NCBI RefSeq assembly: GCF_000526375.1
Contig: NZ_JAFY01000005.1
Location: forward strand, 310,001-374,000
Length of the DNA: 64,000 nucleotides
Reading direction: 5' to 3'
Source: Aminiphilus circumscriptus DSM 16581
GTDB lineage: Bacteria; Synergistota; Synergistia; Synergistales; Aminiphilaceae
The position numbers and the translations under genes are program-made. The notes under the pieces were generated by a model. The model was not told where the DNA came from. It searched no databases and was given only the letters and a program-made list of their open reading frames with translations. Shown in pieces: positions 1-64,000 of the stretch; the first letter of the stretch is position 1; each line of letters opens with the position of its first letter.

Positions 1-1348
1 CATAATCGTCCATTCCTGCCTCGAGCGCTTCGAGAGCACCCCCTGCGCCACCCGCCGTGAGCGCCACCACCGGAACGGTAATGCCCCTTCTCCGTATCTC
101 CCGAGTCGCTCCGTATCCACCGAGAACCGGCATGAAGACATCCATGAGCACAAGATCCACGGAATTCCGCTCCAGAAAGCCCAGCGCCTCTTCGCCATCC
201 CTGGCGCAGAGGACATCGCATCCCCACCGTTGGAGAATGCCCTCGAGCAGTTTTCGGTTCACCAAACTGTCGTCGACGACGAGCACCGTCGGTGGCGTCG
301 CCCGTTCCTCCGCCCTTCCGATCCTCTGTTTCCCCGAAACGAACAACGGGAGTCGAAGCTTCCAGAACAGTCCTCCCGAGGTGTGGGTGATGTTGCAGGA
401 CTCGGCGTACATCTCGATCTGGCGATTCAGGAGGGACCGCAGAGGACCTGGGGTCACCTCTCCAGAGGAAAGAACCTCGAAGGCCACTTCCAGCTCCCCC
501 TCTTCGAGCGTCGCCATGCAGGCCACCGCGGGGGCATTCATCTCGCAGAAACAGTATTCCACAAGTCCCGTCAGCAAAAACGCCGCCCCCTGGGAAAGAA
601 ACCTCTCCTTGGGAAACGACGCAAAGGTGCAACTCCACTCTCTCCCCAAAAGATTACGCCACGCCTGCCCCAAAGCGTCGAGACGGGCAAGGGAATCACC
701 AAGGGAAAGAAGCATGGGGGAAAGATCCCGCACACAGGAAGCACACAGGAGTGCCTCCACGTGCGCCCGGAGAAGGACGAGCTGCTCCCGCACTCTTTCG
801 GAATCGGCGTTGCCTCGCCCGGATGCGGACAGATCCTCCATGCCGAGATCCAGGGAGAGAAACGCGGCGTTGATCTGTTCTCCGAGAACGATTCGTCGGC
901 TCTCCATCTGCCAGGCCGTCCGGGCATCCAGAGCGAGAATCGCCAACGTCGCATCGTCCTCGAAACAGGCATGTTCACGTTCCGTGTAGGCCGTCTCGCA
1001 CCCCGCGACGAGAAAAAGCTCCTCCCCTGCGAGGCTGCTGCGCCTCAGAAGCAGTCGGGGATCGAGACGCCGCCCTCGGAGAAGGGGCGCCACGTCGCTT
1101 TCGCGCTTGTTCCCGGGAAGACCCGCAAGGATGTGCACCACCGCCAAATCGTCCCTTTCGAGACGAAAGAGGCGTCCGGAATCTCCGCAGTAGAGCCAGC
1201 CGGCGCGGCGGGGCGCCGCACAGCGCCAGAGGGCATATCGGCTTTCCGTGCGTTCCGCGAGATAAGGCAGCAGAATTCCTGCAAAATCCTCGCTGCTGGG
1301 GGCTTCTTTGAGTTTCTGTAACAGGTCCACGAACCGGCTCTGCGACAT
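1..1348 (-). CDS. GAF-like / histidine-kinase-like / receiver signalling protein, C-terminus outside window
   Basis: Signalling protein read leftwards and cut by the window edge. It starts at ATG 1348, preceded by a GAGGAG ribosome-binding site. Residues 1 to about 165 look like a GAF-type sensor. Residues about 165-330 look like a worn dimerisation plus ATPase region in which I can find neither a phospho-acceptor His box nor clear N and G boxes. A response-regulator receiver begins near residue 355, with the acidic pair D359-D360 and the phospho-acceptor D403 in the context LVLMDVFMP. The sequence then runs off the window before the conserved Lys. A hybrid kinase or a pseudokinase-receiver fusion are both possible. 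The sensor ligand is unknown. The receiver assignment is firm; the other domains are inferred from general pattern. Confidence 0.75.
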   Translation of the reverse strand, partial: MSQSRFVDLLQKLKEAPSSEDFAGILLPYLAERTESRYALWRCAAPRRAGWLYCGDSGRLFRLERDDLAVVHILAGLPGNKRESDVAPLLRGRRLDPRLLLRRSSLAGEELFLVAGCETAYTEREHACFEDDATLAILALDARTAWQMESRRIVLGEQINAAFLSLDLGMEDLSASGRGNADSERVREQLVLLRAHVEALLCASCVRDLSPMLLSLGDSLARLDALGQAWRNLLGREWSCTFASFPKERFLSQGAAFLLTGLVEYCFCEMNAPAVACMATLEEGELEVAFEVLSSGEVTPGPLRSLLNRQIEMYAESCNITHTSGGLFWKLRLPLFVSGKQRIGRAEERATPPTVLVVDDSLVNRKLLEGILQRWGCDVLCARDGEEALGFLERNSVDLVLMDVFMPVLGGYGATREIRRRGITVPVVALTAGGAGGALEALEAGMDDY

Positions 1349-1427
1349 GGCACACTCCTCGACGATTCGCTTCGGCGGATCACATGTCCTTCCCGGGGCG
1401 CGCTGAATACATGACTATCCTATTACA

Positions 1428-1456
1428 ATCATACGGCGTGCATGCAAAGAGTGCAA
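1428..1456 (-). promoter_or_regulatory. Sigma70-type promoter for the receiver-domain gene
   Basis: On the minus strand a TTGCAC -35 (1451-1456) and a TATGAT -10 (1428-1433) are separated by exactly 17 bp. They lie about 80 bp upstream of the ATG at 1348. Confidence 0.6.
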
Positions 1457-1478
1457 ACAGGTTCTTCCCGAAAATGCC

Positions 1479-2801
1479 TCAGGGCTCCTCGTCCCGAAAA
1501 CGGCGCCAGAAACCCCGGAGGCGGGCACCCATCTCCCGCTCCGCCCCCAGCGTTCCCGGGAAATAGCTTCGGAGGAGACGATCCATATAGTTCTGGGGAA
1601 CCCAGTGCCGCGGGTCATCGTGAGGATAGACGTAGCCCGATCCGTGGGGACGGAGGTGTTCGGGCACTTCCTGAACATTTCCCTTCTCCAGGGATGCCAA
1701 GGCGGTGTTCACCGCCTGATAGGCGCTGTTGCTCTTGGGCGCCGAGGCCAGATAGATCACCGCCTCGGCGAGAATGATCCTGGCCTCGGGAAACCCCGTC
1801 ATGTCCGCCGCATAGGATGCAGCGGCGGCGAGTAGAAGCGCCTGAGGATCGGCAAGCCCCACGTCCTCCGCGGCGAAGATAAGAAGACGTCTGGCGACGA
1901 AACGGGGATCCTCGCCCGCGGCGATGAGACGTGCCAGCCAATAGATCGCCGCGTCGGGATCGGAGCCGCGCATGCTCTTGATGAGGGCGGAGATGACCAT
2001 GTAATGGTCGTCTCCCTTGCGGTCGAATCGCTGCAGCGCTTTGGGCAGAAGCGCTGCCACCGCTTGGGCGGTGATCCGAGATCCTCCTCCGGCGGCCACG
2101 GCGTTCGCCACGGCCTCAAGACGCATCAACGCCTGTCTCGCATCACCCCCGGCTCCTTGAGCGATCATTCCGAGGACATCCTCCTCCGGGGTAAGCTCCA
2201 GCATGCCCAGCCCACGTTCACGATCCCGCAGGGCGCGCCCGAGAAGAGCCTCGAGCGACTCCTGCCCCAAGGGGCGCAATTCAAAGACGAGCATGCGCGA
2301 GAGAAGGGTCTTGTTGATCTCGAAAAAAGGGTTTTCCGTGGTGGTTCCTACGAGAATCAGATCTCCCGACTCCACGGAGGGAAGCAGGGCGTTCTGCTGC
2401 TGTTTGTTGAAATGGTAGATCTCATCCACGAAGACAAGAGGCATTCGCCCCTTGCGGGCGTGCTTGCGTCGGCGGGCTTCCGCAACCAGATCACGGAGTT
2501 CCGTCACCTTGGCGGTCACGGCGTTGATCTCCAGAAGATCCCGCTCCGTCGCAGTCGCCATGAGACGCACCAGCGTGGTCTTGCCCACCCCAGGAGGTCC
2601 GTAGAGAATGCAACTGGGCACGTTTCCGCTCCGGAGCAGTCTTCCGAGGGGTGTTTCGGCGCCCACGAGATGCTCCTGGCCGACATAGTCGTCCAGACTC
2701 GTCGGACGCATGCGGTCCGCCAGGGGCCGCTCTCCTCTCGGAGCTGTGTCGTCCCGGAACGGAGTCCCTGAATCTCCCAGGAGAAGCTGCCCCTCGCTCA
2801 C
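1479..2801 (-). CDS. rarA: Replication-associated recombination protein A (RarA/MgsA family AAA+ ATPase)
   Basis: Clamp-loader-like ATPase of the RarA/MgsA/WRNIP1 family, which acts at stalled replication forks. The 440-residue length is normal for the family. Walker A GPPGVGKTT lies at about residues 68-76 and Walker B VFVDEI at about 122-128. The family signatures YVGQEHLVG and TTTENPFFEIN are visible, followed by the C-terminal tetramerisation region with LIKSMRGSDPDAAIYWLARL. A GTG start at 2801 gives the usual 4-bp overlap with the stop of the upstream HAD gene and an AGGAG-type site at good spacing. A GTG two codons earlier (2807) is possible. The pair is probably translationally coupled. 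Assignment is secure. Confidence 0.95.
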   Translation of the reverse strand: MSEGQLLLGDSGTPFRDDTAPRGERPLADRMRPTSLDDYVGQEHLVGAETPLGRLLRSGNVPSCILYGPPGVGKTTLVRLMATATERDLLEINAVTAKVTELRDLVAEARRRKHARKGRMPLVFVDEIYHFNKQQQNALLPSVESGDLILVGTTTENPFFEINKTLLSRMLVFELRPLGQESLEALLGRALRDRERGLGMLELTPEEDVLGMIAQGAGGDARQALMRLEAVANAVAAGGGSRITAQAVAALLPKALQRFDRKGDDHYMVISALIKSMRGSDPDAAIYWLARLIAAGEDPRFVARRLLIFAAEDVGLADPQALLLAAAASYAADMTGFPEARIILAEAVIYLASAPKSNSAYQAVNTALASLEKGNVQEVPEHLRPHGSGYVYPHDDPRHWVPQNYMDRLLRSYFPGTLGAEREMGARLRGFWRRFRDEEP

Positions 2802-3796
2802 GAACACCGCCTCCCCTCAAGGCGAGACAGATATGCATCCAAAACGGCGGCCACATCATCGGGATCGGACGGAAGGAGCACCGTCCCCTCCTCGCCTTCG
2901 AGGATTTCAAGAAAGGGAAAGCGGGCTCCGAGCACCCCATGGCAAACCCGAACCAACGGCTGCCCCAGCCATTCGCAGGAGAGTCCCGACCAGTTCTGCC
3001 ACTGGGATGCCTGCAGCAGAAGATTCCCAGAAACAACCAGGGTACCGACACCAAGAGCGGCTGCCCGCTCAGCAACTTCGCCCACACGTGGCGATGCCCC
3101 GGGAAGAACTCCTCGTATTTCCCAGTTTTTTTGAAGCTGCTCCGGATCAAGATGCGCATACTCCCACGGCAGGAGAGGAAGAGGCCTCTCCAGAAAATCC
3201 ACGAGATCGGTCATGCGAGGGAGGGAAAGATCCGCCCACTGGCACCAATCCTCATCGTAGCGCTGCACGAGAAGTGCTCGCATACCGGCCCTCCGGGCGC
3301 CGATGAGATCGTAAAGGAAATCACCCACGACGACACACTCCCGCGGTGGAATCCCCAGCGCTCGTGCGGCGTTCCAGAACGCGCCCGGTTCCGGTTTCAC
3401 CGGCGCCACATCCCGGGTGAACACGAAGGGAGGCAGAGGAATGCCACAGACCGACGCGGCGCGCTCCACAGACTCCCGACAGTTCCGGGAGACAACGCAC
3501 CATGGCATGTTGCGCTCTTCGAGCCATCGTAACACGTCCATCGCACCGGGAACAGGTTCGGCGTTTTCAGCCCCGTTCATCTCCACGTCGAAAAGCGCCT
3601 GTTCCAGATCCTTCCGGACGCTTTCCTCCAATTGAGAAAGAACTTCGAGCAGCATAACCCGTTTTCCGCCGAAAAATCGCTCGTAGATGGGAGCAAAACT
3701 GAGACGCGTCTCCGCGAGAACGCCATCCCAATCGAAGAGAATCCCCTGCGCCCAGGCAGGGTGCCAGAAAGGCGCGGAAGCAGCAAAGCCGTTCAT
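2798..3796 (-). CDS. HAD-family hydrolase (phosphoglycolate-phosphatase-like) with an unknown C-terminal extension
   Basis: Cytoplasmic HAD-superfamily hydrolase. Motif I is LFDWDGVLAETR near residues 18-29 of the 332-residue product. Motif II is VVSRN, and the Lys of motif III is in APVKPEPG. The GVVVGDF-type acidic motif IV is present as VVVGDFLYD. After about residue 200 there is a stretch of roughly 120 residues that I do not recognise. It contains GVGTLVVSGN and ends in a helical DPDDVAAVLDAYL. The start is taken at ATG 3796 because a GGGGAGGA site lies 6-7 bp upstream. An ATG at 3862 would add an arginine-rich leader and cannot be excluded. The substrate is not predictable. It overlaps rarA by 4 bp. 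Confidence 0.8.
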   Translation of the reverse strand: MNGFAASAPFWHPAWAQGILFDWDGVLAETRLSFAPIYERFFGGKRVMLLEVLSQLEESVRKDLEQALFDVEMNGAENAEPVPGAMDVLRWLEERNMPWCVVSRNCRESVERAASVCGIPLPPFVFTRDVAPVKPEPGAFWNAARALGIPPRECVVVGDFLYDLIGARRAGMRALLVQRYDEDWCQWADLSLPRMTDLVDFLERPLPLLPWEYAHLDPEQLQKNWEIRGVLPGASPRVGEVAERAAALGVGTLVVSGNLLLQASQWQNWSGLSCEWLGQPLVRVCHGVLGARFPFLEILEGEEGTVLLPSDPDDVAAVLDAYLSRLEGRRCS

Positions 3797-3892
3797 GGAT
3801 CGTCCTCCCCGTCGTCTCCGCCTTTTGCGTAAGCCCGTTGCGGAAACGCTTCTTTCCTCCATGCTACCCCTTTATTCGCCTCTTCGCAAAAC

Positions 3893-3930
3893 GACGGGTG
3901 GGGAGAACGCATAACCGTTCTCCCCACCCG
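3893..3930 (-). terminator. Rho-independent terminator of the 6S RNA
   Basis: A perfect 15-bp stem (3895-3909 with 3916-3930) has a six-base loop. On the minus strand it is followed by a short GTCGTTTTG tract. Confidence 0.75.
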
Positions 3931-4122
3931 CATTCGAAAAGCCCCGCAGTGCCGTGATAGCTAGGCCTTGACCCGATCCTACCAAAGTGGAGACGTACCC
4001 TGCCTTAGCTTTGTCAATGCTCGCGCATCTCCGCCGCCGGCGGGGATGTCCGCCTCCGAAGGCTCGAGTGTTGGCTCAAGGCACTACGCTGTATTCACGA
4101 ACACCGCAGGAATGCTCTTCCT
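3930..4122 (-). ncRNA. ssrS: 6S RNA (SsrS), regulator of RNA polymerase holoenzyme
   Basis: About 190 nt of non-coding RNA, read leftwards. The ends form a closing stem, with GCATTC near the 5' end pairing with GAATGC at the 3' end, followed by CTGCGGTG with CACTGCGG. Inside are the 6S-typical blocks TGTTCG near the 5' side, GCCTTGAGCC, and its partner GGGTCAAGGC on the 3' side. These leave a large open central bubble that mimics a melted promoter. The pattern parallels E. coli 6S (CCCTGAGCC with GGTTCAAGGG). The RNA has its own consensus promoter and a terminator. 6S RNA binds the housekeeping holoenzyme in stationary phase. A covariance-model hit would settle it. Confidence 0.85.
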
Positions 4123-4128
4123 GAACTC

Positions 4129-4157
4129 AGTATAGCACTTTTACATCTCCGCAACAA
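4129..4157 (-). promoter_or_regulatory. Promoter of the 6S RNA
   Basis: TTGTTG (-35, 4152-4157) and TATACT (-10, 4129-4134) are spaced by 17 bp on the minus strand. This puts the transcript start at about 4121-4122, the expected 5' end of the RNA. Confidence 0.75.
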
Positions 4158-4561
4158 GGTGGATTTCGCTGTCGCAAGGATTCACGGAAAGGCATCCCGC
4201 GAGAAAAGTCTTTGAGAATGCGTTTAAAAAAGTTATCTTTTTATCTGAACAAAAAAGCACATCAACACGAAGGCAACGAAAAAGAAATTACCTCCCCAAC
4301 GTTTCCGCCTTGCAGCGTCTTTTCGACGACATCCGTCACCCGAGTAATGGAAAAAGCTCCTTGGATTGACACTTCAAGCGCAACAGAGGCGAAGCCAACT
4401 TCCGAGAGACCTCCACCGGAGTGTGCTCGTCTTTAGCCCTCGTTGCGTTTGAAGTGTAAATCCACCCTCTGCAACGCAGTCTCTCCGAAAGGCGCCAAAT
4501 CCATTGGTGGCCTGTCGGAAGTGTTTCGGAACACGCTCGTTCTTGTCGCGGTTAAAACAAG
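4158..4561. other. Intergenic stretch without a supported gene
   Basis: This lies between the 6S promoter and the first copy of the 100-bp repeat. It is more AT-rich than the surroundings. A short plus-strand reading frame (4212-4436) lacks a ribosome-binding site and family resemblance, and the minus strand has only short coding-like fragments. I see no gene here. Confidence 0.4.
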
Positions 4562-4661
4562 GGAAGCTCTGAAGAAAGGCCTTTCGCTTTCCCTTGACTC
4601 GGGTCGCATCAGGCTCTGCGAGGCGCCCTGCGGGGCTGACGCAGCCTTATTCAGAGATTCC
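4562..4661 (+). mobile_element. 100-bp MITE-like repeat, copy 1
   Basis: First of three copies of a 100-101 bp element. The ends are inverted repeats: GGAAGCTCTGAA on the left matches GGAATCTCTGAA read from the right. The interior is nearly identical to the other copies. Flanking bases are CAAG (4558-4561) and AAAG (4662-4665), a decayed 4-bp target duplication. It carries no coding capacity and so depends on a transposase elsewhere. It ends 19 bp after the mobA stop codon and could influence mobA 3'-end formation. Confidence 0.8.
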
Positions 4662-4680
4662 AAAGGCTGAACACTCACCT

Positions 4681-5373
4681 TCACCTTTCCGAGACGGCTC
4701 TCCACCACCAGGAATGCAGTTCCGAAAGCGTGTTCACGTTGCGAAAAGAGTTTCGGTATCCGGGAAGAACGGCAAGGGAGCGTTCCTCCACAACCCGCAG
4801 AAAAAGGTTCTCGTAAAAGGAAGTGATCTTCCGTTCCCCCCGGAACAGGGCGTTTTGCACCGCCGACAGGGCGGAGCGGGAATAGAAGGCATGAAGAGGT
4901 TCGAGATAGCCGTCCAGGCGAGCAACGATGGCCTCTCCCGAGAGGGCAGACGCATCGGCTGCACGAGAAAGGCTCCCCTTCTCCAATGTCATTCCCGTTG
5001 TCCAAAGAAGGCGCACCACGGCCTCGTTCACGTCGGGCATGTCACAACCGACCACGAAGGCCCAGGAAGTGCGCATGCGCTCAAGCCCGACGGCCATGCC
5101 GCAGAGGGGACCTCCGCCTTCCTCCGTGTCGCAGAACAGGCGGGTTCCCGTGCGGCGGAGCAGCCCTCCGAAAAGGGATTCCACCCGGTCCATCTCACCG
5201 GGAGAAACCACGAGAAGCCGTTCCTCGGTCCACCCGGAGAGGCGGAGGAGAACACGTTCCAAAAGGGGTCCTTCCGGCAGTTGCAGATAAAGTTTGTTCC
5301 CTCCCATGCGTTGCCCCCGACCGCCTCCAAGGATGAGGGCGGACACGGAAGGAAACGGATCATCGGATTTCAT
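4681..5373 (-). CDS. mobA: Molybdenum cofactor guanylyltransferase MobA-like NTP transferase
   Basis: Transfers GMP from GTP to molybdopterin, making the guanine-dinucleotide cofactor used by formate dehydrogenases. The nucleotide-binding loop LILGGGRGQRMGGNK is at about residues 13-27. A metal-binding GCDMP follows at about 112-116, and the length (230 residues) fits. ATG 5373 is preferred over 5379 because AAAGGAG sits 6 bp before it. Genomic placement supports the role: the gene follows the formate channel and the molybdenum/selenium formate dehydrogenase on the same strand, although a strong hairpin separates it from them. Other MobA-fold nucleotidyltransferases (IspD, MocA) are less likely in this context. 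Confidence 0.8.
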   Translation of the reverse strand: MKSDDPFPSVSALILGGGRGQRMGGNKLYLQLPEGPLLERVLLRLSGWTEERLLVVSPGEMDRVESLFGGLLRRTGTRLFCDTEEGGGPLCGMAVGLERMRTSWAFVVGCDMPDVNEAVVRLLWTTGMTLEKGSLSRAADASALSGEAIVARLDGYLEPLHAFYSRSALSAVQNALFRGERKITSFYENLFLRVVEERSLAVLPGYRNSFRNVNTLSELHSWWWRAVSER

Positions 5374-5418
5374 GCCCATCTCCTTTCAAGGATACGTCGC
5401 TGGCACATCCATATCATA

Positions 5419-5466
5419 GCGCAAACCCCATCTCCCTTTCGTACGAAAGGGAGATGGGGTTTGCGC
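5419..5466. terminator. Perfect 48-bp palindromic hairpin, probable bidirectional terminator
   Basis: The two 24-base arms are exact reverse complements with no loop beyond the central GTAC. It lies 71 bp after the stop of the formate-channel gene and about 45 bp upstream of the mobA start. It lacks a long T tract on either strand, so partial termination or RNA stabilisation is possible. Confidence 0.6.
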
Positions 5467-5537
5467 GAGAAGAGTGCCTGTGACCTCTCCGTCCAGCGTG
5501 TTCGAAAAACAGGAGCCGATGACGCCTCGTTTCGAAC

Positions 5538-6365
5538 TCAGTCGATGCTCTGGAGATTGGTCTTGAAGACGAGGAAATAGAAGACGGCGACGAAGAGGAT
5601 GCCCCCGACCATGTTGCCGAGCGTCACGGGAACGAGATTGTTCAGGTACCCCCCGGCACTCACGGCGGCGAGCTTCGCCTCGGGAAGCGCCGCCGCGGCG
5701 ACGACATCTGGATTTCCCTTGAGCAGGATGCCCAGGAACATGAAGTACATGTTGGCAATGGAGTGTTCGAACCCGGAAGCGACAAAGGTCATGATGGGGA
5801 AGACGATGGCGAAGATTTTTCCCACCACGTCGAGAGCGGCCATGCTGATCCACACCGCGAGGACGACGATCCAGTTGCAGAGGATTCCCCGGAAAAAGGC
5901 TTCGCCCACGGGAAGGCTCATTTTGTTCGCGGCGATCTTGAGCGCGTAGGCGCCGATGGGACCCTTCCAGAGCCCGCTGAGAAAAATGAGATAGGCTACG
6001 AGAATCGACCCGAGCAGATTGGCCACATAGACCCAGAACCAGTTCCGGGCGATCTGGCTCATCGTGGCACATCCGGAGAGGGCTCCGAGAGGCATGAGGC
6101 AGTTCCCCGTAAAGAGTTCCGCCCCCGCGATGACGACGAGGATGAGTCCGACGGCGAACACGGCGCCGCCGATGAAGCGGGATCCGCCCAAACCTATATG
6201 ATCGGCGAGATCATGCGTAACGACGGTCATCATCCATCCCCCGAAGGCAATGTACGCTCCGGCGAGAATTCCGAGAACCAGCATCTGGGGAACGGACCAG
6301 GCGGCCTTGGCCTTTGCGGTGGTGCATGCCGCCTGAGCAAGCTGCACGGGAGTCTTGAAATTCAT
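5538..6365 (-). CDS. focA: Formate/nitrite transporter family channel (FocA/FdhC type)
   Basis: Integral membrane formate channel of the FNT family, 275 residues with six predicted membrane helices. Family marks include GAELFTGNCLM in the second-third helix region, the LGSILVAYL stretch and the GFEHSIANMY motif of the half-helix that carries the selectivity filter. The ATG at 6365 has an AAGGAGG site 11 bp upstream. Upstream codons back to 6470 lack family character and are probably leader. It sits about 240 bp downstream of fdhA on the same strand, so formate import or export is the likely substrate rather than nitrite. Confidence 0.9.
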   Translation of the reverse strand: MNFKTPVQLAQAACTTAKAKAAWSVPQMLVLGILAGAYIAFGGWMMTVVTHDLADHIGLGGSRFIGGAVFAVGLILVVIAGAELFTGNCLMPLGALSGCATMSQIARNWFWVYVANLLGSILVAYLIFLSGLWKGPIGAYALKIAANKMSLPVGEAFFRGILCNWIVVLAVWISMAALDVVGKIFAIVFPIMTFVASGFEHSIANMYFMFLGILLKGNPDVVAAAALPEAKLAAVSAGGYLNNLVPVTLGNMVGGILFVAVFYFLVFKTNLQSID

Positions 6366-6605
6366 GTCCCTCCATACCTCCTTGAGTTGTCGATCCGGCA
6401 CGAAGACGGATCCGGCATTATTCCATGTTCTGCGGAATGCTCCTCGCATCTTGAAAAGAATGTTTCGCAAGTCCCGGAAGGACCGGAACGCCTGATCCTC
6501 CGTTCCGATCCTTCCGTACCGTCACAAATCGCTCGCTTTCTCTTTTCCTTCGGTTCGGGGAACACCGTATTCTTCGATGACCTCCGACCTACGAAGCACG
6601 GATCT

Positions 6606-9317
6606 CTACCCTTTTTGCACCCGTACCGCACTGATCTTGAACGCAGGCGTCTCCGAAGTGGGGTCTATAGCCGCCGCGGTGAGCGCGTTTGCCGGCGCTT
6701 CCCCGAAGTGGAACGGAACGAAGACCATTTTGGGCGGCACTTTCTCGGTGATTTTCGCCTTGCCGCGCACCTCACCCCGGCGGGAGGAGACGCACAGCAG
6801 CTCGCCTTCCCGAACGCCGATCTGTTCCGCATCGACGGGATTGATCTCGATGTGCAGTTCATCCACGAATTTTTCCGTGGCACTCCGTCCGGTCATGCTC
6901 CTCGTGTGGTAGTGATAGAGCAGGCGTCCCGTGCTTGCGAGGAAGGGATACTCCTCGTCGGGCCATTCATGGGGAGCCTTCCACTCGCAGGGGGAGAAGA
7001 ATCCCTTGCCGTTGGGACGGGCAAATTTTTCCGAATGGAGAATGGGGGTTCCGGGATGCTCCGCATTCGGGCAGGGCCAGCAGAGGGCGCCCTGCTCAAG
7101 GCGCGTGTAGTTCATCCCTGCGTAACTCGGAACGAAACGGGCAAGATCATCGAAGATCTCCGAGGCGGACGAGAAATTCCAGTCCGCACCGCATTTCTTC
7201 GCCAGGGCGACAAGAATCTCCCAGTCAGCCTTGGCTTCTCCCGGCGCGTTCACGGCCTTCCGTATCCTCTGGACGGCCCGCATGGTGTTGGTAAAGGTGC
7301 CGTCCTTCTCGGCCCAGCAGGCGGCGGGGAACACCACATCCGCGAGCTGTGCCGTCTCGGTGAGGAAAATGTCCTGCACAACGAGAAAATCGAGGGCCTC
7401 CAACGCATGCCGAACGTGGTTGGTGTCCGCGTCGCTCACCATAGGGTTCTCGCCCATCACGTAGAGGCTTTTCAGTTCTCCTTCTCCGGCGGCTTCGAGC
7501 ATCTTTACGAGACTCTTGCCAGGGCTGAGCGGAAGTTCGGCTCCCCATAGATTCTTGACCTTCTCACGCACCGCAGGGTCGGCTACTTTGGCGTATCCCG
7601 GAAGCACATTGGGAAGACAGCCCATGTCGCAGGCGCCCTGAACGTTGTTCTGACCCCTGAGGGGGTTCACACCCGTGCCGGGGCGCCCCAGATGGCCGCA
7701 GAGCATGGCAAGATTCGCCACGGAGCGGACGTTGTCCGTCCCCGTGGTGTGCTGGGTGATGCCCATGGTGTAGAAGATCGCCGAGTTGGGGCCCTTCGCG
7801 TAGAGTCGGGCCGCATTGACGATATCTTCCGGTGCGATGCCGGTGATCTCGCTCACCCGCTGTGGATCATAGGCCGCGACAAGCGCTTTCAGGGCTTCGA
7901 AATTCTCGGTTCGCTCTTCAACGAACGTTTTGTCGTAGAGATCTTCCTTGATGATCACGTGCATAAACCCGTTGAGCAGGGCAACGTCGCTGCCGCTGCG
8001 CTGACGAAGGTAGACGTCGGCATATTTCGCAAGCTCGATCTTCCTGGGATCGCAAACGATGAGTTTCTTCCCGTTTTGTTTGTTTTCTTTGATCCAAGAG
8101 CCGATGACAGGATGTGCTTCCGTGGTGTTCGAACCAATGACGAGCATCACATCCACCTCTTTGATGGAGGCGAAGTCGTTGGTCATTGCACCGCTTCCGA
8201 GGGTCTCGCCGAGACCCGCAACTGTGGCGCTGTGTCAGAGATGGGCACAGTGATCGACGTTGTGTGTGCCCACCACCTCCCTTGCCAACCGTTGGAAGAG
8301 ATAGTTCTCTTCGTTTGTGCACCGGGCGGAGGCGAAGAAGCCCAGCGCATCGGGACCATGGTGCTCCTTGATCTGGGCGAACTTATAGGCGACAAGGCCG
8401 AGCGCCTCATCCCAAGAGGCCTCGCGGAAGCTTCCGTTCTCGCGGATAAGAGGTTTGGTGAGACGGTCATCGCTGTGGACGAACTGCCAGGCGAAACGCC
8501 CCTTCACACAGCAGCGCCCCCCGTTGAGGGCGGACTTGCTGGAGTAGTCGGTGGTGATGTTGGCAATGCGGCCAGTGCGCTCGTTCACGGAAATGGTCAG
8601 CTCGCACCCCACACCGCAATAGGAGCAGATGGTCTTGACCTTCTTCAGTTCCCAGGGACGCCCCTGTCCGACCGAGGCTTTTTCGTAGAGAGCGCCCACG
8701 GGGCAGAGCTGCACACACTGACCGCAGAAGACGCAGTCCGAGTGCTCCAGATCCTTTCCGATGGGAGGATGCACCATGGTTTTCACGCCACGCTGCTGGA
8801 AATCAATGGCGTGGTAGCGTGCAAGCTCGTCGCAGGCACGGACACAGCGACCACAGAGAACACATTTGTCCATGTCCCGCACGTAGAAGGGGTTGGCATC
8901 TTCGAGGCGGTGTTCTCCCTTCTGGACATCCGTCTCCTCACGGAACCGGGACTCGGAAATACCAAGCTCATAGGCGATGTCCTGGAGTTCGCACTTGCCG
9001 TTGCTGGGACAGGAGAAGCAGTCCAGAGGATGCCGGACGAGGATGAGCTCCACCACCGCTCTTCGGGCCTCCTGCACCTTGGGGCTGCGAGAATGAATGA
9101 CCATTCCCTCCACGAGGGGCGTGGTGCATGCGGGCAGGAGTTTGGGATTCTTTTCCACCTCCACGAGACAGACCCGGCACGCACCGAAGGGGGTGATGGC
9201 GGGATGATCGCAGAGCGCCGGAATGTGAAGGCCGTTGTCCCGGGCAGCCTGAAGAATGGTCTGTCCAGGGCGGGCCGTGATCTCCCGGTTGTCGAGAATG
9301 GCTTTTATGGTCTGCAT
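6606..9317 (-). CDS. fdhA: Formate dehydrogenase catalytic subunit, selenocysteine-containing
   Basis: Molybdenum or tungsten bis-molybdopterin formate dehydrogenase of about 903 residues with a NuoG-type N-terminus. Cluster ligands appear in order: [2Fe-2S] (CDHPAITPFGACRVC, about 36-50), the HxxxCxxCxxxxxC site (about 97-110), two CxxCxxCxxxC ferredoxin motifs, and CSYCGVGC before the catalytic domain. An in-frame TGA at 8235-8237 (codon 361) falls at the active-site position, in the context NVDHCAHL-U-HSATVAGL, and is followed by a SECIS-like hairpin. It is therefore read as selenocysteine, not as a stop. The ATG at 9317 has AGGGAGG nine bases upstream. The frame is open on both sides of the TGA. 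It lies directly after an HndABC module, so electrons likely pass between formate, NAD(P)H and ferredoxin. Confidence 0.95.
8201..8234 (-). promoter_or_regulatory. SECIS element directing selenocysteine insertion
   Basis: Starting 17 nt after the UGA on the coding strand, GGGTCTC pairs with GAGACCC across a three-base loop (8201-8217). The GGUCU segment sits at the same distance as in the E. coli fdhF SECIS. Bacterial SECIS elements lie inside the coding sequence just after the UGA and bind SelB. Confidence 0.75.
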
Positions 9318-9337
9318 GACTCGCATCCTCCCTGTGT

Positions 9338-11137
9338 CTATCGCTTGGAGATGGCCTTCACGGGACAGGCCGCCTCACAGGCCCCGCACTTGATGCATTT
9401 TGCGGGATCGATCACGTGAGGTTTCTTCACCTCACCGGCGATGGCTCCGACGGGGCACATCCGGGCGCACTTGGTGCAACCGATGCACTTCGCTCCGTCG
9501 ATGACGTACTGGAGAAGACTCTGACACGCTCCGGCAGGGCACTTCTTGTCGAGAATATGGGCCTCGTACTCGTGCCGGAAATAACGCAGCGTGGTGAGCA
9601 CCGGATTCGGCGCAGTCTGCCCCAATCCGCAGAGAGACGCGTTCTTGATCTGGTTGCCGAGGTAAGCGAGATTGTCCATGTCCTCGGGCTTGCCCTTGCC
9701 TTCGGTAATACGAGTGAGAATGTCGAGCATCTTCTTCGTGCCCTCCCGGCAGGGAACGCACTTGCCGCAGGATTCCCGCTGGGTGAACTCCAGGAAGAAC
9801 TTGGCCACGTCCACCATGCAGGTCGCCTCGTCCATGACGACGAGGCCGCCCGATCCCATGATAGCCCCCGCCGCCGTGAGCGACTCGTAGTCCACGGGCG
9901 TGTCGAGATGCGCCTCGGTGAGGCAGCCGCCGGAGGGACCTCCGATCTGAACGGCCTTGAATTTCTTGTCGTTGATGATGCCGCCGCCGAGTTCAAAGAC
10001 CACCTCGCGGATGGTAATGCCCATGGGAACTTCGATGAGTCCCGTGTTCTTCACCTTTCCGGTGAGGGCGAAGACTTTGGTCCCCTTGGATTTCTCCGTG
10101 CCGATGGCGGCGTACCAGGCGCCACCGTTGCGGATGATGGCCGGAACGTTGGCCCAGGTCTCCACGTTGTTGATGTTCGAGGGTTTGCCCCAGAGTCCCT
10201 TGTTTGCCGGAAAGGGGGGACGGGGACGGGGCATGCCGCGCTCCCCTTCGATGGAGGCCATGAGCGCCGTCTCTTCGCCGCAGACGAACGCTCCCGCGCC
10301 TTCCTTCACATGGAGATGAAAAGAGAAGGACGTGTCGAGCACATTGTCCCCGAGAAGCCCCAACTCCTCAGCCTGTCGGATAGCTTCGTTCAAATGCTTG
10401 ATCGCCAGGGGATATTCGGCCCGGCAATAGATGTATCCCTCGTCGGCTCCCATGGCGTAGGCACCGAGCATCATCCCCTCGATGACCGCATGAGGGTCAC
10501 CCTCGAGGATGGAGCGGTCCATGAAAGCGCCGGGATCTCCCTCGTCGGCGTTACAGATGGTGTACTTTTTCGTTCCCGCCGCCTTGCGGCAGAACTCCCA
10601 CTTGAGTCCCGTGGGGAACCCGCCACCGCCGCGCCCGCGAAGGCCAGAGGTCTTCACTTCCTGGAGCACGTCCTCGGGGGACATTTCCTTGAGGGCTTTC
10701 GCCAGAGCCACGTATCCATCCCGGGCAATGTACTCCTCGATGTTGTTCGGATTGATGTAGCCGCAGTTCGCCAGGGCGATGCGGACTTGTTTGCTATAGA
10801 AGGGTATTTCCTTGTAGTGGGGTACACCTTGGGGCGTGACAGGCGTCTTGTAGAGAAGCCGCTGTACGAGACGTCCCTTGTAGAGGTGCTCCTCCACGAT
10901 TTCCGCCACATCCTCCGGCTCCACCCGACAGTAGAACGTCCCCTCGGGATACACCACCACGATGGGTCCCATCTCGCACATGCCATGGCAACCCGTCTCC
11001 ACGAGCTTGATTTCCCTGTCCATATTCCGTGCGGCCAGTTCTTCCTCAAAACGAGTCCGAACCGCACCGGCACCACTGGCTGTACAGCCAGTGCCGCCGC
11101 AAAGCAACACGTGACCTCTTGCGCGGTACTCCGCCAC
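9338..11137 (-). CDS. hndC: NuoF-like NADH-binding flavoprotein with ferredoxin domains (HndC type), formate dehydrogenase module
   Basis: 599-residue diaphorase subunit. Residues 1-95 are a thioredoxin-like [2Fe-2S] domain (C13, C18, C50, C54). Residues about 120-510 are the NuoF core: glycine-rich FMN/NADH loop GRGGGGFPTG at 168-177, the NADEGDPGAFMDR motif, and the [4Fe-4S] ligands ESCGKCVPC. The C-terminus carries two ferredoxin motifs (CIGCTKCARMC and CIKCGACEAAC). This architecture is that of electron-bifurcating HydB/HndC subunits. The start is GTG, 6 bp after an unusual run of eleven G. The stop is 20 bp before fdhA. Large parts are nearly identical at DNA level to the paralogue at 17207-19000. 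Confidence 0.9.
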   Translation of the reverse strand: MAEYRARGHVLLCGGTGCTASGAGAVRTRFEEELAARNMDREIKLVETGCHGMCEMGPIVVVYPEGTFYCRVEPEDVAEIVEEHLYKGRLVQRLLYKTPVTPQGVPHYKEIPFYSKQVRIALANCGYINPNNIEEYIARDGYVALAKALKEMSPEDVLQEVKTSGLRGRGGGGFPTGLKWEFCRKAAGTKKYTICNADEGDPGAFMDRSILEGDPHAVIEGMMLGAYAMGADEGYIYCRAEYPLAIKHLNEAIRQAEELGLLGDNVLDTSFSFHLHVKEGAGAFVCGEETALMASIEGERGMPRPRPPFPANKGLWGKPSNINNVETWANVPAIIRNGGAWYAAIGTEKSKGTKVFALTGKVKNTGLIEVPMGITIREVVFELGGGIINDKKFKAVQIGGPSGGCLTEAHLDTPVDYESLTAAGAIMGSGGLVVMDEATCMVDVAKFFLEFTQRESCGKCVPCREGTKKMLDILTRITEGKGKPEDMDNLAYLGNQIKNASLCGLGQTAPNPVLTTLRYFRHEYEAHILDKKCPAGACQSLLQYVIDGAKCIGCTKCARMCPVGAIAGEVKKPHVIDPAKCIKCGACEAACPVKAISKR

Positions 11138-11159
11138 CGCTCTCCCCCCCCCCCTGAAG

Positions 11160-11531
11160 TTATTCCGTACGCCCGATAACGCGATCCTCCACGATGTTGC
11201 CGTTCACCACATGTTCCGCAACAATGCGGGGAACGTCCGCAACAGTGAGCCGGCCGTAGGTGATACGAGGCTCTCCGGGGCGGATCACATCGAGAAGGGG
11301 CTCCTGCTGGCACATGCCGATGCACCCCGTGGTCTCCACGGAAACATCCTTGAGCCCCCGCTTCTCAAGTTCGACAAGCACGTTCTGCATGATCTCCCGC
11401 GCTCCTGCGGCGATACCGCAGGTCCCCATACCGATGATGATGCGGGTCTTTCCCTGGGAACGCGCCGCGGTGAGATCGCTCGCGTTCTCCTTGATCTTCC
11501 TCAGATCGTCCAGGCTCGTAATCTTGGGCAT
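11160..11531 (-). CDS. hndB: HndB-type small [2Fe-2S] ferredoxin subunit, formate dehydrogenase module
   Basis: Thioredoxin-like ferredoxin of 123 residues, like HndB of NADP-reducing hydrogenases. Three cysteines are visible (C38 in GTCGIAAGA, then C70 and C74 in TTGCIGMCQQEP). The fourth position of a classical [2Fe-2S] site is not Cys, in both copies here. It is followed by the RPGEPRITYG segment typical of the family. ATG 11531 with GGGGGAGA upstream is chosen over an earlier in-frame ATG. It is tightly packed: 16 bp after hndA and 22 bp before hndC. Confidence 0.85.
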   Translation of the reverse strand: MPKITSLDDLRKIKENASDLTAARSQGKTRIIIGMGTCGIAAGAREIMQNVLVELEKRGLKDVSVETTGCIGMCQQEPLLDVIRPGEPRITYGRLTVADVPRIVAEHVVNGNIVEDRVIGRTE

Positions 11532-11547
11532 AGTCTCTCCCCCAGAT

Positions 11548-12036
11548 CTAGGCGTAATTATCGAGAATGCGCACCGCATCCTCGGGCGTCAGACGACCGT
11601 GGGTCTCGTCGTCAACCATGAGCACCGGAGCAAGGCCGCACGCCCCCAGACAGGCCACGGGCTCCAGTGTGAAACGGAGATCCTCCGTGGTGCCGTTTTC
11701 CTCCACCTTGAGAACACCCTTGAGCTTCTCCATGATGGCCAGGCTCCCCCGCACGTGGCAAGCCGTACCGCGACAGACGCGAATGATGTGCCTTCCTCTG
11801 GGCTTCAGATGAAACTGGGCATAAAACGTACACACACCATAGATTTCCGCCAGGGGAACCAGCAACTCCTGTGAGACATATTCCAGCACATCTGCGGGAA
11901 GATACCCGCAGTGATGCTGGATGGCCTGAAGCAAGGGGATCAGAAACCCCTTCCTTCCCTTGAACGAGGCGACGATCTGTCGAACCCCCTCATCGACAGC
12001 CCCCGTTCCTGCAACCGCTGCAACCTGTGTTTCCAT
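11548..12036 (-). CDS. hndA: NuoE/HndA-type 24-kDa [2Fe-2S] subunit, formate dehydrogenase module
   Basis: Thioredoxin-like [2Fe-2S] electron-transfer subunit (162 residues) of NuoE/HndA type. Ligand cysteines are C88 and C93 in CRGTACHVRGS, and C129 and C133 in CLGACGLAP. The helical N-terminus with GYLPADVLEYVSQEL and YGVCTFYAQF is typical. It is the first gene of the formate dehydrogenase module. The AAAGG sequence abuts the ATG with almost no spacer, so initiation may be weak or the start slightly off. Unlike the paralogous module, no ATPase-fold gene follows it. Confidence 0.88.
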   Translation of the reverse strand: METQVAAVAGTGAVDEGVRQIVASFKGRKGFLIPLLQAIQHHCGYLPADVLEYVSQELLVPLAEIYGVCTFYAQFHLKPRGRHIIRVCRGTACHVRGSLAIMEKLKGVLKVEENGTTEDLRFTLEPVACLGACGLAPVLMVDDETHGRLTPEDAVRILDNYA

Positions 12037-12303
12037 CCTTTCGGACAGCTTTCGCTGCCCACACCCCCTTCCGTATTGATATTGCGTTCACACGAATAAA
12101 CATTCCACACAAAAAGACACTGCCTTCACAAATGCTTCAAGAATTTTATCATGCTCCCTTGTCCTTGTCACGCAAAATGTTGCGTAATGTATTCGATGTA
12201 CAAAGAGGTGTGTTTTCTCGGAATAAAACACAAAATGACTTTGTGCTGCAATGAAGATCCTCTGGAGAGCCATCTCTCCGGAGTACATGACACTCCATCC
12301 TTC
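12037..12303 (-). other. Upstream region of the formate dehydrogenase module
   Basis: AT-richer gap that should hold the promoter of the hndA-hndB-hndC-fdhA unit. On the minus strand TTGCGT and TGATAA, 18 bp apart (12149-12178), are a weak candidate. A short inverted repeat (CTCTGGAGAG with CTCTCCGGAG, 12260-12283) is also present. The reading frames here lack ribosome-binding sites and family resemblance. Confidence 0.35.
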
Positions 12304-12375
12304 GTTTCCTGGAAAACACAAGGCGAGGACGACCTCATCGATGAAGTCGCCCCCGCCTTGTCCTTCCAGGGAAAC
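12304..12375. repeat. 72-bp long imperfect palindrome between hydrogenase and formate dehydrogenase units
   Basis: Two arms of about 35 bases mirror each other around a central CTCATCGATGAAG with a few mismatches. The outer ends are GTTTCCTGGAA and TTCCAGGGAAAC. It lies 73 bp downstream of the hydrogenase protease stop. It could end that transcript or be processed, but no clear T tract follows on the minus strand. Confidence 0.6.
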
Positions 12376-12447
12376 AGATTTTCTTGTAACACGTCTCTTT
12401 TCGATAAAAGGATGCGCCTTTCCGTCAGGTCCCATCCGTCCCGTCGC

Positions 12448-12921
12448 TCACTTCCGCGGCGGCTCGACGGCTTTTCGCTCCTCCCACCATTTCCGGAATG
12501 CCGCAAACGCTGCGGCAACTCTCTCTGCGCACTCCGGTGTGAGTGCATCGTCGAAATCGAAGGAGACGCCGCTTACGGAAAGCATCCATGCCTCGCGAAG
12601 AGGATGCCCGAGTTCCTCCGCAAGGCGAAGAATCCATCCCGGGCCGAAGGAATGGATATTCAGCGATTCCGAGCCCCCGTCCGGAACGACAGGAACGAAC
12701 ATGTATCCCGCCTCGGAGGAGGCCACGGAGGCATCGACGAAGAACACCATCTCCGCATCGGCCAGATCCGCCGCGACCTCGGGAAGAAGCTGGTGATCCA
12801 GGTGAAGCGCCACCGTTTCTCCCCGCTCCGCCAGCCAGGTCGCGATCTGTGGCGCCAGAATATGCCCCACCCCATCGTCCTGGCGAAAGGGATTTCCGTA
12901 TCCTATGACATGCACGCGCAC
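12448..12921 (-). CDS. [NiFe] hydrogenase maturation protease (HycI/HyaD/HoxW family, M52)
   Basis: Nickel-dependent endopeptidase (157 residues) that trims the C-terminus of the hydrogenase large subunit after metal insertion. Visible marks: the N-terminal GYGNPFRQDDGVG (residues 7-19) with the metal-binding Asp, a second acidic site near VFFVDAS, and the histidine region within LDHQL. It follows hoxH on the same strand, whose product keeps a cleavable C-terminal tail, so HoxH is the probable substrate. The gap to hoxH is 183 bp and contains a strong hairpin, so this gene may be expressed at a lower level than the structural genes. Confidence 0.9.
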   Translation of the reverse strand: MRVHVIGYGNPFRQDDGVGHILAPQIATWLAERGETVALHLDHQLLPEVAADLADAEMVFFVDASVASSEAGYMFVPVVPDGGSESLNIHSFGPGWILRLAEELGHPLREAWMLSVSGVSFDFDDALTPECAERVAAAFAAFRKWWEERKAVEPPRK

Positions 12922-13025
12922 CGCGAAACACCTCGCTTCGCCACCATGCTACGGACTGCGGACATTTTTTCGGGAAGGAACGCGTGCGTTCGCCTGCGGA
13001 ACACACGCCTCTCCCACTCCCGGAA

Positions 13026-13057
13026 GAAGCGAAGGGGCCGAACGGCCCCTTCGCTTC
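13026..13057. terminator. Strong hairpin between hoxH and the maturation protease
   Basis: A 15-bp perfect stem with an AA loop, located 48 bp after the hoxH stop. No T tract follows on the minus strand, so it may attenuate transcription or protect the hoxH mRNA end rather than act as a full terminator. Confidence 0.5.
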
Positions 13058-13104
13058 CGAACAGATCGCGGACAGAACGAGATTTCCTTCTCCGACTCCT
13101 GGGA

Positions 13105-14532
13105 TCAGGATCTTTCCTGGTCCGAGAGCAGAACGCCCTTGGCGTCGAACACCTGGAGGCGCAGGGGCATTTTCCCCACCGCATGGGTGGAGCAGGAAAG
13201 ACACGGATCGTAGCAGCGGATCACGTGCTCCATACGGTTCATGATCCCTTCCGTGACCTTGCCATCCTTGATATAGTCCCTGGCCACAAGTTCCACGCCC
13301 TTGTTCATGGCGAAATTGTTGTGCCCCGTGGCGACGATGAGGTTTACCCTCGTGATGGCCCCCCGATCGTCCACCTCGTAATGGTGAATGAGCGTTCCCC
13401 GGGGCGCCTCGATGACACCGATTCCCTCGGGATAGAGTTCCCGGGAATGCACACGAAGATCGCTTCCCATGATGTCCTCGTCGTCGAGGAGTTCCTCGAT
13501 CCGCTCCAGCCCGTAGAGGGTTTCGATGAGTCGGGCATAGTGATAATACATGGTGTAGTGCACCACGCCGTCCTCGGTGAGCTTCCGGAAAGCCGCCAGC
13601 TCCGCCGATGCCTCGGGAGTGGAAATGTCGTCGCAGGCGTTGACGCGCCCCAGAGGACCGACGCGGTAACTGCCGTTGGGATACCCCAACCCGCGATAAA
13701 AGGGGAATTTGAGATAGCTCCAGGCCTCCACGTGCTCACCGATGTGGTCGAGGTACTCCCAGTCCGGAAACTCGTCGATGATGCGCCCTCTGGGCCCACG
13801 GAAACGGATGTCCCCGTCGTAGAGTTCGAGAAAACCGCCGTTCACCAGTCCCAGAAAGGCCGTCTCTAGGGTGGCGAACCGTTTTGCCTCCTCACCCTTT
13901 TCGGCGAGATAGTTCTTGATCAGGTCCAGGGCTTCACGGACAATGGCCTTCATCGCGGGAAGATCTCTGACGATCTCGTCGCGCTCGTCCTGCCGAAGAC
14001 TTCTGTTCACCCCGCCGGGAATGCTGTGCCAGGGGTGGACCTTCTTGCCGCCAAGAGTCTTGATGATCTCCTGTCCGAACTTGCGCAACGAAATCCCCTT
14101 GACAGCCAGCTCGGGAAACTGCCTGGCCAGACCGACAACGTTGCGGATGGCGGGATCCGCATCGAACCCGAAGAGCAGATCCGGGCTGGAGAGGTGGAAG
14201 AAAGAGAGTGCGTGGGACTGGACGAACTGTCCCATGTGCATGAGCTCCCGGAGCTTGTGGGCGCTCGGCGTGATCTCCACCCCGAGAATGGCGTCGCAGG
14301 CCTTGGCCGCCGCCAGATGGTGACTTACAGGACAAATGCCGCAAATGCGGGGCGTGATGACCGGCATTTCCCGGAAATCCCGACCCTTGGAAAAAACCTC
14401 GAAGCCCCGGAACTGAGTGACGTGGAATCGTGCATCCTGGACCTGTCCCGCTTCGTCGAGGTGGACGGTGATCTTTCCGTGTCCCTCGATCCGGGTCACC
14501 GGATTGATTTCGATCTTGCGCACCGTGGTCAT
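13105..14532 (-). CDS. hoxH: [NiFe] hydrogenase large subunit (HoxH-like, group 3 cytoplasmic)
   Basis: Catalytic nickel-iron subunit, 475 residues. The proximal motif [11 protein letters not shown] (about 62-72) and the distal motif DPCLSCSTH (442-450) supply the four Cys ligands. A 25-residue tail after His450 is the expected piece removed by the maturation protease. The start [13 protein letters not shown] is typical of the large subunit. Co-occurrence with a short HoxY-type small subunit and diaphorase genes places it in the soluble, NAD(P)-linked group 3 (3d-like) rather than among membrane hydrogenases. It starts 16 bp after hoxY. The Hyp maturation genes are not in this window. Confidence 0.95.
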
Positions 14533-14548
14533 ACTCTTCGCCCTCCTC

Positions 14549-15088
14549 CTAGTCGTACCGCATCATGTTCGCGGGAACCTTGGGCACTCGCCCTTCGAGG
14601 ATCTCCTGGAAGACCCAGAGGATGGTGTCCGCGTCGGGAGGGCATCCCGGAATGTAGACGTCGCACTTCACCACATGGTCGATGGGGATGGCCTTTGGCA
14701 ACAGCGCCGGAAGCTCTTCCCCGGGAATGACCTTTTCCGGGTTCACGGTGCTTTTCGTCTCCGTGTAGGCTTCTTCCAGAACCTTCTCGGGGGAGAGGAA
14801 ATTCCGCATGCAGTTGATGCCCCCGAAGACGGCGCAATCACCCCATCCGACGAGGATCTTGCAACGATCCCGCATTTCCTTGGCGAGATGGACTTCTTCC
14901 TCGTTGCCCAGAGCACCGTCGATGACGCCCACGTCCACCTGGGGGATTTCCTTGCCGTCCACCACGGGCGAGTAGAGGATATCCACTTTCTCGACCAGAT
15001 CGGCGAGGCGCTCGTCGATGTCGAGGAAGGACATGTGACACCCCGCGCACGCCTCAAGCCATACCGTTGCGACTTTTGCCTTCGCCAT
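14549..15088 (-). CDS. hoxY: [NiFe] hydrogenase small subunit (HoxY-like)
   Basis: Small electron-transfer subunit of 179 residues. It has the short HoxY form that keeps only the proximal [4Fe-4S] cluster: CAGC near residues 14-17, a middle Cys in VGWGDCAVFGG, and CPPDAD in YIPGCPPDAD. It has no twin-arginine signal, so the enzyme is cytoplasmic. ATG 15088 has AGGAGG eight bases upstream. Its stop lies 16 bp before hoxH and its start 12 bp after the NuoG-like gene, consistent with one transcript. Confidence 0.93.
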   Translation of the reverse strand: MAKAKVATVWLEACAGCHMSFLDIDERLADLVEKVDILYSPVVDGKEIPQVDVGVIDGALGNEEEVHLAKEMRDRCKILVGWGDCAVFGGINCMRNFLSPEKVLEEAYTETKSTVNPEKVIPGEELPALLPKAIPIDHVVKCDVYIPGCPPDADTILWVFQEILEGRVPKVPANMMRYD

Positions 15089-15100
15089 TGCCGACACCTC

Positions 15101-17158
15101 CTACTTCAGAACCATCTGTGCCGCCGACGGAGCCACCCGGGATGCGAACACCGCTTCGCAGGGCGGAACGGCGGGGCGCTCGATGGAGATGCCCAGATCC
15201 TTGGCGAGATCGTCGAGAATGGTGGACAGCCCCCGGACCTCTCCCTTGGGCGGAACGATCACGTTGAGCCGGCGCCGCTCGCCTTCGACGGTGCAGTAGT
15301 GACCGCTTCGCTCGTACCACGCGGGAGCGGGAAGGAGCACGTCCGCCATGTTCACCAGGGGATGGACGAGATAGGGAGTCTGTACCACCACGAAGCGCGT
15401 CCGGAAGATCGACGCGAGCATCGTCTCGTCCTCGGGAATGAGCCCCGTGGAGAAGACATAGAGGAATTCAAGGTCCTCCTTGCCAAGCCAGCTCTCGGAA
15501 GCGCACACCGTGTTTGCCGCGCCAAGGCTGTTGCCGCTTGTCACGAGGGGAACCACACCAAGGCCATCGTCGAAGAAAGCCTTGCTCGCGATGGCTACGT
15601 TCACCGCCGCCGTAACCGTATCGGGGTTCTTCGCTGCGCAACCACCGAGAACGAAGACAGGCTTTTTCGCCTGTATGAGGCAGGCTGCGATCTCCTCCAC
15701 AACTTTCGGATCCACCCCTGCGATGGTCGCACACTGCGCCAGAGATTCCCGGTAGGGCTCAAGGGCCTCTCGGGCTGTTCCCGTGTCGTTCTCGGAAAGG
15801 CGCAGTGAAGCGATGGTCTGCGCCAGGGCGTTGAGAAACTCGGGTCTGATGACCTTCCCAGGCATGGGCACATGCACGTCCGTGATCCCTTTGAACGGGT
15901 CCTCGTCACAGGAGATGTTCAGCAGTTTCGCACCATCCCGAAGAACCGCCACTCGGATGTAACTTGCCACGACGGGAGCTTCCTCCTGGGGATCGGCGCA
16001 CACCGTGACAATACAATCGCTGTCCAGAATGTGATGCGCCGCCGTGAAGGGGCGGACACCCTGAACACGGAAGGGATCGAGCCCCTTGATGAATCCTCGG
16101 AGCACGTCACCGTCGAAGGTATCCACTTTCTCCATTTTAAGCCCACTCCGGAAGAGGCCGGAGAACAGGGACAACTCCTCGTCCGTACACAGGCTGGACA
16201 ACAACGCTCCCGCCTTGCCCCGTTCGTAGGCAGGTTTGAACTTCGCCGCCACGAAACTCAGCGCTTCGTCCCAAGATGCCTCGCGATAGCCCGCACCGTC
16301 ACGGATCATGGGGACCGTCACGCGATCCCGTTCCGTGGACTGCGGGAGCCACCAGCGTCCCTTGTGGCAGAGCTGCCCTCCGTCGGGCTCCTCCGTGCCA
16401 AGCCCTTCCACACGGGTGATGCTGCCGGTTCGGACATAGGCCTTGAACCGGCACCCCACGGAGCAGAGCGGGCAAACGCTCTCCACCGCGTCGTCGCACT
16501 GGCTCCGTTTGCCTCGATAGGCGAACTCGCGGAGCGTGATGGTCCCCGTAGGGCAGACCTGCGCACAGGCACCACAGCTCACACAGGTATCGCTCTCGCC
16601 GAGCTTCTTTCCCAGATCGGCCACCACCGTGGCGTTCCAGCCCCGTTTCTGAAGATCCAGGGTGTGGGCGCCGACCTTCTCCGCGCAGATACGGATGCAG
16701 CGAAGACAAAGAATACAACGGTTGTGATCCAACTGAATTTCCGGGTGCGTCGCGTCGTTGGAGAAGTCCGCGTAGAGATAGGGATAACGCACCGAATCCA
16801 TACCGTGTTCGATGGCCTGGCGCTGCAGCTCACAGTCGCCACTCTGGGAACAGTACATGCAAAAATGATTCCGACCGGCGAAGAGGAGTTCCAACACCTG
16901 CTTTCGGTAGTTGAACAGCTTCTCCGTTGTCGTGTGCACCACCATGCCATCCTGGGCGGGCGTGGTGCAGGACGTGAGGAGTTTTGGGTTTTTTTCCACC
17001 TCCACCACGCACATACGGCACGCACCGATGGGGGTGAGGCCCTTGAGATAGCACATGGTGGGAATGGTTACCTCGTTCTTCTGAGCCACCTCCAGGATGG
17101 TCTCGCCCGCAACGCCGCTGCACTGTTTTCCGTCTATGGTGAGGATGATCTCCTTCAT
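15101..17158 (-). CDS. NuoG/HoxU-like iron-sulfur subunit with a molybdenum-free oxidoreductase domain
   Basis: 685-residue electron-wire subunit linking the diaphorase to the hydrogenase. N-terminal cluster sites: [2Fe-2S] CYLKGLTPIGACRMC (about 36-50), HxxxCxxCxxxxxC type (HFCMYCSQSGDC), CILCLRCIRIC, CVSCGACAQVC and CPLCSVGC. A molybdopterin-enzyme-fold domain follows (about 225-660) with WDEALSFVA and CTVEGERRRLNV. At the position of the catalytic Cys or Sec there is neither residue, so it should not bind an active molybdenum centre. It is related to FdhA in this window but degenerate like NuoG. ATG 17158 has GGAGGGA upstream. Confidence 0.85.
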   Translation of the reverse strand: MKEIILTIDGKQCSGVAGETILEVAQKNEVTIPTMCYLKGLTPIGACRMCVVEVEKNPKLLTSCTTPAQDGMVVHTTTEKLFNYRKQVLELLFAGRNHFCMYCSQSGDCELQRQAIEHGMDSVRYPYLYADFSNDATHPEIQLDHNRCILCLRCIRICAEKVGAHTLDLQKRGWNATVVADLGKKLGESDTCVSCGACAQVCPTGTITLREFAYRGKRSQCDDAVESVCPLCSVGCRFKAYVRTGSITRVEGLGTEEPDGGQLCHKGRWWLPQSTERDRVTVPMIRDGAGYREASWDEALSFVAAKFKPAYERGKAGALLSSLCTDEELSLFSGLFRSGLKMEKVDTFDGDVLRGFIKGLDPFRVQGVRPFTAAHHILDSDCIVTVCADPQEEAPVVASYIRVAVLRDGAKLLNISCDEDPFKGITDVHVPMPGKVIRPEFLNALAQTIASLRLSENDTGTAREALEPYRESLAQCATIAGVDPKVVEEIAACLIQAKKPVFVLGGCAAKNPDTVTAAVNVAIASKAFFDDGLGVVPLVTSGNSLGAANTVCASESWLGKEDLEFLYVFSTGLIPEDETMLASIFRTRFVVVQTPYLVHPLVNMADVLLPAPAWYERSGHYCTVEGERRRLNVIVPPKGEVRGLSTILDDLAKDLGISIERPAVPPCEAVFASRVAPSAAQMVLK

Positions 17159-17206
17159 TGCGTCTCCCTCCGTCACGAGTGCCGTTCCGTCTTCGGCAAC
17201 GGTCCG

Positions 17207-19000
17207 TCAGCTCTTCGTCACCGCGGAGAAGGGACAGACATCGAAGCAGGAGCCGCACTTGATGCAGCGGTCCTGATCGATCACGTAGGGTGTCTGTCGA
17301 TCTCCGGCAATGCAGTTCACAGGGCACTTTTTCGCGCACAACCCGCATTTACGACATTTCTCCCTGTCGATGGCGTAGGTGATGAGTTTGGTACAGGCCA
17401 AGGCAGGGCATTTCCTGTCCCGGATGTGCGCCTCGTACTCGTGCCGGAAGTAGCGCAGCGTGGTGAGCACCGGATTCGGCGCGGTCTGGCCGAGTCCGCA
17501 GAGGGACATGTCCTTCACCATGTGAGCGAGTTCCTCCAGGGTAGCCAGGTCCTCCATCGTCCCCTCACCGGCGGTAATCTTCTCGAGGAGGAGGAGCATC
17601 TGTTTCGTTCCCTCTCTGCAGGGAACGCACTTGCCGCAGGATTCCCGCTGGGTGAACTCCAGAAAGAACTTGGCCACGTCCACCATGCAGGTCGCCTCGT
17701 CCATGACGACGAGTCCCCCCGACCCCATGATAGCCCCCGCCGCCGTGAGCGACTCGTAATCCACGGGAAGATCGAGGTGTTCCTCGGTGAGACAGCCGCC
17801 GGAGGGACCTCCGATCTGAACGGCCTTGAATTTCTTGTCGTTGATGATGCCGCCGCCGAGCTCGAAGACGATTTCACGAATGCTGATCCCCATGGGAACC
17901 TCGACCAAACCGGTGTGTTTCACTTTTCCGGTGAGGGCGAAAACTTTGGTCCCCTTGGATTTCTCCGTACCGATGGCGGCGTACCAGGCGCCGCCGTTGC
18001 GGATGATGGCCGGAACGTTGGCCCAGGTCTCCACGTTGTTGATGTTCGAGGGTTTGCCCCAGAGTCCCTTGTTTGCCGGAAAGGGGGGACGGGGACGGGG
18101 CATACCGCGCTCCCCTTCGATGGAGGCCATGAGCGCCGTCTCTTCGCCGCAGACGAAGGCTCCCGCACCTTCCTTCACGTGAAGATGGAAGGAGAAGGAC
18201 GTGTCCAGAATGCGCTCCCCCAGCAGGCCGTATTCCTCGGCCTGGCCGATGGCGCGATTGAGGCGCTTGATGGCAAGAGGGTATTCGGCCCGGCAATAGA
18301 TGTATCCCTCGTCGGCTCCCATGGCGTAGGCACCGAGCATCATCCCCTCGATGACCGCATGAGGGTCACCCTCGAGGATGGAGCGGTCCATGAAAGCGCC
18401 GGGATCTCCCTCGTCGGCGTTACAGATGGTGTACTTTTTCGTTCCCGCCGCCTTGCGGCAGAACTCCCACTTGAGTCCCGTGGGGAACCCACCGCCGCCG
18501 CGCCCGCGAAGGCCAGAGGTCTTCACTTCCTGGAGCACGTCCTCGGGGGACATTTCCTTCACGGCCTTGGCGAGAGCCTGATAGCCGTCCCGGGCGATAT
18601 ACTCCTCGATGTTGTCGGGATTGATGTAGCCGCAGTTGTGGAGCGCGATGCGCTCCTGCTTGCTGTAGAAGGGAATGTCCTTGTAGTGGGGAACCTTCTC
18701 GATGCTTCCGGAGAGGGCGTAGAGAAGTCGCTCCACGATGCGTCCCTTGTAGAGATGTTCCTCCACGATCTCCGTCACATCTTTTGGCTCCACCCGACAG
18801 TAGAACGTCCCCTCGGGGTAGACCACCACGATGGGTCCCATCTCGCACATGCCGTGACACCCCGTCTGGACCACCATGACCTCCCGGTCCAGCTTCCTCT
18901 TCGCCAATTCCTCTTTAAACGCGCTCATCACCTCGCGGGCGCCGCTCGAAACGCAGCCCGTCCCGCCACAGATGAGAACGTGCGCACGATACACTGCCAT
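17207..19000 (-). CDS. hndC: NuoF-like NADH-binding flavoprotein with ferredoxin domains (HndC type), hydrogenase module
   Basis: 597-residue paralogue of the protein at 9338-11137, with the same plan: N-terminal [2Fe-2S] thioredoxin-like domain (CGGTGC, then TGCHGMC), NuoF FMN/NADH core with GRGGGGFPTG and ESCGKCVPC, and two C-terminal ferredoxin motifs (CRKCGLCAKKC, CIKCGSCFDVC). Divergence is concentrated at the two ends and in the segment before the C-terminal ferredoxin. The middle is almost identical at DNA level, including silent sites. It would pass electrons between NADH, ferredoxin and the hydrogenase through the NuoG-like subunit. HndD/HydA-type Fe-only hydrogenase is replaced here by HoxYH. 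Confidence 0.9.
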   Translation of the reverse strand: MAVYRAHVLICGGTGCVSSGAREVMSAFKEELAKRKLDREVMVVQTGCHGMCEMGPIVVVYPEGTFYCRVEPKDVTEIVEEHLYKGRIVERLLYALSGSIEKVPHYKDIPFYSKQERIALHNCGYINPDNIEEYIARDGYQALAKAVKEMSPEDVLQEVKTSGLRGRGGGGFPTGLKWEFCRKAAGTKKYTICNADEGDPGAFMDRSILEGDPHAVIEGMMLGAYAMGADEGYIYCRAEYPLAIKRLNRAIGQAEEYGLLGERILDTSFSFHLHVKEGAGAFVCGEETALMASIEGERGMPRPRPPFPANKGLWGKPSNINNVETWANVPAIIRNGGAWYAAIGTEKSKGTKVFALTGKVKHTGLVEVPMGISIREIVFELGGGIINDKKFKAVQIGGPSGGCLTEEHLDLPVDYESLTAAGAIMGSGGLVVMDEATCMVDVAKFFLEFTQRESCGKCVPCREGTKQMLLLLEKITAGEGTMEDLATLEELAHMVKDMSLCGLGQTAPNPVLTTLRYFRHEYEAHIRDRKCPALACTKLITYAIDREKCRKCGLCAKKCPVNCIAGDRQTPYVIDQDRCIKCGSCFDVCPFSAVTKS

Positions 19001-19047
19001 GGTGTCAGCCCCCCTGCTCTACCCGATCGGGTATGGAAGAAACGGGT

Positions 19048-19419
19048 TCAGTCCGCTCTGCCGATGACTTTTTCCTCGACGACGTTGCCGTTCACGAGAT
19101 GCTCGGCAACAATGCGCGGCACGTCGGCGGCGGAGAGATTGCCGTAGGTGATGCGCGGTTCGCCGGGGCGGATGATGTCGAGAAGCGGCTCCTGCTGGCA
19201 CATGCCGATGCACCCCGTGGTCTCCACGGAGACGTCCTTCAATCCCCGTTTGTCCAGTTCGGCGAGAACCGCCTGCATGACCTCCCGTGCGCCCGCGGCG
19301 ATGCCGCACGTCCCCATGCCGACGATGACGCGGACCTTGCCCTTAGAGCGGGCGGATGTGAGATCGCTCGCCTGTTCCTTGATCCTCCGAAGATCCTCCA
19401 GACTCGTTACTTTGGGCAC
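19048..19419 (-). CDS. hndB: HndB-type small ferredoxin subunit, hydrogenase module
   Basis: 123-residue paralogue of the protein at 11160-11531, with the same three cysteines (GTCGIAAGA, TTGCIGMC). The GTG at 19419 aligns with the start of its paralogue and has GGGAGG upstream. An ATG at 19449 would add ten unmatched residues. The start lies inside the end of the ATPase-fold gene, which runs 77 bp further, so the two overlap out of frame and are probably coupled. Confidence 0.85.
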   Translation of the reverse strand: MPKVTSLEDLRRIKEQASDLTSARSKGKVRVIVGMGTCGIAAGAREVMQAVLAELDKRGLKDVSVETTGCIGMCQQEPLLDIIRPGEPRITYGNLSAADVPRIVAEHLVNGNVVEEKVIGRAD

Positions 19420-19978
19420 GGACTTCACCTCCCATTCGCATTTCCTCAAGTCCTTCTCGAACGAAATCCCGAAGCCACGACGCCACCGGAGGCGTACGCA
19501 TCAGCTCGGGATCTTCGATAATTTCGAGAATGTCCTTTTGATCCACCTCGAAGGAACGCTCCCTTCGAGAAAAACGGAACACCCACCGGATATCGGGATA
19601 CCCCACAAACAACGTCACTACCGTGGCAGGAAGATCTCCCAAAGGTGGACAATCAATCGATCCTGCCCGAAAAGCGGCGCGCAGGCAGGTACCAGAACCT
19701 GGAACGGATTCGATGGAAAAACTGCCTCCCGCAAGTTCCGCCGCCTGTTTGAGAAAGGGAATACCCAACCCCACCCGTCGTGTCGTTCGCGACGTGACGA
19801 AAGGATCCGTCACGCGGCGCACCATCTCCGCATCCATTCCCTTTCCATCGTCCCGGATTTCAAGCACACGAAACCCCTTATCGTCCTCCTCGACAAGACG
19901 CACATCCACACGGGAAGCCCCTGCGGCAACACTGTTCTCGGCAATGTCGAGAATGTGCTGGGACAGATCGTCGAGCAT
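19343..19978 (-). CDS. ATP-binding protein with a GHKL/HATPase fold, associated with the Hnd module
   Basis: 211-residue protein with a stand-alone histidine-kinase-type ATPase domain. N box HILDIAENSVAAGA (about 9-22), G1 box DDGKGMD (about 41-47), and a G2-like TRRVGLGIPFLKQ. No dimerisation or phospho-acceptor His is seen, and no receiver is adjacent. Genes of this kind are commonly found between hndA and hndB in bifurcating hydrogenase operons, but their role is unsettled (regulation or assembly). The last 60 residues are poorly conserved in appearance and overlap hndB. ATG 19978 is preferred to 19987 on spacing and family alignment. Confidence 0.8.
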   Translation of the reverse strand: MLDDLSQHILDIAENSVAAGASRVDVRLVEEDDKGFRVLEIRDDGKGMDAEMVRRVTDPFVTSRTTRRVGLGIPFLKQAAELAGGSFSIESVPGSGTCLRAAFRAGSIDCPPLGDLPATVVTLFVGYPDIRWVFRFSRRERSFEVDQKDILEIIEDPELMRTPPVASWLRDFVREGLEEMRMGGEVRAQSNESGGSSEDQGTGERSHIRPL

Positions 19979-20001
19979 GACATGCATCCTCGCGCCGCTT
20001 T

Positions 20002-20472
20002 TTATTCGTACCGGGCGATCACGTCACCGAGCTTGTCCGCTGTGAGTCTTCCGTGGGTGTCATCGTCCACCATGATGACCGGCGCGAGACCGCAGGCACC
20101 GAGGCACGCCACGGGTTCCAGGGTGAAACGAAGATCCTCCGTCGTCCCGTTCTCCTCGACGGAGAGCATCTCCTTGAGTTTCTGCATGAGCTGCAGACTG
20201 CCCCGAACATGACAGGCAGTGCCACGGCAGACGCGGACAATATGTCGCCCTCGTGGCTTGAGGTGAAACTGGGCATAGAAAGTGGCCACTCCGTACAACT
20301 CTGCAGTGGGAATTTTAAGTTCCTCCGAGATAGCCTGAAGCGCCTCGGAGGGCACGTACCCAAACTCCCGTTGCACCGCCTGCAGTACGGGAATGACTCC
20401 CCCCTTTCGGTCCTTCCAGGGCAGAACGAGTTCCCTGGTCTTGGACGCGACATCCTTCGTCTCCACGGGCAT
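20002..20472 (-). CDS. hndA: NuoE/HndA-type 24-kDa [2Fe-2S] subunit, hydrogenase module
   Basis: First gene of the hydrogenase unit, 156 residues, a paralogue of the protein at 11548-12036. The [2Fe-2S] ligands are in CRGTACHVRGS and CLGACGLAP. The GGAGGAGG site fits ATG 20472 best (7-bp spacer); an upstream ATG at 20478 sits too close to it. It is followed within 23 bp by the ATPase-fold gene. Together with the downstream genes it forms an eight-gene unit ending in the maturation protease. Confidence 0.9.
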   Translation of the reverse strand: MPVETKDVASKTRELVLPWKDRKGGVIPVLQAVQREFGYVPSEALQAISEELKIPTAELYGVATFYAQFHLKPRGRHIVRVCRGTACHVRGSLQLMQKLKEMLSVEENGTTEDLRFTLEPVACLGACGLAPVIMVDDDTHGRLTADKLGDVIARYE

Positions 20473-20739
20473 ATGCATTCCTCCTCCATCGTCACCGACA
20501 ATCCGGACATTCACACATTCGGGATCCGGTAGTACATCATCCCCCCGATCGGGAACCCTACAACGACATTCTCCGGAAAATCACTCTCGGCGCTACACCC
20601 AGGTCATATCCTTTTCCGCTCACGCATGCGAAAAAATTCACTTTATGCACAGACAAAATCATCTTTCCGAGTCCTTCTCGGCGTTCAGAAAACAGCTCCA
20701 AGAGAGTCGTACAACATTCGACAAAGGGACAAAGACTAG
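20473..20739 (-). other. Upstream region of the hydrogenase unit
   Basis: This should contain the promoter of the hydrogenase unit, but I see no convincing -35/-10 pair. A short palindrome, CGCATGCG, lies near 20625. No gene is supported. Confidence 0.3.
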
Positions 20740-20839
20740 AAAACCTCTGAATAAGGCTACGTCAGCCCCGCAGGGCGCCTCGCAGAGCCTGATGCGACCC
20801 GAGTCAAGGAAAAGCGAAAGGTCTTTATTCAGGGCTTCC
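20740..20839 (-). mobile_element. 100-bp MITE-like repeat, copy 2 (inverted relative to the others)
   Basis: Same element as at 4562 and 59969, in the opposite orientation. It is flanked by a perfect CTAG duplication (20736-20739 and 20840-20843). CTAG fits the YTAR target of IS5-group elements. The left end has drifted (AAAACCTCTGAATAAGG). It lies 267 bp upstream of hndA and about 185 bp from the divergent aminotransferase promoter. Confidence 0.85.
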
Positions 20840-21023
20840 CTAGAAAAATCAGAAAGAGAGCCCCTAAACCCCAAGCGGCATAATGCTTCAGAGTATATCA
20901 TAGGAATCTCGGAGAAGCCGTTGACCATAATTGACTATATACACTGTTTTTATTTCGTTTGTTTTTTTGTGAATCAACCCGGAAGATTCCGGACCCTTCG
21001 TTGGGGTATTCTCTTCCTGCAAC

Positions 21024-21032
21024 TGGTATAAT
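21024..21032 (+). promoter_or_regulatory. Extended -10 promoter for the aminotransferase gene
   Basis: TGGTATAAT is a full extended -10 element, giving a start near 21039 and a short leader before ATG 21085. The -35 region is poor, as is usual for extended -10 promoters. Confidence 0.55.
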
Positions 21033-21084
21033 CCAGGCAAAGACCGCCCGGCACCGTGTATTTTGTGGAAACGAGGTGGATTCC

Positions 21085-22446
21085 ATGTGGCAGGGACGCC
21101 TTCCTCGGGACCTCCTCCGGGATACCCGAGAAAGTTATGTGACCCGGAACACGAGCCACCTTCGGACCGAAGTTCCGGGGGGGGTCGTGGATTGTGCCCT
21201 GGGAACGAATCCTCTCGGTATCCCTGATTCCGTACGAGCTTTTCTCGCCTCCCCTCAAAACTGGGATCCTGGATGCTATCCTCCTCCGGACCTTACCCCT
21301 CTGCGGGAAACCATCGCGGAGTACCTTGGCGATTCGGACGTCACGAGAGAGCACATCGTCCTCGGCCACGGCTCCTTCGGCGTACTTCTCACGCTCCTGC
21401 GAATCCTTCTTCCTCCGGGTTCCTTACTCGGCGGGGTTTCTCCCCAGTTCACCGACGTTCCTCTCCAGGCGATGCTCAACAATGTCCGTTATCACCCGCT
21501 GATCCTGCATCCGCCACTTTTCGAGGCGCACCTCGACGCGTGGCTCCGTGCCGCACGAGGACGTCCCCACGTCCTCTACGTGGATCGTCCCCACAACCCG
21601 ACGGGCCAAACGCTCACTCTGGCGGAGCTCGAGCATTTAAGCCACGTCTGCGCAAAGGGGGGAAGCTGGCTTCTCGTGGACGAGGCCTACGGGGACTATC
21701 TCCCCCGTGATGAATGGGCGACCCGACTCACCTCCCCCAATGTGATCGTGGTCCGCTCCTTCTCCAAGGCATGGGGACTTGCGGGAATGCGGGTCGGATA
21801 CGGCGTGACACGCCATCCGGAACTCCTGGAACTTTTCCGGAAAGTGCACCCTCCCTTCCCGGTGAATACCCTCGGGGCGATTCTTGCCCGGGAGGCCCTT
21901 TCCGACTCGGCTTTTCTCGAACGAACGAAAACCTACGTCTTCACGACGAAGACGCGCCTCATGGAGTTTTTCCGAAAGCACTCCTTTCTCCGGATGGCTG
22001 CGACGGATCCCCGAACACCCATCCTGCTCCTTTCCGAAAATCGGGGAAATTTGGCGACTCTTTTGGGAGAACAGGGCATTGCGGGCGAATCAGGGGAAGG
22101 ATACATGCACCTGGACGAGCGCTATGTCCGCCTTCGCATTCCCTCTCCGGAATTTCTCGAACTCTTTCTGGAACGCCTCGACGCCCTCAAATCCGGGGGG
22201 TCCCGTCGCTCCTTGACGAAACACCCATCAGTCCGCTCTGAGGGAGGGAAGTCTCCATGCGCTGCGTCTGTATCCACGCTCATTTTTATCAACCACCCCG
22301 AGAAGACCCCTGGCTCGACGAGGTGCTCTCCGACGCTTCGGCTGCCCCTTATCACGACTGGAACGCACGCATCAACGCGGAATGCTACCGCCCGAATCGA
22401 GCGGCGCGACTCACCGACGGAAACGGGCGCATCGTCAGTATCGTGA
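21085..22446 (+). CDS. PLP-dependent class I/II aminotransferase (HisC/CobD-like)
   Basis: Fold-type I PLP enzyme. Visible motifs are LGHGSFGVLLTLL, the NPTG motif (YVDRPHNPTGQ), the DEAYGDY Asp-Tyr pair, and the PLP Lys in RSFSKAWGLAGMRVGY. Homology to HisC or threonine-phosphate decarboxylase is evident to about residue 380, but the amino acid handled is unclear. The start at ATG 21085 follows a GAGGTGG site. The frame continues about 70 residues past the domain and overlaps the GH57 gene by 190 bp, which is odd. A one-base change in the G6 run at 22195-22200 would end the protein at 22216 or 22241 instead. The true 3' end is therefore uncertain. Confidence 0.8.
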   Translation: MWQGRLPRDLLRDTRESYVTRNTSHLRTEVPGGVVDCALGTNPLGIPDSVRAFLASPQNWDPGCYPPPDLTPLRETIAEYLGDSDVTREHIVLGHGSFGVLLTLLRILLPPGSLLGGVSPQFTDVPLQAMLNNVRYHPLILHPPLFEAHLDAWLRAARGRPHVLYVDRPHNPTGQTLTLAELEHLSHVCAKGGSWLLVDEAYGDYLPRDEWATRLTSPNVIVVRSFSKAWGLAGMRVGYGVTRHPELLELFRKVHPPFPVNTLGAILAREALSDSAFLERTKTYVFTTKTRLMEFFRKHSFLRMAATDPRTPILLLSENRGNLATLLGEQGIAGESGEGYMHLDERYVRLRIPSPEFLELFLERLDALKSGGSRRSLTKHPSVRSEGGKSPCAASVSTLIFINHPEKTPGSTRCSPTLRLPLITTGTHASTRNATARIERRDSPTETGASSVS

Positions 22447-24635
22447 ACAACTACCGTTATCTGAGTTTCAACGTAGGCCCCACGCTGCACCGCTGGATGG
22501 CGCGTCACGACCACGTTCTGGCCACGCGAATCCGCACCTCCGACGAGGAGGCCACCCGGGAATTCGGTGCCGGAAACGCCATCGCCCAGGGTTACAATCA
22601 TATGATTCTTCCCCTCGCCTCCGCCCGGGACAAACGCACACAGGTCCGCTGGGGAGCGGTGGATTTCCGGAGCCGCTTCGGGAGAAATCCCGTGGGAATG
22701 TGGCTTCCGGAAACGGCGGTGGACACGATGACTCTGGAGGCATTAGCGACGGAGGGCGTTGCCTTCACCATTCTCGCCCCCTGGCAATGCGCCTCCGTGC
22801 GTTCTCCCTCGGGAGAGGGTCAAAAAACGCCCGGCGGGACGGGGCTCGATACCAGTCGTCCCTACCGCGTCGCCCTTCCCTCGGGAAAGAGCATTGTGGT
22901 GGTGTTCTATTCGGCGGACATAGCCCGGGACATCGCTTTCGGGGGACTCCTGGACAATGGAGACCGCCTCGCCGAAGCCCTTTTACGAAGTGTTCCCGAC
23001 AATGGAGAGCCCCGTCTCGTGGTGATCGCCACGGACGGCGAGAGTTACGGGCACCACCATCGTTTCGGGGAAATGGCCCTTGCAAGAGCCTTTCAGGTTC
23101 TTTCCTCCTCAAGAGATGTGAGCTTGAGCAACATCGACGCCTTTCTTGCCCGACACCCCGCAACGTGGGAGGCGACCATCGCCGAGAACACCTCCTGGTC
23201 CTGCGCCCACGGGGTGGAACGCTGGCGGAGCGACTGCGGATGTCATACCGGCGGAGAGCATGGCTGGCATCAGCGATGGCGAGGACCGCTGCGACACGCC
23301 CTGGATCGCCTCCGGGAAAAGCTGGACGATTCTTTCGAGGCAAACCTGGCGCCGTTCACGCAGGATCCCTGGGCGTTACGAAACGAGGCGATCGCTCTCC
23401 ACCTGGACCAGGGCGAAGAGACTCCCGAGGCGTTTCTTGCGGCACGTTTCGGAAAATCCCTCCGTGAGGAGGATACCGGAAAGATTCTTCTCCTCCTGGA
23501 GGCACAGCGCATGGGGATGTTCATGTACACCTCCTGCGGATGGTTCTTCAACGACCTTGCCGGCATCGAAACCGTGCAGATCCTGTCCTACGCGTATCGG
23601 GCGCTGGAACTTCTCCGGGAAGCGGGCGGCCCCGATCTGGAGGAGTCCTTCCGAAGCGACCTCCGGAAAGCCGAGGGCAATCGCCCCGAACTGCCCCGGG
23701 GCGACGTCGTCCTCGATCAACTCGTCCTCCCCTCCCGGCGCTCTCTTCGGGACGTGGCGACCCAAGCGGCGCTACTCGGCGTTTCTTCGTCCTACTACGC
23801 CTTCACGGTGGACCAAACCTCGCACACCATCAGCGGAGGCGATCTGTTCCTGCGACTTTCCGACCTCTCCGTGGAGGACCATCGCACCAACCGAAGATGG
23901 AAAGGGAGCGCCTGCGTTCTTTCCTCGGGGGGATTGGGCGACGTGTGCCGCCTCCGGGAGGATGACCTGCCCCCTCTTCGCCCTTTCAAGAGGCTTTTCT
24001 ACGAGGGAGATCTCCTGGAACTCTCCCGTCAGATGGAGAACCACTTTCCCCTCGGCCCCTGGAAGCTGGGTATTCTTCCCCAGGATGACCGGGAAATGGT
24101 TGCTCGGGAACGCTCCATCGAGGCGGAGGAACGCTGGTCCGAACAAACCACGGAGATCACCGACGAATCGAAACGCCTGCTGGTGCAGCTCCACAGCATC
24201 GGCGTCAGTGCACCTCCGTTTCTTCGGGCCGCGGCGGAACTGTCCTTCCGCTCCCATCTCCAGGAACTCGTGGAGGCAAGTTCGACCGTTCTCGATCTCC
24301 TCTCCGAGAATTCTCCCCTGGAAACGCTTCTCGAGGAGGCGCATTCCATGGGGCTCGAACCGGAGCTGTCGGTGCTGGCACCGCATCTCGCCCGGGAGCT
24401 GCACAACGCACTCCGGGCACAACGAAGCGTCGAGGAAGAGACTGTTCTGCGGCGCGTTCTCGCCCACCTGGAACGCATCCGTGAACTCCACATCACCCTC
24501 GATCTCTGGCGCATTCAGAACGAAATGTGGCGCCTGCTCGAATCGGAAAAGGAACGAACATCAGGCACACTCCTCAACCTTGCGGCATTTCTCGGATTCG
24601 CCGTTCCAGAATCATCGCGAACGGTGCCCGAATGA
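22257..24635 (+). CDS. Glycoside hydrolase family 57 protein with DUF3536 region
   Basis: 792-residue GH57 enzyme acting on alpha-glucans. The N-terminus has the GH57 opening HAHFYQPPREDPW. WLPETAVD (near residue 145) holds the likely nucleophile region, and ATDGESYGHHHRFGE (near 260) carries the catalytic acidic residue area. The C-terminal half matches the helical DUF3536 type. GH57 includes amylases, glucanotransferases and branching enzymes, and the precise activity here is not decidable by eye. Glucan phosphorylase, glgA and glgC follow on the same strand, which supports a glycogen role. The RBS GGGAGGGAAG lies just before the ATG. Confidence 0.85.
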   Translation: MRCVCIHAHFYQPPREDPWLDEVLSDASAAPYHDWNARINAECYRPNRAARLTDGNGRIVSIVNNYRYLSFNVGPTLHRWMARHDHVLATRIRTSDEEATREFGAGNAIAQGYNHMILPLASARDKRTQVRWGAVDFRSRFGRNPVGMWLPETAVDTMTLEALATEGVAFTILAPWQCASVRSPSGEGQKTPGGTGLDTSRPYRVALPSGKSIVVVFYSADIARDIAFGGLLDNGDRLAEALLRSVPDNGEPRLVVIATDGESYGHHHRFGEMALARAFQVLSSSRDVSLSNIDAFLARHPATWEATIAENTSWSCAHGVERWRSDCGCHTGGEHGWHQRWRGPLRHALDRLREKLDDSFEANLAPFTQDPWALRNEAIALHLDQGEETPEAFLAARFGKSLREEDTGKILLLLEAQRMGMFMYTSCGWFFNDLAGIETVQILSYAYRALELLREAGGPDLEESFRSDLRKAEGNRPELPRGDVVLDQLVLPSRRSLRDVATQAALLGVSSSYYAFTVDQTSHTISGGDLFLRLSDLSVEDHRTNRRWKGSACVLSSGGLGDVCRLREDDLPPLRPFKRLFYEGDLLELSRQMENHFPLGPWKLGILPQDDREMVARERSIEAEERWSEQTTEITDESKRLLVQLHSIGVSAPPFLRAAAELSFRSHLQELVEASSTVLDLLSENSPLETLLEEAHSMGLEPELSVLAPHLARELHNALRAQRSVEEETVLRRVLAHLERIRELHITLDLWRIQNEMWRLLESEKERTSGTLLNLAAFLGFAVPESSRTVPE

Positions 24636-24643
24636 TCCAAGCG

Positions 24644-24652
24644 TGGTATAAC
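24644..24652 (+). promoter_or_regulatory. Possible extended -10 promoter before glucan phosphorylase
   Basis: TGGTATAAC lies 39 bp upstream of ATG 24691 and could give a short leader transcript. The preceding gene ends at 24635, so this would be an internal promoter. No good -35 is seen. Confidence 0.4.
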
Positions 24653-24690
24653 TGTACAGAGACGAGTTCATCAGTGAAGGAGGAACGAGC

Positions 24691-26427
24691 ATGTCCGTCA
24701 TGGTGCACGGAAAAAACGTCGGGCAAAGTTTACGCAGGATGTTGGAGAATGATCCTGCCTTCCGTACCGTGGCCTACTTTTCCATGGAAATAGGCATCCA
24801 CCATCAGATTCCGACCTACTCGGGAGGGCTCGGCGTCCTCGCGGGAGACACGCTCAAGAGCGCCGCGGATCTCGGTGTTCCCCTGGTAGGGATTACGCTT
24901 CTGTACAAAAAGGGCTATTTCAACCAGAGGTTCAACAGCGAAGGATGGCAGCAGGAATCCTCGGTGGAATGGCAGCCGGAACAATTCCTCCAGCTCCTTC
25001 CCAACGAAGTCTCCGTCATGATCGAAGGGCGCTCCCTGCACATCCGTGCCTGGGTGCACGACTTCATCGGCCAGGGCGGATACCCCGTTCCCATTTATTT
25101 CCTCGACACGGATTTCGACGCGAACAGCCCCGAGGACAGGGCCTTCACGTGGCACCTCTACGGAGGCGACCAGCGCTACCGCCTGATCCAGGAGATCATC
25201 CTCGGCGTGGGGGGCTTGCGTATTCTCCGCGATCTCGGCTACGACAACATCAAAACCTTCCATCTCAACGAAGGACATGCGGGATTCCTCACCCTGGAAC
25301 TGCTCCGGGAGATGGGTTACGAAAACTTCCAAAAAGTGCGCGATCAGGTGGTCTTCACCACCCACACACCCGTTCCCGCAGGACACGACCACTTCCCCTA
25401 CGAACTCGTGGACCGCGTCATGGACCCCATCTTCGGAGGGCGACTCCGGCGCATGCTCGGCGAGAACGGCGTCTCCATGACGGAGCTGGGGCTCCGCTAC
25501 AGCCGTTTCACCAACGGTGTGTCGGTCAAGCACGCCGAAGTGAGCCGCCGCATGTTCAACACCTCCAAGGTGGATGCCATCACCAACGGTGTCCACTCCC
25601 TCACCTGGACGTCCACGGGCATGCGCCGTCTTTTCGACCGTGAGATACCGGGCTGGAGCAACGACCCCTCCAGGCTCACCCAGGCGCTCAAGCTCTCCGA
25701 CGAGGACATCTGGAAGGCTCATCAGGCGGCGAAGATGAAACTCCTCGCCAAGATCCTGGAGGACACGGGGCGGGAACTCGATCCGGACGTGCTCACCATC
25801 GGTTTTGCCCGCCGGGCCGCGACCTACAAGCGGGCCGACCTGCTCTTCTCCGACATGAAGAAACTCCTGGACGCCTGTGCGGGACAGGTGCAGTTCATCT
25901 TCGCAGGAAAAGCGCATCCCCAGGACGAAGGCGGCAAGGCGGTCATCCAAAAGATCATCCGGGCATCGAAGGAGATCGGAGCCGCTCTGCCCATCGTCTA
26001 CCTGGAAAACTACGATATGTCCGTCGCGGGACTCCTCACCGAGGGCGTGGACCTGTGGCTGAACAATCCCAAGCGCCCCCGGGAGGCATCGGGAACGAGC
26101 GGCATGAAGTGCACCCACAACGGTGTGATGAACCTTTCCGTTCTCGACGGCTGGTGGATCGAGGGATGGATTGAGGACGTCACGGGCTGGTCCATCGGTC
26201 CCGAACCCGCCGAGGCGGACCTCATCGACTACAACGAGATGGAGGACGCGGTGGATCTTTACGCGAAACTGCGGGAGAAAGTCCTTCCTTCCTACTATCA
26301 GCACCGGGAAAAGTGGATCTCCATGATGAAATCCTCCATCGCTCTCAACGCCAGCTACTTCAACACGCATCGAATGGTGAAGGACTACTGCGAAAAAGCC
26401 TACGGCATCGTCTTTCGGGGGCTTTGA
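24691..26427 (+). CDS. glgP: Alpha-glucan phosphorylase, short form (GT35)
   Basis: Releases glucose 1-phosphate from glycogen or maltodextrin using PLP. The 578-residue length marks the short archaeal/bacterial form without the regulatory N-terminus. Motifs include YFSMEIGIHHQIPTYSGGLGVLAGD at the start, HLNEGHAGF, GFARRAATYKR, and the PLP-phosphate region EASGTSGMKCTHNGV near residue 470. The GAAGGAGG site before ATG 24691 is strong. It stops two bases before glgA, so the two are translationally coupled. Confidence 0.95.
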   Translation: MSVMVHGKNVGQSLRRMLENDPAFRTVAYFSMEIGIHHQIPTYSGGLGVLAGDTLKSAADLGVPLVGITLLYKKGYFNQRFNSEGWQQESSVEWQPEQFLQLLPNEVSVMIEGRSLHIRAWVHDFIGQGGYPVPIYFLDTDFDANSPEDRAFTWHLYGGDQRYRLIQEIILGVGGLRILRDLGYDNIKTFHLNEGHAGFLTLELLREMGYENFQKVRDQVVFTTHTPVPAGHDHFPYELVDRVMDPIFGGRLRRMLGENGVSMTELGLRYSRFTNGVSVKHAEVSRRMFNTSKVDAITNGVHSLTWTSTGMRRLFDREIPGWSNDPSRLTQALKLSDEDIWKAHQAAKMKLLAKILEDTGRELDPDVLTIGFARRAATYKRADLLFSDMKKLLDACAGQVQFIFAGKAHPQDEGGKAVIQKIIRASKEIGAALPIVYLENYDMSVAGLLTEGVDLWLNNPKRPREASGTSGMKCTHNGVMNLSVLDGWWIEGWIEDVTGWSIGPEPAEADLIDYNEMEDAVDLYAKLREKVLPSYYQHREKWISMMKSSIALNASYFNTHRMVKDYCEKAYGIVFRGL

Positions 26428-26429
26428 TC

Positions 26430-27884
26430 ATGAAGTGCCCTCGGGTTCTCCACGTAGCCTCCGAAATGGCGCCCCTCGTCAAGCTCGGTGGATTGGGGGA
26501 CGTGGTGGGATCCCTTCCTGCGGCACTCCGGGAGGTCGGCGTGGACGCCCGCATCGTGCTCCCTGCCTATCCCGGCTTGTTCGAGCGCCTGGAGGCCCAG
26601 AACCTTTCCTGCGCTCCCACCGGGAAAAGTGTGCATGTCGCCCTTGACTGGCGCGTATACAGTGCTCCTCTGTGGGAGACATCGGTGAACAACACACCGG
26701 TGTACCTGCTCGAACAACCGGAACTCTTCTCAGACCCGGAAGTCTATCCCCGGGAGACGACACCTCTGGCCACGCTCCCCTTCGCGTTCCTCTCTCTCGC
26801 CGCGCTGGAAATCCCCGGAGCGCTGGAATGGACTCCGGACATTTTCCACGTTCACGACTGGCCCGGCGCGCTGGTACCCGCAGCTCTCAAGTGGCACCGC
26901 CATTACCGAAACAGACGGGGTGACTACGAGACGGTCCTCACCATTCACAACCTGGCCCACCAGTGGATTACAACGCCGAATGCGCTGAACATCTGGGGCT
27001 TCGTCAAGGAAAGCTTCACCATCGAGGGCATTGAGTTCTACGGCGGCATCAACGCACTCAAAGGGGGCATTCTTGCCGCGGACGCCATCACCACTGTAAG
27101 CCCTCGTTATGCATGGGAAATTCAGACCCCTCAGGGAGGCATGGGACTTGACGGTGTTCTCGCGAGCTGTCGGGGAAAGATCCAGGGAATTCTCAACGGC
27201 CTCGACTACACCGTCTGGAACCCCGAGACGGACCCGCTGCTTCCCGCTCCATACAGCATCGAAGATCTCAGCGGGAAAACTCTCTGTCGCAAGGCACTCC
27301 TTCAGGCATGCGGCTGGGAGGAAAACGACCGCCCCCTGCTCGTCTTCGTCGGACGACTGGTGGAACAAAAGGGGGTGGACATCCTCCTCGCCGCCATGGA
27401 AGACCTCCTCTCGCTCGGAACGAGGGTGCTCATCCTCGGAAGCGGGCACCCCATCTACGAGCGTGTCCTGCAGGAGGAATCCCGCCGGTATCAGGACCTC
27501 CTCCATGTTCATGCGGGGTACGACGAAACGCTGGCGCACCTTCTCTATGCGGGCGGCGACATGCTCCTCATGCCGTCCCTTTTCGAACCCTGCGGCCTCT
27601 CCCAACTCATCGCGCTCCGTTACGGAACGGTTCCTCTTGTCCGTGCCGTGGGCGGACTCGCGGACACCATCATCGACGTGGACGGCTCCCCCGACGGAAA
27701 CGGCTTCCTCTTCAGCGACTACACCCCGCACGAACTCCGTCGTGTGGTCGAACGGGCACTGTCGCACTGGCATGATAGAGAACAGTGGAAAATCATCGTC
27801 CGTCACGGCATGGAACAGGATTTTTCCTGGAAGCACTCCGCAGAGACATACAAGGCTCTGTACCTGAGACTTCTGGGGAACTGA
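26430..27884 (+). CDS. glgA: Glycogen synthase (ADP-glucose or UDP-glucose starch synthase, GT5)
   Basis: 484-residue glycogen synthase. The N-terminal KLGGLGDVVGSLPAAL binds the nucleotide sugar. The middle HVHDWPGALVP and GGINALKGGI segments and the C-terminal PSLFEPCGLSQLIALRYGTVPL (acceptor and nucleotide site) are classic. The ATG at 26430 directly follows the glgP stop and aligns with the family start. Upstream in-frame codons lie within glgP and are not used. It extends alpha-1,4 glucan from the product of glgC. Confidence 0.95.
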   Translation: MKCPRVLHVASEMAPLVKLGGLGDVVGSLPAALREVGVDARIVLPAYPGLFERLEAQNLSCAPTGKSVHVALDWRVYSAPLWETSVNNTPVYLLEQPELFSDPEVYPRETTPLATLPFAFLSLAALEIPGALEWTPDIFHVHDWPGALVPAALKWHRHYRNRRGDYETVLTIHNLAHQWITTPNALNIWGFVKESFTIEGIEFYGGINALKGGILAADAITTVSPRYAWEIQTPQGGMGLDGVLASCRGKIQGILNGLDYTVWNPETDPLLPAPYSIEDLSGKTLCRKALLQACGWEENDRPLLVFVGRLVEQKGVDILLAAMEDLLSLGTRVLILGSGHPIYERVLQEESRRYQDLLHVHAGYDETLAHLLYAGGDMLLMPSLFEPCGLSQLIALRYGTVPLVRAVGGLADTIIDVDGSPDGNGFLFSDYTPHELRRVVERALSHWHDREQWKIIVRHGMEQDFSWKHSAETYKALYLRLLGN

Positions 27885-27969
27885 CGGTCGACGCATTCCT
27901 TGCGGAACCGCCGCGACCGCATTTCCGAAAAAAAGAAAACTCGTCGGGAGCGCCGCTTTTTCAAATGTG

Positions 27970-28031
27970 CAACCACGTTCCCGCCACCATGCAAAACACC
28001 CCGCAGGGGCCGTCCCACATGGTGGTGGTTG
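27970..28031 (+). other. Structured leader upstream of glgC
   Basis: CAACCA and CCACCATG (27970-27991) pair with CATGGTGG and TGGTTG (28018-28031), leaving an eight-base bulge and a CCCC-GCA-GGGG mini-hairpin in the loop. It lies about 100 bp before glgC. It could be a terminator-like or leader structure; there is no T tract. Confidence 0.35.
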
Positions 28032-28128
28032 TGTGGAGAGGCTTTTTCTCTCGCCCCAGCGGAGCAAAGGCGAGGTCATGTATCGCCTGCAACGTCTCAC
28101 AAGTCTCACAAGAGGAGGGTGAGCATCC

Positions 28129-29433
28129 ATGATTTACGGGAAATACGGTCGCGTTCTGGGCATCGTTCTCGCCGGGGGCAAAGGCGAACGTCTCATGCCC
28201 CTCACCAAGTACCGCGCAAAGCCGGCGGTTCCTTTCGCGGCGAAATACCGCATCATCGACTTCGCGCTTTCGAACCTTGTGAACAGCGGACTTTATTCCA
28301 TCTACGTCCTCGTCCAGTTTCGGAGCCAATCTCTCAACGAGCATATCGAGCGGGGATGGCAGTTCGGCGGAGCCATGCGGGGGCGGGACTTCTTCATCAC
28401 CAGTGTCCCGGCCCAGATGTGGACAGGCGAGCACTGGTACAAGGGCACTGCCGATGCGGTCTTCCAGAACCTGCATCTCGCAACCATGTACGACGCGGAC
28501 CATGTGTGCATCTTCGCCGCGGACCACATCTACAAAATGGACGTGGAACAGATGCTGCAGTTCCACGTGGACAACCGAGCGGACGTGACCGTGGCGGCAA
28601 ACGTCGTTCCCACCTCCGAGGCCTGGCAGTTCGGCTGCATCGACGTGGACGACACGAACAAGATCATCAATTTTGTGGAAAAACCGAAAAATCCTCCCCA
28701 GATCCCGGGGCGCCCCGAGTTCAGCTACGTCTCCATGGGCAATTACATCTTCGAGCGCGAAGCTTTGGAAGAGGCACTCATCGAGGACGCCCGGGACCCC
28801 CAGAGCACCCATGACTTCGGCAAGGACATTCTGCCCAGAATTTTCGGCCTGTGTCGCATGATGGCCTACGATTTCTCAACCAACATCATCCCCGGGAACG
28901 ACCGCCCCTACTGGAAAGACGTGGGAACCATCGACGCCTATTGGCAGGCCCATATGGACCTGCTGCAACACCCCTCCCAGCTCACGCTCTTCAATCCCCA
29001 TTGGCCGATTCGTACCGTTTCCTACGCGGATCCGCCTGGATTCACCTACCCCGTGAAAGGGCAGCACTGTTCCGTCGTGGGGGCCCTCCGGGCGGAGGGA
29101 AGCCGTGTCCTCGGGGCCACCGTCCACTTCTCGGTCCTCTCCAGGAACTGTATCATTCACCCCGGAGCCGTGCTGGAGGAATGCATCATCGGCCAGAACG
29201 TGGTCATCGGAGAGGGATGTAAACTGCGGCGAACCATCGTGGACGCGCACAACATTCTTCCCCCGAACACCGTGATCGGCTATGATCGACAGACCGATGC
29301 GGAACGCTATCACCTAGACGAAAAATCGGGAATTGTGGTGGTGGGAATGCCCAGTATCAAGCTCCGCCACTCCGTTGACATACCGCTCCAAAGCATGGGA
29401 GAATCCGTGCCGCCCCGACTCGGCTCTTTCTGA
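28129..29433 (+). CDS. glgC: Glucose-1-phosphate adenylyltransferase
   Basis: Makes ADP-glucose, the committed step of glycogen synthesis. The 434-residue protein has the N-terminal nucleotidyltransferase loop LAGGKGERLMPLTKYRAKPAVPF (about 13-35), FAADHIYKMD, and GTIDAYWQAH. A C-terminal left-handed beta-helix of hexapeptide repeats (from about 340) is seen in IIHPGAVLEECIIGQNVVIGEG. An AGGAGGG site precedes the ATG. The 244-bp gap from glgA contains a folded leader, so glgC may have its own control. Confidence 0.96.
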   Translation: MIYGKYGRVLGIVLAGGKGERLMPLTKYRAKPAVPFAAKYRIIDFALSNLVNSGLYSIYVLVQFRSQSLNEHIERGWQFGGAMRGRDFFITSVPAQMWTGEHWYKGTADAVFQNLHLATMYDADHVCIFAADHIYKMDVEQMLQFHVDNRADVTVAANVVPTSEAWQFGCIDVDDTNKIINFVEKPKNPPQIPGRPEFSYVSMGNYIFEREALEEALIEDARDPQSTHDFGKDILPRIFGLCRMMAYDFSTNIIPGNDRPYWKDVGTIDAYWQAHMDLLQHPSQLTLFNPHWPIRTVSYADPPGFTYPVKGQHCSVVGALRAEGSRVLGATVHFSVLSRNCIIHPGAVLEECIIGQNVVIGEGCKLRRTIVDAHNILPPNTVIGYDRQTDAERYHLDEKSGIVVVGMPSIKLRHSVDIPLQSMGESVPPRLGSF

Positions 29434-29497
29434 TTTTTTCGGAGGGCCTCTTCCCGGAAAACGGGAAGAATTCTGAAAACAAGTGGAGGTCAGACCC

Positions 29498-30409
29498 ATG
29501 GCAAAGAAAAAGGCTTCTCTGGAGGAACTGCTGGAAGCCATGTACGACGAGGAAAATCCCCAGAAGGTAGAAAATCTGGCCTCGCAGATCCTTGCCGTTT
29601 CTCCGGAGAACCCCGAGGCGCTGTTCATGCTCGCCGATTTGACCGAGGACGTCGAGGAGTCGGTCGGTTTCACGGAAAGAGCCGTCGCGGAGCTTCGGCG
29701 CCTCGTGGAGAAAAACCCCCACGACGAGGAGCTTTCTCTCCTTCTGACCGAGGGACTGCAGCGGCTCGGCTTCGCCTACATTTTCGACGAGAACGGCGCG
29801 AAGGCGCTCGAAACGGCGGAGGCGCTTCTGGAGAGAGGCACAGAGGAGAACGACGGCGCCTATTGGGGGCGGGCCATACGCTACATCGGCTTGCTGCAAA
29901 CGGGCCAGTATTCGACCGTTCTCGAGGAGGTTCTGGCAGACAGCGAGAAGACACCTTTCTCCGCGCACGCACAGGCCATTGCGACGCTGGAACTGGCAGG
30001 CCCCGGAAGGGAGAGCCATCTGGCCCTCCTGGAAGCTTTCCGGGTTGCCCCGAACCTGCCCTTCTACCTCCTTGACTATTGGGACGCTCCCGACTCCGAC
30101 GAAGACGACGAGGACACGCTGCTCGAGTTCTCCGCCGCCACCCTGCTCCATCCCGTATGGGTACAGACGGAGGAGCGCATCATGGCGCTGTCCACTGCAA
30201 CAACCTTTTTCGGCTATCTCACGGACAGACTCCCCGAAGACGTCCTTGAGGAAATCCGAACCGAACTGGCCCAAACCCCTGTCTTTCCCGTCCTCGAGAT
30301 GGGACGGAGCCAAATCGAGGCGGTCTGCGGCGGTGACGACACGGACTGGGAGACGCTGGATCAGACCGCACTGGACATACTTTCACGCATGGAAGAACTC
30401 TCCGAATAG
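29498..30409 (+). CDS. TPR-like repeat protein of unknown function
   Basis: 303-residue acidic protein with helical repeats resembling tetratricopeptide repeats (VENLASQILAVSPENPEALFMLADL, then three or four weaker helix pairs). It has no signal peptide or membrane segment. Such proteins mediate protein-protein contacts; I do not recognise a specific family. ATG 29498 follows a GTGGAGG site and it lies 64 bp after glgC. Its 3' end overlaps the convergent GGDEF-like gene by 27 bp. Confidence 0.7.
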   Translation: MAKKKASLEELLEAMYDEENPQKVENLASQILAVSPENPEALFMLADLTEDVEESVGFTERAVAELRRLVEKNPHDEELSLLLTEGLQRLGFAYIFDENGAKALETAEALLERGTEENDGAYWGRAIRYIGLLQTGQYSTVLEEVLADSEKTPFSAHAQAIATLELAGPGRESHLALLEAFRVAPNLPFYLLDYWDAPDSDEDDEDTLLEFSAATLLHPVWVQTEERIMALSTATTFFGYLTDRLPEDVLEEIRTELAQTPVFPVLEMGRSQIEAVCGGDDTDWETLDQTALDILSRMEELSE

Positions 30410-31726
30410 CACGCGCTCCGGAGAAGGAAGGGTAGCTCCGGCGAAGGTAGCGTGTGCGAATGTCACCTGCAGCGGAACGCCTGGAAGCGGTGAAATCCCC
30501 TCCAGGCGTTCCCTGAGCCGGTTCACGACGACAGCACATCCCTCCGCGGGAGTGTGCGGGAGGACAAGTAGCAGTGTCGCCTCATCGGATCGCGCAGCCA
30601 CATCTACCGTGCGGATGCATTGACTGGCGATTCCGGCGATCATCCGAAGCGCATCGAAAAATGAAGTCTCTCCTCCGGCCTTCCTGATCGCCTCGACGTT
30701 ATCCAATGCAACGCGCACGCAAGACACTGGAAACCCGTAGCGCCTCGCCTTGTCCAGCTCCTGTTTGAGAAAGCGCTGCACTCCTCCTCGCGAGAGCAGT
30801 CCTGTTGCCTTGTCCCGGTCATTGACGATGGACATGCCGGTGATCACGCGGTAGCGCTCGGCCGTGGAGGCGAAAACCGGCAGAAGCGCTCGAAGAGGAT
30901 TTCCGCTCAGTCTGGCGAATACGCCCTCTCTTTCGGAGAGTCCCAGGAGAACCATGGGAGCGCTTCCAACCAGAAGCGTTCCCGCGAAAAGAGACCCCAC
31001 GCCCTGTCGCTGCAAAAGCTCTTTTCTGGCCCCTTCGACGGAAGAAACCCAGGGAACCCACCACTGCCCGCCTTCCTCTATGGCAAGATCACCAAGAAGG
31101 GCACCGCTGCACTCCCCTTCCTCGAAAAGCGCCTGCACAAAGGCGAGAGCCCAGTCCATCCTCCCCGGAAGAAGGGTATTTTCCTCCGCAAAGAGCAACG
31201 TCCATCGCTCCTCCGGAGGAATCCACTGGAAAATCCCCGCCCAATCCACTCCGAGCGTCTCCGTCACTGCGGAAAGGAGCGGCGAAAAAACTTCCCGAAC
31301 GGTATAATTCCGGAGGGCGGAAGCAGTCGCCGCTTCCAATTTTTCCATGCGCCGAACGACGACACGATCCGAGTAGTCCGGAAGAATTGCCAGAACCCCC
31401 CCCTCGGGATGACGGAAAACGACCGCATCAAAAATACGCTCCCCCGGAATCGCCTCCCAAAAACGACGGCTCCATCCGTTCCGGACAAGACACTCCAGGA
31501 ACATCTCCGGAGCAAAAGGACTGTCCTTCGAACCGAATGCCGCCGAGAGGGTCCCGGGAAGCTCTCGCGGAGTTCCCATCTGTTCCTCGAAGGCCCGGTT
31601 GACGCACCGCACGAGGAACGCTTCCTCCCGGCAATTGCCGAGAAGCATGGGAACGGGAACGAGATCGAACATCTCGTGTCCTCCCGGCAGCAGGCGATCC
31701 AGCAATTCTTCATCGGATCGATTCAT
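30383..31726 (-). CDS. PAS/GAF-type protein with a degenerate GGDEF domain
   Basis: 447-residue protein. The N-terminal 120 residues look PAS-like. A middle segment (about 140-285) resembles GAF. The C-terminal 160 residues match a diguanylate cyclase fold (NDRDKATGLLSRGGVQRFL, DKARRYGFPVSCVRVALD). The catalytic GGDEF loop is replaced by ARSDEA, and the metal-binding Asp region is weak. Cyclase activity is therefore unlikely, and it may be a sensor or a c-di-GMP-fold effector. ATG 31726 has AAAGGAG eight bases upstream. It overlaps the 3' end of the TPR gene. Confidence 0.7.
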   Translation of the reverse strand: MNRSDEELLDRLLPGGHEMFDLVPVPMLLGNCREEAFLVRCVNRAFEEQMGTPRELPGTLSAAFGSKDSPFAPEMFLECLVRNGWSRRFWEAIPGERIFDAVVFRHPEGGVLAILPDYSDRVVVRRMEKLEAATASALRNYTVREVFSPLLSAVTETLGVDWAGIFQWIPPEERWTLLFAEENTLLPGRMDWALAFVQALFEEGECSGALLGDLAIEEGGQWWVPWVSSVEGARKELLQRQGVGSLFAGTLLVGSAPMVLLGLSEREGVFARLSGNPLRALLPVFASTAERYRVITGMSIVNDRDKATGLLSRGGVQRFLKQELDKARRYGFPVSCVRVALDNVEAIRKAGGETSFFDALRMIAGIASQCIRTVDVAARSDEATLLLVLPHTPAEGCAVVVNRLRERLEGISPLPGVPLQVTFAHATFAGATLPSPERVLFGEFFHA

Positions 31727-31800
31727 GTCCCGGTCTCCTTTCCCGTCATTGGGATGCGCCAGAGCGTTTCGTAACATCTTCGGCAGGCCTACCCCATCAA

Positions 31801-31809
31801 TGTTATACT
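31801..31809 (+). promoter_or_regulatory. Extended -10 promoter for the SYLF-domain gene
   Basis: TGTTATACT (extended -10) lies 45 bp before ATG 31854. No clear -35 is visible. Confidence 0.5.
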
Positions 31810-31853
31810 ACATTCCGAGGGTTCCAGCCTCGAAGAAAGGATGTGTTGCGAAC

Positions 31854-32549
31854 ATGAAACGACAGAGCGTGCTTCAAACGGCACTGTTCCTTCTCTGTTT
31901 CGCCTTCCTGGCCGTCACGCAGGAAATCGCCCAGGCGGCGACTCCCGAAGCCAGGATCGCCGACAGCGCAAAGATTCTCCGGGAAATGGCAAAACAGAAC
32001 GATGCCTCCACCATGGCGGATCTTATCCGCGACGCCAAGGGCATCGCCATCTTCCCCTCCGTCGTGAAGGCGGGATTCGTCCTTGGTGGGCGTTACGGAG
32101 AAGGCCTGCTCCTCAAGAGGGATCCCCAGAGCGGCAACTGGTACGGCCCGAGTTTCCTCACCATCGCCGGAGCTTCCTGGGGAATCCAGATCGGCATCCA
32201 GTCCACCGCACTGGTGCTCGTCATCACCAACGACCGGGGCATGCAGGGTTTCATGGGGGACAATGTCACCCTGGGAGGAGATCTCGCCGTGGCGGCGGGA
32301 CCCGTCGGGCGCAGCGCCCAGGCAGCGACGGATTCCAGACTGAAGGCATCCATCTACAGCTATTCCATGAGCAAAGGGCTTTTCGCGGGGCTCTCCCTGG
32401 AGGGAGCCGTGGTCGACACGGACCAGGACGCAAACAAGGCCTACTGGAAAAAAGAGATGTCCCCGCAGCAGATTCTCGCCCGTCGCGCCACGGATCAGCG
32501 CATGGCCCCCCTCACGAGGGAGATTGCAAACCTCCTCAAGAAGAAATAG
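31854..32549 (+). CDS. Exported SYLF-domain (Ysc84-like lipid-binding) protein
   Basis: 231-residue protein with an N-terminal signal peptide (KR, then a hydrophobic run, cut near AQAA at about residue 29). The rest is the SYLF/DUF500 domain with LIRDAKGIAIFPSVVKAGFVLGGRYGEG, which binds phosphoinositides in eukaryotes and is of unknown role in bacteria. Location is probably periplasmic or at the outer envelope. It ends 9 bp from the convergent comB gene. The ATG is chosen because the signal peptide starts there; the frame extends upstream without family resemblance. Confidence 0.8.
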   Translation: MKRQSVLQTALFLLCFAFLAVTQEIAQAATPEARIADSAKILREMAKQNDASTMADLIRDAKGIAIFPSVVKAGFVLGGRYGEGLLLKRDPQSGNWYGPSFLTIAGASWGIQIGIQSTALVLVITNDRGMQGFMGDNVTLGGDLAVAAGPVGRSAQAATDSRLKASIYSYSMSKGLFAGLSLEGAVVDTDQDANKAYWKKEMSPQQILARRATDQRMAPLTREIANLLKKK

Positions 32550-32558
32550 CGCCACGCT

Positions 32559-33314
32559 CTAGCCTGCCCTCTCCTGGGGATGCGAAAAGACTGGACGGTC
32601 CTTCCACATACCCAGGAGAGGGACGATGTCTGTTCTGTCTATGTCACAGCAGAATCGGACGTCCTCTTCCATGCCGAGACGTCGCAGAATTTCCGCGTGG
32701 TCTGCCTCCTTCACGACATCATGGAACCGCTCTTCCCCGAGGTTCCGCCACAGAGCCAGGGCCATCCTGGCTCCGTCGCCACAGGAGGGTGCACGTTCTT
32801 CCAAACGCACCCCTTCCTCCAGAAGGCGCCGCATAAGAAGCCCCGCGCACAGCGCGTCATCCAACGCACTCCGGCCATGACGTCCCGCACAGAAGATACC
32901 GATGCGCTTCCCCCTGCGCAGCGCCTCTTTCGCGGCGGCCCGAGCGTTCCGGGCACAGGCGGCGAACACGGGATGACCTGTCGCTGCACACCGAAGCAAC
33001 GCCTCCGTTCCGTTCGTCGTGGTGAAGAGCAGACGCATTCCTGTCGAACCCGAGAGCATTTCCCGGGGTGAATTTCCCCGATGGAATCCATCGGGAGGCA
33101 CGCCCCCCCGTTCTCCCGCCAAAAGCCATCGATGCCCCCAGATTTTCCGAAGTTCCAACGCTTCTTCCACGGTTCGGAGCGGCGTGAGCAATGCTCCTCC
33201 GCCGTCGAAAAAGGCCACGATGGACGTGGTGGCTCGAAGAATATCCACCACGAGCCACACATCCGCGGGAGGAAGCGGTTCTCCCGGAGAGAGCACGACA
33301 TCGATGCGTTCCAT
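32559..33314 (-). CDS. comB: 2-phosphosulfolactate phosphatase ComB family
   Basis: 251-residue Mg-dependent phosphatase of the ComB family, which dephosphorylates (2R)-phospho-3-sulfolactate in coenzyme M biosynthesis. Seen here are VVDILRATTSIVAF near residue 22, LAGERGGVPPDGFHRGNSP near 65-83, and the TTNGTEALL block. ComB homologues are also found in bacteria without coenzyme M, where the role is unclear. No comA/comC or sulfolactate genes are present nearby, so the pathway context is missing. AAGGAAG lies before the ATG. Confidence 0.85.
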   Translation of the reverse strand: MERIDVVLSPGEPLPPADVWLVVDILRATTSIVAFFDGGGALLTPLRTVEEALELRKIWGHRWLLAGERGGVPPDGFHRGNSPREMLSGSTGMRLLFTTTNGTEALLRCAATGHPVFAACARNARAAAKEALRRGKRIGIFCAGRHGRSALDDALCAGLLMRRLLEEGVRLEERAPSCGDGARMALALWRNLGEERFHDVVKEADHAEILRRLGMEEDVRFCCDIDRTDIVPLLGMWKDRPVFSHPQERAG

Positions 33315-33698
33315 AACATCTTCCTTTCTGCACAGGGAGAGGCACTCTTCAAAACGGCCGCTCCGGACGCAACCCGCCGTACCGATTGAAAACCTTCTCG
33401 CGAAACGCGCTTTCTCTCAGAGCGATTCCACCATGTCTGGAACTGTACATTTCCGGAAAATTTCCGGCTCACTCATCGGAGTGGTGCCCTTCTGTGGAAA
33501 GGATTCCTTCACGCATCAAAACCCTGAGGGAAGCCTCTGTCGTCGGCTCATCCGAGGAGTACCGCCGTGCGTAGGACTGATGTTCCGGGAGATGCCCCCA
33601 CGACCCTTCCTCGTGGCATTGAGTCCAGGGGCTGGTCATCTCCTGCACACAACACGCATGCCGTGAAAGAGACCGACGTATTCCACACCGCTTCCCTG
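33315..33698. other. Intergenic stretch without a supported gene
   Basis: 384 bp between comB and pbpC. A short minus-strand frame ending at 33469 has an AGGAG touching its ATG but no recognisable sequence. I see no riboswitch, tRNA or terminator with a T tract. Confidence 0.35.
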
Positions 33699-35966
33699 TC
33701 ACGGAGAGGGCGAGGCAACGACTTCCACTTCCACGGAATCGGGAATGTTCTCCGCATCGGCGACGGAAATGCGATGCTTCCCCGGCGTGAGAGACCAGAA
33801 AAGCTGCCCCCCAGGCTCCTGTCGTGCGAAGAATTCTCCGTTCACAAACCAGTAGAGGATGGTGTCGCCGCCTTCGGCAAGAAGCGGAACTTTCTGTTCC
33901 CCCGCACCGGAAACGAGTACATAGCGTTTTCCCGATCCCGGCGATGTGATGGCGAGCCGAAATGTCCGTCTTTCCACCTCTCCACGCGGGCGTCCTCCCG
34001 TTTCGTATCCCCGGAGTTCCAGCGGCCATTGCGTCACGGGTAGACCGTTTCGAAGTACATGGAGGGAACAGCGCCCGCCCGGGGAAACACCATCGATGTG
34101 CCATTCCCGGTAGGTTCGCTCGCAGGCGCTCCCCGGAGCGAGTCCGGAGAGCGCACAAACTTCGCGAAGCTCTACACCGGAGGGAGGCTCGAACCATTTC
34201 GGCCCGGGGAGTCCCGGAACCCTGCGGAGCATCCGCAATGCCACGGGTGTCGCCGCCCGGAGCCCCACAAGGCCGTCTCTGGGCGTGCCTCCCGTGTCTC
34301 CAAACCATATCACGACGGTATAGCGAGGTGAATAGGCGGCCGTCCAGGCATCCCGAAATCCGTAGGAGGTACCCGTCTTGAACGCGACCCACCGCCCGTC
34401 CTCTCCATACTGCTGTTCCGCCAGAGAAGAGAGCCGTCCCGGGTCCCGGAGACATTCCGCGACGAGAAAAGCCGCTCCGGGATCCACCACCGCATCGCCC
34501 CGGAAAGAACGCGCCGCCGTCTCTTCTTGGATTTCCATCCACCGCAAGGGCAACAAGCGTCCGCCTCCGGCAAGGGCCGCATAGGCCCGGGCGAGTTCGA
34601 GGAGCGTCACCTCGCAGCCCCCCAGGACAAGGGCATCCCCATAGGCGGAGGCATCGCGGTGGAGGTTTGCGAATCCGAAACGCCGGAGAAACGACAGGAA
34701 CGACGCGGTCCCGACCGTACGGAGCACTCGGACCGCCGGTGCGTTGAGCGATTCCGCCAGAGCGGCGCGGGCGCTCACGGGTCCTCGATAGAGGCGGTCG
34801 AAATTGCGGGGGGATTCACCCCGGAAACCGAGGGGGGTGTCTGCGAGAAGGGATCCCGGCCCAAGCAGCCCTTCCTGAAACGCCAGAGCGTAGAGAAACG
34901 GCTTGAGCGTGGATCCTGGGGAACGCAGCGCCTCGCCGCAGTCCACCCATCCGGCGCCGCGCTCTTCACCCCACCTGGCGTTTCCCACATAAGCCCGAAC
35001 GGCACGGGAGGAGTTCTCCACAAGAATTCCGGCGGCACTCACCGACGAAGGAAACGCACCCAGGGCCTCGTGCAGGAGACGTTCCATGTGACGCTGGAGA
35101 CCCAGATCAAGAGTCGACCGAAATACCGTCGTGTCCGGTGCGGCGAGCGCCCGTATCCGGTCCGCCGCATGGGCGGCCACGGGAAGGAAGGGGTGAAACC
35201 GCCCCATCACCGGCTCCGCCAGGGCGACGGAAAGTTCCGTGGAGGTGAGCACTCCCCGTTCGGCAAGAAGCGTGAGAAGGAGATCTCTTCTTTTCCGCGC
35301 TCCCTGCGGGTTTTTGTCCGGACGGAGCGCGCTGGGGCTCTTCAGGAGTCCTACCAGAAGAGCCGCCTCTCCCACGGAGAGAGAACGGGCACTCTTGCCG
35401 AAATAAAGCAGGGACGCGGCCTCCACACCTCGGATGTTCCCTCCGAAGGGCGCCTTGTTCAGGTACAGCTCAAGAATTTGTTCCTTGGGAAAGCGTCGTT
35501 CGAGACGAAGCGCCTGAAAAAACTCCTCCGCCTTGGCGCGCATGGTCCTCGGCCTCGGCACGGTGAGCCGGACCAGTTGGCTCGTGATGGTGGACGCACC
35601 GGAGATGACCCGCCCCTCGTGGATATTCCCCGCGAGAGCCCGGAAAATCGCGATCAGGTCCACCCCGGGATGGGAAAAGAAACGCCGGTCCTCCACCTCG
35701 ACAGCCACTTTGGGCAACCACGTCCCCATGGCATCCAAGGAGACGGGTAAACTCCAGGCACCATCCGGGGCAAGGTAGGCCCGAAGCATACGTCCTTCCC
35801 TGTCGAAGACGACAGGCGACGCGGGACATTCGCGCAGCGCCTCCGGATCGACAGGAGGAACCGTCTTCCACAGGAAGACGATTCCTCCCGCAAGCGTCAG
35901 CAGCAGGACGGCAAGGAAAACCTCAACGGACCTCCACCGTGTTCGGGAGGCTCTCTCTTCGCTCAT
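33699..35966 (-). CDS. pbpC: Penicillin-binding protein 1C (bifunctional transglycosylase/transpeptidase)
   Basis: 755-residue inner-membrane peptidoglycan synthase. Cytoplasmic start, one membrane anchor (about 16-34), transglycosylase domain with the catalytic Glu in VEDRRFF (E92) and SGASTITSQLVRL. The transpeptidase domain has SxxK S352-TLK355, SLN 406-408 and KTG at 530-532. A C-terminal BiPBP_C-type domain (about 670-755) is typical of PBP1C. It follows the alpha-2-macroglobulin gene by 46 bp, the well-known pair thought to guard and repair the cell wall. Confidence 0.95.
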   Translation of the reverse strand: MSEERASRTRWRSVEVFLAVLLLTLAGGIVFLWKTVPPVDPEALRECPASPVVFDREGRMLRAYLAPDGAWSLPVSLDAMGTWLPKVAVEVEDRRFFSHPGVDLIAIFRALAGNIHEGRVISGASTITSQLVRLTVPRPRTMRAKAEEFFQALRLERRFPKEQILELYLNKAPFGGNIRGVEAASLLYFGKSARSLSVGEAALLVGLLKSPSALRPDKNPQGARKRRDLLLTLLAERGVLTSTELSVALAEPVMGRFHPFLPVAAHAADRIRALAAPDTTVFRSTLDLGLQRHMERLLHEALGAFPSSVSAAGILVENSSRAVRAYVGNARWGEERGAGWVDCGEALRSPGSTLKPFLYALAFQEGLLGPGSLLADTPLGFRGESPRNFDRLYRGPVSARAALAESLNAPAVRVLRTVGTASFLSFLRRFGFANLHRDASAYGDALVLGGCEVTLLELARAYAALAGGGRLLPLRWMEIQEETAARSFRGDAVVDPGAAFLVAECLRDPGRLSSLAEQQYGEDGRWVAFKTGTSYGFRDAWTAAYSPRYTVVIWFGDTGGTPRDGLVGLRAATPVALRMLRRVPGLPGPKWFEPPSGVELREVCALSGLAPGSACERTYREWHIDGVSPGGRCSLHVLRNGLPVTQWPLELRGYETGGRPRGEVERRTFRLAITSPGSGKRYVLVSGAGEQKVPLLAEGGDTILYWFVNGEFFARQEPGGQLFWSLTPGKHRISVADAENIPDSVEVEVVASPSP

Positions 35967-36012
35967 GGTATCCGCCTTCTCTTCCGGTCAGACCAGAGTC
36001 GACCGTCCGCGT

Positions 36013-39000
36013 TCACTCCACACGCATCATTCCCGCGGAACCGATGGCCCGTACCGCCGGATCGTACATGGCCTCCACGGCGGCGGGCGGAAGGACAAAT
36101 GTCCCTCTGCTCACGGCACGTACCTGATAGATGTAGTGAAAGGTCTTTTTCTCCGCAAGCCGGTTTACGAAGAGGAGAAGGCGGTCGTCCCGAACTTCCT
36201 CCCTGACACTGGCGTCCTGTTTCTCTTCCGCGCCTGCGGTAAGACGGGGGTTCTCGATCTCGAAGCATCCCGGAAGGAGATCCGCCACCACCAGATCGGT
36301 CACGGTCCGCTCGGGGAGAACCTCCAACCGCACTTGCAACAGATCCCCCTGCCGGATGTTCGCGTCCTTTGAGAGGGGATTCCCGTTCCTGTCGAGGAGT
36401 GTACGCTTGATCGAAATCCCTCGGGAAACAGGCTTCGGCATCTCAAGAGGAACCCCATCCGCAACCCAGGCGTAATACACGGTTCCCTCGCCGCTGCAGG
36501 AAAGACGCAGCGGCCGGTCGAGCCCATCCTCCTCGGAGAGCACCAGGCGCTCTCCCTGTCGCACTTCGCCGAGAAGCCGCCCCTCCTCGTCCAGAAGCCG
36601 GGCCGTGAAGGGGCGCCTCGCCCGCCCGGTACCCTCGAGATAGGCCCCCAAAGCGAGGGCCGCAAAGGCGTTCTCCTGGGTTCCATACCAGGTTCCCCCC
36701 GTGCGGGCCGCGAGCAGTTTCTCCGCAAGAAGAGGAATCTCCGGCGCGGCAGTGTCGATCTGAAGCCACATCAACAGCGCGAGCGCGCTGTCCCGGACTC
36801 CCGAATCAAGCGTTTCGGCCCCGCTTGGAGGAGTCTCCACGGAGATGGTGGTCTGACCGAGCAGATTTCTGGCGGTCTCCTTCTGGCCGGAGAGGGCGTA
36901 GGCTCCGGCCAAGAAAAGGCGGCCCGCCGAACGGAGCTGCTCCACCCGCTCCCGAAGATGTTCCATCCACGCCAGAGGCGGCTCCCCCGCCAGGGCGAGC
37001 ACATATGCGCCATAGGCCTTGGCGGTGTAAGCGTTCAGAACGTCCTCGTCCGTTCCTCCCGGCAATGCCGGAAGAAGCCGCCGCACGAAGGAAAGCGCAA
37101 AGCCGAGGGATTCTTCGGAAAGAGGAACTCCTTGTTTTTTCGCGGCGACGAGGAAATGCACCGCGTACACGCCGGACCAGTCCGTTCCCTCGGCGCTGCC
37201 TGGCCACAGACTGAATCCGCCGTCCCACCGCTGCAGGGACATGATTCGCCGCACCCGTTCGTCGAGAAGACGTCTCCGTTCCGCCTCGCTCGCCAAAAGA
37301 GGATCCACCTCGGCGACGATGGAGGGAAGCGCCAGCAGGGGCCATGCGCTGGAGACGGTCTGTTCGAGACATCCGTAAGGATAGGTGTTGAGATAGCGCA
37401 GCACGCCGGCGAGATCCACTCCGGGAGCGCCGGAGAGGACCAGCCTGCTCCGAACCGTTCCGGGAAACCAGGACCTAGGCAGATCCAGAGATCCTACAGA
37501 GCCGGCAGGCACACTGCCTCCGCCGGAAAGAGAAACCCTGGGGCTCGCTGGCCGGACCGGAAGAGAGACCGTCTCCTCGGCCAGGTCGCCATCCCAGGCA
37601 GCGGCGACGGTGACCCGCGCCACGCCGCCTTCGGAAACGGCACGAAGCGGGACGAGAAGCGCCTCGCTTTTTCCGCCGGGGTCGAGGGAGTGCGCGGAGG
37701 AAAGCGTCGCGTCCGAGGAAATCGGTCCTTCGAGCCGCAGCTCGACCTGTACATCCAGAGGACGTTCCGCCCTGGAGAAGAGCGTCACCGGAACCAGGAA
37801 GGTATCCCCCGGCGCAACGGCCCGGGGCAGGGAAAGTTCCGCCACCACATCCCGGGCGATTTCGACAGGCACCTCGCCCGTTCCGGAAAGCGCTCCCGCC
37901 GCGGCGACGACCATGATACGCCCCCGCCCGCTGAACTCGGGAATTTCCAACTCCATCGTGACACGCCCCTCCGCGTCCGTGGCCTGGGGCGGAAGGAAGA
38001 GAGAGAGAGGCACGAAGCGCCGAGCCCGCACGGGAGAAAGGCTCGCCCTCATCATCGCCTCCTCGCCGTCGCCACCGCCGGGACGAAGCAGCGCCGTTGC
38101 CTTGCCCTCGACGGGAAGCAGCTCGTCGTAGAGATCGAAGGTCTGCACGCCGAGAGCCCGAAGAGCCGTAAAGAAGGACCAGGGATCCGGCGTGGTGAAA
38201 TCCGTGAGACCGAGGATTCCCTCGTCCACGAAGGCCAGAGCGGCCTCTCCCGGCACGGCGTTGCCCTGGGCATCCTCGAGGCGGACCGAGACGGAGAAGG
38301 AACGGCCCGGACGGACCCGGGAAGGCGCTTCCACCAGCGTGCGCAGGCGAAGCGCGTCCTGATCCACGGCAATTCGCACCGTCCCGAGCGCCCTGTGACT
38401 ACTCCAGTTCTCCACGGTCTCCGAGACCTCCCGGACGACCCAGACAGTGCAATAGGCATTAGGCGCCATGGCCGCGGTCACGGGGAAACGGATCTCCGTC
38501 TTTTTTGTCGCAAGATCCAGGACGCGATGCTCGAGAACACGGTCGGTCTCCACGGTGAAAAGCAGTTTTCCGGCAAAGGGGGCCTCCACTTTGATTCGGG
38601 CCTCGTCCCCCTCCGCATAGAGCGTCTTCGAAGGGGAGAGGCGCACCTGATCGAGGAGCGATCCTCCTCCCGTCCCTCCGTCACCGAAGGCGTAGAAACG
38701 CACCGACGCCGCGGCACCCCCCTCTTCGTCCGTGACGCGGAGAAGATACTGCCCGTCCTCCCTGGGCGTAAAGGCGAAGGAACCCTCGCCTCCCGAGAGG
38801 GGCACACCCGACCGCTCCAGAGAGACGAACTCCTCCCGTCCCTGGAAACGGTAGCGTCCGTCCTCCTCCACAAGCACACTGTGCCAGATCACCCTGGAGA
38901 TTTCCGCCGTGACGGCGCCAAGAGGCGCGGGGCTTCCGTCGGGAAGCGTCGCGCCGATGCGGAAGGAAACGCTCGTCCCTGTGCGGACTTCGTCCCGGGG

Positions 39001-41343
39001 AGCACGGATGCCCACATAGGTCCCCACGGGATGGTAGGGAAGCGAGAGTGTTTTGTAAGCGAAACGCCCTCCCTCCTCCATGACGCCCGCCCGGAAAAGG
39101 AGCGTTCCCGAATCCGCGAAGGGCCCCTCGTAGGTGAAGAGCCCCTTCCCCTCGTCATCGAGAACGATGCTTCCGAGGAATTCCTGGTAGGGGACAGGTT
39201 TCTTTTCCCCATCGGCAAAGACAAACCCCTCCCATCCCGGAGGCGAGAAGGGCTTGGGAACCAGGCGGACCTCCACCTCGCAGGGAAGGCCCGCGGCGGG
39301 AGCACCGAAGAGATAGCGCCCCGTCACGGCGAACTCCAGAGAATCCCCCGGGAAGAGTTCTTTTCTGTCCGCCTCCACCTCTACCTCGATGCGGGGCGGA
39401 GCGAATTCCTCCACCAGGAACTGCAGCGACTCCAGAGGTGTTTTCTCTCCGGGGAGAAAGATCCTTACGGTGTACGTTCCCGTGGGGACGCTGTCCGCAA
39501 GGGGGATGGCGACGTGGGCGAACCCCTGGGGCGTGAGCAGGGCCGATTCCCGGAGAAGCTCCCGTCCCGTGGGGGACATCACGGAAAACTGGAGCGGAAA
39601 GGACTCGGGAGAACGGTGTTCCGGATCCCGGAGAAGCGCCGTGACATCCGCCGTCTCCCCGGGGCGGAAGACCCCCCTGGGAAGGAAGAGGAACGCGTCA
39701 TATCCCTTGCGCAGATAGGGACGTCCTGCTGTCTCGTACCCCGCGAGCGCCACCAGATCCTGTCGCAGAACGAGATAGGTCGCGTCCTCCCCGGAAGAGA
39801 CGGTGACCACTCGGGGAAAGAGCTGTTCGTCCCACGGGGCATCCATCTCCACGAGGGCCACTCCGTCTCCGTCAGTGCTCCCCTCCGCGAGGAGCTGGTT
39901 CGACGCGGAGTAAACCCGCACCACTGCCTTCTCCACGGGCGCGAGGGAGGCGATGGAGTTCACCCACACCAGAACACCTCGGGGAAAAACCTTTGCCGTG
40001 ACTCCCAGATCCGAGACGGACACGACGAGACGTCCCTGTTCCCAGGCACCCCACTGCATGTCCTGGGCGGTGAGGAGGAAAATCCCCTTGTCCGGGCTCA
40101 CGAGGGAACGAAGGTCCACCGCCCGCCGGGTCAGTTCGTTCACTCCGCCCCCCGGGAAAAAATTCTCCCGGGCAACGAGTCGGGAAAGGCTCTGGGAAAG
40201 TCCTTCTTCACCGAGCCCCATGGCGAGGGGAACATTGTTGTCGTACACACGCCAGGCCGTGATCTCCACCTCATCGACGTTCACTGTCTCCAGGGGAATC
40301 CGCAGATCCCCCGCAGGCGAGATGTAGGTTCCCGCCGCGGGAAAGCGCACGAGCGGCGCCACGTCGGGGAAGATGAATGCCTTCTGGTACTCCGCCTCCA
40401 AGCGTCCTCCCTGAGCACCCGGAAGCCCTTTCTTGACGGTGAGCACCACCCGGTCTCTGGGGCGGAAATCGCCCACTACGGCGAATCCCCAGTCCGAGGG
40501 TTCCACCGTGAAGGGAACCGCTGGGGAAAGGGACACGAAAGCGGCGGCACGCCCAACATCGACGGGAGCGGACGTACTTATCCAGATGCGCCCCCGGTCC
40601 TCCGCCTCGGATTCTGCGTAACCGCTCTGAATGGCGAGCACGAAGGCGGGAACGATCTCCTGGCGTACGTCCTTGACGAGCCCGAGGTCGCCCGTCGCGG
40701 GAGGAAATCCCGCGGCGATCTCGAGCGTGAGTTTTTTCCCGGAGAACGAGGCGAGGCGCACCGACACCTTTTTGGATGGAGGACCAGCGGGAAGATCGTA
40801 GGGGATCTCCCGTCCGCCCTCGTCGCGAAAGGCAAGATATCCCCGGAGCCGCAAGGGCGAAACGGGAAGAGAGAAACGCAGATCGAGGGTCAACGACCCT
40901 CTGGGATCAAAATCGACCTGCGTGGCATCAAGGAACGCGAGAGGTGCGGTGCGGAAGGCGAAGACGTGCCGCCCCGCGAGAAGCCGCCCGTTCTGATCCC
41001 GAAGATCGTCCCGGAACGTAGCGGTGTAGCGGGTCGCCAAGGCGAAAGGAACTGCGGGGGTGAAGACGCAGGTCCGCTCATCCTGCCACGTCCATCCGCC
41101 TTTGAGTCTCGGCAGGAGGAGGAACGGCGCGTTCTTTTCGTCCAGAGGTTTTCCCACCGCAGTCTTCTGCACCACGGGAGCGGAGAAGACCGCCGTCACC
41201 TTGGGAGATCCCTTCACTTCTCCCTCGGGAGAAAAAGAGGCGACGACGAATTCTGCCGCCTTCTCCTGCGCGGCGTGGCCGACACCGCCCAGCACGCACA
41301 CCGCCAGCAGAACCAAAACAAGCAGGCGCACCGTCAAACGCAT
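36013..41343 (-). CDS. Bacterial alpha-2-macroglobulin with thioester
   Basis: 1776-residue exported protease trap. A signal peptide (about 1-24, GHAAQ) leads it to the periplasm. It is not clearly a lipoprotein, because the Cys context LAVC fits a lipobox poorly. The MG/beta-sandwich domains are followed by the thioester motif YGCLEQ with Cys1325, which forms a Cys-Gln thioester that covalently traps proteases. The alpha-alpha toroid follows with RWDGGFSLWPG. It is coupled to pbpC, as in E. coli yfhM-pbpC. The ATG at 41343 is chosen for the signal peptide and GGGGGAGG; the upstream frame is untypical. Confidence 0.93.
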   Translation of the reverse strand: MRLTVRLLVLVLLAVCVLGGVGHAAQEKAAEFVVASFSPEGEVKGSPKVTAVFSAPVVQKTAVGKPLDEKNAPFLLLPRLKGGWTWQDERTCVFTPAVPFALATRYTATFRDDLRDQNGRLLAGRHVFAFRTAPLAFLDATQVDFDPRGSLTLDLRFSLPVSPLRLRGYLAFRDEGGREIPYDLPAGPPSKKVSVRLASFSGKKLTLEIAAGFPPATGDLGLVKDVRQEIVPAFVLAIQSGYAESEAEDRGRIWISTSAPVDVGRAAAFVSLSPAVPFTVEPSDWGFAVVGDFRPRDRVVLTVKKGLPGAQGGRLEAEYQKAFIFPDVAPLVRFPAAGTYISPAGDLRIPLETVNVDEVEITAWRVYDNNVPLAMGLGEEGLSQSLSRLVARENFFPGGGVNELTRRAVDLRSLVSPDKGIFLLTAQDMQWGAWEQGRLVVSVSDLGVTAKVFPRGVLVWVNSIASLAPVEKAVVRVYSASNQLLAEGSTDGDGVALVEMDAPWDEQLFPRVVTVSSGEDATYLVLRQDLVALAGYETAGRPYLRKGYDAFLFLPRGVFRPGETADVTALLRDPEHRSPESFPLQFSVMSPTGRELLRESALLTPQGFAHVAIPLADSVPTGTYTVRIFLPGEKTPLESLQFLVEEFAPPRIEVEVEADRKELFPGDSLEFAVTGRYLFGAPAAGLPCEVEVRLVPKPFSPPGWEGFVFADGEKKPVPYQEFLGSIVLDDEGKGLFTYEGPFADSGTLLFRAGVMEEGGRFAYKTLSLPYHPVGTYVGIRAPRDEVRTGTSVSFRIGATLPDGSPAPLGAVTAEISRVIWHSVLVEEDGRYRFQGREEFVSLERSGVPLSGGEGSFAFTPREDGQYLLRVTDEEGGAAASVRFYAFGDGGTGGGSLLDQVRLSPSKTLYAEGDEARIKVEAPFAGKLLFTVETDRVLEHRVLDLATKKTEIRFPVTAAMAPNAYCTVWVVREVSETVENWSSHRALGTVRIAVDQDALRLRTLVEAPSRVRPGRSFSVSVRLEDAQGNAVPGEAALAFVDEGILGLTDFTTPDPWSFFTALRALGVQTFDLYDELLPVEGKATALLRPGGGDGEEAMMRASLSPVRARRFVPLSLFLPPQATDAEGRVTMELEIPEFSGRGRIMVVAAAGALSGTGEVPVEIARDVVAELSLPRAVAPGDTFLVPVTLFSRAERPLDVQVELRLEGPISSDATLSSAHSLDPGGKSEALLVPLRAVSEGGVARVTVAAAWDGDLAEETVSLPVRPASPRVSLSGGGSVPAGSVGSLDLPRSWFPGTVRSRLVLSGAPGVDLAGVLRYLNTYPYGCLEQTVSSAWPLLALPSIVAEVDPLLASEAERRRLLDERVRRIMSLQRWDGGFSLWPGSAEGTDWSGVYAVHFLVAAKKQGVPLSEESLGFALSFVRRLLPALPGGTDEDVLNAYTAKAYGAYVLALAGEPPLAWMEHLRERVEQLRSAGRLFLAGAYALSGQKETARNLLGQTTISVETPPSGAETLDSGVRDSALALLMWLQIDTAAPEIPLLAEKLLAARTGGTWYGTQENAFAALALGAYLEGTGRARRPFTARLLDEEGRLLGEVRQGERLVLSEEDGLDRPLRLSCSGEGTVYYAWVADGVPLEMPKPVSRGISIKRTLLDRNGNPLSKDANIRQGDLLQVRLEVLPERTVTDLVVADLLPGCFEIENPRLTAGAEEKQDASVREEVRDDRLLLFVNRLAEKKTFHYIYQVRAVSRGTFVLPPAAVEAMYDPAVRAIGSAGMMRVE

Positions 41344-41405
41344 TTCCCATCCCTCCCCCTGTTTCTCCGCGGAATTTTCCACGGATTCCTTCCGCCTTGA
41401 TGTCG

Positions 41406-41450
41406 AACGACCCCGGAGAATGACCGTAGCCGCTCTCCGGGGTCGTTTTT
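41406..41450. terminator. Hairpin terminator between encapsulin and macroglobulin genes
   Basis: A 14-bp stem (41406-41419 with 41434-41447) is followed by TTTTTT on the plus strand. On the minus strand, where the encapsulin transcript would end, the T run is weak. It lies about 115 bp downstream of the encapsulin stop. Confidence 0.55.
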
Positions 41451-41566
41451 TCCACCTGTCAATCAGAAATATTTCCGGAAGAAGCGCCCTTGGAAGAGAC
41501 GTCACTCTTCCGCAATCCTCTCCGTCCGCCTCCGATTCACTTTCGGCGGATTCACCACAGGACGCG

Positions 41567-42364
41567 TCACTTCGTCAGAGGTATCACAGCCTCGGGAACG
41601 ATGACGCGGAACGTGAAGGATTCCGTGAGGAAGAGCTGCACTTTTTTCGCCGAGACATCCTCGAATCCCACGGCGAAATCCTGCCCGAGCACCAGTTCCA
41701 TGTCGCCGCCCCGAAGGGAGACGAGATAGGCCGCATCGGTGTGGGGCAGCAGGATGATCTTTCCTCCCAGAAGGTCCTTGATCCGCTTATGCAGCGGATA
41801 GTCCCCGAAGGAATGAATGGCGTTCCAGAGGGAAGGTCCCGCCACCAGGGCATAGGGACCGCCCACCGCGGCATCCTGAAATTTCCCGAGCCCCTTGAGC
41901 AGGGTTCCGAGAATCGTTTCCTTGCTCTTCATGTCGAGGGAAACGGCGTTCCCCTTTCCAGCCTCCGCCAGACCGACGATGCCCGCCGCCTTGAGCCCCT
42001 CGTAGACGGCTTTCTCCTCGAAGAGCGCCGCCTTCTTCGCCGCTTCGTCGAGGGCCGAGAAATCGATGTCCTTGGCGCCCCGTTCCACGTTGTCCAACTC
42101 CCACCGGTCGAGCTCAAAGGAGATCCTGGTCTCGACGAGGGGTTGGACCTGATGCACACCGTAGACAACGCCTTCGGGCTTCTGGCCCTTGGGGACATCG
42201 AGCCGCCCCAAGGACAGAACCGCGTAATCCCAGCCGCGAGGGCCCTCCACATCGACAAATCTCCGTGCGGAGAGGTGCGCTTCGAGCACCGTGCGCGCCT
42301 GCGCGTCGATTTCCTTCCACGCTCCATCCGTAACCGGGGATAACGATCTCTTGAGAATGTCCAT
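41567..42364 (-). CDS. Encapsulin shell protein (family 1)
   Basis: 265-residue protein with the HK97 phage-capsid fold that self-assembles into a protein nanocompartment. Recognisable blocks: LKRSLSPVTDGAWKEID at the N-terminus, RRFVDVEGPRGWDYAVLSLG, the E-loop region VQPLVETRISFEL, and FEDVSAKKVQLFLTESFTFRV at the C-terminus. It lies 31 bp downstream of the gene for its likely cargo, the ferritin-like protein. GGGAGGAG is present before the ATG. Confidence 0.96.
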   Translation of the reverse strand: MDILKRSLSPVTDGAWKEIDAQARTVLEAHLSARRFVDVEGPRGWDYAVLSLGRLDVPKGQKPEGVVYGVHQVQPLVETRISFELDRWELDNVERGAKDIDFSALDEAAKKAALFEEKAVYEGLKAAGIVGLAEAGKGNAVSLDMKSKETILGTLLKGLGKFQDAAVGGPYALVAGPSLWNAIHSFGDYPLHKRIKDLLGGKIILLPHTDAAYLVSLRGGDMELVLGQDFAVGFEDVSAKKVQLFLTESFTFRVIVPEAVIPLTK

Positions 42365-42395
42365 TTCGTGCTCCTCCCTTTCGTCTCCTTCTACG

Positions 42396-42767
42396 CTATC
42401 TGTTTTTCATGCTCCCGATGCCGATGCCACTCGCCGAGGAAGCGGGTGCCGCGTTACCGGAACCCTCGCCTCCCGTGGCGGCTTCCTCGACCTCGGTGAT
42501 CGGCGCAGTGGTGAACAAGTAGGTCCGCAGCGCCGCATCCCACTCGGGCATGGTCCTCCGAAGCCATTCAAGCATCATGCACGCGTGCTCGATCTCTTCA
42601 TCCCGATTGTGCAGAATGACGCTCCTGATCGTCTCATCCTGCGATGCAGCAGCTCTCTGGTGGTACCAGTCCACCGCCTCGACTTCCTCTTTCAGGCTGT
42701 TCAACGCACGGTGAATGTCCCGGTCCGCCTGGGACAACTCCTCCACCGGTTCGTGATAGGAACTCAT
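42396..42767 (-). CDS. Encapsulated ferritin-like protein (EncFtn) with targeting peptide
   Basis: 123-residue cargo protein. The two-helix ferritin-like body contains HRALNSLKEEVEAVDWY and DEEIEHACMMLEW, with the ferroxidase Glu/His ligands. Two such subunits are needed to make one ferritin-like centre. The tail is a Gly/Ala/Ser linker ending in GIGIGSMKNR, which resembles the encapsulin-targeting peptide. EncFtn oxidises Fe(II) inside the shell for iron storage and oxidative-stress defence. It is first in the pair and AGGAGG lies 10 bp upstream of the ATG. Confidence 0.93.
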   Translation of the reverse strand: MSSYHEPVEELSQADRDIHRALNSLKEEVEAVDWYHQRAAASQDETIRSVILHNRDEEIEHACMMLEWLRRTMPEWDAALRTYLFTTAPITEVEEAATGGEGSGNAAPASSASGIGIGSMKNR

Positions 42768-42831
42768 CCGTCATGCACCTCCTGCAGCGTGATATTGACA
42801 GGAACATACTACCACATCTAAAAAGAACGGG

Positions 42832-42837
42832 TATACT
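42832..42837 (+). promoter_or_regulatory. Possible -10 for the universal stress protein gene
   Basis: TATACT lies 72 bp upstream of ATG 42910 within the 142-bp divergent gap to encFtn. A TTGACA (42795-42800) is also present, but its spacing to this -10 is too long. Confidence 0.35.
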
Positions 42838-42909
42838 TACAGAAATGGCGGCAAGGACGAACACTGCCGGAGACACACCTTCACCCCATCAGACAAGGAG
42901 GGATGTTCC

Positions 42910-43368
42910 ATGCCCCGCAAGATTCTCGTCGCTCTCGACCTGAGCAAGATCTCCGAGGAACTCGTGCTTTACGGACATTCGCTCGCCCATCGCCTGGACG
43001 TACAAGTGGATTTTCTCCACGCCCTGCCCCATACCTCCCTCTGGCGAGGCTACGAACCGTGGGTTCCCCCGGAGCTGGACATGCAGGTCAGGGAAATCGC
43101 CCAGAAAAAAATCGCCTACTGGATCCGCAGAGCGGAGGAGGCGCTCCCTTGCGAACACTGCCACGAGCACCAGGTCTTCGTGGAGGAGGGAAATCCCGCC
43201 GACCTGGTCATCTCCAAGGCCAAGGAAAACGGCTACAATCTCATCGTGGTGGGACACAAGGGGCAGAGCGCCCTGGAGCATCTCATCGTCGGCAGCACCG
43301 CCACCAACGTGGTCCGTTACGCCCACTGCTCGGTTCTCGTCTATCGACCGGGCCTCAAGGTTTTCTGA
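42910..43368 (+). CDS. Universal stress protein (UspA family)
   Basis: 152-residue ATP- or AMP-binding-type UspA fold protein. It has the N-terminal KILVALDLSKISEE and the C-terminal glycine-rich site VVGHKGQSALEHLIVGSTATNVVRYAHCSVLV, which matches the G-2X-G-9X-G-S/T pattern. The three cysteines at CEHCHEH in the middle are unusual. It lies 10 bp before ptsI on the same strand, a pairing I cannot explain by known pathways. GAAGGAGG-like site before the ATG. Confidence 0.9.
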   Translation: MPRKILVALDLSKISEELVLYGHSLAHRLDVQVDFLHALPHTSLWRGYEPWVPPELDMQVREIAQKKIAYWIRRAEEALPCEHCHEHQVFVEEGNPADLVISKAKENGYNLIVVGHKGQSALEHLIVGSTATNVVRYAHCSVLVYRPGLKVF

Positions 43369-43378
43369 GGAGGAACTC

Positions 43379-45181
43379 ATGGATCTGCAGAAGACATCTT
43401 CCCGTCCCACCGGTTCCCGAACACTCCGCGGCATTCCCCTCTCTCCGGGCTATGGCGTGGGACCCGCCCGGATCTACCGCACCGTCTCCTTCGCGCTCTC
43501 CTCGGAGGCCGAGATGCCAGGGCCGTCCAGAGACGAATCTCCCGAAACGGCGGTCATGCGTTTCCGTAAGGCTCTGGCGGCATCCCGGGAGCAACTTCTT
43601 CAGCTCCAGGCACAAAGCACCGCCACGCTCGGGCAGGAAAAAGCCGCGGTCTTCGCCGCCCAAAACCTCATGCTCGATGACCCCATGCTCTCCGGCGGCG
43701 TGGAGGAGTTACTCCACAAGGGCACCTCGCCCGAGGATGCGGTGGTCCTCAAGACCAGGGAAATCAAGACGCTCTTCGAATCCCTGCCGGACCCGTATCT
43801 CCGGGAGCGCGCCGCCGACGTGGAGGATGTGGGGCGGCGCATTTTCCGAAATCTTCTCGGCGTGGGAACGCTCGACCTGGAGGACGTTGGCGAGCCCGTG
43901 ATTCTGGTGGCGGAAGATCTGACCCCATCGGACACGGCCGCTCTCTCGTCCAAAACGGTGGCGGGCATCCTCACCGAACGGGGAGGCCCCACGAGCCATA
44001 CCGCCATCATCGCCAAGGCGCTTGAAATCCCCGCCGTGTCCGGCATCGGGAACCTCTCCGACCTGATTGAAGAAGGACTTCCCGTGGCCCTCGACGGCGA
44101 ACGAGGCGACGTAGTCCTCGCCCCTTCGGCGGAAGAAACGGCACGGTTCGCCGCGCTCAGGGAAAAACGGCTGCACACGGCACGGCAGTTGGCGACACTC
44201 CGGGATCTTCCGGCCATCACCCTGGACGGCGTGGAGATCGGTCTCTGGGGGAACATCGCCAAACCGGAGGGAACGGAAAAGGTTCTGAGCTACGGGGGCA
44301 CCGGAGTCGGACTCTTCCGCACGGAATTCCTCTACATGAGCGGCGACACCCCTCCAGGGGAAGAGGAACAGCTCGCGGCCTACGTCAAAGCCCTGGAAGG
44401 CATGAAGGGTATGCCCACGGTCATCCGCACTCTCGACGCCGGGGGCGACAAGGAAGTGCCCTCCCTGCGGGGCATCCTGGGCGACAAGCCGGAGATGAAC
44501 CCCTTCCTCGGATATCGGGCGCTGCGCATCTGCCTCGACGAGAAGGATCTCTTCCGTACCCAGCTCCGGGCACTTCTTCGAGCCGCGCCCTCGGGAGATC
44601 TGCGGATCATGTTCCCCATGGTGGCAGGGCTGGAGGATCTTCGGAGTGCAAGGAAGGCCCTCGATCAGGCCCGGAGCGAGCTTGAAGCGGAAGGTATCGC
44701 GGTACCGCCGGTGAAGGTGGGAATCATGATCGAAATCCCCGCAGCCGCCGCCATGGCACCACTCCTCGCGGCGGAGGCGGATTTCTTCTCCGTCGGCACC
44801 AACGACCTCACGCAGTACACACTCGCAGCGGACCGCATGAACGCCAGGGTAACCAGATGGTACGACTCCTTCCACCCCGGCGTGCTCCAGCTCCTCCGTC
44901 TCACCGCCGAAGGGGCCGGGAAGCGGAATATCGAACTCGGCATGTGCGGTGAGATGGCAGGCGACCTCGACGCCATTCCGCTTCTTTTGGGACTGGGATT
45001 CCAGGAACTCTCCATGACACCCTCCCAGATCCCCTGGGCGAAACGGCTCGTACGGACTCTCTCCATTGAAGTCTGCCGGGACATCGCCGGCAAAGCGCTC
45101 TCCTTCGGCACGGCGGCGGAGGTGCGAACGTACCTGCAGGAGCGGAGAGCCGCCCTTACCGCGAATTTCGCCGATGAATGA
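43379..45181 (+). CDS. ptsI: Phosphoenolpyruvate-protein phosphotransferase (enzyme I of the PTS)
   Basis: 600-residue enzyme I. N-terminal HPr-binding helical domain, active-site His207 in TERGGPTSHTAII, and the C-terminal PEP-binding barrel with FRTEFLYM, FFSVGTNDLTQYTLA and the Cys in LGMCGEMAGD. It takes the phosphoryl group from PEP and passes it to HPr. Neither HPr nor any enzyme II is encoded nearby, so the acceptor must be elsewhere or the protein works in a regulatory PTS. It follows the Usp gene with 10 bp spacing. Confidence 0.95.
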   Translation: MDLQKTSSRPTGSRTLRGIPLSPGYGVGPARIYRTVSFALSSEAEMPGPSRDESPETAVMRFRKALAASREQLLQLQAQSTATLGQEKAAVFAAQNLMLDDPMLSGGVEELLHKGTSPEDAVVLKTREIKTLFESLPDPYLRERAADVEDVGRRIFRNLLGVGTLDLEDVGEPVILVAEDLTPSDTAALSSKTVAGILTERGGPTSHTAIIAKALEIPAVSGIGNLSDLIEEGLPVALDGERGDVVLAPSAEETARFAALREKRLHTARQLATLRDLPAITLDGVEIGLWGNIAKPEGTEKVLSYGGTGVGLFRTEFLYMSGDTPPGEEEQLAAYVKALEGMKGMPTVIRTLDAGGDKEVPSLRGILGDKPEMNPFLGYRALRICLDEKDLFRTQLRALLRAAPSGDLRIMFPMVAGLEDLRSARKALDQARSELEAEGIAVPPVKVGIMIEIPAAAAMAPLLAAEADFFSVGTNDLTQYTLAADRMNARVTRWYDSFHPGVLQLLRLTAEGAGKRNIELGMCGEMAGDLDAIPLLLGLGFQELSMTPSQIPWAKRLVRTLSIEVCRDIAGKALSFGTAAEVRTYLQERRAALTANFADE

Positions 45182-45208
45182 GATCCGGCGAGAACGGACG
45201 GAAACGAG

Positions 45209-46414
45209 ATGATGTCCTCCATGCAACCCCTCGTTCAGGGGAAAATAGATCAGGCCATGGCTCTTCTCGGTGAAACGGGGATCGATTGTTGGTGCACTTT
45301 CGTCCGAGAAACATCGGAAATGTGCGATCCCGCGATGCGATACCTCGTGGGAGCGGACGTGGTGGGTGAAGCGGCGTTTCTGCTCGCCCGAGACGGCAGG
45401 GCCTTTGCCGTTCTCGCAGCCCTGGATAAAAGCGACGTAGAGGCCCTCGAAACCTATCGCATCTTTCCCTATGTGCAGTCCATTCGGGAGCCCCTGCGGG
45501 AAGCCTTGACCCTTCTCGATCCCAAAACGATCGGCCTCAACTTCTCCGAGGCGAACTACGCTGTGGACGGGCTCTCCTTCGGCATGTACCGACGCTTGCG
45601 CTCGCTTCTCGAAGGAACGCCCTATGCGGAACGACTCGTCTCCGCGGAAGGGCTCTTCTCCAAAGTGCGGAGCATCAAAACGCCGGAGGAGCTGCGGCGC
45701 ATCCGGGCGGCCATCGCGGAGACGCTGGAACTCTTCGACCTCTGGCCGCGGAACTTCCAGGAGGGGTGGACGCTGCGACGCATTTCGGATTTTCTTCACG
45801 AAGAAATGCACCGCCGAAATCTTGAAGGCTCGTGGAGTCTCTCCGGCGATCCGGGCATCACGAGCGGACCCGACATGATCCCCGGCCATGGAACACCCCC
45901 GGATCTTCCCGTCCTTCCCGGGCACGTGCTCAACATGGATTTCGGCATCCGCAAGGACGGCTATAGTTCGGACCTCCAGCGCGTCTGGTACCGACCCTCC
46001 CGGGAGGCTCCCGAGCCGCCCGGGGACGTGCGAAGAGCTTTCAGTGTCGTTCGGCGCGGCATCGAAGAAGCGGCAGCGTTTCTTCGCCCCGGCGTGCGCG
46101 GCTGCGAGGTGGATGCCGTGGCACGGCGCATTGTTACCGAAGCGGGCTACCCCGAATACGCCCATTCCTTGGGACATCAGGTGGGCGCCTTCGCCCACGA
46201 CGGCGGCGCGCTCCTGGGTCCCCGATGGGAGCGCTACGGCAAGTTGGTGGAACTCCCTGTGGAAGAAGGACAGGTCTTTACCCTCGAATTCGGTGTGCAG
46301 ACATCCTGCGGCTATCTGGGTCAGGAGGACATGGTGGTGGTCACCTCGAACGGATGCGCCTTCCTCACGCCTCCGCAGGAGGACCTCTGGACGCTCACTC
46401 CCGGAGAAGCGTGA
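45209..46414 (+). CDS. M24 family metallopeptidase (Xaa-Pro aminopeptidase-like)
   Basis: 401-residue cytosolic peptidase with the pita-bread fold in its second half. All five metal ligands are visible in order: Asp of NMDFGI, Asp of SSDLQR, His of SLGHQVG, Glu of TLEFGV and Glu of GQEDMVV. The N-terminal 160 residues form a creatinase-type domain. It most resembles Xaa-Pro dipeptidases, but the exact peptide is unknown. The site before the first ATG is weak (AACGAG); a second ATG follows directly and a third four codons later (45221). It sits 27 bp after ptsI. Confidence 0.85.
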   Translation: MMSSMQPLVQGKIDQAMALLGETGIDCWCTFVRETSEMCDPAMRYLVGADVVGEAAFLLARDGRAFAVLAALDKSDVEALETYRIFPYVQSIREPLREALTLLDPKTIGLNFSEANYAVDGLSFGMYRRLRSLLEGTPYAERLVSAEGLFSKVRSIKTPEELRRIRAAIAETLELFDLWPRNFQEGWTLRRISDFLHEEMHRRNLEGSWSLSGDPGITSGPDMIPGHGTPPDLPVLPGHVLNMDFGIRKDGYSSDLQRVWYRPSREAPEPPGDVRRAFSVVRRGIEEAAAFLRPGVRGCEVDAVARRIVTEAGYPEYAHSLGHQVGAFAHDGGALLGPRWERYGKLVELPVEEGQVFTLEFGVQTSCGYLGQEDMVVVTSNGCAFLTPPQEDLWTLTPGEA

Positions 46415-46514
46415 CGTTCTCGGGGAGCCTGCATCCGGTCCGGCCATCCGTCGTTCCGGAGCGCGGAAAACCGGATAAGCCGGCTCCCCTTTTGCCACGA
46501 ACACGACAGACCCA

Positions 46515-46543
46515 TTGACAAAGACGCACCTTGTCCGTATCGT
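46515..46543 (+). promoter_or_regulatory. Promoter of the thiamine operon
   Basis: TTGACA (46515-46520) and TATCGT (46538-46543) with a 17-bp spacer, placing the start a few bases before the TPP aptamer. Confidence 0.6.
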
Positions 46544-46555
46544 AACGGCGACAGC

Positions 46556-46645
46556 AACTGGGGGGGCCGGCGAACCGGCTGAGAGGAGGCTTCTTCGCCT
46601 CGACCCTTGGAACCTGATCCGGGTCATGCCGGCGAAGGGAAGTTC
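46556..46645 (+). promoter_or_regulatory. TPP riboswitch (THI element)
   Basis: The conserved THI box pattern is present: GGGGG, CGGCTGAGAGGA, the GACCCTTGGAACCTGATCCGG segment that holds the pyrimidine-sensing and pyrophosphate regions, and CCGGCGAAGGGAAG closing. It lies between the promoter and a terminator. CTTCGCTCCCGG of the terminator region resembles the complement of the aptamer's 3' side, which supports a switch between terminator and antiterminator. Thiamine pyrophosphate binding should favour termination. Confidence 0.95.
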
Positions 46646-46675
46646 TGTGTGTTTTCCACGACACGAAAAACTTCG

Positions 46676-46706
46676 CTCCCGGCATCTCCTTGCCGGGAGG
46701 TTTTTT
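46676..46706 (+). terminator. Riboswitch-controlled terminator
   Basis: CTCCCGGCA pairs with TGCCGGGAG around a six-base loop, followed by six T (46701-46706), just after the TPP aptamer. Confidence 0.85.
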
Positions 46707-46795
46707 ATGCACACCACACACCCTTTTCCCCATTTTCCCCATTTTCGACGTGCTCCTCGTCTGTCGCAGCCATGCGGGAGAGGAGGTGTTCCTTC

Positions 46796-47296
46796 GTGAC
46801 TCCCTTTCCCCTCAAACGCCTTACCGCAGCGGGGCTTTTCGTGGCCGCGGCGTTGCTTCTCTCGGGCATTCACATTCCCCTGGGGCCCACAAAATGCTTT
46901 CCCTTCCAGCACACGGTCAACGCCCTCGCCGGAGCGCTCCTCGGCCCCTGGTGGGCAGCGGGCATTGCCGCCGTGACGAGCCTCCTGAGGCTCTTCACGG
47001 GAACGGGAACCCTCTTCGCCTTTCCCGGGAGCATCCCCGGCGCTCTGGCGGCGGGATTCGCCTTCCGGTGGTGGAAAAAAGACTGGGCCGTCTTCGCCGA
47101 ACCTCTTGGCACCGGCCCGGTGGGGGCCTCTCTCGCGGCGCTCCTTCTCGGGCCTGCCATGGGAAGATCCGTAGGGATCGTCTCGCTCAACCTGGCGTTT
47201 CTGGCGAGCAGCCTTCCCGGAGCGACCGTGGCATTTCTGCTGCTCCATCTGTTGCGGCAAAACCAGGCATTTCGGAAGATGGCGGCAACCCTGTAG
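46796..47296 (+). CDS. thiW: Thiamine precursor transporter component ThiW
   Basis: 166-residue membrane protein with about five helices, similar to ThiW, an S-component of an ECF-type transporter for the thiazole moiety. Diagnostic stretch SGIHIPLGPTKCFPFQHTVNALAGALLGPWWA (within residues 25-60). The GTG at 46796 is the start because GAGGAGG lies nine bases upstream and the protein then begins at the usual place. It is the first gene after the TPP riboswitch. The energising ECF ATPases are not in this window. Confidence 0.88.
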   Translation: MTPFPLKRLTAAGLFVAAALLLSGIHIPLGPTKCFPFQHTVNALAGALLGPWWAAGIAAVTSLLRLFTGTGTLFAFPGSIPGALAAGFAFRWWKKDWAVFAEPLGTGPVGASLAALLLGPAMGRSVGIVSLNLAFLASSLPGATVAFLLLHLLRQNQAFRKMAATL

Positions 47297-47368
47297 GTCT
47301 CCCGACGCACGAGGGCCTATCGTTTTACCGCTCGACAGAAACCGGCACGAACAAGGAGGCAGACAGGC

Positions 47369-48187
47369 ATGACATCCTACCGCGGACTCGCGGCGACCAT
47401 CGCGGGCAGCGACTCCGGCGGCGGCGCGGGCATTCAGGCGGACCTCAAGACCTTCGCCGCTCTCGACGTCTTCGGAACGACAGTCATCACGGCGCTCACG
47501 GCCCAGAACAGCCTGGGCGTGGAGGCAATCTTCGACATCCCGCCCTCGATGATCCGGGCACAGATCGATGCCCTCTGGTCCGACTTCCCCATCGGCGCAA
47601 CAAAAACGGGCATGCTCTCCCGCCCCGAAACGATCCGGGAGGTCGCCGCGGGCGTGCGCCGCTGGAACATCGCTTCTCTCGTGGTGGATCCCGTCATGGT
47701 GGCGCAAAGCGGCGCATCCCTGATCACCGACGAGGCGGTGGAGGTGCTTCGGGACGAACTGCTTCCCCTGGCGCTTCTGGTAACACCCAATGTTCCCGAG
47801 GCGGAGCGCCTGGCGCAACAGCCGATCTCCTCGGTGGAGGACATGCGGCGCGCCGCGGAACGCATCGCCACCCTGGGCGTTCCCAATGTTCTCGTCAAAG
47901 GCGGCCATCTTCCCCAGGAAAACGAGATCGTGGATGTGCTCTTCGCGGAGGGCACGCTCGTGACCTTCCGGGACAGCCGTCTGGAGACGAGAAACACCCA
48001 TGGCACGGGGTGCACGCTGAGCGCGGCCATTACGGCGGAACTGGCGTCCGGGAGCCCCCTCATCCTTGCGGCGGAGGAAGGACGGCGCTATCTCCGACGC
48101 GCTCTGGAACACGGCTTCCGCCCCGGAAAGGGTTGGGGTACCCTGGGACACGCCCGGGCGGGGAGAGCGGAATGCCCCGCACACTGA
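47369..48187 (+). CDS. thiD: Hydroxymethylpyrimidine/phosphomethylpyrimidine kinase
   Basis: 272-residue ribokinase-family enzyme phosphorylating HMP and then HMP-P. Motifs AGSDSGGGAGIQADLKTF at the N-terminus, ALTAQNSLGV, VVDPVMVAQSG, and the anion-hole GTGCTLSAAI near residue 212. The C-terminal 25 residues overlap the start of thiM by 16 bp. AAGGAGG before the ATG. Confidence 0.95.
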   Translation: MTSYRGLAATIAGSDSGGGAGIQADLKTFAALDVFGTTVITALTAQNSLGVEAIFDIPPSMIRAQIDALWSDFPIGATKTGMLSRPETIREVAAGVRRWNIASLVVDPVMVAQSGASLITDEAVEVLRDELLPLALLVTPNVPEAERLAQQPISSVEDMRRAAERIATLGVPNVLVKGGHLPQENEIVDVLFAEGTLVTFRDSRLETRNTHGTGCTLSAAITAELASGSPLILAAEEGRRYLRRALEHGFRPGKGWGTLGHARAGRAECPAH

Positions 48188-49005
48188 AATCCCTTCTCCA
48201 AAAGGCGGATGGAGCGGCCCTGACCGAGGTCTGGGCCGGCATGAAGGCAAAGCGGCCGCTCCTGTATCACCTGACCAACTGGATCTCCGCGTCGTTCCAG
48301 GCGGATGCGGTGTGCGCCGTAGGAGCCTCCCCGATCATGTCCCGGGAGACGCAAGAGACGGCGCACCTCGCCGCCATGGCCGACGGGGTGCTCTGCAACG
48401 TGGGCGCCCTGGAACGGCGGGATCTGCCGGCGGTACAGAACGCCCTTGCGGGGGCGCGGCTTGCACTCCTCGACCCCGTCGGCTACGGAGCCACTCCCTA
48501 CCGCAGACGCATCGTGGACGACCTGCTGCAAAACCCGGCGATCCGCATCATCAAGGGGAACCGGGGCGAGATCTCCCTTCTCGCCGGACACGAGGGCACC
48601 CTCCGCGGCGTGGATGCGCTCTCGGCGAGGGCCGTTCCCGAGGCGGTGATGTCCCTGGCCCGGCGTACGGGCGCTCTCGTCTGCGCCACGGGAGAAACGG
48701 ATTTGCTCAGTGACGGTTCCTGCGTCGCCGCCATCCGGGGAGGATCCTTCCTCTTGCCCGCCATCTCCGGAAGCGGCTGCGTCCTCGGCTCCCTCATGCT
48801 CGCCGGGGCCTGCGGAGGGGAGCATGTCGCCGGAGGACTCGCCGGAGTCGTGGCGATGAAGCGCTGCGCAGAAAGAGCGGAGAGGAAAAGTTCCGGTCCC
48901 GGAACATTTCGGGCAGCCCTTCTTGACGAACTTTTCCTGCTCCAGCCGTCGGATTTTGCGGAAGAACTCCGCCGCTGCACGCTTCTTCAGGAAAAGGAGG
49001 CATGA
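48172..49005 (+). CDS. thiM: Hydroxyethylthiazole kinase
   Basis: 277-residue kinase that phosphorylates hydroxyethylthiazole for thiamine salvage. Motifs LLYHLTNWISASFQADAVCAVGASPIMS at the N-terminus, LDPVGYGATPYR, IKGNRGEIS and the phosphate-binding GSGCVLGSLMLA. The ATG lies inside the end of thiD (16-bp overlap) and the stop overlaps thiE in ATGA, so the three are coupled. The RBS is GAGAGCGGA, moderate. Confidence 0.93.
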   Translation: MPRTLKSLLQKADGAALTEVWAGMKAKRPLLYHLTNWISASFQADAVCAVGASPIMSRETQETAHLAAMADGVLCNVGALERRDLPAVQNALAGARLALLDPVGYGATPYRRRIVDDLLQNPAIRIIKGNRGEISLLAGHEGTLRGVDALSARAVPEAVMSLARRTGALVCATGETDLLSDGSCVAAIRGGSFLLPAISGSGCVLGSLMLAGACGGEHVAGGLAGVVAMKRCAERAERKSSGPGTFRAALLDELFLLQPSDFAEELRRCTLLQEKEA

Positions 49006-49631
49006 CCATGACGCTCCGGAAACGCCTGCGGCTCTGCGTCATTCCCGATCGCATCCTTGGGGCGCCGCGTTCCCTGGAGGAACAGACGCTGTGTGCCCTG
49101 CGGGGAGGTGCCACGGCCATCCAGCTCCGGGACAAGAACGCATCCACCCGTGAACTCTATGAGACTGCGGTGACATTGAAGCGCCTCTGCGACGACTGCG
49201 GGGCGCTCCTGATCGTGAACGACCGCATCGACGTGGCTCTCGCAGCCGGCGCGGACGGCGTGCACCTGGGACAATCGGACCTCCCCGTTCCGGAAGCGCG
49301 ACGTCTCGCACCACCGGGCTTCCTCGTGGGGGCCACGGCCCATTCCGTCGAGGAAGCCCTCCAGGCGGAGCAGAACGGTGCGGATTATCTCGGCATCGGC
49401 GCCGCGTTTCCCACGGCGAGCAAGACCGTCACGACACTCCTCGGTCCGGAGGGCATCAGACATGTGACTTCCCGGATCTCCCTTCCCGCCATCGCCATAG
49501 GTGGCATCACTCCGGACCGGGTACGCTGCGTCCTTGACGCCGGCGTCTGCGGCGTCGCGGTCATCGCCGCCGTGGTGGCCTCGGCGGAGCCTGAGAAGGC
49601 GACCCGGGAATTCGCGGCGCACATTCCTTGA
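49002..49631 (+). CDS. thiE: Thiamine-phosphate synthase
   Basis: Joins HMP pyrophosphate and thiazole phosphate to give thiamine phosphate. 209-residue TIM barrel with QLRDKNAS, LIVNDRIDVALAAGADGVHLGQSD, and the C-terminal GIGAAFPTASK and AIGGIT blocks. It starts in ATGA overlap with thiM; a second ATG two codons later (49008) is possible. Thiazole synthase and thiC are not present, so the operon appears built for salvage. The 3' end overlaps a convergent pseudogene by 71 bp. Confidence 0.95.
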   Translation: MTMTLRKRLRLCVIPDRILGAPRSLEEQTLCALRGGATAIQLRDKNASTRELYETAVTLKRLCDDCGALLIVNDRIDVALAAGADGVHLGQSDLPVPEARRLAPPGFLVGATAHSVEEALQAEQNGADYLGIGAAFPTASKTVTTLLGPEGIRHVTSRISLPAIAIGGITPDRVRCVLDAGVCGVAVIAAVVASAEPEKATREFAAHIP

Positions 49632-50109
49632 GGGCGGTGCAACACTGCCCTTCCCGATGGATGTGCACCGCGAAACACGCACTACGAACGATTACGGAAC
49701 GATCCGGAAGGAAAGATTCCCCAGGATTCCCCAGAGGGCCGAAGTCGGCACCGTAACTGCTCTCTTCGCCGGAAATCATGTTTTCCAGCGCACCCGTGAG
49801 GAGAGCATCCCCCGCGTCAAAGCTCCATCCCAGGCGGAGCAGCTCGTTCGCCAGCCACAAACCTGCCCGCCACTGGTCTCCAAGAGCGTCGGTCCCCCTT
49901 CCGCGGTTGACCTCCTTGCCCGCCTTCGCGAGGATGACTTCCACCGCATTCGGATCCACCGCGTCCGCCGGAACGGATTTGCCCAGAAGAGAGGCTTTCG
50001 CGGAGACACTGGATGCGATGATGTCCGTCACCTTCATGGCCTTCATGTCCGCGAACGCCAGAGAGCCCTCCTTTTGGTTAGTGGTCGGACCACATGCTGG
50101 TAAAAACAT
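49561..50109 (-). pseudogene. 5'-truncated relic of a 2-keto-4-pentenoate hydratase (MhpD-like)
   Basis: 182-codon frame, about 80 shorter than the family's 260. Residues about 20-130 match the C-terminal half of MhpD-type hydratases: KVTDIIASSVSAK, VEVILAKAGKEVNRGRGTDALGDQW, LANELLRLGW and AGDALLTGALENM. The N-terminal half, which carries most of the metal site, is missing. The first residues (MFLPACGPTT) are unlike the family and probably artefactual. The last 35 residues lie opposite thiE and look non-native. No good ribosome-binding site is present. I call it a relic; the family match is by eye and needs a search. Confidence 0.55.
50081..50093. promoter_or_regulatory. Candidate FadR/GntR-family operator
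   Basis: GTGGTCGGACCAC is a perfect 13-bp palindrome fitting the FadR-subfamily consensus TNGTNNNACNA. It lies about 300 bp upstream of the FadR-type regulator gene and inside the start of the hydratase relic. It could be bound by that regulator. Confidence 0.45.
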
Positions 50110-50320
50110 TTTTGTACTAAACCACCACCCTCGTCCCTCTTGCTTCGATCACCTTGAAAATTCCCTGATCACGTCGCTGCGAAATTCCATGAAATAACTT
50201 CTAAAACCCTTGCACACCAAGCGATTGGCCTCCGGAAAAATCGTCTCGGAAACAGCCTTTCCGACGTGAAACACCTTGGGAAATATGGCAACTCAGAATT
50301 GAAAGACTATTTGGGAACCC

Positions 50321-50349
50321 TTGCGCAAAAGAGCCGCTTGGTATATAAA
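50321..50349 (+). promoter_or_regulatory. Promoter of the FadR-type regulator
   Basis: TTGCGC (50321-50326) and TATAAA (50344-50349) with a 17-bp spacer, 40 bp upstream of the ATG. Confidence 0.55.
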
Positions 50350-50388
50350 GTGCACTGGGTGGTCCAATCGAAGGAGGCGCCGGCAGAC

Positions 50389-51102
50389 ATGGATAAACGC
50401 GTCAAACAGACCCGAATCTACGAAAAGGTCGTGGACGAACTCAAGGAGCTCATCGCCAACGGTGAACTCCGTCTGGGAGATCCGCTGCCTCCGGAACGAC
50501 AACTCATGGAGGAACTCGGCGTCAGCAGGAGTTCTCTGCGCGAGGCTTTTCGTGTCTTGGAACTCATGGGGCTCATCGAGAGCATTCCCGGCAAGGGGCG
50601 TTTTGTCCGCAAGCCCCGAAGCGAAGCCAGTGCTTCCTCCACCACGTCCCAACTCGAGGATGCGGCAATTCTGGAACTCATGGAAGCCCGACGCGTTCTC
50701 GATCCCGCCATTGCCGCCGAAGCCGCGAGACGGGCACTTCCCTCGGACCACACAAAACTCCGCCGGGTTCTCTCCGTCACCGGCGAAGACATGGATACCA
50801 TCGCACACCGCGCGCAGTCGGATTTCGACTTCCACCTCGTCATGGCCGAAGCAACTCAGAATTTCGTTTTCACGAACATCGTCAAAATGGAATTCAATCT
50901 CATCATGGCCACCCATGAGCGAATCTATTCGCTGCTTGCCGACAAAGAAGCGTTTCTCTGCGAACACCAAAGCATTTACGAGGCCATCCTCGATCACGAC
51001 ATCGACAAGGCTTCCCGAGAGGCTCGGGGCCATATCGAGCGCATCTACCGGACCCTGCAGGAAGCCATGGCCCTCGAAACGAGGCGCCATTCCGCATCGT
51101 GA
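50389..51102 (+). CDS. GntR/FadR-family transcriptional regulator (FCD domain)
   Basis: 237-residue regulator. Winged helix-turn-helix at residues about 8-75 (IANGELRLGDPLPPERQLMEELGVSRSSLREAF, GKGRFVRK). An all-helical FCD ligand domain follows, with EARRVLDPAIAAEAA, DFDFHLVMAEATQN and the C-terminal His motif EHQSIYEAI for metal and carboxylic-acid binding. FCD regulators typically sense organic acids such as lactate, pyruvate or citrate. It precedes the dehydratase and citrate-lyase cluster and is the best candidate for its controller. AAGGAGG lies 11 bp upstream of ATG 50389. Confidence 0.9.
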   Translation: MDKRVKQTRIYEKVVDELKELIANGELRLGDPLPPERQLMEELGVSRSSLREAFRVLELMGLIESIPGKGRFVRKPRSEASASSTTSQLEDAAILELMEARRVLDPAIAAEAARRALPSDHTKLRRVLSVTGEDMDTIAHRAQSDFDFHLVMAEATQNFVFTNIVKMEFNLIMATHERIYSLLADKEAFLCEHQSIYEAILDHDIDKASREARGHIERIYRTLQEAMALETRRHSAS

Positions 51103-51284
51103 CGGCAAAAAGAGTGGGGACGGAACGCAGGCGCTCGCGCAACCGACGTTGTGCGACGCTCTCCCCGTCTCACCGAGGCAGGAAATTCGAGAGGACGAAG
51201 AGTCTGTAGGTCACCGCACGGGACAAGCCGTGCATGGAGAGGTGGAGAATGGTCTCCGCCCAGAGCACAACAGGAGGGATGTTC

Positions 51285-51845
51285 ATGCGAGAGAAACTGG
51301 TTGCCCTGATGCCCGAAATCGAGTGGATCCAGGACCCGAAGATCAAGGAAGGCGTCTTCGCCACCTATGAGGACGCGCTGAAGACCGGAGGTTGGCAGCC
51401 CGAGGACATGGAGTGGATCCCCTTTACGCTTCTCATCCCCGATTGCCCCGCGTCGCTCCTCGTGCACACCCGGGGCGTCACCCGCATGGCCAAGGTCATC
51501 TACGACGAGTTCAACGCTCTGTACAAAGACAACGGTGGTTTCCAACTCGACCACGACACACTCATCGCCGGCGCTCTTCTCCACGATGTGGGGAAGCTCG
51601 TCGAATACGAAAAGAATGCGGAAGGCAAGATGGTCAAGTCCCGTCTCGGCAAAGACCTCCGGCATCCCTTCTCCGGAACCGGTCTTGCCATGCGGAACGG
51701 CGTCAACTCCCGCATCGCCCACACCATCGCCGTTCACGCCCACGAAGGCGACGGCGCTTATCGGAGCCCCGAGGCAGTGGTCATCAACAAGTGCGACTTC
51801 ATCAACTTCGAGAGCATCAAGTCCTTCCTCGGATTGCTGAAGTAA
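51285..51845 (+). CDS. HD-domain protein (putative phosphohydrolase)
   Basis: 186-residue HD-superfamily protein. The metal-binding set is visible: His in HTRGVTRMA, HD in LLHDVGKLVEY (near residue 102), and a further His in AVHAHEGDG. The typical substrate is a nucleotide or other phosphate, but this one is undefined. It sits between the FadR-type regulator and the dehydratase genes, on the same strand. ATG 51285 is used because GGAGGG lies 6 bp upstream; ATG 51279 is possible. No pathway role is apparent. Confidence 0.75.
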   Translation: MREKLVALMPEIEWIQDPKIKEGVFATYEDALKTGGWQPEDMEWIPFTLLIPDCPASLLVHTRGVTRMAKVIYDEFNALYKDNGGFQLDHDTLIAGALLHDVGKLVEYEKNAEGKMVKSRLGKDLRHPFSGTGLAMRNGVNSRIAHTIAVHAHEGDGAYRSPEAVVINKCDFINFESIKSFLGLLK

Positions 51846-51865
51846 GCCACCGAAGATGATCTCTT

Positions 51866-51909
51866 GAGGGCACCGCGTCGTTTTCGTCCAGAGGGGATGC
51901 GGCGCCCTC
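51866..51909 (+). terminator. Weak hairpin after the HD-domain gene
   Basis: GAGGGC pairs with GCCCTC and CCGC with GCGG around a long loop; no T tract follows. It may only reduce read-through into the dehydratase genes. Confidence 0.3.
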
Positions 51910-51953
51910 TTCGGAATGCTGTTACGGAAAGCACGAAATTCTAAGAGGAGGTG

Positions 51954-51964
51954 TGGTGCAACAA
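51954..51964 (+). promoter_or_regulatory. Possible FadR-type operator over the first dehydratase start
   Basis: TGGTGCAACAA fits TNGTNNNACNA and lies between the ribosome-binding site and the ATG of the LeuC-like gene. The pattern is short and will occur by chance about once per 4 kb. Confidence 0.25.
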
Positions 51965-53244
51965 TGGGCAAGACCATGATCGAAAAGATCATCGAGCGAG
52001 CCTCGGGCAAAAAAGTGAAGGTCGGTGACCGCGTCTGGTGCAACATCGACTGGTCCACCGCCCGCGACTTCGGCGGGGCGAATTGTGTTCTTCAGTTTGA
52101 GGAAGTGACGGAAAAGAAGGGAAAGGTCTGGGATCCGGAAAAGATCGCCTTCACCTTCGATCTTCAGGCACCGGCCCATGCGGAAAAGGTCGCCCAGAAC
52201 CAGAAGATCATCCGTGATTTTGCGAAGAAACAAGGGATTTCCAAAGTCTTCGACGTGAACTGGGGAATCGGGCAGCACGTGCTCCTTGAAAACGGTCTGG
52301 TCAAACCCGGCGATGTCATCCTCGGCACGGACAGCCACATGAACCTTCTCGGCGCCGTGGGCTCCTTCGCCACCGGCGTGGGGAACACGGACATCGTGGC
52401 GTCCTGGTTCAAGGGAACCAACTGGTTCCGCGTACCCGAGACGATGAAGATCACCGCCACGGGGACCTTCAAGAAGGGCGTCTGCATGCGCGACTTCCTC
52501 ACCCTTCTCGTGGGAACTCTCGGTGCGGACGGCATGTTCTTCCGGTCCGTGGAGTTCTACGGCGAGACCATTGAAAACTCCACCCTCGCGGATCGCATCA
52601 CCCTCTGCTCCATGGTCACCGAGATGAGCGGCAAGGTTGGACTCATCCTTCCCAACGGGGACGTGCTCGACTGGCTCCGGGCGAGAGCCGGGAGCGAAGT
52701 GGACGAACGCGTGAAGGCCATCGCCGCCGATCCCGACGCAGTCTACTGCCAGGAACTCGCCTTCGATGTCAACGACCTGGAACCCCTCGCCTCCTGCCCG
52801 GATGCGCCGGACAACGTGAAGAAGGTCCGGGAGGTCGCGGGAAACCATATCGATCAGGTACACATCGGCTCCTGTTCCAACGGCCGTTTCGAGGACATCG
52901 CCGCCGCCTTCGACGTGCTCAAGGCCGCGAATTTCCAGATCAGCCCCACGGTGCGCACCATCATCACCCCCGCGACGAGGGAGACCATGAAGCGCTGCGC
53001 CGAGGCGGGCATGATCCAGAAATTCCTGGAGGCCGGGGTCATCTTCACCAATCCCACCTGCAGCCTATGCACCGCGGAGCACTACGGCGTGCTTCCCAGC
53101 GGCGACGTGGGCGTCTCCACCACAAATCGGAACTTCATCGGCAAGGTGGGCAAGGGAAGTCACACCTATCTCATGAGTCCCATGTCGGCAATGGCTTCCG
53201 CTGTCCGCGGCGTCATCACGGACCCGCGGGATATCCTCTGCTAG
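51964..53244 (+). CDS. Aconitase-superfamily hydro-lyase large subunit (LeuC-like), first pair
   Basis: 426-residue [4Fe-4S] dehydratase of the two-subunit LeuC/LeuD group. Cluster ligands: Cys in IGSCSNGRFEDIA, and CSLC in NPTCSLCTAEHYG. The active-site GTDSHMNLLGAVGSFATGVGNTDI motif is present. It isomerises or hydrates a hydroxy-di- or tricarboxylic acid: isopropylmalate, aconitate/citrate, homoaconitate, 2-methylmalate or mesaconate are options. The following small subunit lacks the YLRT motif of isopropylmalate isomerase, so that substrate is less likely. Neighbouring isocitrate-type dehydrogenase and citrate lyase point to a citrate-related acid. AGGAGG upstream is 12 bp from ATG. Confidence 0.85.
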   Translation: MGKTMIEKIIERASGKKVKVGDRVWCNIDWSTARDFGGANCVLQFEEVTEKKGKVWDPEKIAFTFDLQAPAHAEKVAQNQKIIRDFAKKQGISKVFDVNWGIGQHVLLENGLVKPGDVILGTDSHMNLLGAVGSFATGVGNTDIVASWFKGTNWFRVPETMKITATGTFKKGVCMRDFLTLLVGTLGADGMFFRSVEFYGETIENSTLADRITLCSMVTEMSGKVGLILPNGDVLDWLRARAGSEVDERVKAIAADPDAVYCQELAFDVNDLEPLASCPDAPDNVKKVREVAGNHIDQVHIGSCSNGRFEDIAAAFDVLKAANFQISPTVRTIITPATRETMKRCAEAGMIQKFLEAGVIFTNPTCSLCTAEHYGVLPSGDVGVSTTNRNFIGKVGKGSHTYLMSPMSAMASAVRGVITDPRDILC

Positions 53245-53266
53245 GGCGACCAAGGAGGACACGAAG

Positions 53267-53797
53267 ATGGAACAGACAATTCTGCGCGGACGTGCCTGGG
53301 TTTTCGGCGACGACGTGGACACGGACCTCATCTACCACAACAAGTATCTCGCCGAGACGGATCCCAAGAAAATGCCCCAGTTCTCCTTTGAATACTATCC
53401 CGGCAAGGAGAACTTCGCAAAGGAAGTGAAAGAGGGCGATTTTGTCGTGGCGGGCCGGAACTTCGGCTGCGGCTCCTCCCGGGAACATGCCGTGTACTGC
53501 CTCAAGTTCGCAGGCATACCCGTAGTACTGGCCGAGTCCTTTTCCCGCATCTATTACCGGAACGCCATCAACAACGGCTACCCCGTGCTCTTCGTGAACG
53601 GTCTGAGCGAGGCCATCAAGGCAAAGGAGATCAACGACGGAGATGAACTCGAAGTGAACCTCGCCACCGGTGAGATCAAGGACGTTACCAACGGCAAGAC
53701 CTTCCACGGAGACGCCGTGGCCGATCTCGAAAAGGACATCATGGCCGCGGGAGGACTTATCGAGTATCTCAAGGAACAGGCAGCGAAGAGTGCCTGA
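53267..53797 (+). CDS. Aconitase-superfamily hydro-lyase small subunit (LeuD-like), first pair
   Basis: 176-residue swivel domain. Recognisable: DDVDTDLIYHNKYLAETDPKK (substrate-loop region, with YLAE where LeuD has YLRT), the GRNFGCGSSREHAVYCLKFAG active-site loop, and FSRIYYRNAINNGYPVLF. It forms the heteromer with the large subunit 22 bp upstream. The altered loop implies an altered substrate side chain. GGAGGAC lies before the ATG. Confidence 0.85.
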   Translation: MEQTILRGRAWVFGDDVDTDLIYHNKYLAETDPKKMPQFSFEYYPGKENFAKEVKEGDFVVAGRNFGCGSSREHAVYCLKFAGIPVVLAESFSRIYYRNAINNGYPVLFVNGLSEAIKAKEINDGDELEVNLATGEIKDVTNGKTFHGDAVADLEKDIMAAGGLIEYLKEQAAKSA

Positions 53798-53828
53798 GCG
53801 AGAGACATCGCAAGGAGGGATACACACC

Positions 53829-55085
53829 ATGGGCAAGACCTTCGCCGAAAAGGTTCTCGGCAAAGCCGCCGGATATGAGGTCAAGGCCAACGATGTGGTC
53901 ACCGTGGAGCCCCATTTTTGCATGAGCCACGACAACGCCGCACCCATCGCCAAGACCTTCAAGAAGATCGGCGTCAAAAACGTCTGGAAACCCGACGCAC
54001 TCGTGTTCATTCTCGACCACGCCGTACCGGCCCCCAGCGACGAACATGCGGTAAACCACAAGGAGATCCGGGAATTCGTCAAGGAACAGGGCATTCCTCA
54101 CTTCTACGACGTCATGTCCAATGGCGGCGTCTGCCACCAGGTCATGTGTGAAGAGGGCTTCGCCCTTCCGGGGCTCATCATGGTGGGCAGCGACAGCCAC
54201 ACCTGCACCTACGGTGCCTACGGCGCCTTCTCCACCGGCATCGGACGAAGCGAAATGGCCGCGGCCTGGGCGACGGGCAAGATCTGGTTCAAGGTCCCCG
54301 AGAGCCTGAAGATCACCGTCACGGGCAAATTCAAGAAAGGAGTCACCGCCAAGGATCTCATCCTCAAGATCATCGGCGACATCGGCGCCGATGGTGCGGA
54401 CTACATGTCCGTGGAATTCCACGGCCAGGGCATCGCCGACATGACCGTGGCGGAGAGGATGACCCTGTGCAACATGGGCATCGAGATGGGCGCCAAGAAC
54501 GCCGTCTGCCCTCCTGACGAGAAAGTGCTCGACGCCATCAAGGGCAAGGCAAAAAGCGACAAGTGGGAGGCAATCTGGGCGGACGCCGACGCAATCTACG
54601 CGAAAGAACTCGCCTACAATCTGGGCGATCTCGTTCCCTGCGTGGCAAAACCCCACACGGTGGACAACTACGCCGCCATTGACGCAGTGAAGGGAACGGA
54701 GATCCACCAGGCCTTCCTCGGGAGCTGCACCAACGCCCGCATCGAAGATCTCCGCGCCGCGGCGGAGATCCTCAAGGGACGCAAGGTAGCCGTGCGGACC
54801 ATCGTCATCCCCGCTTCCTGGACAGTCTATCGCCAGGCCATGAAAGAGGGACTCTTCGACACCTTCCTCGACGCAGGCTGCGTCATCGCCAATCCCGGCT
54901 GCGGCCCCTGCATGGGCAACCACGAGGGAATCCTCGCCCCCGGCGAGACCTGCATCAGCACAGCAAACCGGAATTTCAAGGGGCGCATGGGCAACAAAGA
55001 GAGCTTCATCTATTTGGCGAGCCCCCTCACCGTGGCCGCTTCGGCTCTCACCGGCAAGATCTCCGATCCGAGGGAGGTGCTGTAG
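53829..55085 (+). CDS. Aconitase-superfamily hydro-lyase large subunit (LeuC-like), second pair
   Basis: 418-residue [4Fe-4S] hydro-lyase, a distant paralogue of the first large subunit. Cluster ligands lie in LGSCTNARIEDL and NPGCGPCMGNHEG. The substrate motif GSDSHTCTYGAYGAFSTGIGRSEM is intact. The presence of two different pairs suggests two hydration/dehydration steps, for example citrate to aconitate to isocitrate or a mesaconate-type step. GGAGGG lies 9 bp upstream of ATG 53829. Confidence 0.85.
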   Translation: MGKTFAEKVLGKAAGYEVKANDVVTVEPHFCMSHDNAAPIAKTFKKIGVKNVWKPDALVFILDHAVPAPSDEHAVNHKEIREFVKEQGIPHFYDVMSNGGVCHQVMCEEGFALPGLIMVGSDSHTCTYGAYGAFSTGIGRSEMAAAWATGKIWFKVPESLKITVTGKFKKGVTAKDLILKIIGDIGADGADYMSVEFHGQGIADMTVAERMTLCNMGIEMGAKNAVCPPDEKVLDAIKGKAKSDKWEAIWADADAIYAKELAYNLGDLVPCVAKPHTVDNYAAIDAVKGTEIHQAFLGSCTNARIEDLRAAAEILKGRKVAVRTIVIPASWTVYRQAMKEGLFDTFLDAGCVIANPGCGPCMGNHEGILAPGETCISTANRNFKGRMGNKESFIYLASPLTVAASALTGKISDPREVL

Positions 55086-55087
55086 TC

Positions 55088-55582
55088 GTGAAAATCACCG
55101 GAAAAGTTTGGAAGTACGGCGACGATGTGAACACCGACGTCATCTTCCCGGGAAAATACACCTACACCATCAAGGATCGCGCCGAGATGGCCAAGGTGGC
55201 TCTGGAAGACCTCGACCCGGAATTCACCAAATCCGCCAAGGCGGGAGACATCATCGTGGCCGGCAAGAACTGGGGATGCGGCTCTTCCCGTGAGCAGGCC
55301 GTCTCCTGCCTCAAGGAGCGCGGAATCGGCGCCATCATCGCCAAGGGATTCGCCCGAATCTACTACCGAAACTGCCTGAACGAGGGCCTTCCCATCATCG
55401 TCTCTCCCGAAGCCGTCGACGCCATCGAAGCAGGCGATGAAGTCACCGTCGATTTCGATGCGGGCCAGATCGTCACGAAAAAGGGGACCTTCCCCTTCCC
55501 ACCCTATCCGGAATTCGTCCGGGGGCTCATCGAGGACGGAGGGCTCATTCCCCACGTGAAGAAGTCCCTGGGGCTGAGCTGA
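55088..55582 (+). CDS. Aconitase-superfamily hydro-lyase small subunit (LeuD-like), second pair
   Basis: 164-residue partner of the preceding large subunit, GTG start 2 bp after its stop. DDVNTDVIFPGKYTYTI holds the substrate loop (YTYT instead of YLRT). The GKNWGCGSSREQAVSCLKE active-site loop and FARIYYRNCLNEGLPI are present. The coupling is tight, so both are expressed at the same ratio. Confidence 0.85.
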   Translation: MKITGKVWKYGDDVNTDVIFPGKYTYTIKDRAEMAKVALEDLDPEFTKSAKAGDIIVAGKNWGCGSSREQAVSCLKERGIGAIIAKGFARIYYRNCLNEGLPIIVSPEAVDAIEAGDEVTVDFDAGQIVTKKGTFPFPPYPEFVRGLIEDGGLIPHVKKSLGLS

Positions 55583-55598
55583 TCCATTCGAACCGGCG

Positions 55599-55630
55599 CG
55601 GGCCCGCCGCCCCTGGAAACGGCGGGCCCG
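55599..55630 (+). terminator. GC-rich hairpin between the second dehydratase and the dehydrogenase
   Basis: An 11-bp perfect stem (CGGGCCCGCCG with CGGCGGGCCCG) with a ten-base loop, 17 bp after the stop codon and no T run. It may attenuate or stabilise the mRNA. Confidence 0.4.
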
Positions 55631-55724
55631 GTACTCCACGATCCGCGGCATCATGTCGAAGGCGGATCGCGGGCGAAGAGGAAAAATCGAGTTTCACCAC
55701 ACATTTTAAGGAGGGAATCCGCCC

Positions 55725-56981
55725 ATGACCCGCAACGTTCTGCAGGTGAAGGAGAAGAAAGACCGCTACACCGTGTGCTACATGCCCGGAGACGATTCCG
55801 GCTTTGACATGATGGAAGCGGCAATGCTCGTCCTGAACACCATGGATCTCCCCATCGATTTCGTCCGGGCCGACCTGGGATGGTGCATGTGGGAGAAGTC
55901 CATCGCGAAGTTCGGCGAGGGCGACCCCCGGTGCAACACCGTTCCCCCCGAGACGATCAAGAAGATCGAGAACGCCGATGCCACCCTCATGGCGGCTATC
56001 ACCTCCAAGGCAGGCGTGAAAGGCTTCAAATCCGCCATCCTTCAAATGCGGCAGCTCTTCGATCTCTACATCAACCTGCGCCCTGCGAAGGTCCTTCCCG
56101 GCGTCGGTACCCCGCTGAAGGGCGACCCCAAGATCGACCTCGTCCTCTTCCGTGAGAACACGGAAGATCTCTACGCCGCCGTGGAATTCAACCCCCTTCC
56201 CAAGGAACTCTACGACGTCCACAAGGGCATGGAGCGTTTCAAGAAGTGCTCCGAAGTGGCCGTGTCCTGGCGCGTCTTCTCCAAGGAAGGATGCGAGCGC
56301 ATCATCCGGGCTGCCTTCGAGTACGCAAAGGCAACGGGACGCAAGACCGTCCACAACTGCAACAAGGCGAACGTCATCCGGGAGACCGACGGCATGATGA
56401 AGAAGATCTTCCTCCAGGTGGCCAAGGAATACGAGCAGTTCGGCATCAAGGCGATCGAAGAGAACGCCGACGCTACCGCCATGTGGCTCATCAAGAATCC
56501 CCAGGATTATGAAGTCATTGTGGCAAGCAACGTCTTCGGCGACATCCTCTCCGATGAGGCGTCCCAGCTCGTGGGCGGACTCGGCTTCGCTCCCAGCGGC
56601 AACATCGGCGAGAAGACCGCCATCTTCGAACCCTGCAGCGGTTCCGTTCCCAAGTACGCCCATCAGTACCGGGTCAACCCCAGCGCCATCCTGCTCACCG
56701 CAAAGATGATGCTCGAATATCTCGGTCTCGATGAAGCGGGTGCGAAGATCGAAAAGGCCATCGGCGACGTGCTGGTGGAAGGCAAGGTGCTCACCTACGA
56801 CGTGCTCCGGGACTTCCGGGGCGACCCGAACTGGGAGAAAAACGCCGCCTCCACCCTGGACATGGCCGCCGAAATCGCCCGAAAGATCACTCCCGGCATC
56901 TCCGAGGCTCGCATCGAGAGCGCCAGGGCGAAAGCGAAGGAAATGTGCGACTGGACGAAGACCGTCGGCTTCGACGAATAA
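55725..56981 (+). CDS. Isocitrate/isopropylmalate-type dehydrogenase
   Basis: 418-residue beta-decarboxylating dehydrogenase family member. Metal and substrate motifs: FRENTEDLYAAVEF, CNKANVIRETDGMM and NVFGDILSDEASQLVGGLGFAPSGNIG. The substrate-binding segment KSAILQMRQLFDLYINLRP keeps a Ser and an Arg like isocitrate dehydrogenases, but the Asn of their SxN pattern is missing. The protein is probably NAD(P)-dependent with isocitrate or a close homologue. Context with citrate lyase favours isocitrate. A strong AAGGAGG lies before the ATG. Confidence 0.85.
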   Translation: MTRNVLQVKEKKDRYTVCYMPGDDSGFDMMEAAMLVLNTMDLPIDFVRADLGWCMWEKSIAKFGEGDPRCNTVPPETIKKIENADATLMAAITSKAGVKGFKSAILQMRQLFDLYINLRPAKVLPGVGTPLKGDPKIDLVLFRENTEDLYAAVEFNPLPKELYDVHKGMERFKKCSEVAVSWRVFSKEGCERIIRAAFEYAKATGRKTVHNCNKANVIRETDGMMKKIFLQVAKEYEQFGIKAIEENADATAMWLIKNPQDYEVIVASNVFGDILSDEASQLVGGLGFAPSGNIGEKTAIFEPCSGSVPKYAHQYRVNPSAILLTAKMMLEYLGLDEAGAKIEKAIGDVLVEGKVLTYDVLRDFRGDPNWEKNAASTLDMAAEIARKITPGISEARIESARAKAKEMCDWTKTVGFDE

Positions 56982-57007
56982 AGCGACGGCCCTTGGAACA
57001 CACTATC

Positions 57008-57035
57008 GGGGCTCGCCGCGGCGAGCCCCTTTGTT
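57008..57035 (+). terminator. Terminator-like hairpin after the dehydrogenase gene
   Basis: GGGGCTCGCC pairs with GGCGAGCCCC and is followed by TTTGTT. It lies 27 bp after the dehydrogenase stop and 58 bp before citD. Confidence 0.5.
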
Positions 57036-57092
57036 CGTCCGGGACGAGTCTCGCTCATTCAATCGAGAATCCAAGGCAAGGAGGAATGCGTC

Positions 57093-57365
57093 ATGAAAAC
57101 GGCATCGGCCGGAACGGTGGAGTCCATGGACTGCCTCGTGACGGTCAGCGAAGGCGCTCCGGGAAGCGGGCTTTCCATTCAGCTCTCCGGCGCCGCCACG
57201 GCCCGTTTCGCGCCCACCATGCGCAAGGCCGTACAGGAAGTCGCCACTGCCATGGGCGCCACGGATCTTTCCATCTCCATCCAGGACAACGGCGCTTTGG
57301 ACCTGATCCTCAAGGCCAGAACGGAAGCCGCGCTGACCCGCTATCGGGGAGGTGACACCGCATGA
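57093..57365 (+). CDS. citD: Citrate lyase acyl carrier protein (gamma subunit)
   Basis: 90-residue carrier that holds the 2'-(5''-phosphoribosyl)-3'-dephospho-CoA arm on a Ser; the likely attachment Ser is Ser11 in AGTVESMD, matching E. coli CitD. It has DNGALDLILKARTEAAL at the C-terminus as in CitD. Its stop overlaps the citE start in ATGA, so the three lyase genes are coupled. A GAGGAGG-type site precedes the ATG. Confidence 0.92.
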   Translation: MKTASAGTVESMDCLVTVSEGAPGSGLSIQLSGAATARFAPTMRKAVQEVATAMGATDLSISIQDNGALDLILKARTEAALTRYRGGDTA

Positions 57366-58240
57366 GACTCCGAAGGACCATGCTCTATCTTCCCGGAAAC
57401 AATCCCAACATGCTTCTTCGAGGACACCTCTTCAAACCCGACGGTCTCATCCTCGACCTCGAGGATGCCGTGGCAATGCGCGAAAAAGACGCGGCCCGCA
57501 TTCTCGTGCGCGACGTGCTTCGGCAAGGGCAGTTCGGTGACTGCGAGGTGACGGTGCGCATCAACGGCATGGACACTTCTTACTGGAAAGACGATCTTGA
57601 GGCCGTTGTCCCCGCAGGTATTCACGGCATTCGTGTTCCCAAAGTGGAAGATCCAAAGGATATGGTCCTGCTCGACGAAACGCTTTCGGAAATCGAAACC
57701 CGAGCGGGCGTTCCGCTCGGAAAAACGCTGATCTTCTGTCTTCTGGAGACGGCCAAGGGGATCTGGCGCGCCTACGAGATCGCCACGGCCTCGAAACGCG
57801 TGACCGCCATCATCCCCGGCGGCGAAGACCTCACGGCAGATCTTCGGACCAATCGCTCCGCCGAGGGAACCGAGTTGGAGGGAGTGCGCAAGATGCTCGT
57901 TCTCGCCGCCCGGGCGGCTGGGGTGGACGCCCTGGATACGGTGTTCCCCCGTATCACCGACGACGAAGGATTGCGGAAGGAAGTCAGCTTCATCAAGCAA
58001 CTCGGGTTCGACGGCAAGAGCGTCATCCACCCGAACCAGATCCCCATCATCCACGACGTGTTCACGCCCACGGAGAAGGAAATCGAGAAAGCAAAGCGCA
58101 TCGTCGCCGCCGCCAAAGAGGCCGCCGAGCGGGGTCTTGGCGCCGTCTCCGTTGACGGGCGCATGGTGGACCGCCCCGTGGTGAAACGGGCGGAATTCAC
58201 CCTGATCCGGGCCGGACTGTTCGAGGAGGTGCACTCATGA
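57362..58240 (+). CDS. citE: Citrate lyase beta subunit (citryl-ACP lyase)
   Basis: 292-residue TIM-barrel lyase. Motifs LYLPGNNPNML at the N-terminus, GLILDLEDAVAMREK, IIPGGEDLTADL and KSVIHPNQIPIIHDVFTP. It cleaves citryl-ACP to acetyl-ACP and oxaloacetate. A citramalate-lyase activity cannot be ruled out. It overlaps citD and citF by 4 bp each. Confidence 0.92.
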   Translation: MRLRRTMLYLPGNNPNMLLRGHLFKPDGLILDLEDAVAMREKDAARILVRDVLRQGQFGDCEVTVRINGMDTSYWKDDLEAVVPAGIHGIRVPKVEDPKDMVLLDETLSEIETRAGVPLGKTLIFCLLETAKGIWRAYEIATASKRVTAIIPGGEDLTADLRTNRSAEGTELEGVRKMLVLAARAAGVDALDTVFPRITDDEGLRKEVSFIKQLGFDGKSVIHPNQIPIIHDVFTPTEKEIEKAKRIVAAAKEAAERGLGAVSVDGRMVDRPVVKRAEFTLIRAGLFEEVHS

Positions 58241-59790
58241 TCCGCAACGCGCTTGGGCGGGAGCTGCCCGAATCCATTCCCGGCTACGGGGTGGTAAAGC
58301 CCTTCCTCGGCCACGACAAACGCGTTCCCGAGGGGAACCGAGACGGGGGCCGCATCAAGGCCACTTTCGGCACCTGCACGGACAAGGTGCTTCCCGACAT
58401 CAAAGCCGCCATCGCCGCATCGGGACTGAAGAGCGGTATGACCGTCTCCTTCCATCACCATCTCCGCAACGGCGACTACGTGGTGAACATGGTCATCGAC
58501 GCCTGCGCGGAAATGGGCATCCGGGATCTCACCCTCTTCCCCACGGCTCTCTTCGGCGTGCACAAGAAACTTATTCCCCACATCAAGAGCGGCGTCATCC
58601 GCAGGATCATGGGCTCCGTGAACGGCCCCATCGGTCAGCTCGTCTCCGAAGGAGGCATGGAGGAACCGGTGGTGCTCCGCAGTCACGGAGGCCGCCCTCG
58701 GGCCGTCACCTGCGGTGACGTGCACATCGACGTGGCCTTTCTCGCCGCACCCCGGGCGGACAGATACGGCAATCTCTCCGGTGTCGGTTCCAACTCGGCC
58801 TGCGGTTCCCTTGGGTACGCTTTCACGGACGCCATGTACGCGGACTGTGTCGTGGCGGTGACGGACTGCCTCCAGCCCTATCCCATCGGCAACGTGTCCA
58901 TCCCTCAGGTCTACGTGGATTTCGTGGTGGCCGTGGAAAGCATCGGCGATCCCGCGGGAATCGTCTCCGGAACAACCCAGATCACCCGCGATCCCCTGCG
59001 TCTCCTCATCTCCAGATATGCGGCCCAGCTCATCGAGGCCAGCCCCTACTTCAAGAACGGCATCTCCTTCCAGACCGGCGCGGGGGGCATTCCGCTGGCG
59101 GTGACAGCCTTCATGAAGGAAGCCATGAAACGCAGAGAGGTGAAGGGGAGCTTCGGTCTGGGAGGCATCACGGGGTACTTCGTGGACCTGCTCAAAGAAG
59201 GGTACGTGGAACGTCTTCTGGACGTGCAGTCCTTCGACCTCGAAGCGGTGCGCTCCATCGCGTCGAACCCTGACCACGTGGAGATCTCCGCCGACTGGTA
59301 CGCCAATCCCTGGAACAAGGGATGCGCCGTGAACATGCTCGACGTGGTCATCCTCGGCGCCACGGAGCTGGACAAGGATTTCAACGCAAACGTGAACACC
59401 GAGGCTGACGGCGCGCTGCTTCACGGCATCGGCGGCCATCAGGACACCGCCGCCGGGGCCAAGCTGACCATCATCAGCCAGCCCCTCCTCCGGGGACGCA
59501 TTCCCTGCGTGGTGGATTCGGTCTATTCCGTCACGACCCCCGGCGAGGTTGTGGACGCAGTGGTCACCGAGTACGGCGTCACCATCAACCCCCGTCGTCA
59601 GGACCTGATCGACGCCGCCAAAGAGGCAGGGAATTTCCCCCTCCTCTCCATGGAGGAACTCCTCGCCAAGGCAAAGCAACTCGTCGGTCCCATGGAGCCC
59701 GTGCAGACCGAGGAGCGCATCGTGGGCGTCATCGAATGGCGTGACGGCACCGTCATCGACGTGGTGCGCCAGTTGAAGGCCAAGGCATAG
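58237..59790 (+). CDS. citF: Citrate lyase alpha subunit (citrate:acetyl-ACP transferase)
   Basis: 517-residue CoA-transferase-fold subunit that exchanges citrate for acetate on the acyl carrier protein. Recognised by GYGVVKPFLGHDKRVP near the N-terminus, VSFHHHLRNGDYVVNMV, and FGLGGITGYFVDLLKEG and GIGGHQDTAAGAKL later. The complex would be complete with citD and citE. Genes for activation (citC ligase, citX, citG) are absent, so they must lie elsewhere. Confidence 0.93.
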   Translation: MIRNALGRELPESIPGYGVVKPFLGHDKRVPEGNRDGGRIKATFGTCTDKVLPDIKAAIAASGLKSGMTVSFHHHLRNGDYVVNMVIDACAEMGIRDLTLFPTALFGVHKKLIPHIKSGVIRRIMGSVNGPIGQLVSEGGMEEPVVLRSHGGRPRAVTCGDVHIDVAFLAAPRADRYGNLSGVGSNSACGSLGYAFTDAMYADCVVAVTDCLQPYPIGNVSIPQVYVDFVVAVESIGDPAGIVSGTTQITRDPLRLLISRYAAQLIEASPYFKNGISFQTGAGGIPLAVTAFMKEAMKRREVKGSFGLGGITGYFVDLLKEGYVERLLDVQSFDLEAVRSIASNPDHVEISADWYANPWNKGCAVNMLDVVILGATELDKDFNANVNTEADGALLHGIGGHQDTAAGAKLTIISQPLLRGRIPCVVDSVYSVTTPGEVVDAVVTEYGVTINPRRQDLIDAAKEAGNFPLLSMEELLAKAKQLVGPMEPVQTEERIVGVIEWRDGTVIDVVRQLKAKA

Positions 59791-59922
59791 CCTTATCGCA
59801 CAAAGAGGAAGGAGCTTCCCTTCCACAAGTTCGCACCGGGAAGCCGGACGTTCGCCCCAGAGTTTCCTGAAACGGAGACTCTAGCGTTCGCACACACGCC
59901 GTGACATCTCTTCCTCGCCCCG

Positions 59923-59959
59923 AGCCGCCTTCGACATGCAGTCGAAGGCGGCTGTTTTT
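59923..59959 (+). terminator. Rho-independent terminator of the citrate-lyase operon
   Basis: AGCCGCCTTCGAC pairs perfectly with GTCGAAGGCGGCT across a five-base loop, then GTTTTT. It lies 132 bp after citF and stops plus-strand transcription before the third repeat copy. Confidence 0.85.
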
Positions 59960-59968
59960 CAAATTTGA

Positions 59969-60069
59969 GGAAGCTCTGAATAAAGGCCTTTCGCTTTCCC
60001 TTGACCTCGGGCCGCATCAGGCTCTGCGAGGCACCCTGCGGGGCTGACGCAGCCTTATTCAGAGATTCC
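59969..60069 (+). mobile_element. 101-bp MITE-like repeat, copy 3
   Basis: Same orientation and nearly the same sequence as copy 1. Perfect 4-bp flanking duplication TTGA (59965-59968 and 60070-60073). It lies between the citrate-lyase terminator and the end of the SMR gene, 26 bp after that gene's stop on the minus strand. Confidence 0.85.
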
Positions 60070-60095
60070 TTGATTTTCGGAACGTTTTTCTGTTC

Positions 60096-60461
60096 TCAGA
60101 GAGAAATGAGCAGGATACCCACGAGAATCGCCGCGGCGCCAACGGCTCGGCGTCGGTTGAGCCGTTCCCGGAAAAGGAACACCGATGCGGCGAGGACGAG
60201 CAAAAAGGCCGTGCTGGTACAGAGGGGAAACGCGAGGGAAAGATCCATCTTCGACAGAAGCGCCGCGTAGAACACGAAGGAGCAGACATAGGCGGCCATG
60301 CCGCCTATGACGAAGGGATTGAGGAGAATCCTTCGTACGGCACCGAAGAGTCCTCCGGAAGAGACGGGACCTTTCGAGGACATCCCCATTTTCAGCGAAA
60401 CGTGGGCACCGGCATTGAGCAGGATGTCTCCCACAACCAGAAACAGCACGAGAGGTTCCAT
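60096..60461 (-). CDS. Small multidrug resistance/EmrE-like membrane protein
   Basis: 121-residue membrane protein with four predicted helices, typical of SMR or ArnE/F-type DMT-superfamily proteins. The C-terminal helix LVLAASVFLFRERLNRRRAVGAAAILVGILLISL is characteristic of the DMT fold. No clear Glu14-equivalent of EmrE is visible in the first helix (VVGDILLNAGAHVSLKMG), so drug efflux is not assured. ATG 60461 has GGGAG seven bases upstream. It lies downstream of the NAD(P)H oxidoreductase gene and is separated from it by a terminator. Confidence 0.75.
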   Translation of the reverse strand: MEPLVLFLVVGDILLNAGAHVSLKMGMSSKGPVSSGGLFGAVRRILLNPFVIGGMAAYVCSFVFYAALLSKMDLSLAFPLCTSTAFLLVLAASVFLFRERLNRRRAVGAAAILVGILLISL

Positions 60462-60535
60462 GCGACCACTCCCTTTTCTTTTCACTTCCGCGACTCTAGC
60501 GGAAGAATCGGGGGAAGGCAACCCCGGATCGGCAC

Positions 60536-60582
60536 AAAAAAGACTGGTCGCACTGCGAAAGCACCGCCGTACGACCAGTCTT
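60536..60582 (-). terminator. Rho-independent terminator after the NAD(P)H oxidoreductase gene
   Basis: AAGACTGGTCG pairs with CGACCAGTCTT around a 21-base loop, followed on the minus strand by TTTTTT. It lies about 75 bp downstream of the stop. Confidence 0.85.
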
Positions 60583-60656
60583 CTTCCTTTCAAGGGTTGT
60601 GTTTCTTGCTCCGGAACCTGTTTTACCTCCGTTGTCTCGGCGGAGAAACCGTCGGC

Positions 60657-61247
60657 TCACGCCGAAAGAAGTTTCTCCCGCACGAGATGGCGAACCTGGA
60701 CGAGCATCGCCTCCCGTTCTTCCTGGGAAACGGCGGGAACGGCATGCATGAAATGGTGCAGGATCACCTCCATGCCGCAGAAAACAAAAATGCCGTTGTC
60801 CACGGCTGTACGAATCGCGCCCTTGAAACCGTAGGTGTCGTAGTCCTTCTCACTTCCACCGGTGGTGCTGAAGATGGCCACTTTTTTCCCTTTGAGAAGT
60901 CCTTCAGTGCCGTTTTTCCCGGAGGCATAGGCGAAGCCCGAAGAGAACACGCGATCGATCCACCCTTTGAGGATGGCGGGCAAGGAGAACCACCACACGG
61001 GGTGAATCACTACCAACAGATCCGCTTCCTTGACAAAACGCTGCTCCTCCGCGACGTCCGCGAGGGTTTTCCCCTCCCGGAGGGCCAAGAAATCCTCGGC
61101 TTTCAACACAGGGTCTATGGAAAGAGCGTAGAGATCGCGCACGTCAAAGGCAACACCGGCAGCCGAAAATTCCTCCTTCACCGCTTCGAGAACGGCGTGA
61201 TTGAAACTCTTCGGATTCGGATGGGCATAGACGAGAAGCGCCTTCAT
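60657..61247 (-). CDS. NAD(P)H:quinone oxidoreductase-like flavoprotein (flavodoxin fold)
   Basis: 196-residue FMN protein of the MdaB/KefF group. The N-terminal ALLVYAHPNPKSFNHAV binds FMN phosphate, HPVWWFSLPAILKGWIDRVF is the flavin-pyrophosphate motif, and FSTTGGSEKDYDTYG completes the site. It reduces quinones or nitro compounds with NAD(P)H. ATG 61247 has GGGGG about nine bases upstream. Confidence 0.9.
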   Translation of the reverse strand: MKALLVYAHPNPKSFNHAVLEAVKEEFSAAGVAFDVRDLYALSIDPVLKAEDFLALREGKTLADVAEEQRFVKEADLLVVIHPVWWFSLPAILKGWIDRVFSSGFAYASGKNGTEGLLKGKKVAIFSTTGGSEKDYDTYGFKGAIRTAVDNGIFVFCGMEVILHHFMHAVPAVSQEEREAMLVQVRHLVREKLLSA

Positions 61248-61571
61248 GAAAACAACCCCCTTTGTCATGGTTTGGGAAATTTCTCTTTCGGAACCGACGT
61301 ATCTTTCATAAGTGTAGTTTTTCTGGCGGAATTGTCAACTTTGAGAGAGCATGCACATACACCCGATCCTTTTCTTCTACAAACTACGAAAAGAGCTTCC
61401 TCACGAGGACACCGGCATTCGTTCTTTTCGGGCTCCACTGTCCCGGGCGCGGTCCCAAGCTCCTCCCCGGCTGCATCGCGACGCTCCCGGCCCTTCCGGG
61501 GTCGAAACAGACACCTCGCTCAGTCGGCGCGGCTTCCGCGACAAAAAAAGAGCACAGGGACAACCGATGCG

Positions 61572-62504
61572 CTAGCCGATACCGAGGATGCGCACCCAGA
61601 GGGGCAGGGTCAGCACTGAAAGAATCGTTCCTGCGGCGATCACGTCCGCCGCATATTCGGCATCCAGCCCCATGCCGTCGGCGATGATGAAGTTGTTCAC
61701 CGCGGGGGGCATGGCGGAGACGAGTACCACGGCCTGGGTGAGAATCTGCTCCGTGGGCCAGAGACAAAACATTCCCCAGGCAATGACGGGGTGAATGAAG
61801 AGCTTGAAAACGACGTCTCTCCCGGTCCGGCGAAGCCCCCGGACAAACCGCCCCGGATCGAGGGAGGCGCCGAGCGTGAGCAGGGCAATACCGCTTCCCG
61901 TGTCTCCCAGGGTCTTGAGCACCGTGTCGATCCATTCGGGAAGGTGCTGCAGGGAGGTCCGGCTCAGCAGAAGCCCTCCCGCAGTGGCCACGATCAGGGG
62001 ATTGGCGAGCACACGCAGCAAAGTGATCCCGACGCTGCGCAGTGTAAGGCGCTTGTTCGCCGAGGCCAATTGCGCGCCGAGGATGGAGATGGCATTATAA
62101 CCAACAAGCCCCATGGCGAGGTAGTGTGAAAGAGCGTCCAGGCCAGCCTGCCCCATGGCGATGGTGATGGCGGGAACACCCATGAAGACGTTGTTCGAGC
62201 GGACTGCCATGAGAACGGACACCGCCGCCCGCCGCGGTTCGCTCCGACAGATACGGGCGAGAATCCATGCCGTCAGAGGTGCGAGAAGAAATCCCGCGTG
62301 GATCGCCCAGAAGAGGTTCATCTGGGCGATCCCCTCTCCGCCGATGCGAAGGGTCGTCCGAAAAAGCAGCGCCGGGATGGCGATCCAGTAGAGAATGCCG
62401 TTGATGGATGGGAGCACCGCGTCCGGAAGAAACCCTTTTTTCTTCGCCAGATATCCGATGAGCATGATGCAGGTCAGCGGGAGAACCATTCGAAATCCGT
62501 GCAC
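61572..62504 (-). CDS. AEC-family transporter (auxin efflux carrier-like permease)
   Basis: 310-residue membrane protein with about ten helices of the AEC/MdcF type. GFLPDAVLPSINGILYWIAIPALLF near the start, GVPAITIAMGQAG in the middle, and APLTAW are typical. It may transport organic acids such as malonate or malate. The start is a GTG at 62504, set by an AAAGGGG site 8 bp upstream; ATG 62489 is the next option. The long upstream frame to 62648 has no family resemblance. Confidence 0.85.
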   Translation of the reverse strand: MHGFRMVLPLTCIMLIGYLAKKKGFLPDAVLPSINGILYWIAIPALLFRTTLRIGGEGIAQMNLFWAIHAGFLLAPLTAWILARICRSEPRRAAVSVLMAVRSNNVFMGVPAITIAMGQAGLDALSHYLAMGLVGYNAISILGAQLASANKRLTLRSVGITLLRVLANPLIVATAGGLLLSRTSLQHLPEWIDTVLKTLGDTGSGIALLTLGASLDPGRFVRGLRRTGRDVVFKLFIHPVIAWGMFCLWPTEQILTQAVVLVSAMPPAVNNFIIADGMGLDAEYAADVIAAGTILSVLTLPLWVRILGIG

Positions 62505-62637
62505 GGAGGCACCCCTTTCCGTTTTTCGCTGCTTGCGTGTATAGTTGAGTGTACGAGAAGCGCCGTTTGGAATCCAGAACCAAAGGAGGACGACGCGAGG
62601 AGTCCTTCGGAAAAGCTGCACAGAGGAGGCAACGCAC

Positions 62638-64000
62638 TTGGCACACATTCCGTCTCACATTTTTCGCGAATACGACATCCGCGGCCTCGCGGAGGAGGAA
62701 CTCACTTCTCCGGTCATGATCGCGGTCGGCAAGGCCTACGGAACGTTCCTCACCGAAAAGGGCATCCGAAAGGTTCCCGTCGGCGGTGACATACGCCTTT
62801 CGTCGAAACGGATCCGCAGGGATGTCATCGAAGGACTGCGCAGCACCGGCATGGACGTCATCGACATCGGCACCGTCATGACCCCCCTCTTCTACTGGAG
62901 CCTCTACCATTTCGGCTGCGACGGCGGCGTCATGGTTACGGGCAGCCACAATCCCAAGGAATTCAACGGCCTCAAACTCGCCCTCGGCAAGACCACGATC
63001 TTTGGGGAGCAGATCCAGGAGATTCGCCGCATCGCCGAAGAAGGACACTTCTTCGTGGCGGAACGCCCCGGCGTCCTCGAGCGGGCCGACATCGGCGAGG
63101 AGTATGTGGAGATGCTCTGCCGCAAAATCACTCTGGGGCCGAAAAAACTCAAGGTGGTGCTCGACGCGGGAAACGGCACGGCGGGACTCTTCATGGAAAA
63201 GTTCTTTCGGCGTCTTGGCTGCGACGTGCTCCCTCTCTTCGCGGAGCCCGACGGAACCTTTCCGAATCACCATCCCGACCCCACCGTACGAGAAAACCTC
63301 CAGACCCTCACGGAAACGGTCCTCCGGGAAAAAGCCGATCTGGGCATCGGTTTCGACGGTGACGCGGACCGACTCGGTGTGGTGGACGACGCGGGAGAGA
63401 TGCTCCTCGGAGACACGCTCATGGCACTCTATTGGAGAGAAATCCTTCCGAAACACCCCGGTGCAACGGCGATCATCGAAGTCAAAAGTTCCCAGGCTCT
63501 GGTGGAGGAAGTGGAACGCCTCGGCGGCGTTCCTCTTTTCTGGAAATCGGGGCACTCCCTCATCAAAGCAAAAATGAAGGAAATCAACGCTCTTTTCGCA
63601 GGCGAAGTCTCGGGACACATGTTCTTCGCCGACGAGTTCTACGGTTTCGACGACTCCTTCTACGCCGCGGCGCGACTCCTCCGCCTGCTGTCCTTCGAGG
63701 AACGCAGGCTTTCGGAGATCGTCCGCACCATCCCGCGCTACTACAGCACGGCAGAAACGCGCATTCCCTGCCCCGACGACAAAAAGTTCCATGTGGTAGC
63801 TGCAGTGCGGGAGGAAGCGCTCAAAACGCACGAGGCCATCACCGTGGATGGCGTGCGCATTCTCTACCCCCATGGATGGGGACTGCTGCGGGCCTCCAAC
63901 ACACAGCCCATTCTCGTCGCCCGATGCGAGGGAAGAACACCTTCGGCGTTGCGGGAGATCGAAGAGGACATGCACCGCCGCATCGTCCTCGGAGGCGGTG
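62638..64000 (+). CDS. manB: Phosphomannomutase/phosphoglucomutase (alpha-D-phosphohexomutase), 3' end outside window
   Basis: About 454 codons visible, cut by the right edge. Interconverts hexose 1- and 6-phosphates for sugar-nucleotide and glycogen metabolism. The phosphoserine loop is TGSHNP (Ser103), the metal loop DGDADR (240-245), and the sugar-binding GEVSGHMFF and C-terminal RASNTQPILVARCEG loops are all visible. The start is TTG at 62638 with GAGGAGG eight bases upstream and the family-typical HIFREYDIRG right after it. It is divergent from the AEC gene. Confidence 0.93.
   Translation, partial: MAHIPSHIFREYDIRGLAEEELTSPVMIAVGKAYGTFLTEKGIRKVPVGGDIRLSSKRIRRDVIEGLRSTGMDVIDIGTVMTPLFYWSLYHFGCDGGVMVTGSHNPKEFNGLKLALGKTTIFGEQIQEIRRIAEEGHFFVAERPGVLERADIGEEYVEMLCRKITLGPKKLKVVLDAGNGTAGLFMEKFFRRLGCDVLPLFAEPDGTFPNHHPDPTVRENLQTLTETVLREKADLGIGFDGDADRLGVVDDAGEMLLGDTLMALYWREILPKHPGATAIIEVKSSQALVEEVERLGGVPLFWKSGHSLIKAKMKEINALFAGEVSGHMFFADEFYGFDDSFYAAARLLRLLSFEERRLSEIVRTIPRYYSTAETRIPCPDDKKFHVVAAVREEALKTHEAITVDGVRILYPHGWGLLRASNTQPILVARCEGRTPSALREIEEDMHRRIVLGGG

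Follow-up and report, generated by a model that had tools for sequence, protein, structure and literature searches.

A run of eleven G before the start codon of an hndC-like gene in Aminiphilus circumscriptus is probably an ordinary but overlong Shine-Dalgarno site of doubtful length

Does a homopolymer of eleven G that lies directly before the start codon of an NADH-binding redox subunit switch the translation of that subunit, or is it an ordinary ribosome-binding site with too many G? The question is raised by a tract in the 64,000-nucleotide stretch of DNA analysed here (the window). A preliminary description had placed eleven G at 11144-11154, 6 bp before a GTG, and had taken them as the ribosome-binding site of hndC in a formate dehydrogenase module. 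Reading the sequence confirmed these coordinates, and the tract does lie where the Shine-Dalgarno site of an hndC/nuoF-like gene of that module is expected. The coding strand here is the minus strand, and its sequence across the junction is GAA TAA CTTCA, eleven G, AGAGCG and GTG GCG GAG TAC. The features of the module and of the tract are as follows.

6606..9326, minus strand: formate dehydrogenase alpha subunit with a NuoG-like N-terminus, downstream; TIGR01591 matches both halves
9338..11137, minus strand: hndC/nuoF-like NADH-binding flavoprotein subunit, GTG start, 599 aa; Pfam Complex1_51K, NADH_4Fe-4S and SLBB, and NuoF models
11138..11143, minus strand: spacer AGAGCG from the G tract to the start codon, 6 nt; read from the sequence
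11144..11154, minus strand: run of eleven G (G11), Shine-Dalgarno region of the hndC-like gene; sequence, 16S tail and pairing model
11160..11534, minus strand: hndB-like thioredoxin-fold 2Fe-2S protein; open reading frame, with homologues at the same place
11548..12036, minus strand: hndA/nuoE-like 2Fe-2S subunit, upstream; Pfam 2Fe-2S_thioredx, 1.8e-50
19009..19014, minus strand: run of six G (G6) before the second hndC-like copy, where its Shine-Dalgarno site is expected; read from the sequence

The start codon of the hndC-like gene is the GTG at 11137-11135 on the minus strand, and the orthologue in the nearest relative (G002, locus L048) likewise opens with GTGGCGGAATAC, which agrees with a GTG start here. 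The TAA of the upstream hndB-like gene, at 11162-11160, ends 22 nt ahead of this start and is separated from the G tract by five bases. Since the tract sits between a stop and a start codon, a change in its length shifts no reading frame. The 2Fe-2S matches of the hndB-like protein were weak and fell under the curated cut-offs. The formate dehydrogenase alpha gene contained one in-frame TGA in 907 codons (codon 364, 8235-8237, minus strand), which in the context HCAHL-U-HSATVAGL probably encodes selenocysteine. The second hndC-like copy in the window (17207-19000) is an 83% identical paralogue.

The 16S tail ended in ...CACCTCCTTTCT in all four full-length 16S copies of the genome, and the tract is complementary to the anti-Shine-Dalgarno bases of this 3' end. 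The spacing of 6 nt to a start supported by homology falls within the range of about 5-9 nt of Shine-Dalgarno sites. A run of about five to seven G pairs with the CCUCC of the 16S tail, one G-U pair included. Any five adjacent G could pair, and the register closest to the start would remain usable at every tract length. Because this register is always available, translation should hardly respond to slippage. Taking the sequence and the pairing model described below together, we consider it likely that the tract is an ordinary but overlong Shine-Dalgarno site, that its assembled length is doubtful, and that slippage in it would have almost no effect on translation. The eleven G of the assembly may have come from neutral growth of the homopolymer, from an over-call in the assembly, or from both. 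Across the genome, the pattern G5-N4..9-RTG had 1602 matches compared with 1056 for the reversed pattern, which made it 1.5 times commoner, an excess to which codon bias could contribute. Counting against this reading, a run of at least five G within 20 nt upstream was found in 2 of the 28 predicted genes of the window. This count, together with the lack of a G tract at the G002 junction, indicates that several Shine-Dalgarno forms are acceptable, a G run being one of them.

The same junction was then compared among relatives. Eighty loci were fetched and 76 were parsed; L050, L095, L111, L122 and L046 were unparsed, L044 duplicates L049, and three doubtful starts (L096, L118 and L121, with gaps of 233, 294 and 249 nt) were kept among the 76. 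A run of at least five G ending no more than 15 nt from the start was present at 16 of the 76 parsed junctions and at 10 of the 25 loci titled Synergist- or Thermovirga, which is consistent with a G5-G7 run being a common Shine-Dalgarno form at the hndB-hndC junction in this lineage. None of the 76 parsed loci had a run of more than seven G at the junction; the longest found elsewhere was G7, and the eleven G exceed all of them. The tract thus resembles a Shine-Dalgarno site (anti-Shine-Dalgarno CCUCC) in lying six bases before the start, in pairing with the genome's own 16S tail and in its G-rich form, which is common in relatives, while it differs in being a homopolymer of eleven, the longest among the surveyed junctions. 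At the closest orthologous junction (G002, L048) a T8 run and AAGGAGGAG stood instead of the G tract, and no G run longer than two occurred within 15 nt of the start. In the sister genome (G001) the hndC orthologue was found from residue 333 on only, at the end of contig C103, which breaks inside the gene, and the junction recovered there was that of the paralogue only.

A homopolymer of eleven G is long enough to slip, and the tract might accordingly be a true contingency locus, in which slipped-strand mispairing tunes or switches hndC translation. In the survey, a comparable tract was found at none of the 76 parsed loci and so showed no sign of being kept as a repeat among relatives, as is expected of a contingency locus, and the G002 orthologue has no such run near its start. 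Moreover, the hndC-like product is a redox subunit and not a surface structure. We consider phase variation at this site improbable.

The effect of tract length was evaluated with a model of ungapped pairing with the nine-base 16S tail plus a spacing penalty, written after a published functional form; the model covers pairing and spacing only. The predicted ensemble energy was -4.4 kcal/mol with 4 G, -7.7 with 5, -8.4 with 6 and -9.0 with 7, levelled off at about seven G, and was -9.2 kcal/mol from 9 to 16 G. At the assembled length of 11 G the model gave -8.7 kcal/mol, and -9.2 for the ensemble, and the AAGGAGGAG site of the G002 orthologue reached -8.9 kcal/mol in the same model. As the G bases beside the spacer stay put, adding or removing one or two G from eleven changes nothing in the model. 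The preliminary description had expected changes in length or spacing to alter the translation of hndC; folding aside, this is at odds with predicted pairing and spacing that hardly change between 7 and 16 G, and this flatness also speaks against a contingency switch. Neither the reading frame, by the position of the tract, nor the spacing of the ribosome-binding site, by the flat part of the model curve, would be altered by a change in length. When an 80-nt stretch was folded, the energies for 3-16 G lay between -16.6 and -19.8 kcal/mol and followed no clear trend; the stretch was of fixed length, so that its 5' end moved with the G count.

A change in the length of a leader tract can matter elsewhere, and this stands against a silent Shine-Dalgarno site as well as in favour of a tuning tract. 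In the espR leader of Mycobacterium tuberculosis, one additional G in the poly-G of the 5'UTR is reported to alter folding, according to the text of that paper, and translation, for which a figure legend names a translational reporter (PMC11898584). The two tracts are alike in being G homopolymers in an untranslated leader upstream of the start. They differ in that the espR tract lies at the leader's 5' end and works through folding, with reporter data, while the tract here is a predicted Shine-Dalgarno site (PMC11898584).

Then the rarity of such a run was estimated. The genome (G000; 3,223,212 bases in 7 contigs) contained 226 exact G/C runs of seven, 39 of eight, 5 of nine, none of ten and two of eleven. 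A geometric decay of run lengths predicts 0.17-0.21 runs of at least eleven genome-wide, compared with the two observed (P about 0.01-0.02). Markov models of order 1-6 predicted 0.02-0.18 such runs in the 64-kb window, the higher orders being fitted with the tract included. With the 0.18 runs per 64 kb of the first-order model scaled to the genome, two runs are unsurprising, and the window held 6 G8 matches where its dinucleotide shuffles averaged 9.18. The first-order model and the shuffles indicate that composition alone makes long G runs less rare than the run-length decay of the genome suggests. The excess of G11 runs in the genome is mild and rests on two tracts.

The assembled length itself may be questioned. 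If an indel-prone long-read assembly had added the eleventh G, and perhaps more, by consensus error, the real tract would be shorter and unremarkable. Complete rRNA operons lie inside the contigs of this seven-contig assembly, which suggests long reads. Contig C7 ends in a partial 16S copy (L165) that differed from an intact copy by 24 single-base insertions, 4 deletions and 3 mismatches, and 23 of the 24 insertions adjoined an identical base. This copy looks like uncorrected single-molecule long reads, and as a contig end it is a worst case and not representative of well-covered sequence. The signature of insertion in homopolymers is in the same assembly.

Two conserved genes were also out of frame exactly at G tracts. 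One is motA, which holds the genome's only other G11 (G000:C7:131594-131604; 1501-1511 of L007) and is out of frame as assembled, while in motA of the sister species (93% DNA identity) the tract is interrupted and shorter and the frame is open for 263 aa; MotA_ExbB was matched in both versions and MotA_N in that of the sister only. The gene for tRNA pseudouridine synthase D, truD, loses its frame at a G8 (L183, G000:C2:1332433-1332440), while the sister genome G001 has a shorter G run there and one open frame of 443 aa with both conserved stretches (Pfam TruD). Homopolymer indels thus occur elsewhere in this assembly, in 16S, truD and motA, the latter two being compatible with slippage too: their frame breaks may be either consensus error or real slippage. 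Over-calling explains both motA and truD, and real slippage explains motA as well but truD less naturally, which is a tRNA-modification gene without an obvious reason to switch.

Errors were not everywhere, however. In a codon-usage frame test of 46 tracts (7 of at least nine G and 39 of G8), which was too noisy to yield an error rate, both test windows placed nine in frame (L173, L174, L175, L177, L179, L182, L185, L198 and L200), so that at least nine other G8 tracts lie in frame by codon usage. Only truD was shifted in both test windows; the others were unclear or mixed, and motA was scored as 'edge/?'. The G9 tracts in L001, L003, L010 and L011 sit within long open frames. In addition, a study of MinION assemblies reported that errors after homopolymers were mostly deletions and not insertions (PMC12007338), which does not agree with simple over-calling on that platform. 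On this evidence an over-called tract is a substantial possibility, though short of an even chance.

Two further candidates for slipped genes were rejected. L207, shifted in one test window, looks like the place where two genes meet, and the G9 at C2:1245993 lies in a decayed gene, in a region with further indels and a larger deletion relative to G001. This decayed gene (L167, L209 and L210; G000:C2, about 1245100-1246130) adjoins a Fur-like gene, and we take it by eye to be ClC-type channel-like. Poly-G artefacts were also seen in relatives, at L214 (the start of contig C66 of G002), a G46 contig start, and at L217 (G032:C9, 158218-158265), where G19 and C tracts surround an N run.

The frame break of motA at the only other G11 may also be read in favour of slippage in the living cell, as may long G tracts in another genus of the order. 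In genus g5 of family f3 (Synergistales), several genomes (among them G036, G063 and G099; L220, L221 and L222) carry dozens of G11 matches. The three tracts that were opened lie in genes that, recognised by eye, are presumably fucosyltransferase-, glycosyltransferase- and FkbM- (methyltransferase-) like, and in two of them the frame is apparently broken at the tract. By their sequence, the poly-G tracts of g5 look like a real set of contingency genes. The tract at hndC shares with the poly-G/C contingency genes of Campylobacter jejuni a length of at least nine G, and it is unlike them in that the chosen C. jejuni genes reportedly switch by frameshift within the coding sequence (PMC13317227). 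A wider version of the slippage reading, in which both G11 tracts slip in vivo, motA switches by frameshift so that the strain happened to be sampled in an immotile state, and the length of the hndC leader drifts, appears highly improbable. The preliminary description had called the tract suggestive of phase-variable expression but perhaps neutral, or else an assembly artefact. Its suggestion of a switch found no supporting evidence, while its neutral and artefact alternatives agree better with the insertion signature and with the out-of-frame motA and truD.

A structural role was considered as well, in which the tract would fold as RNA or DNA, for instance into a two-layer G-quadruplex, and so regulate initiation. 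In principle eleven G suffice for four GG units and three loops of one base, though this is arithmetic only. The G5-G7 runs of relatives are too short to form a quadruplex alone, the ordinary Shine-Dalgarno reading suffices without one, and the present analyses lend it no support; we find this role scarcely credible.

Most likely, then, the tract is an ordinary ribosome-binding site whose homopolymer is too long and of doubtful length. Where the homopolymer itself serves as the Shine-Dalgarno site, slippage within it should be buffered, since the register closest to the start is preserved. Should both G11 tracts slip after all, formate and NADH metabolism would be graded among sister cells, in a lineage that otherwise links slippage with surface genes. 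These results call for caution, as homopolymers close to a start should not be read outright as switches. They are also relevant to annotators, since G tracts break conserved genes such as motA and truD in this assembly.
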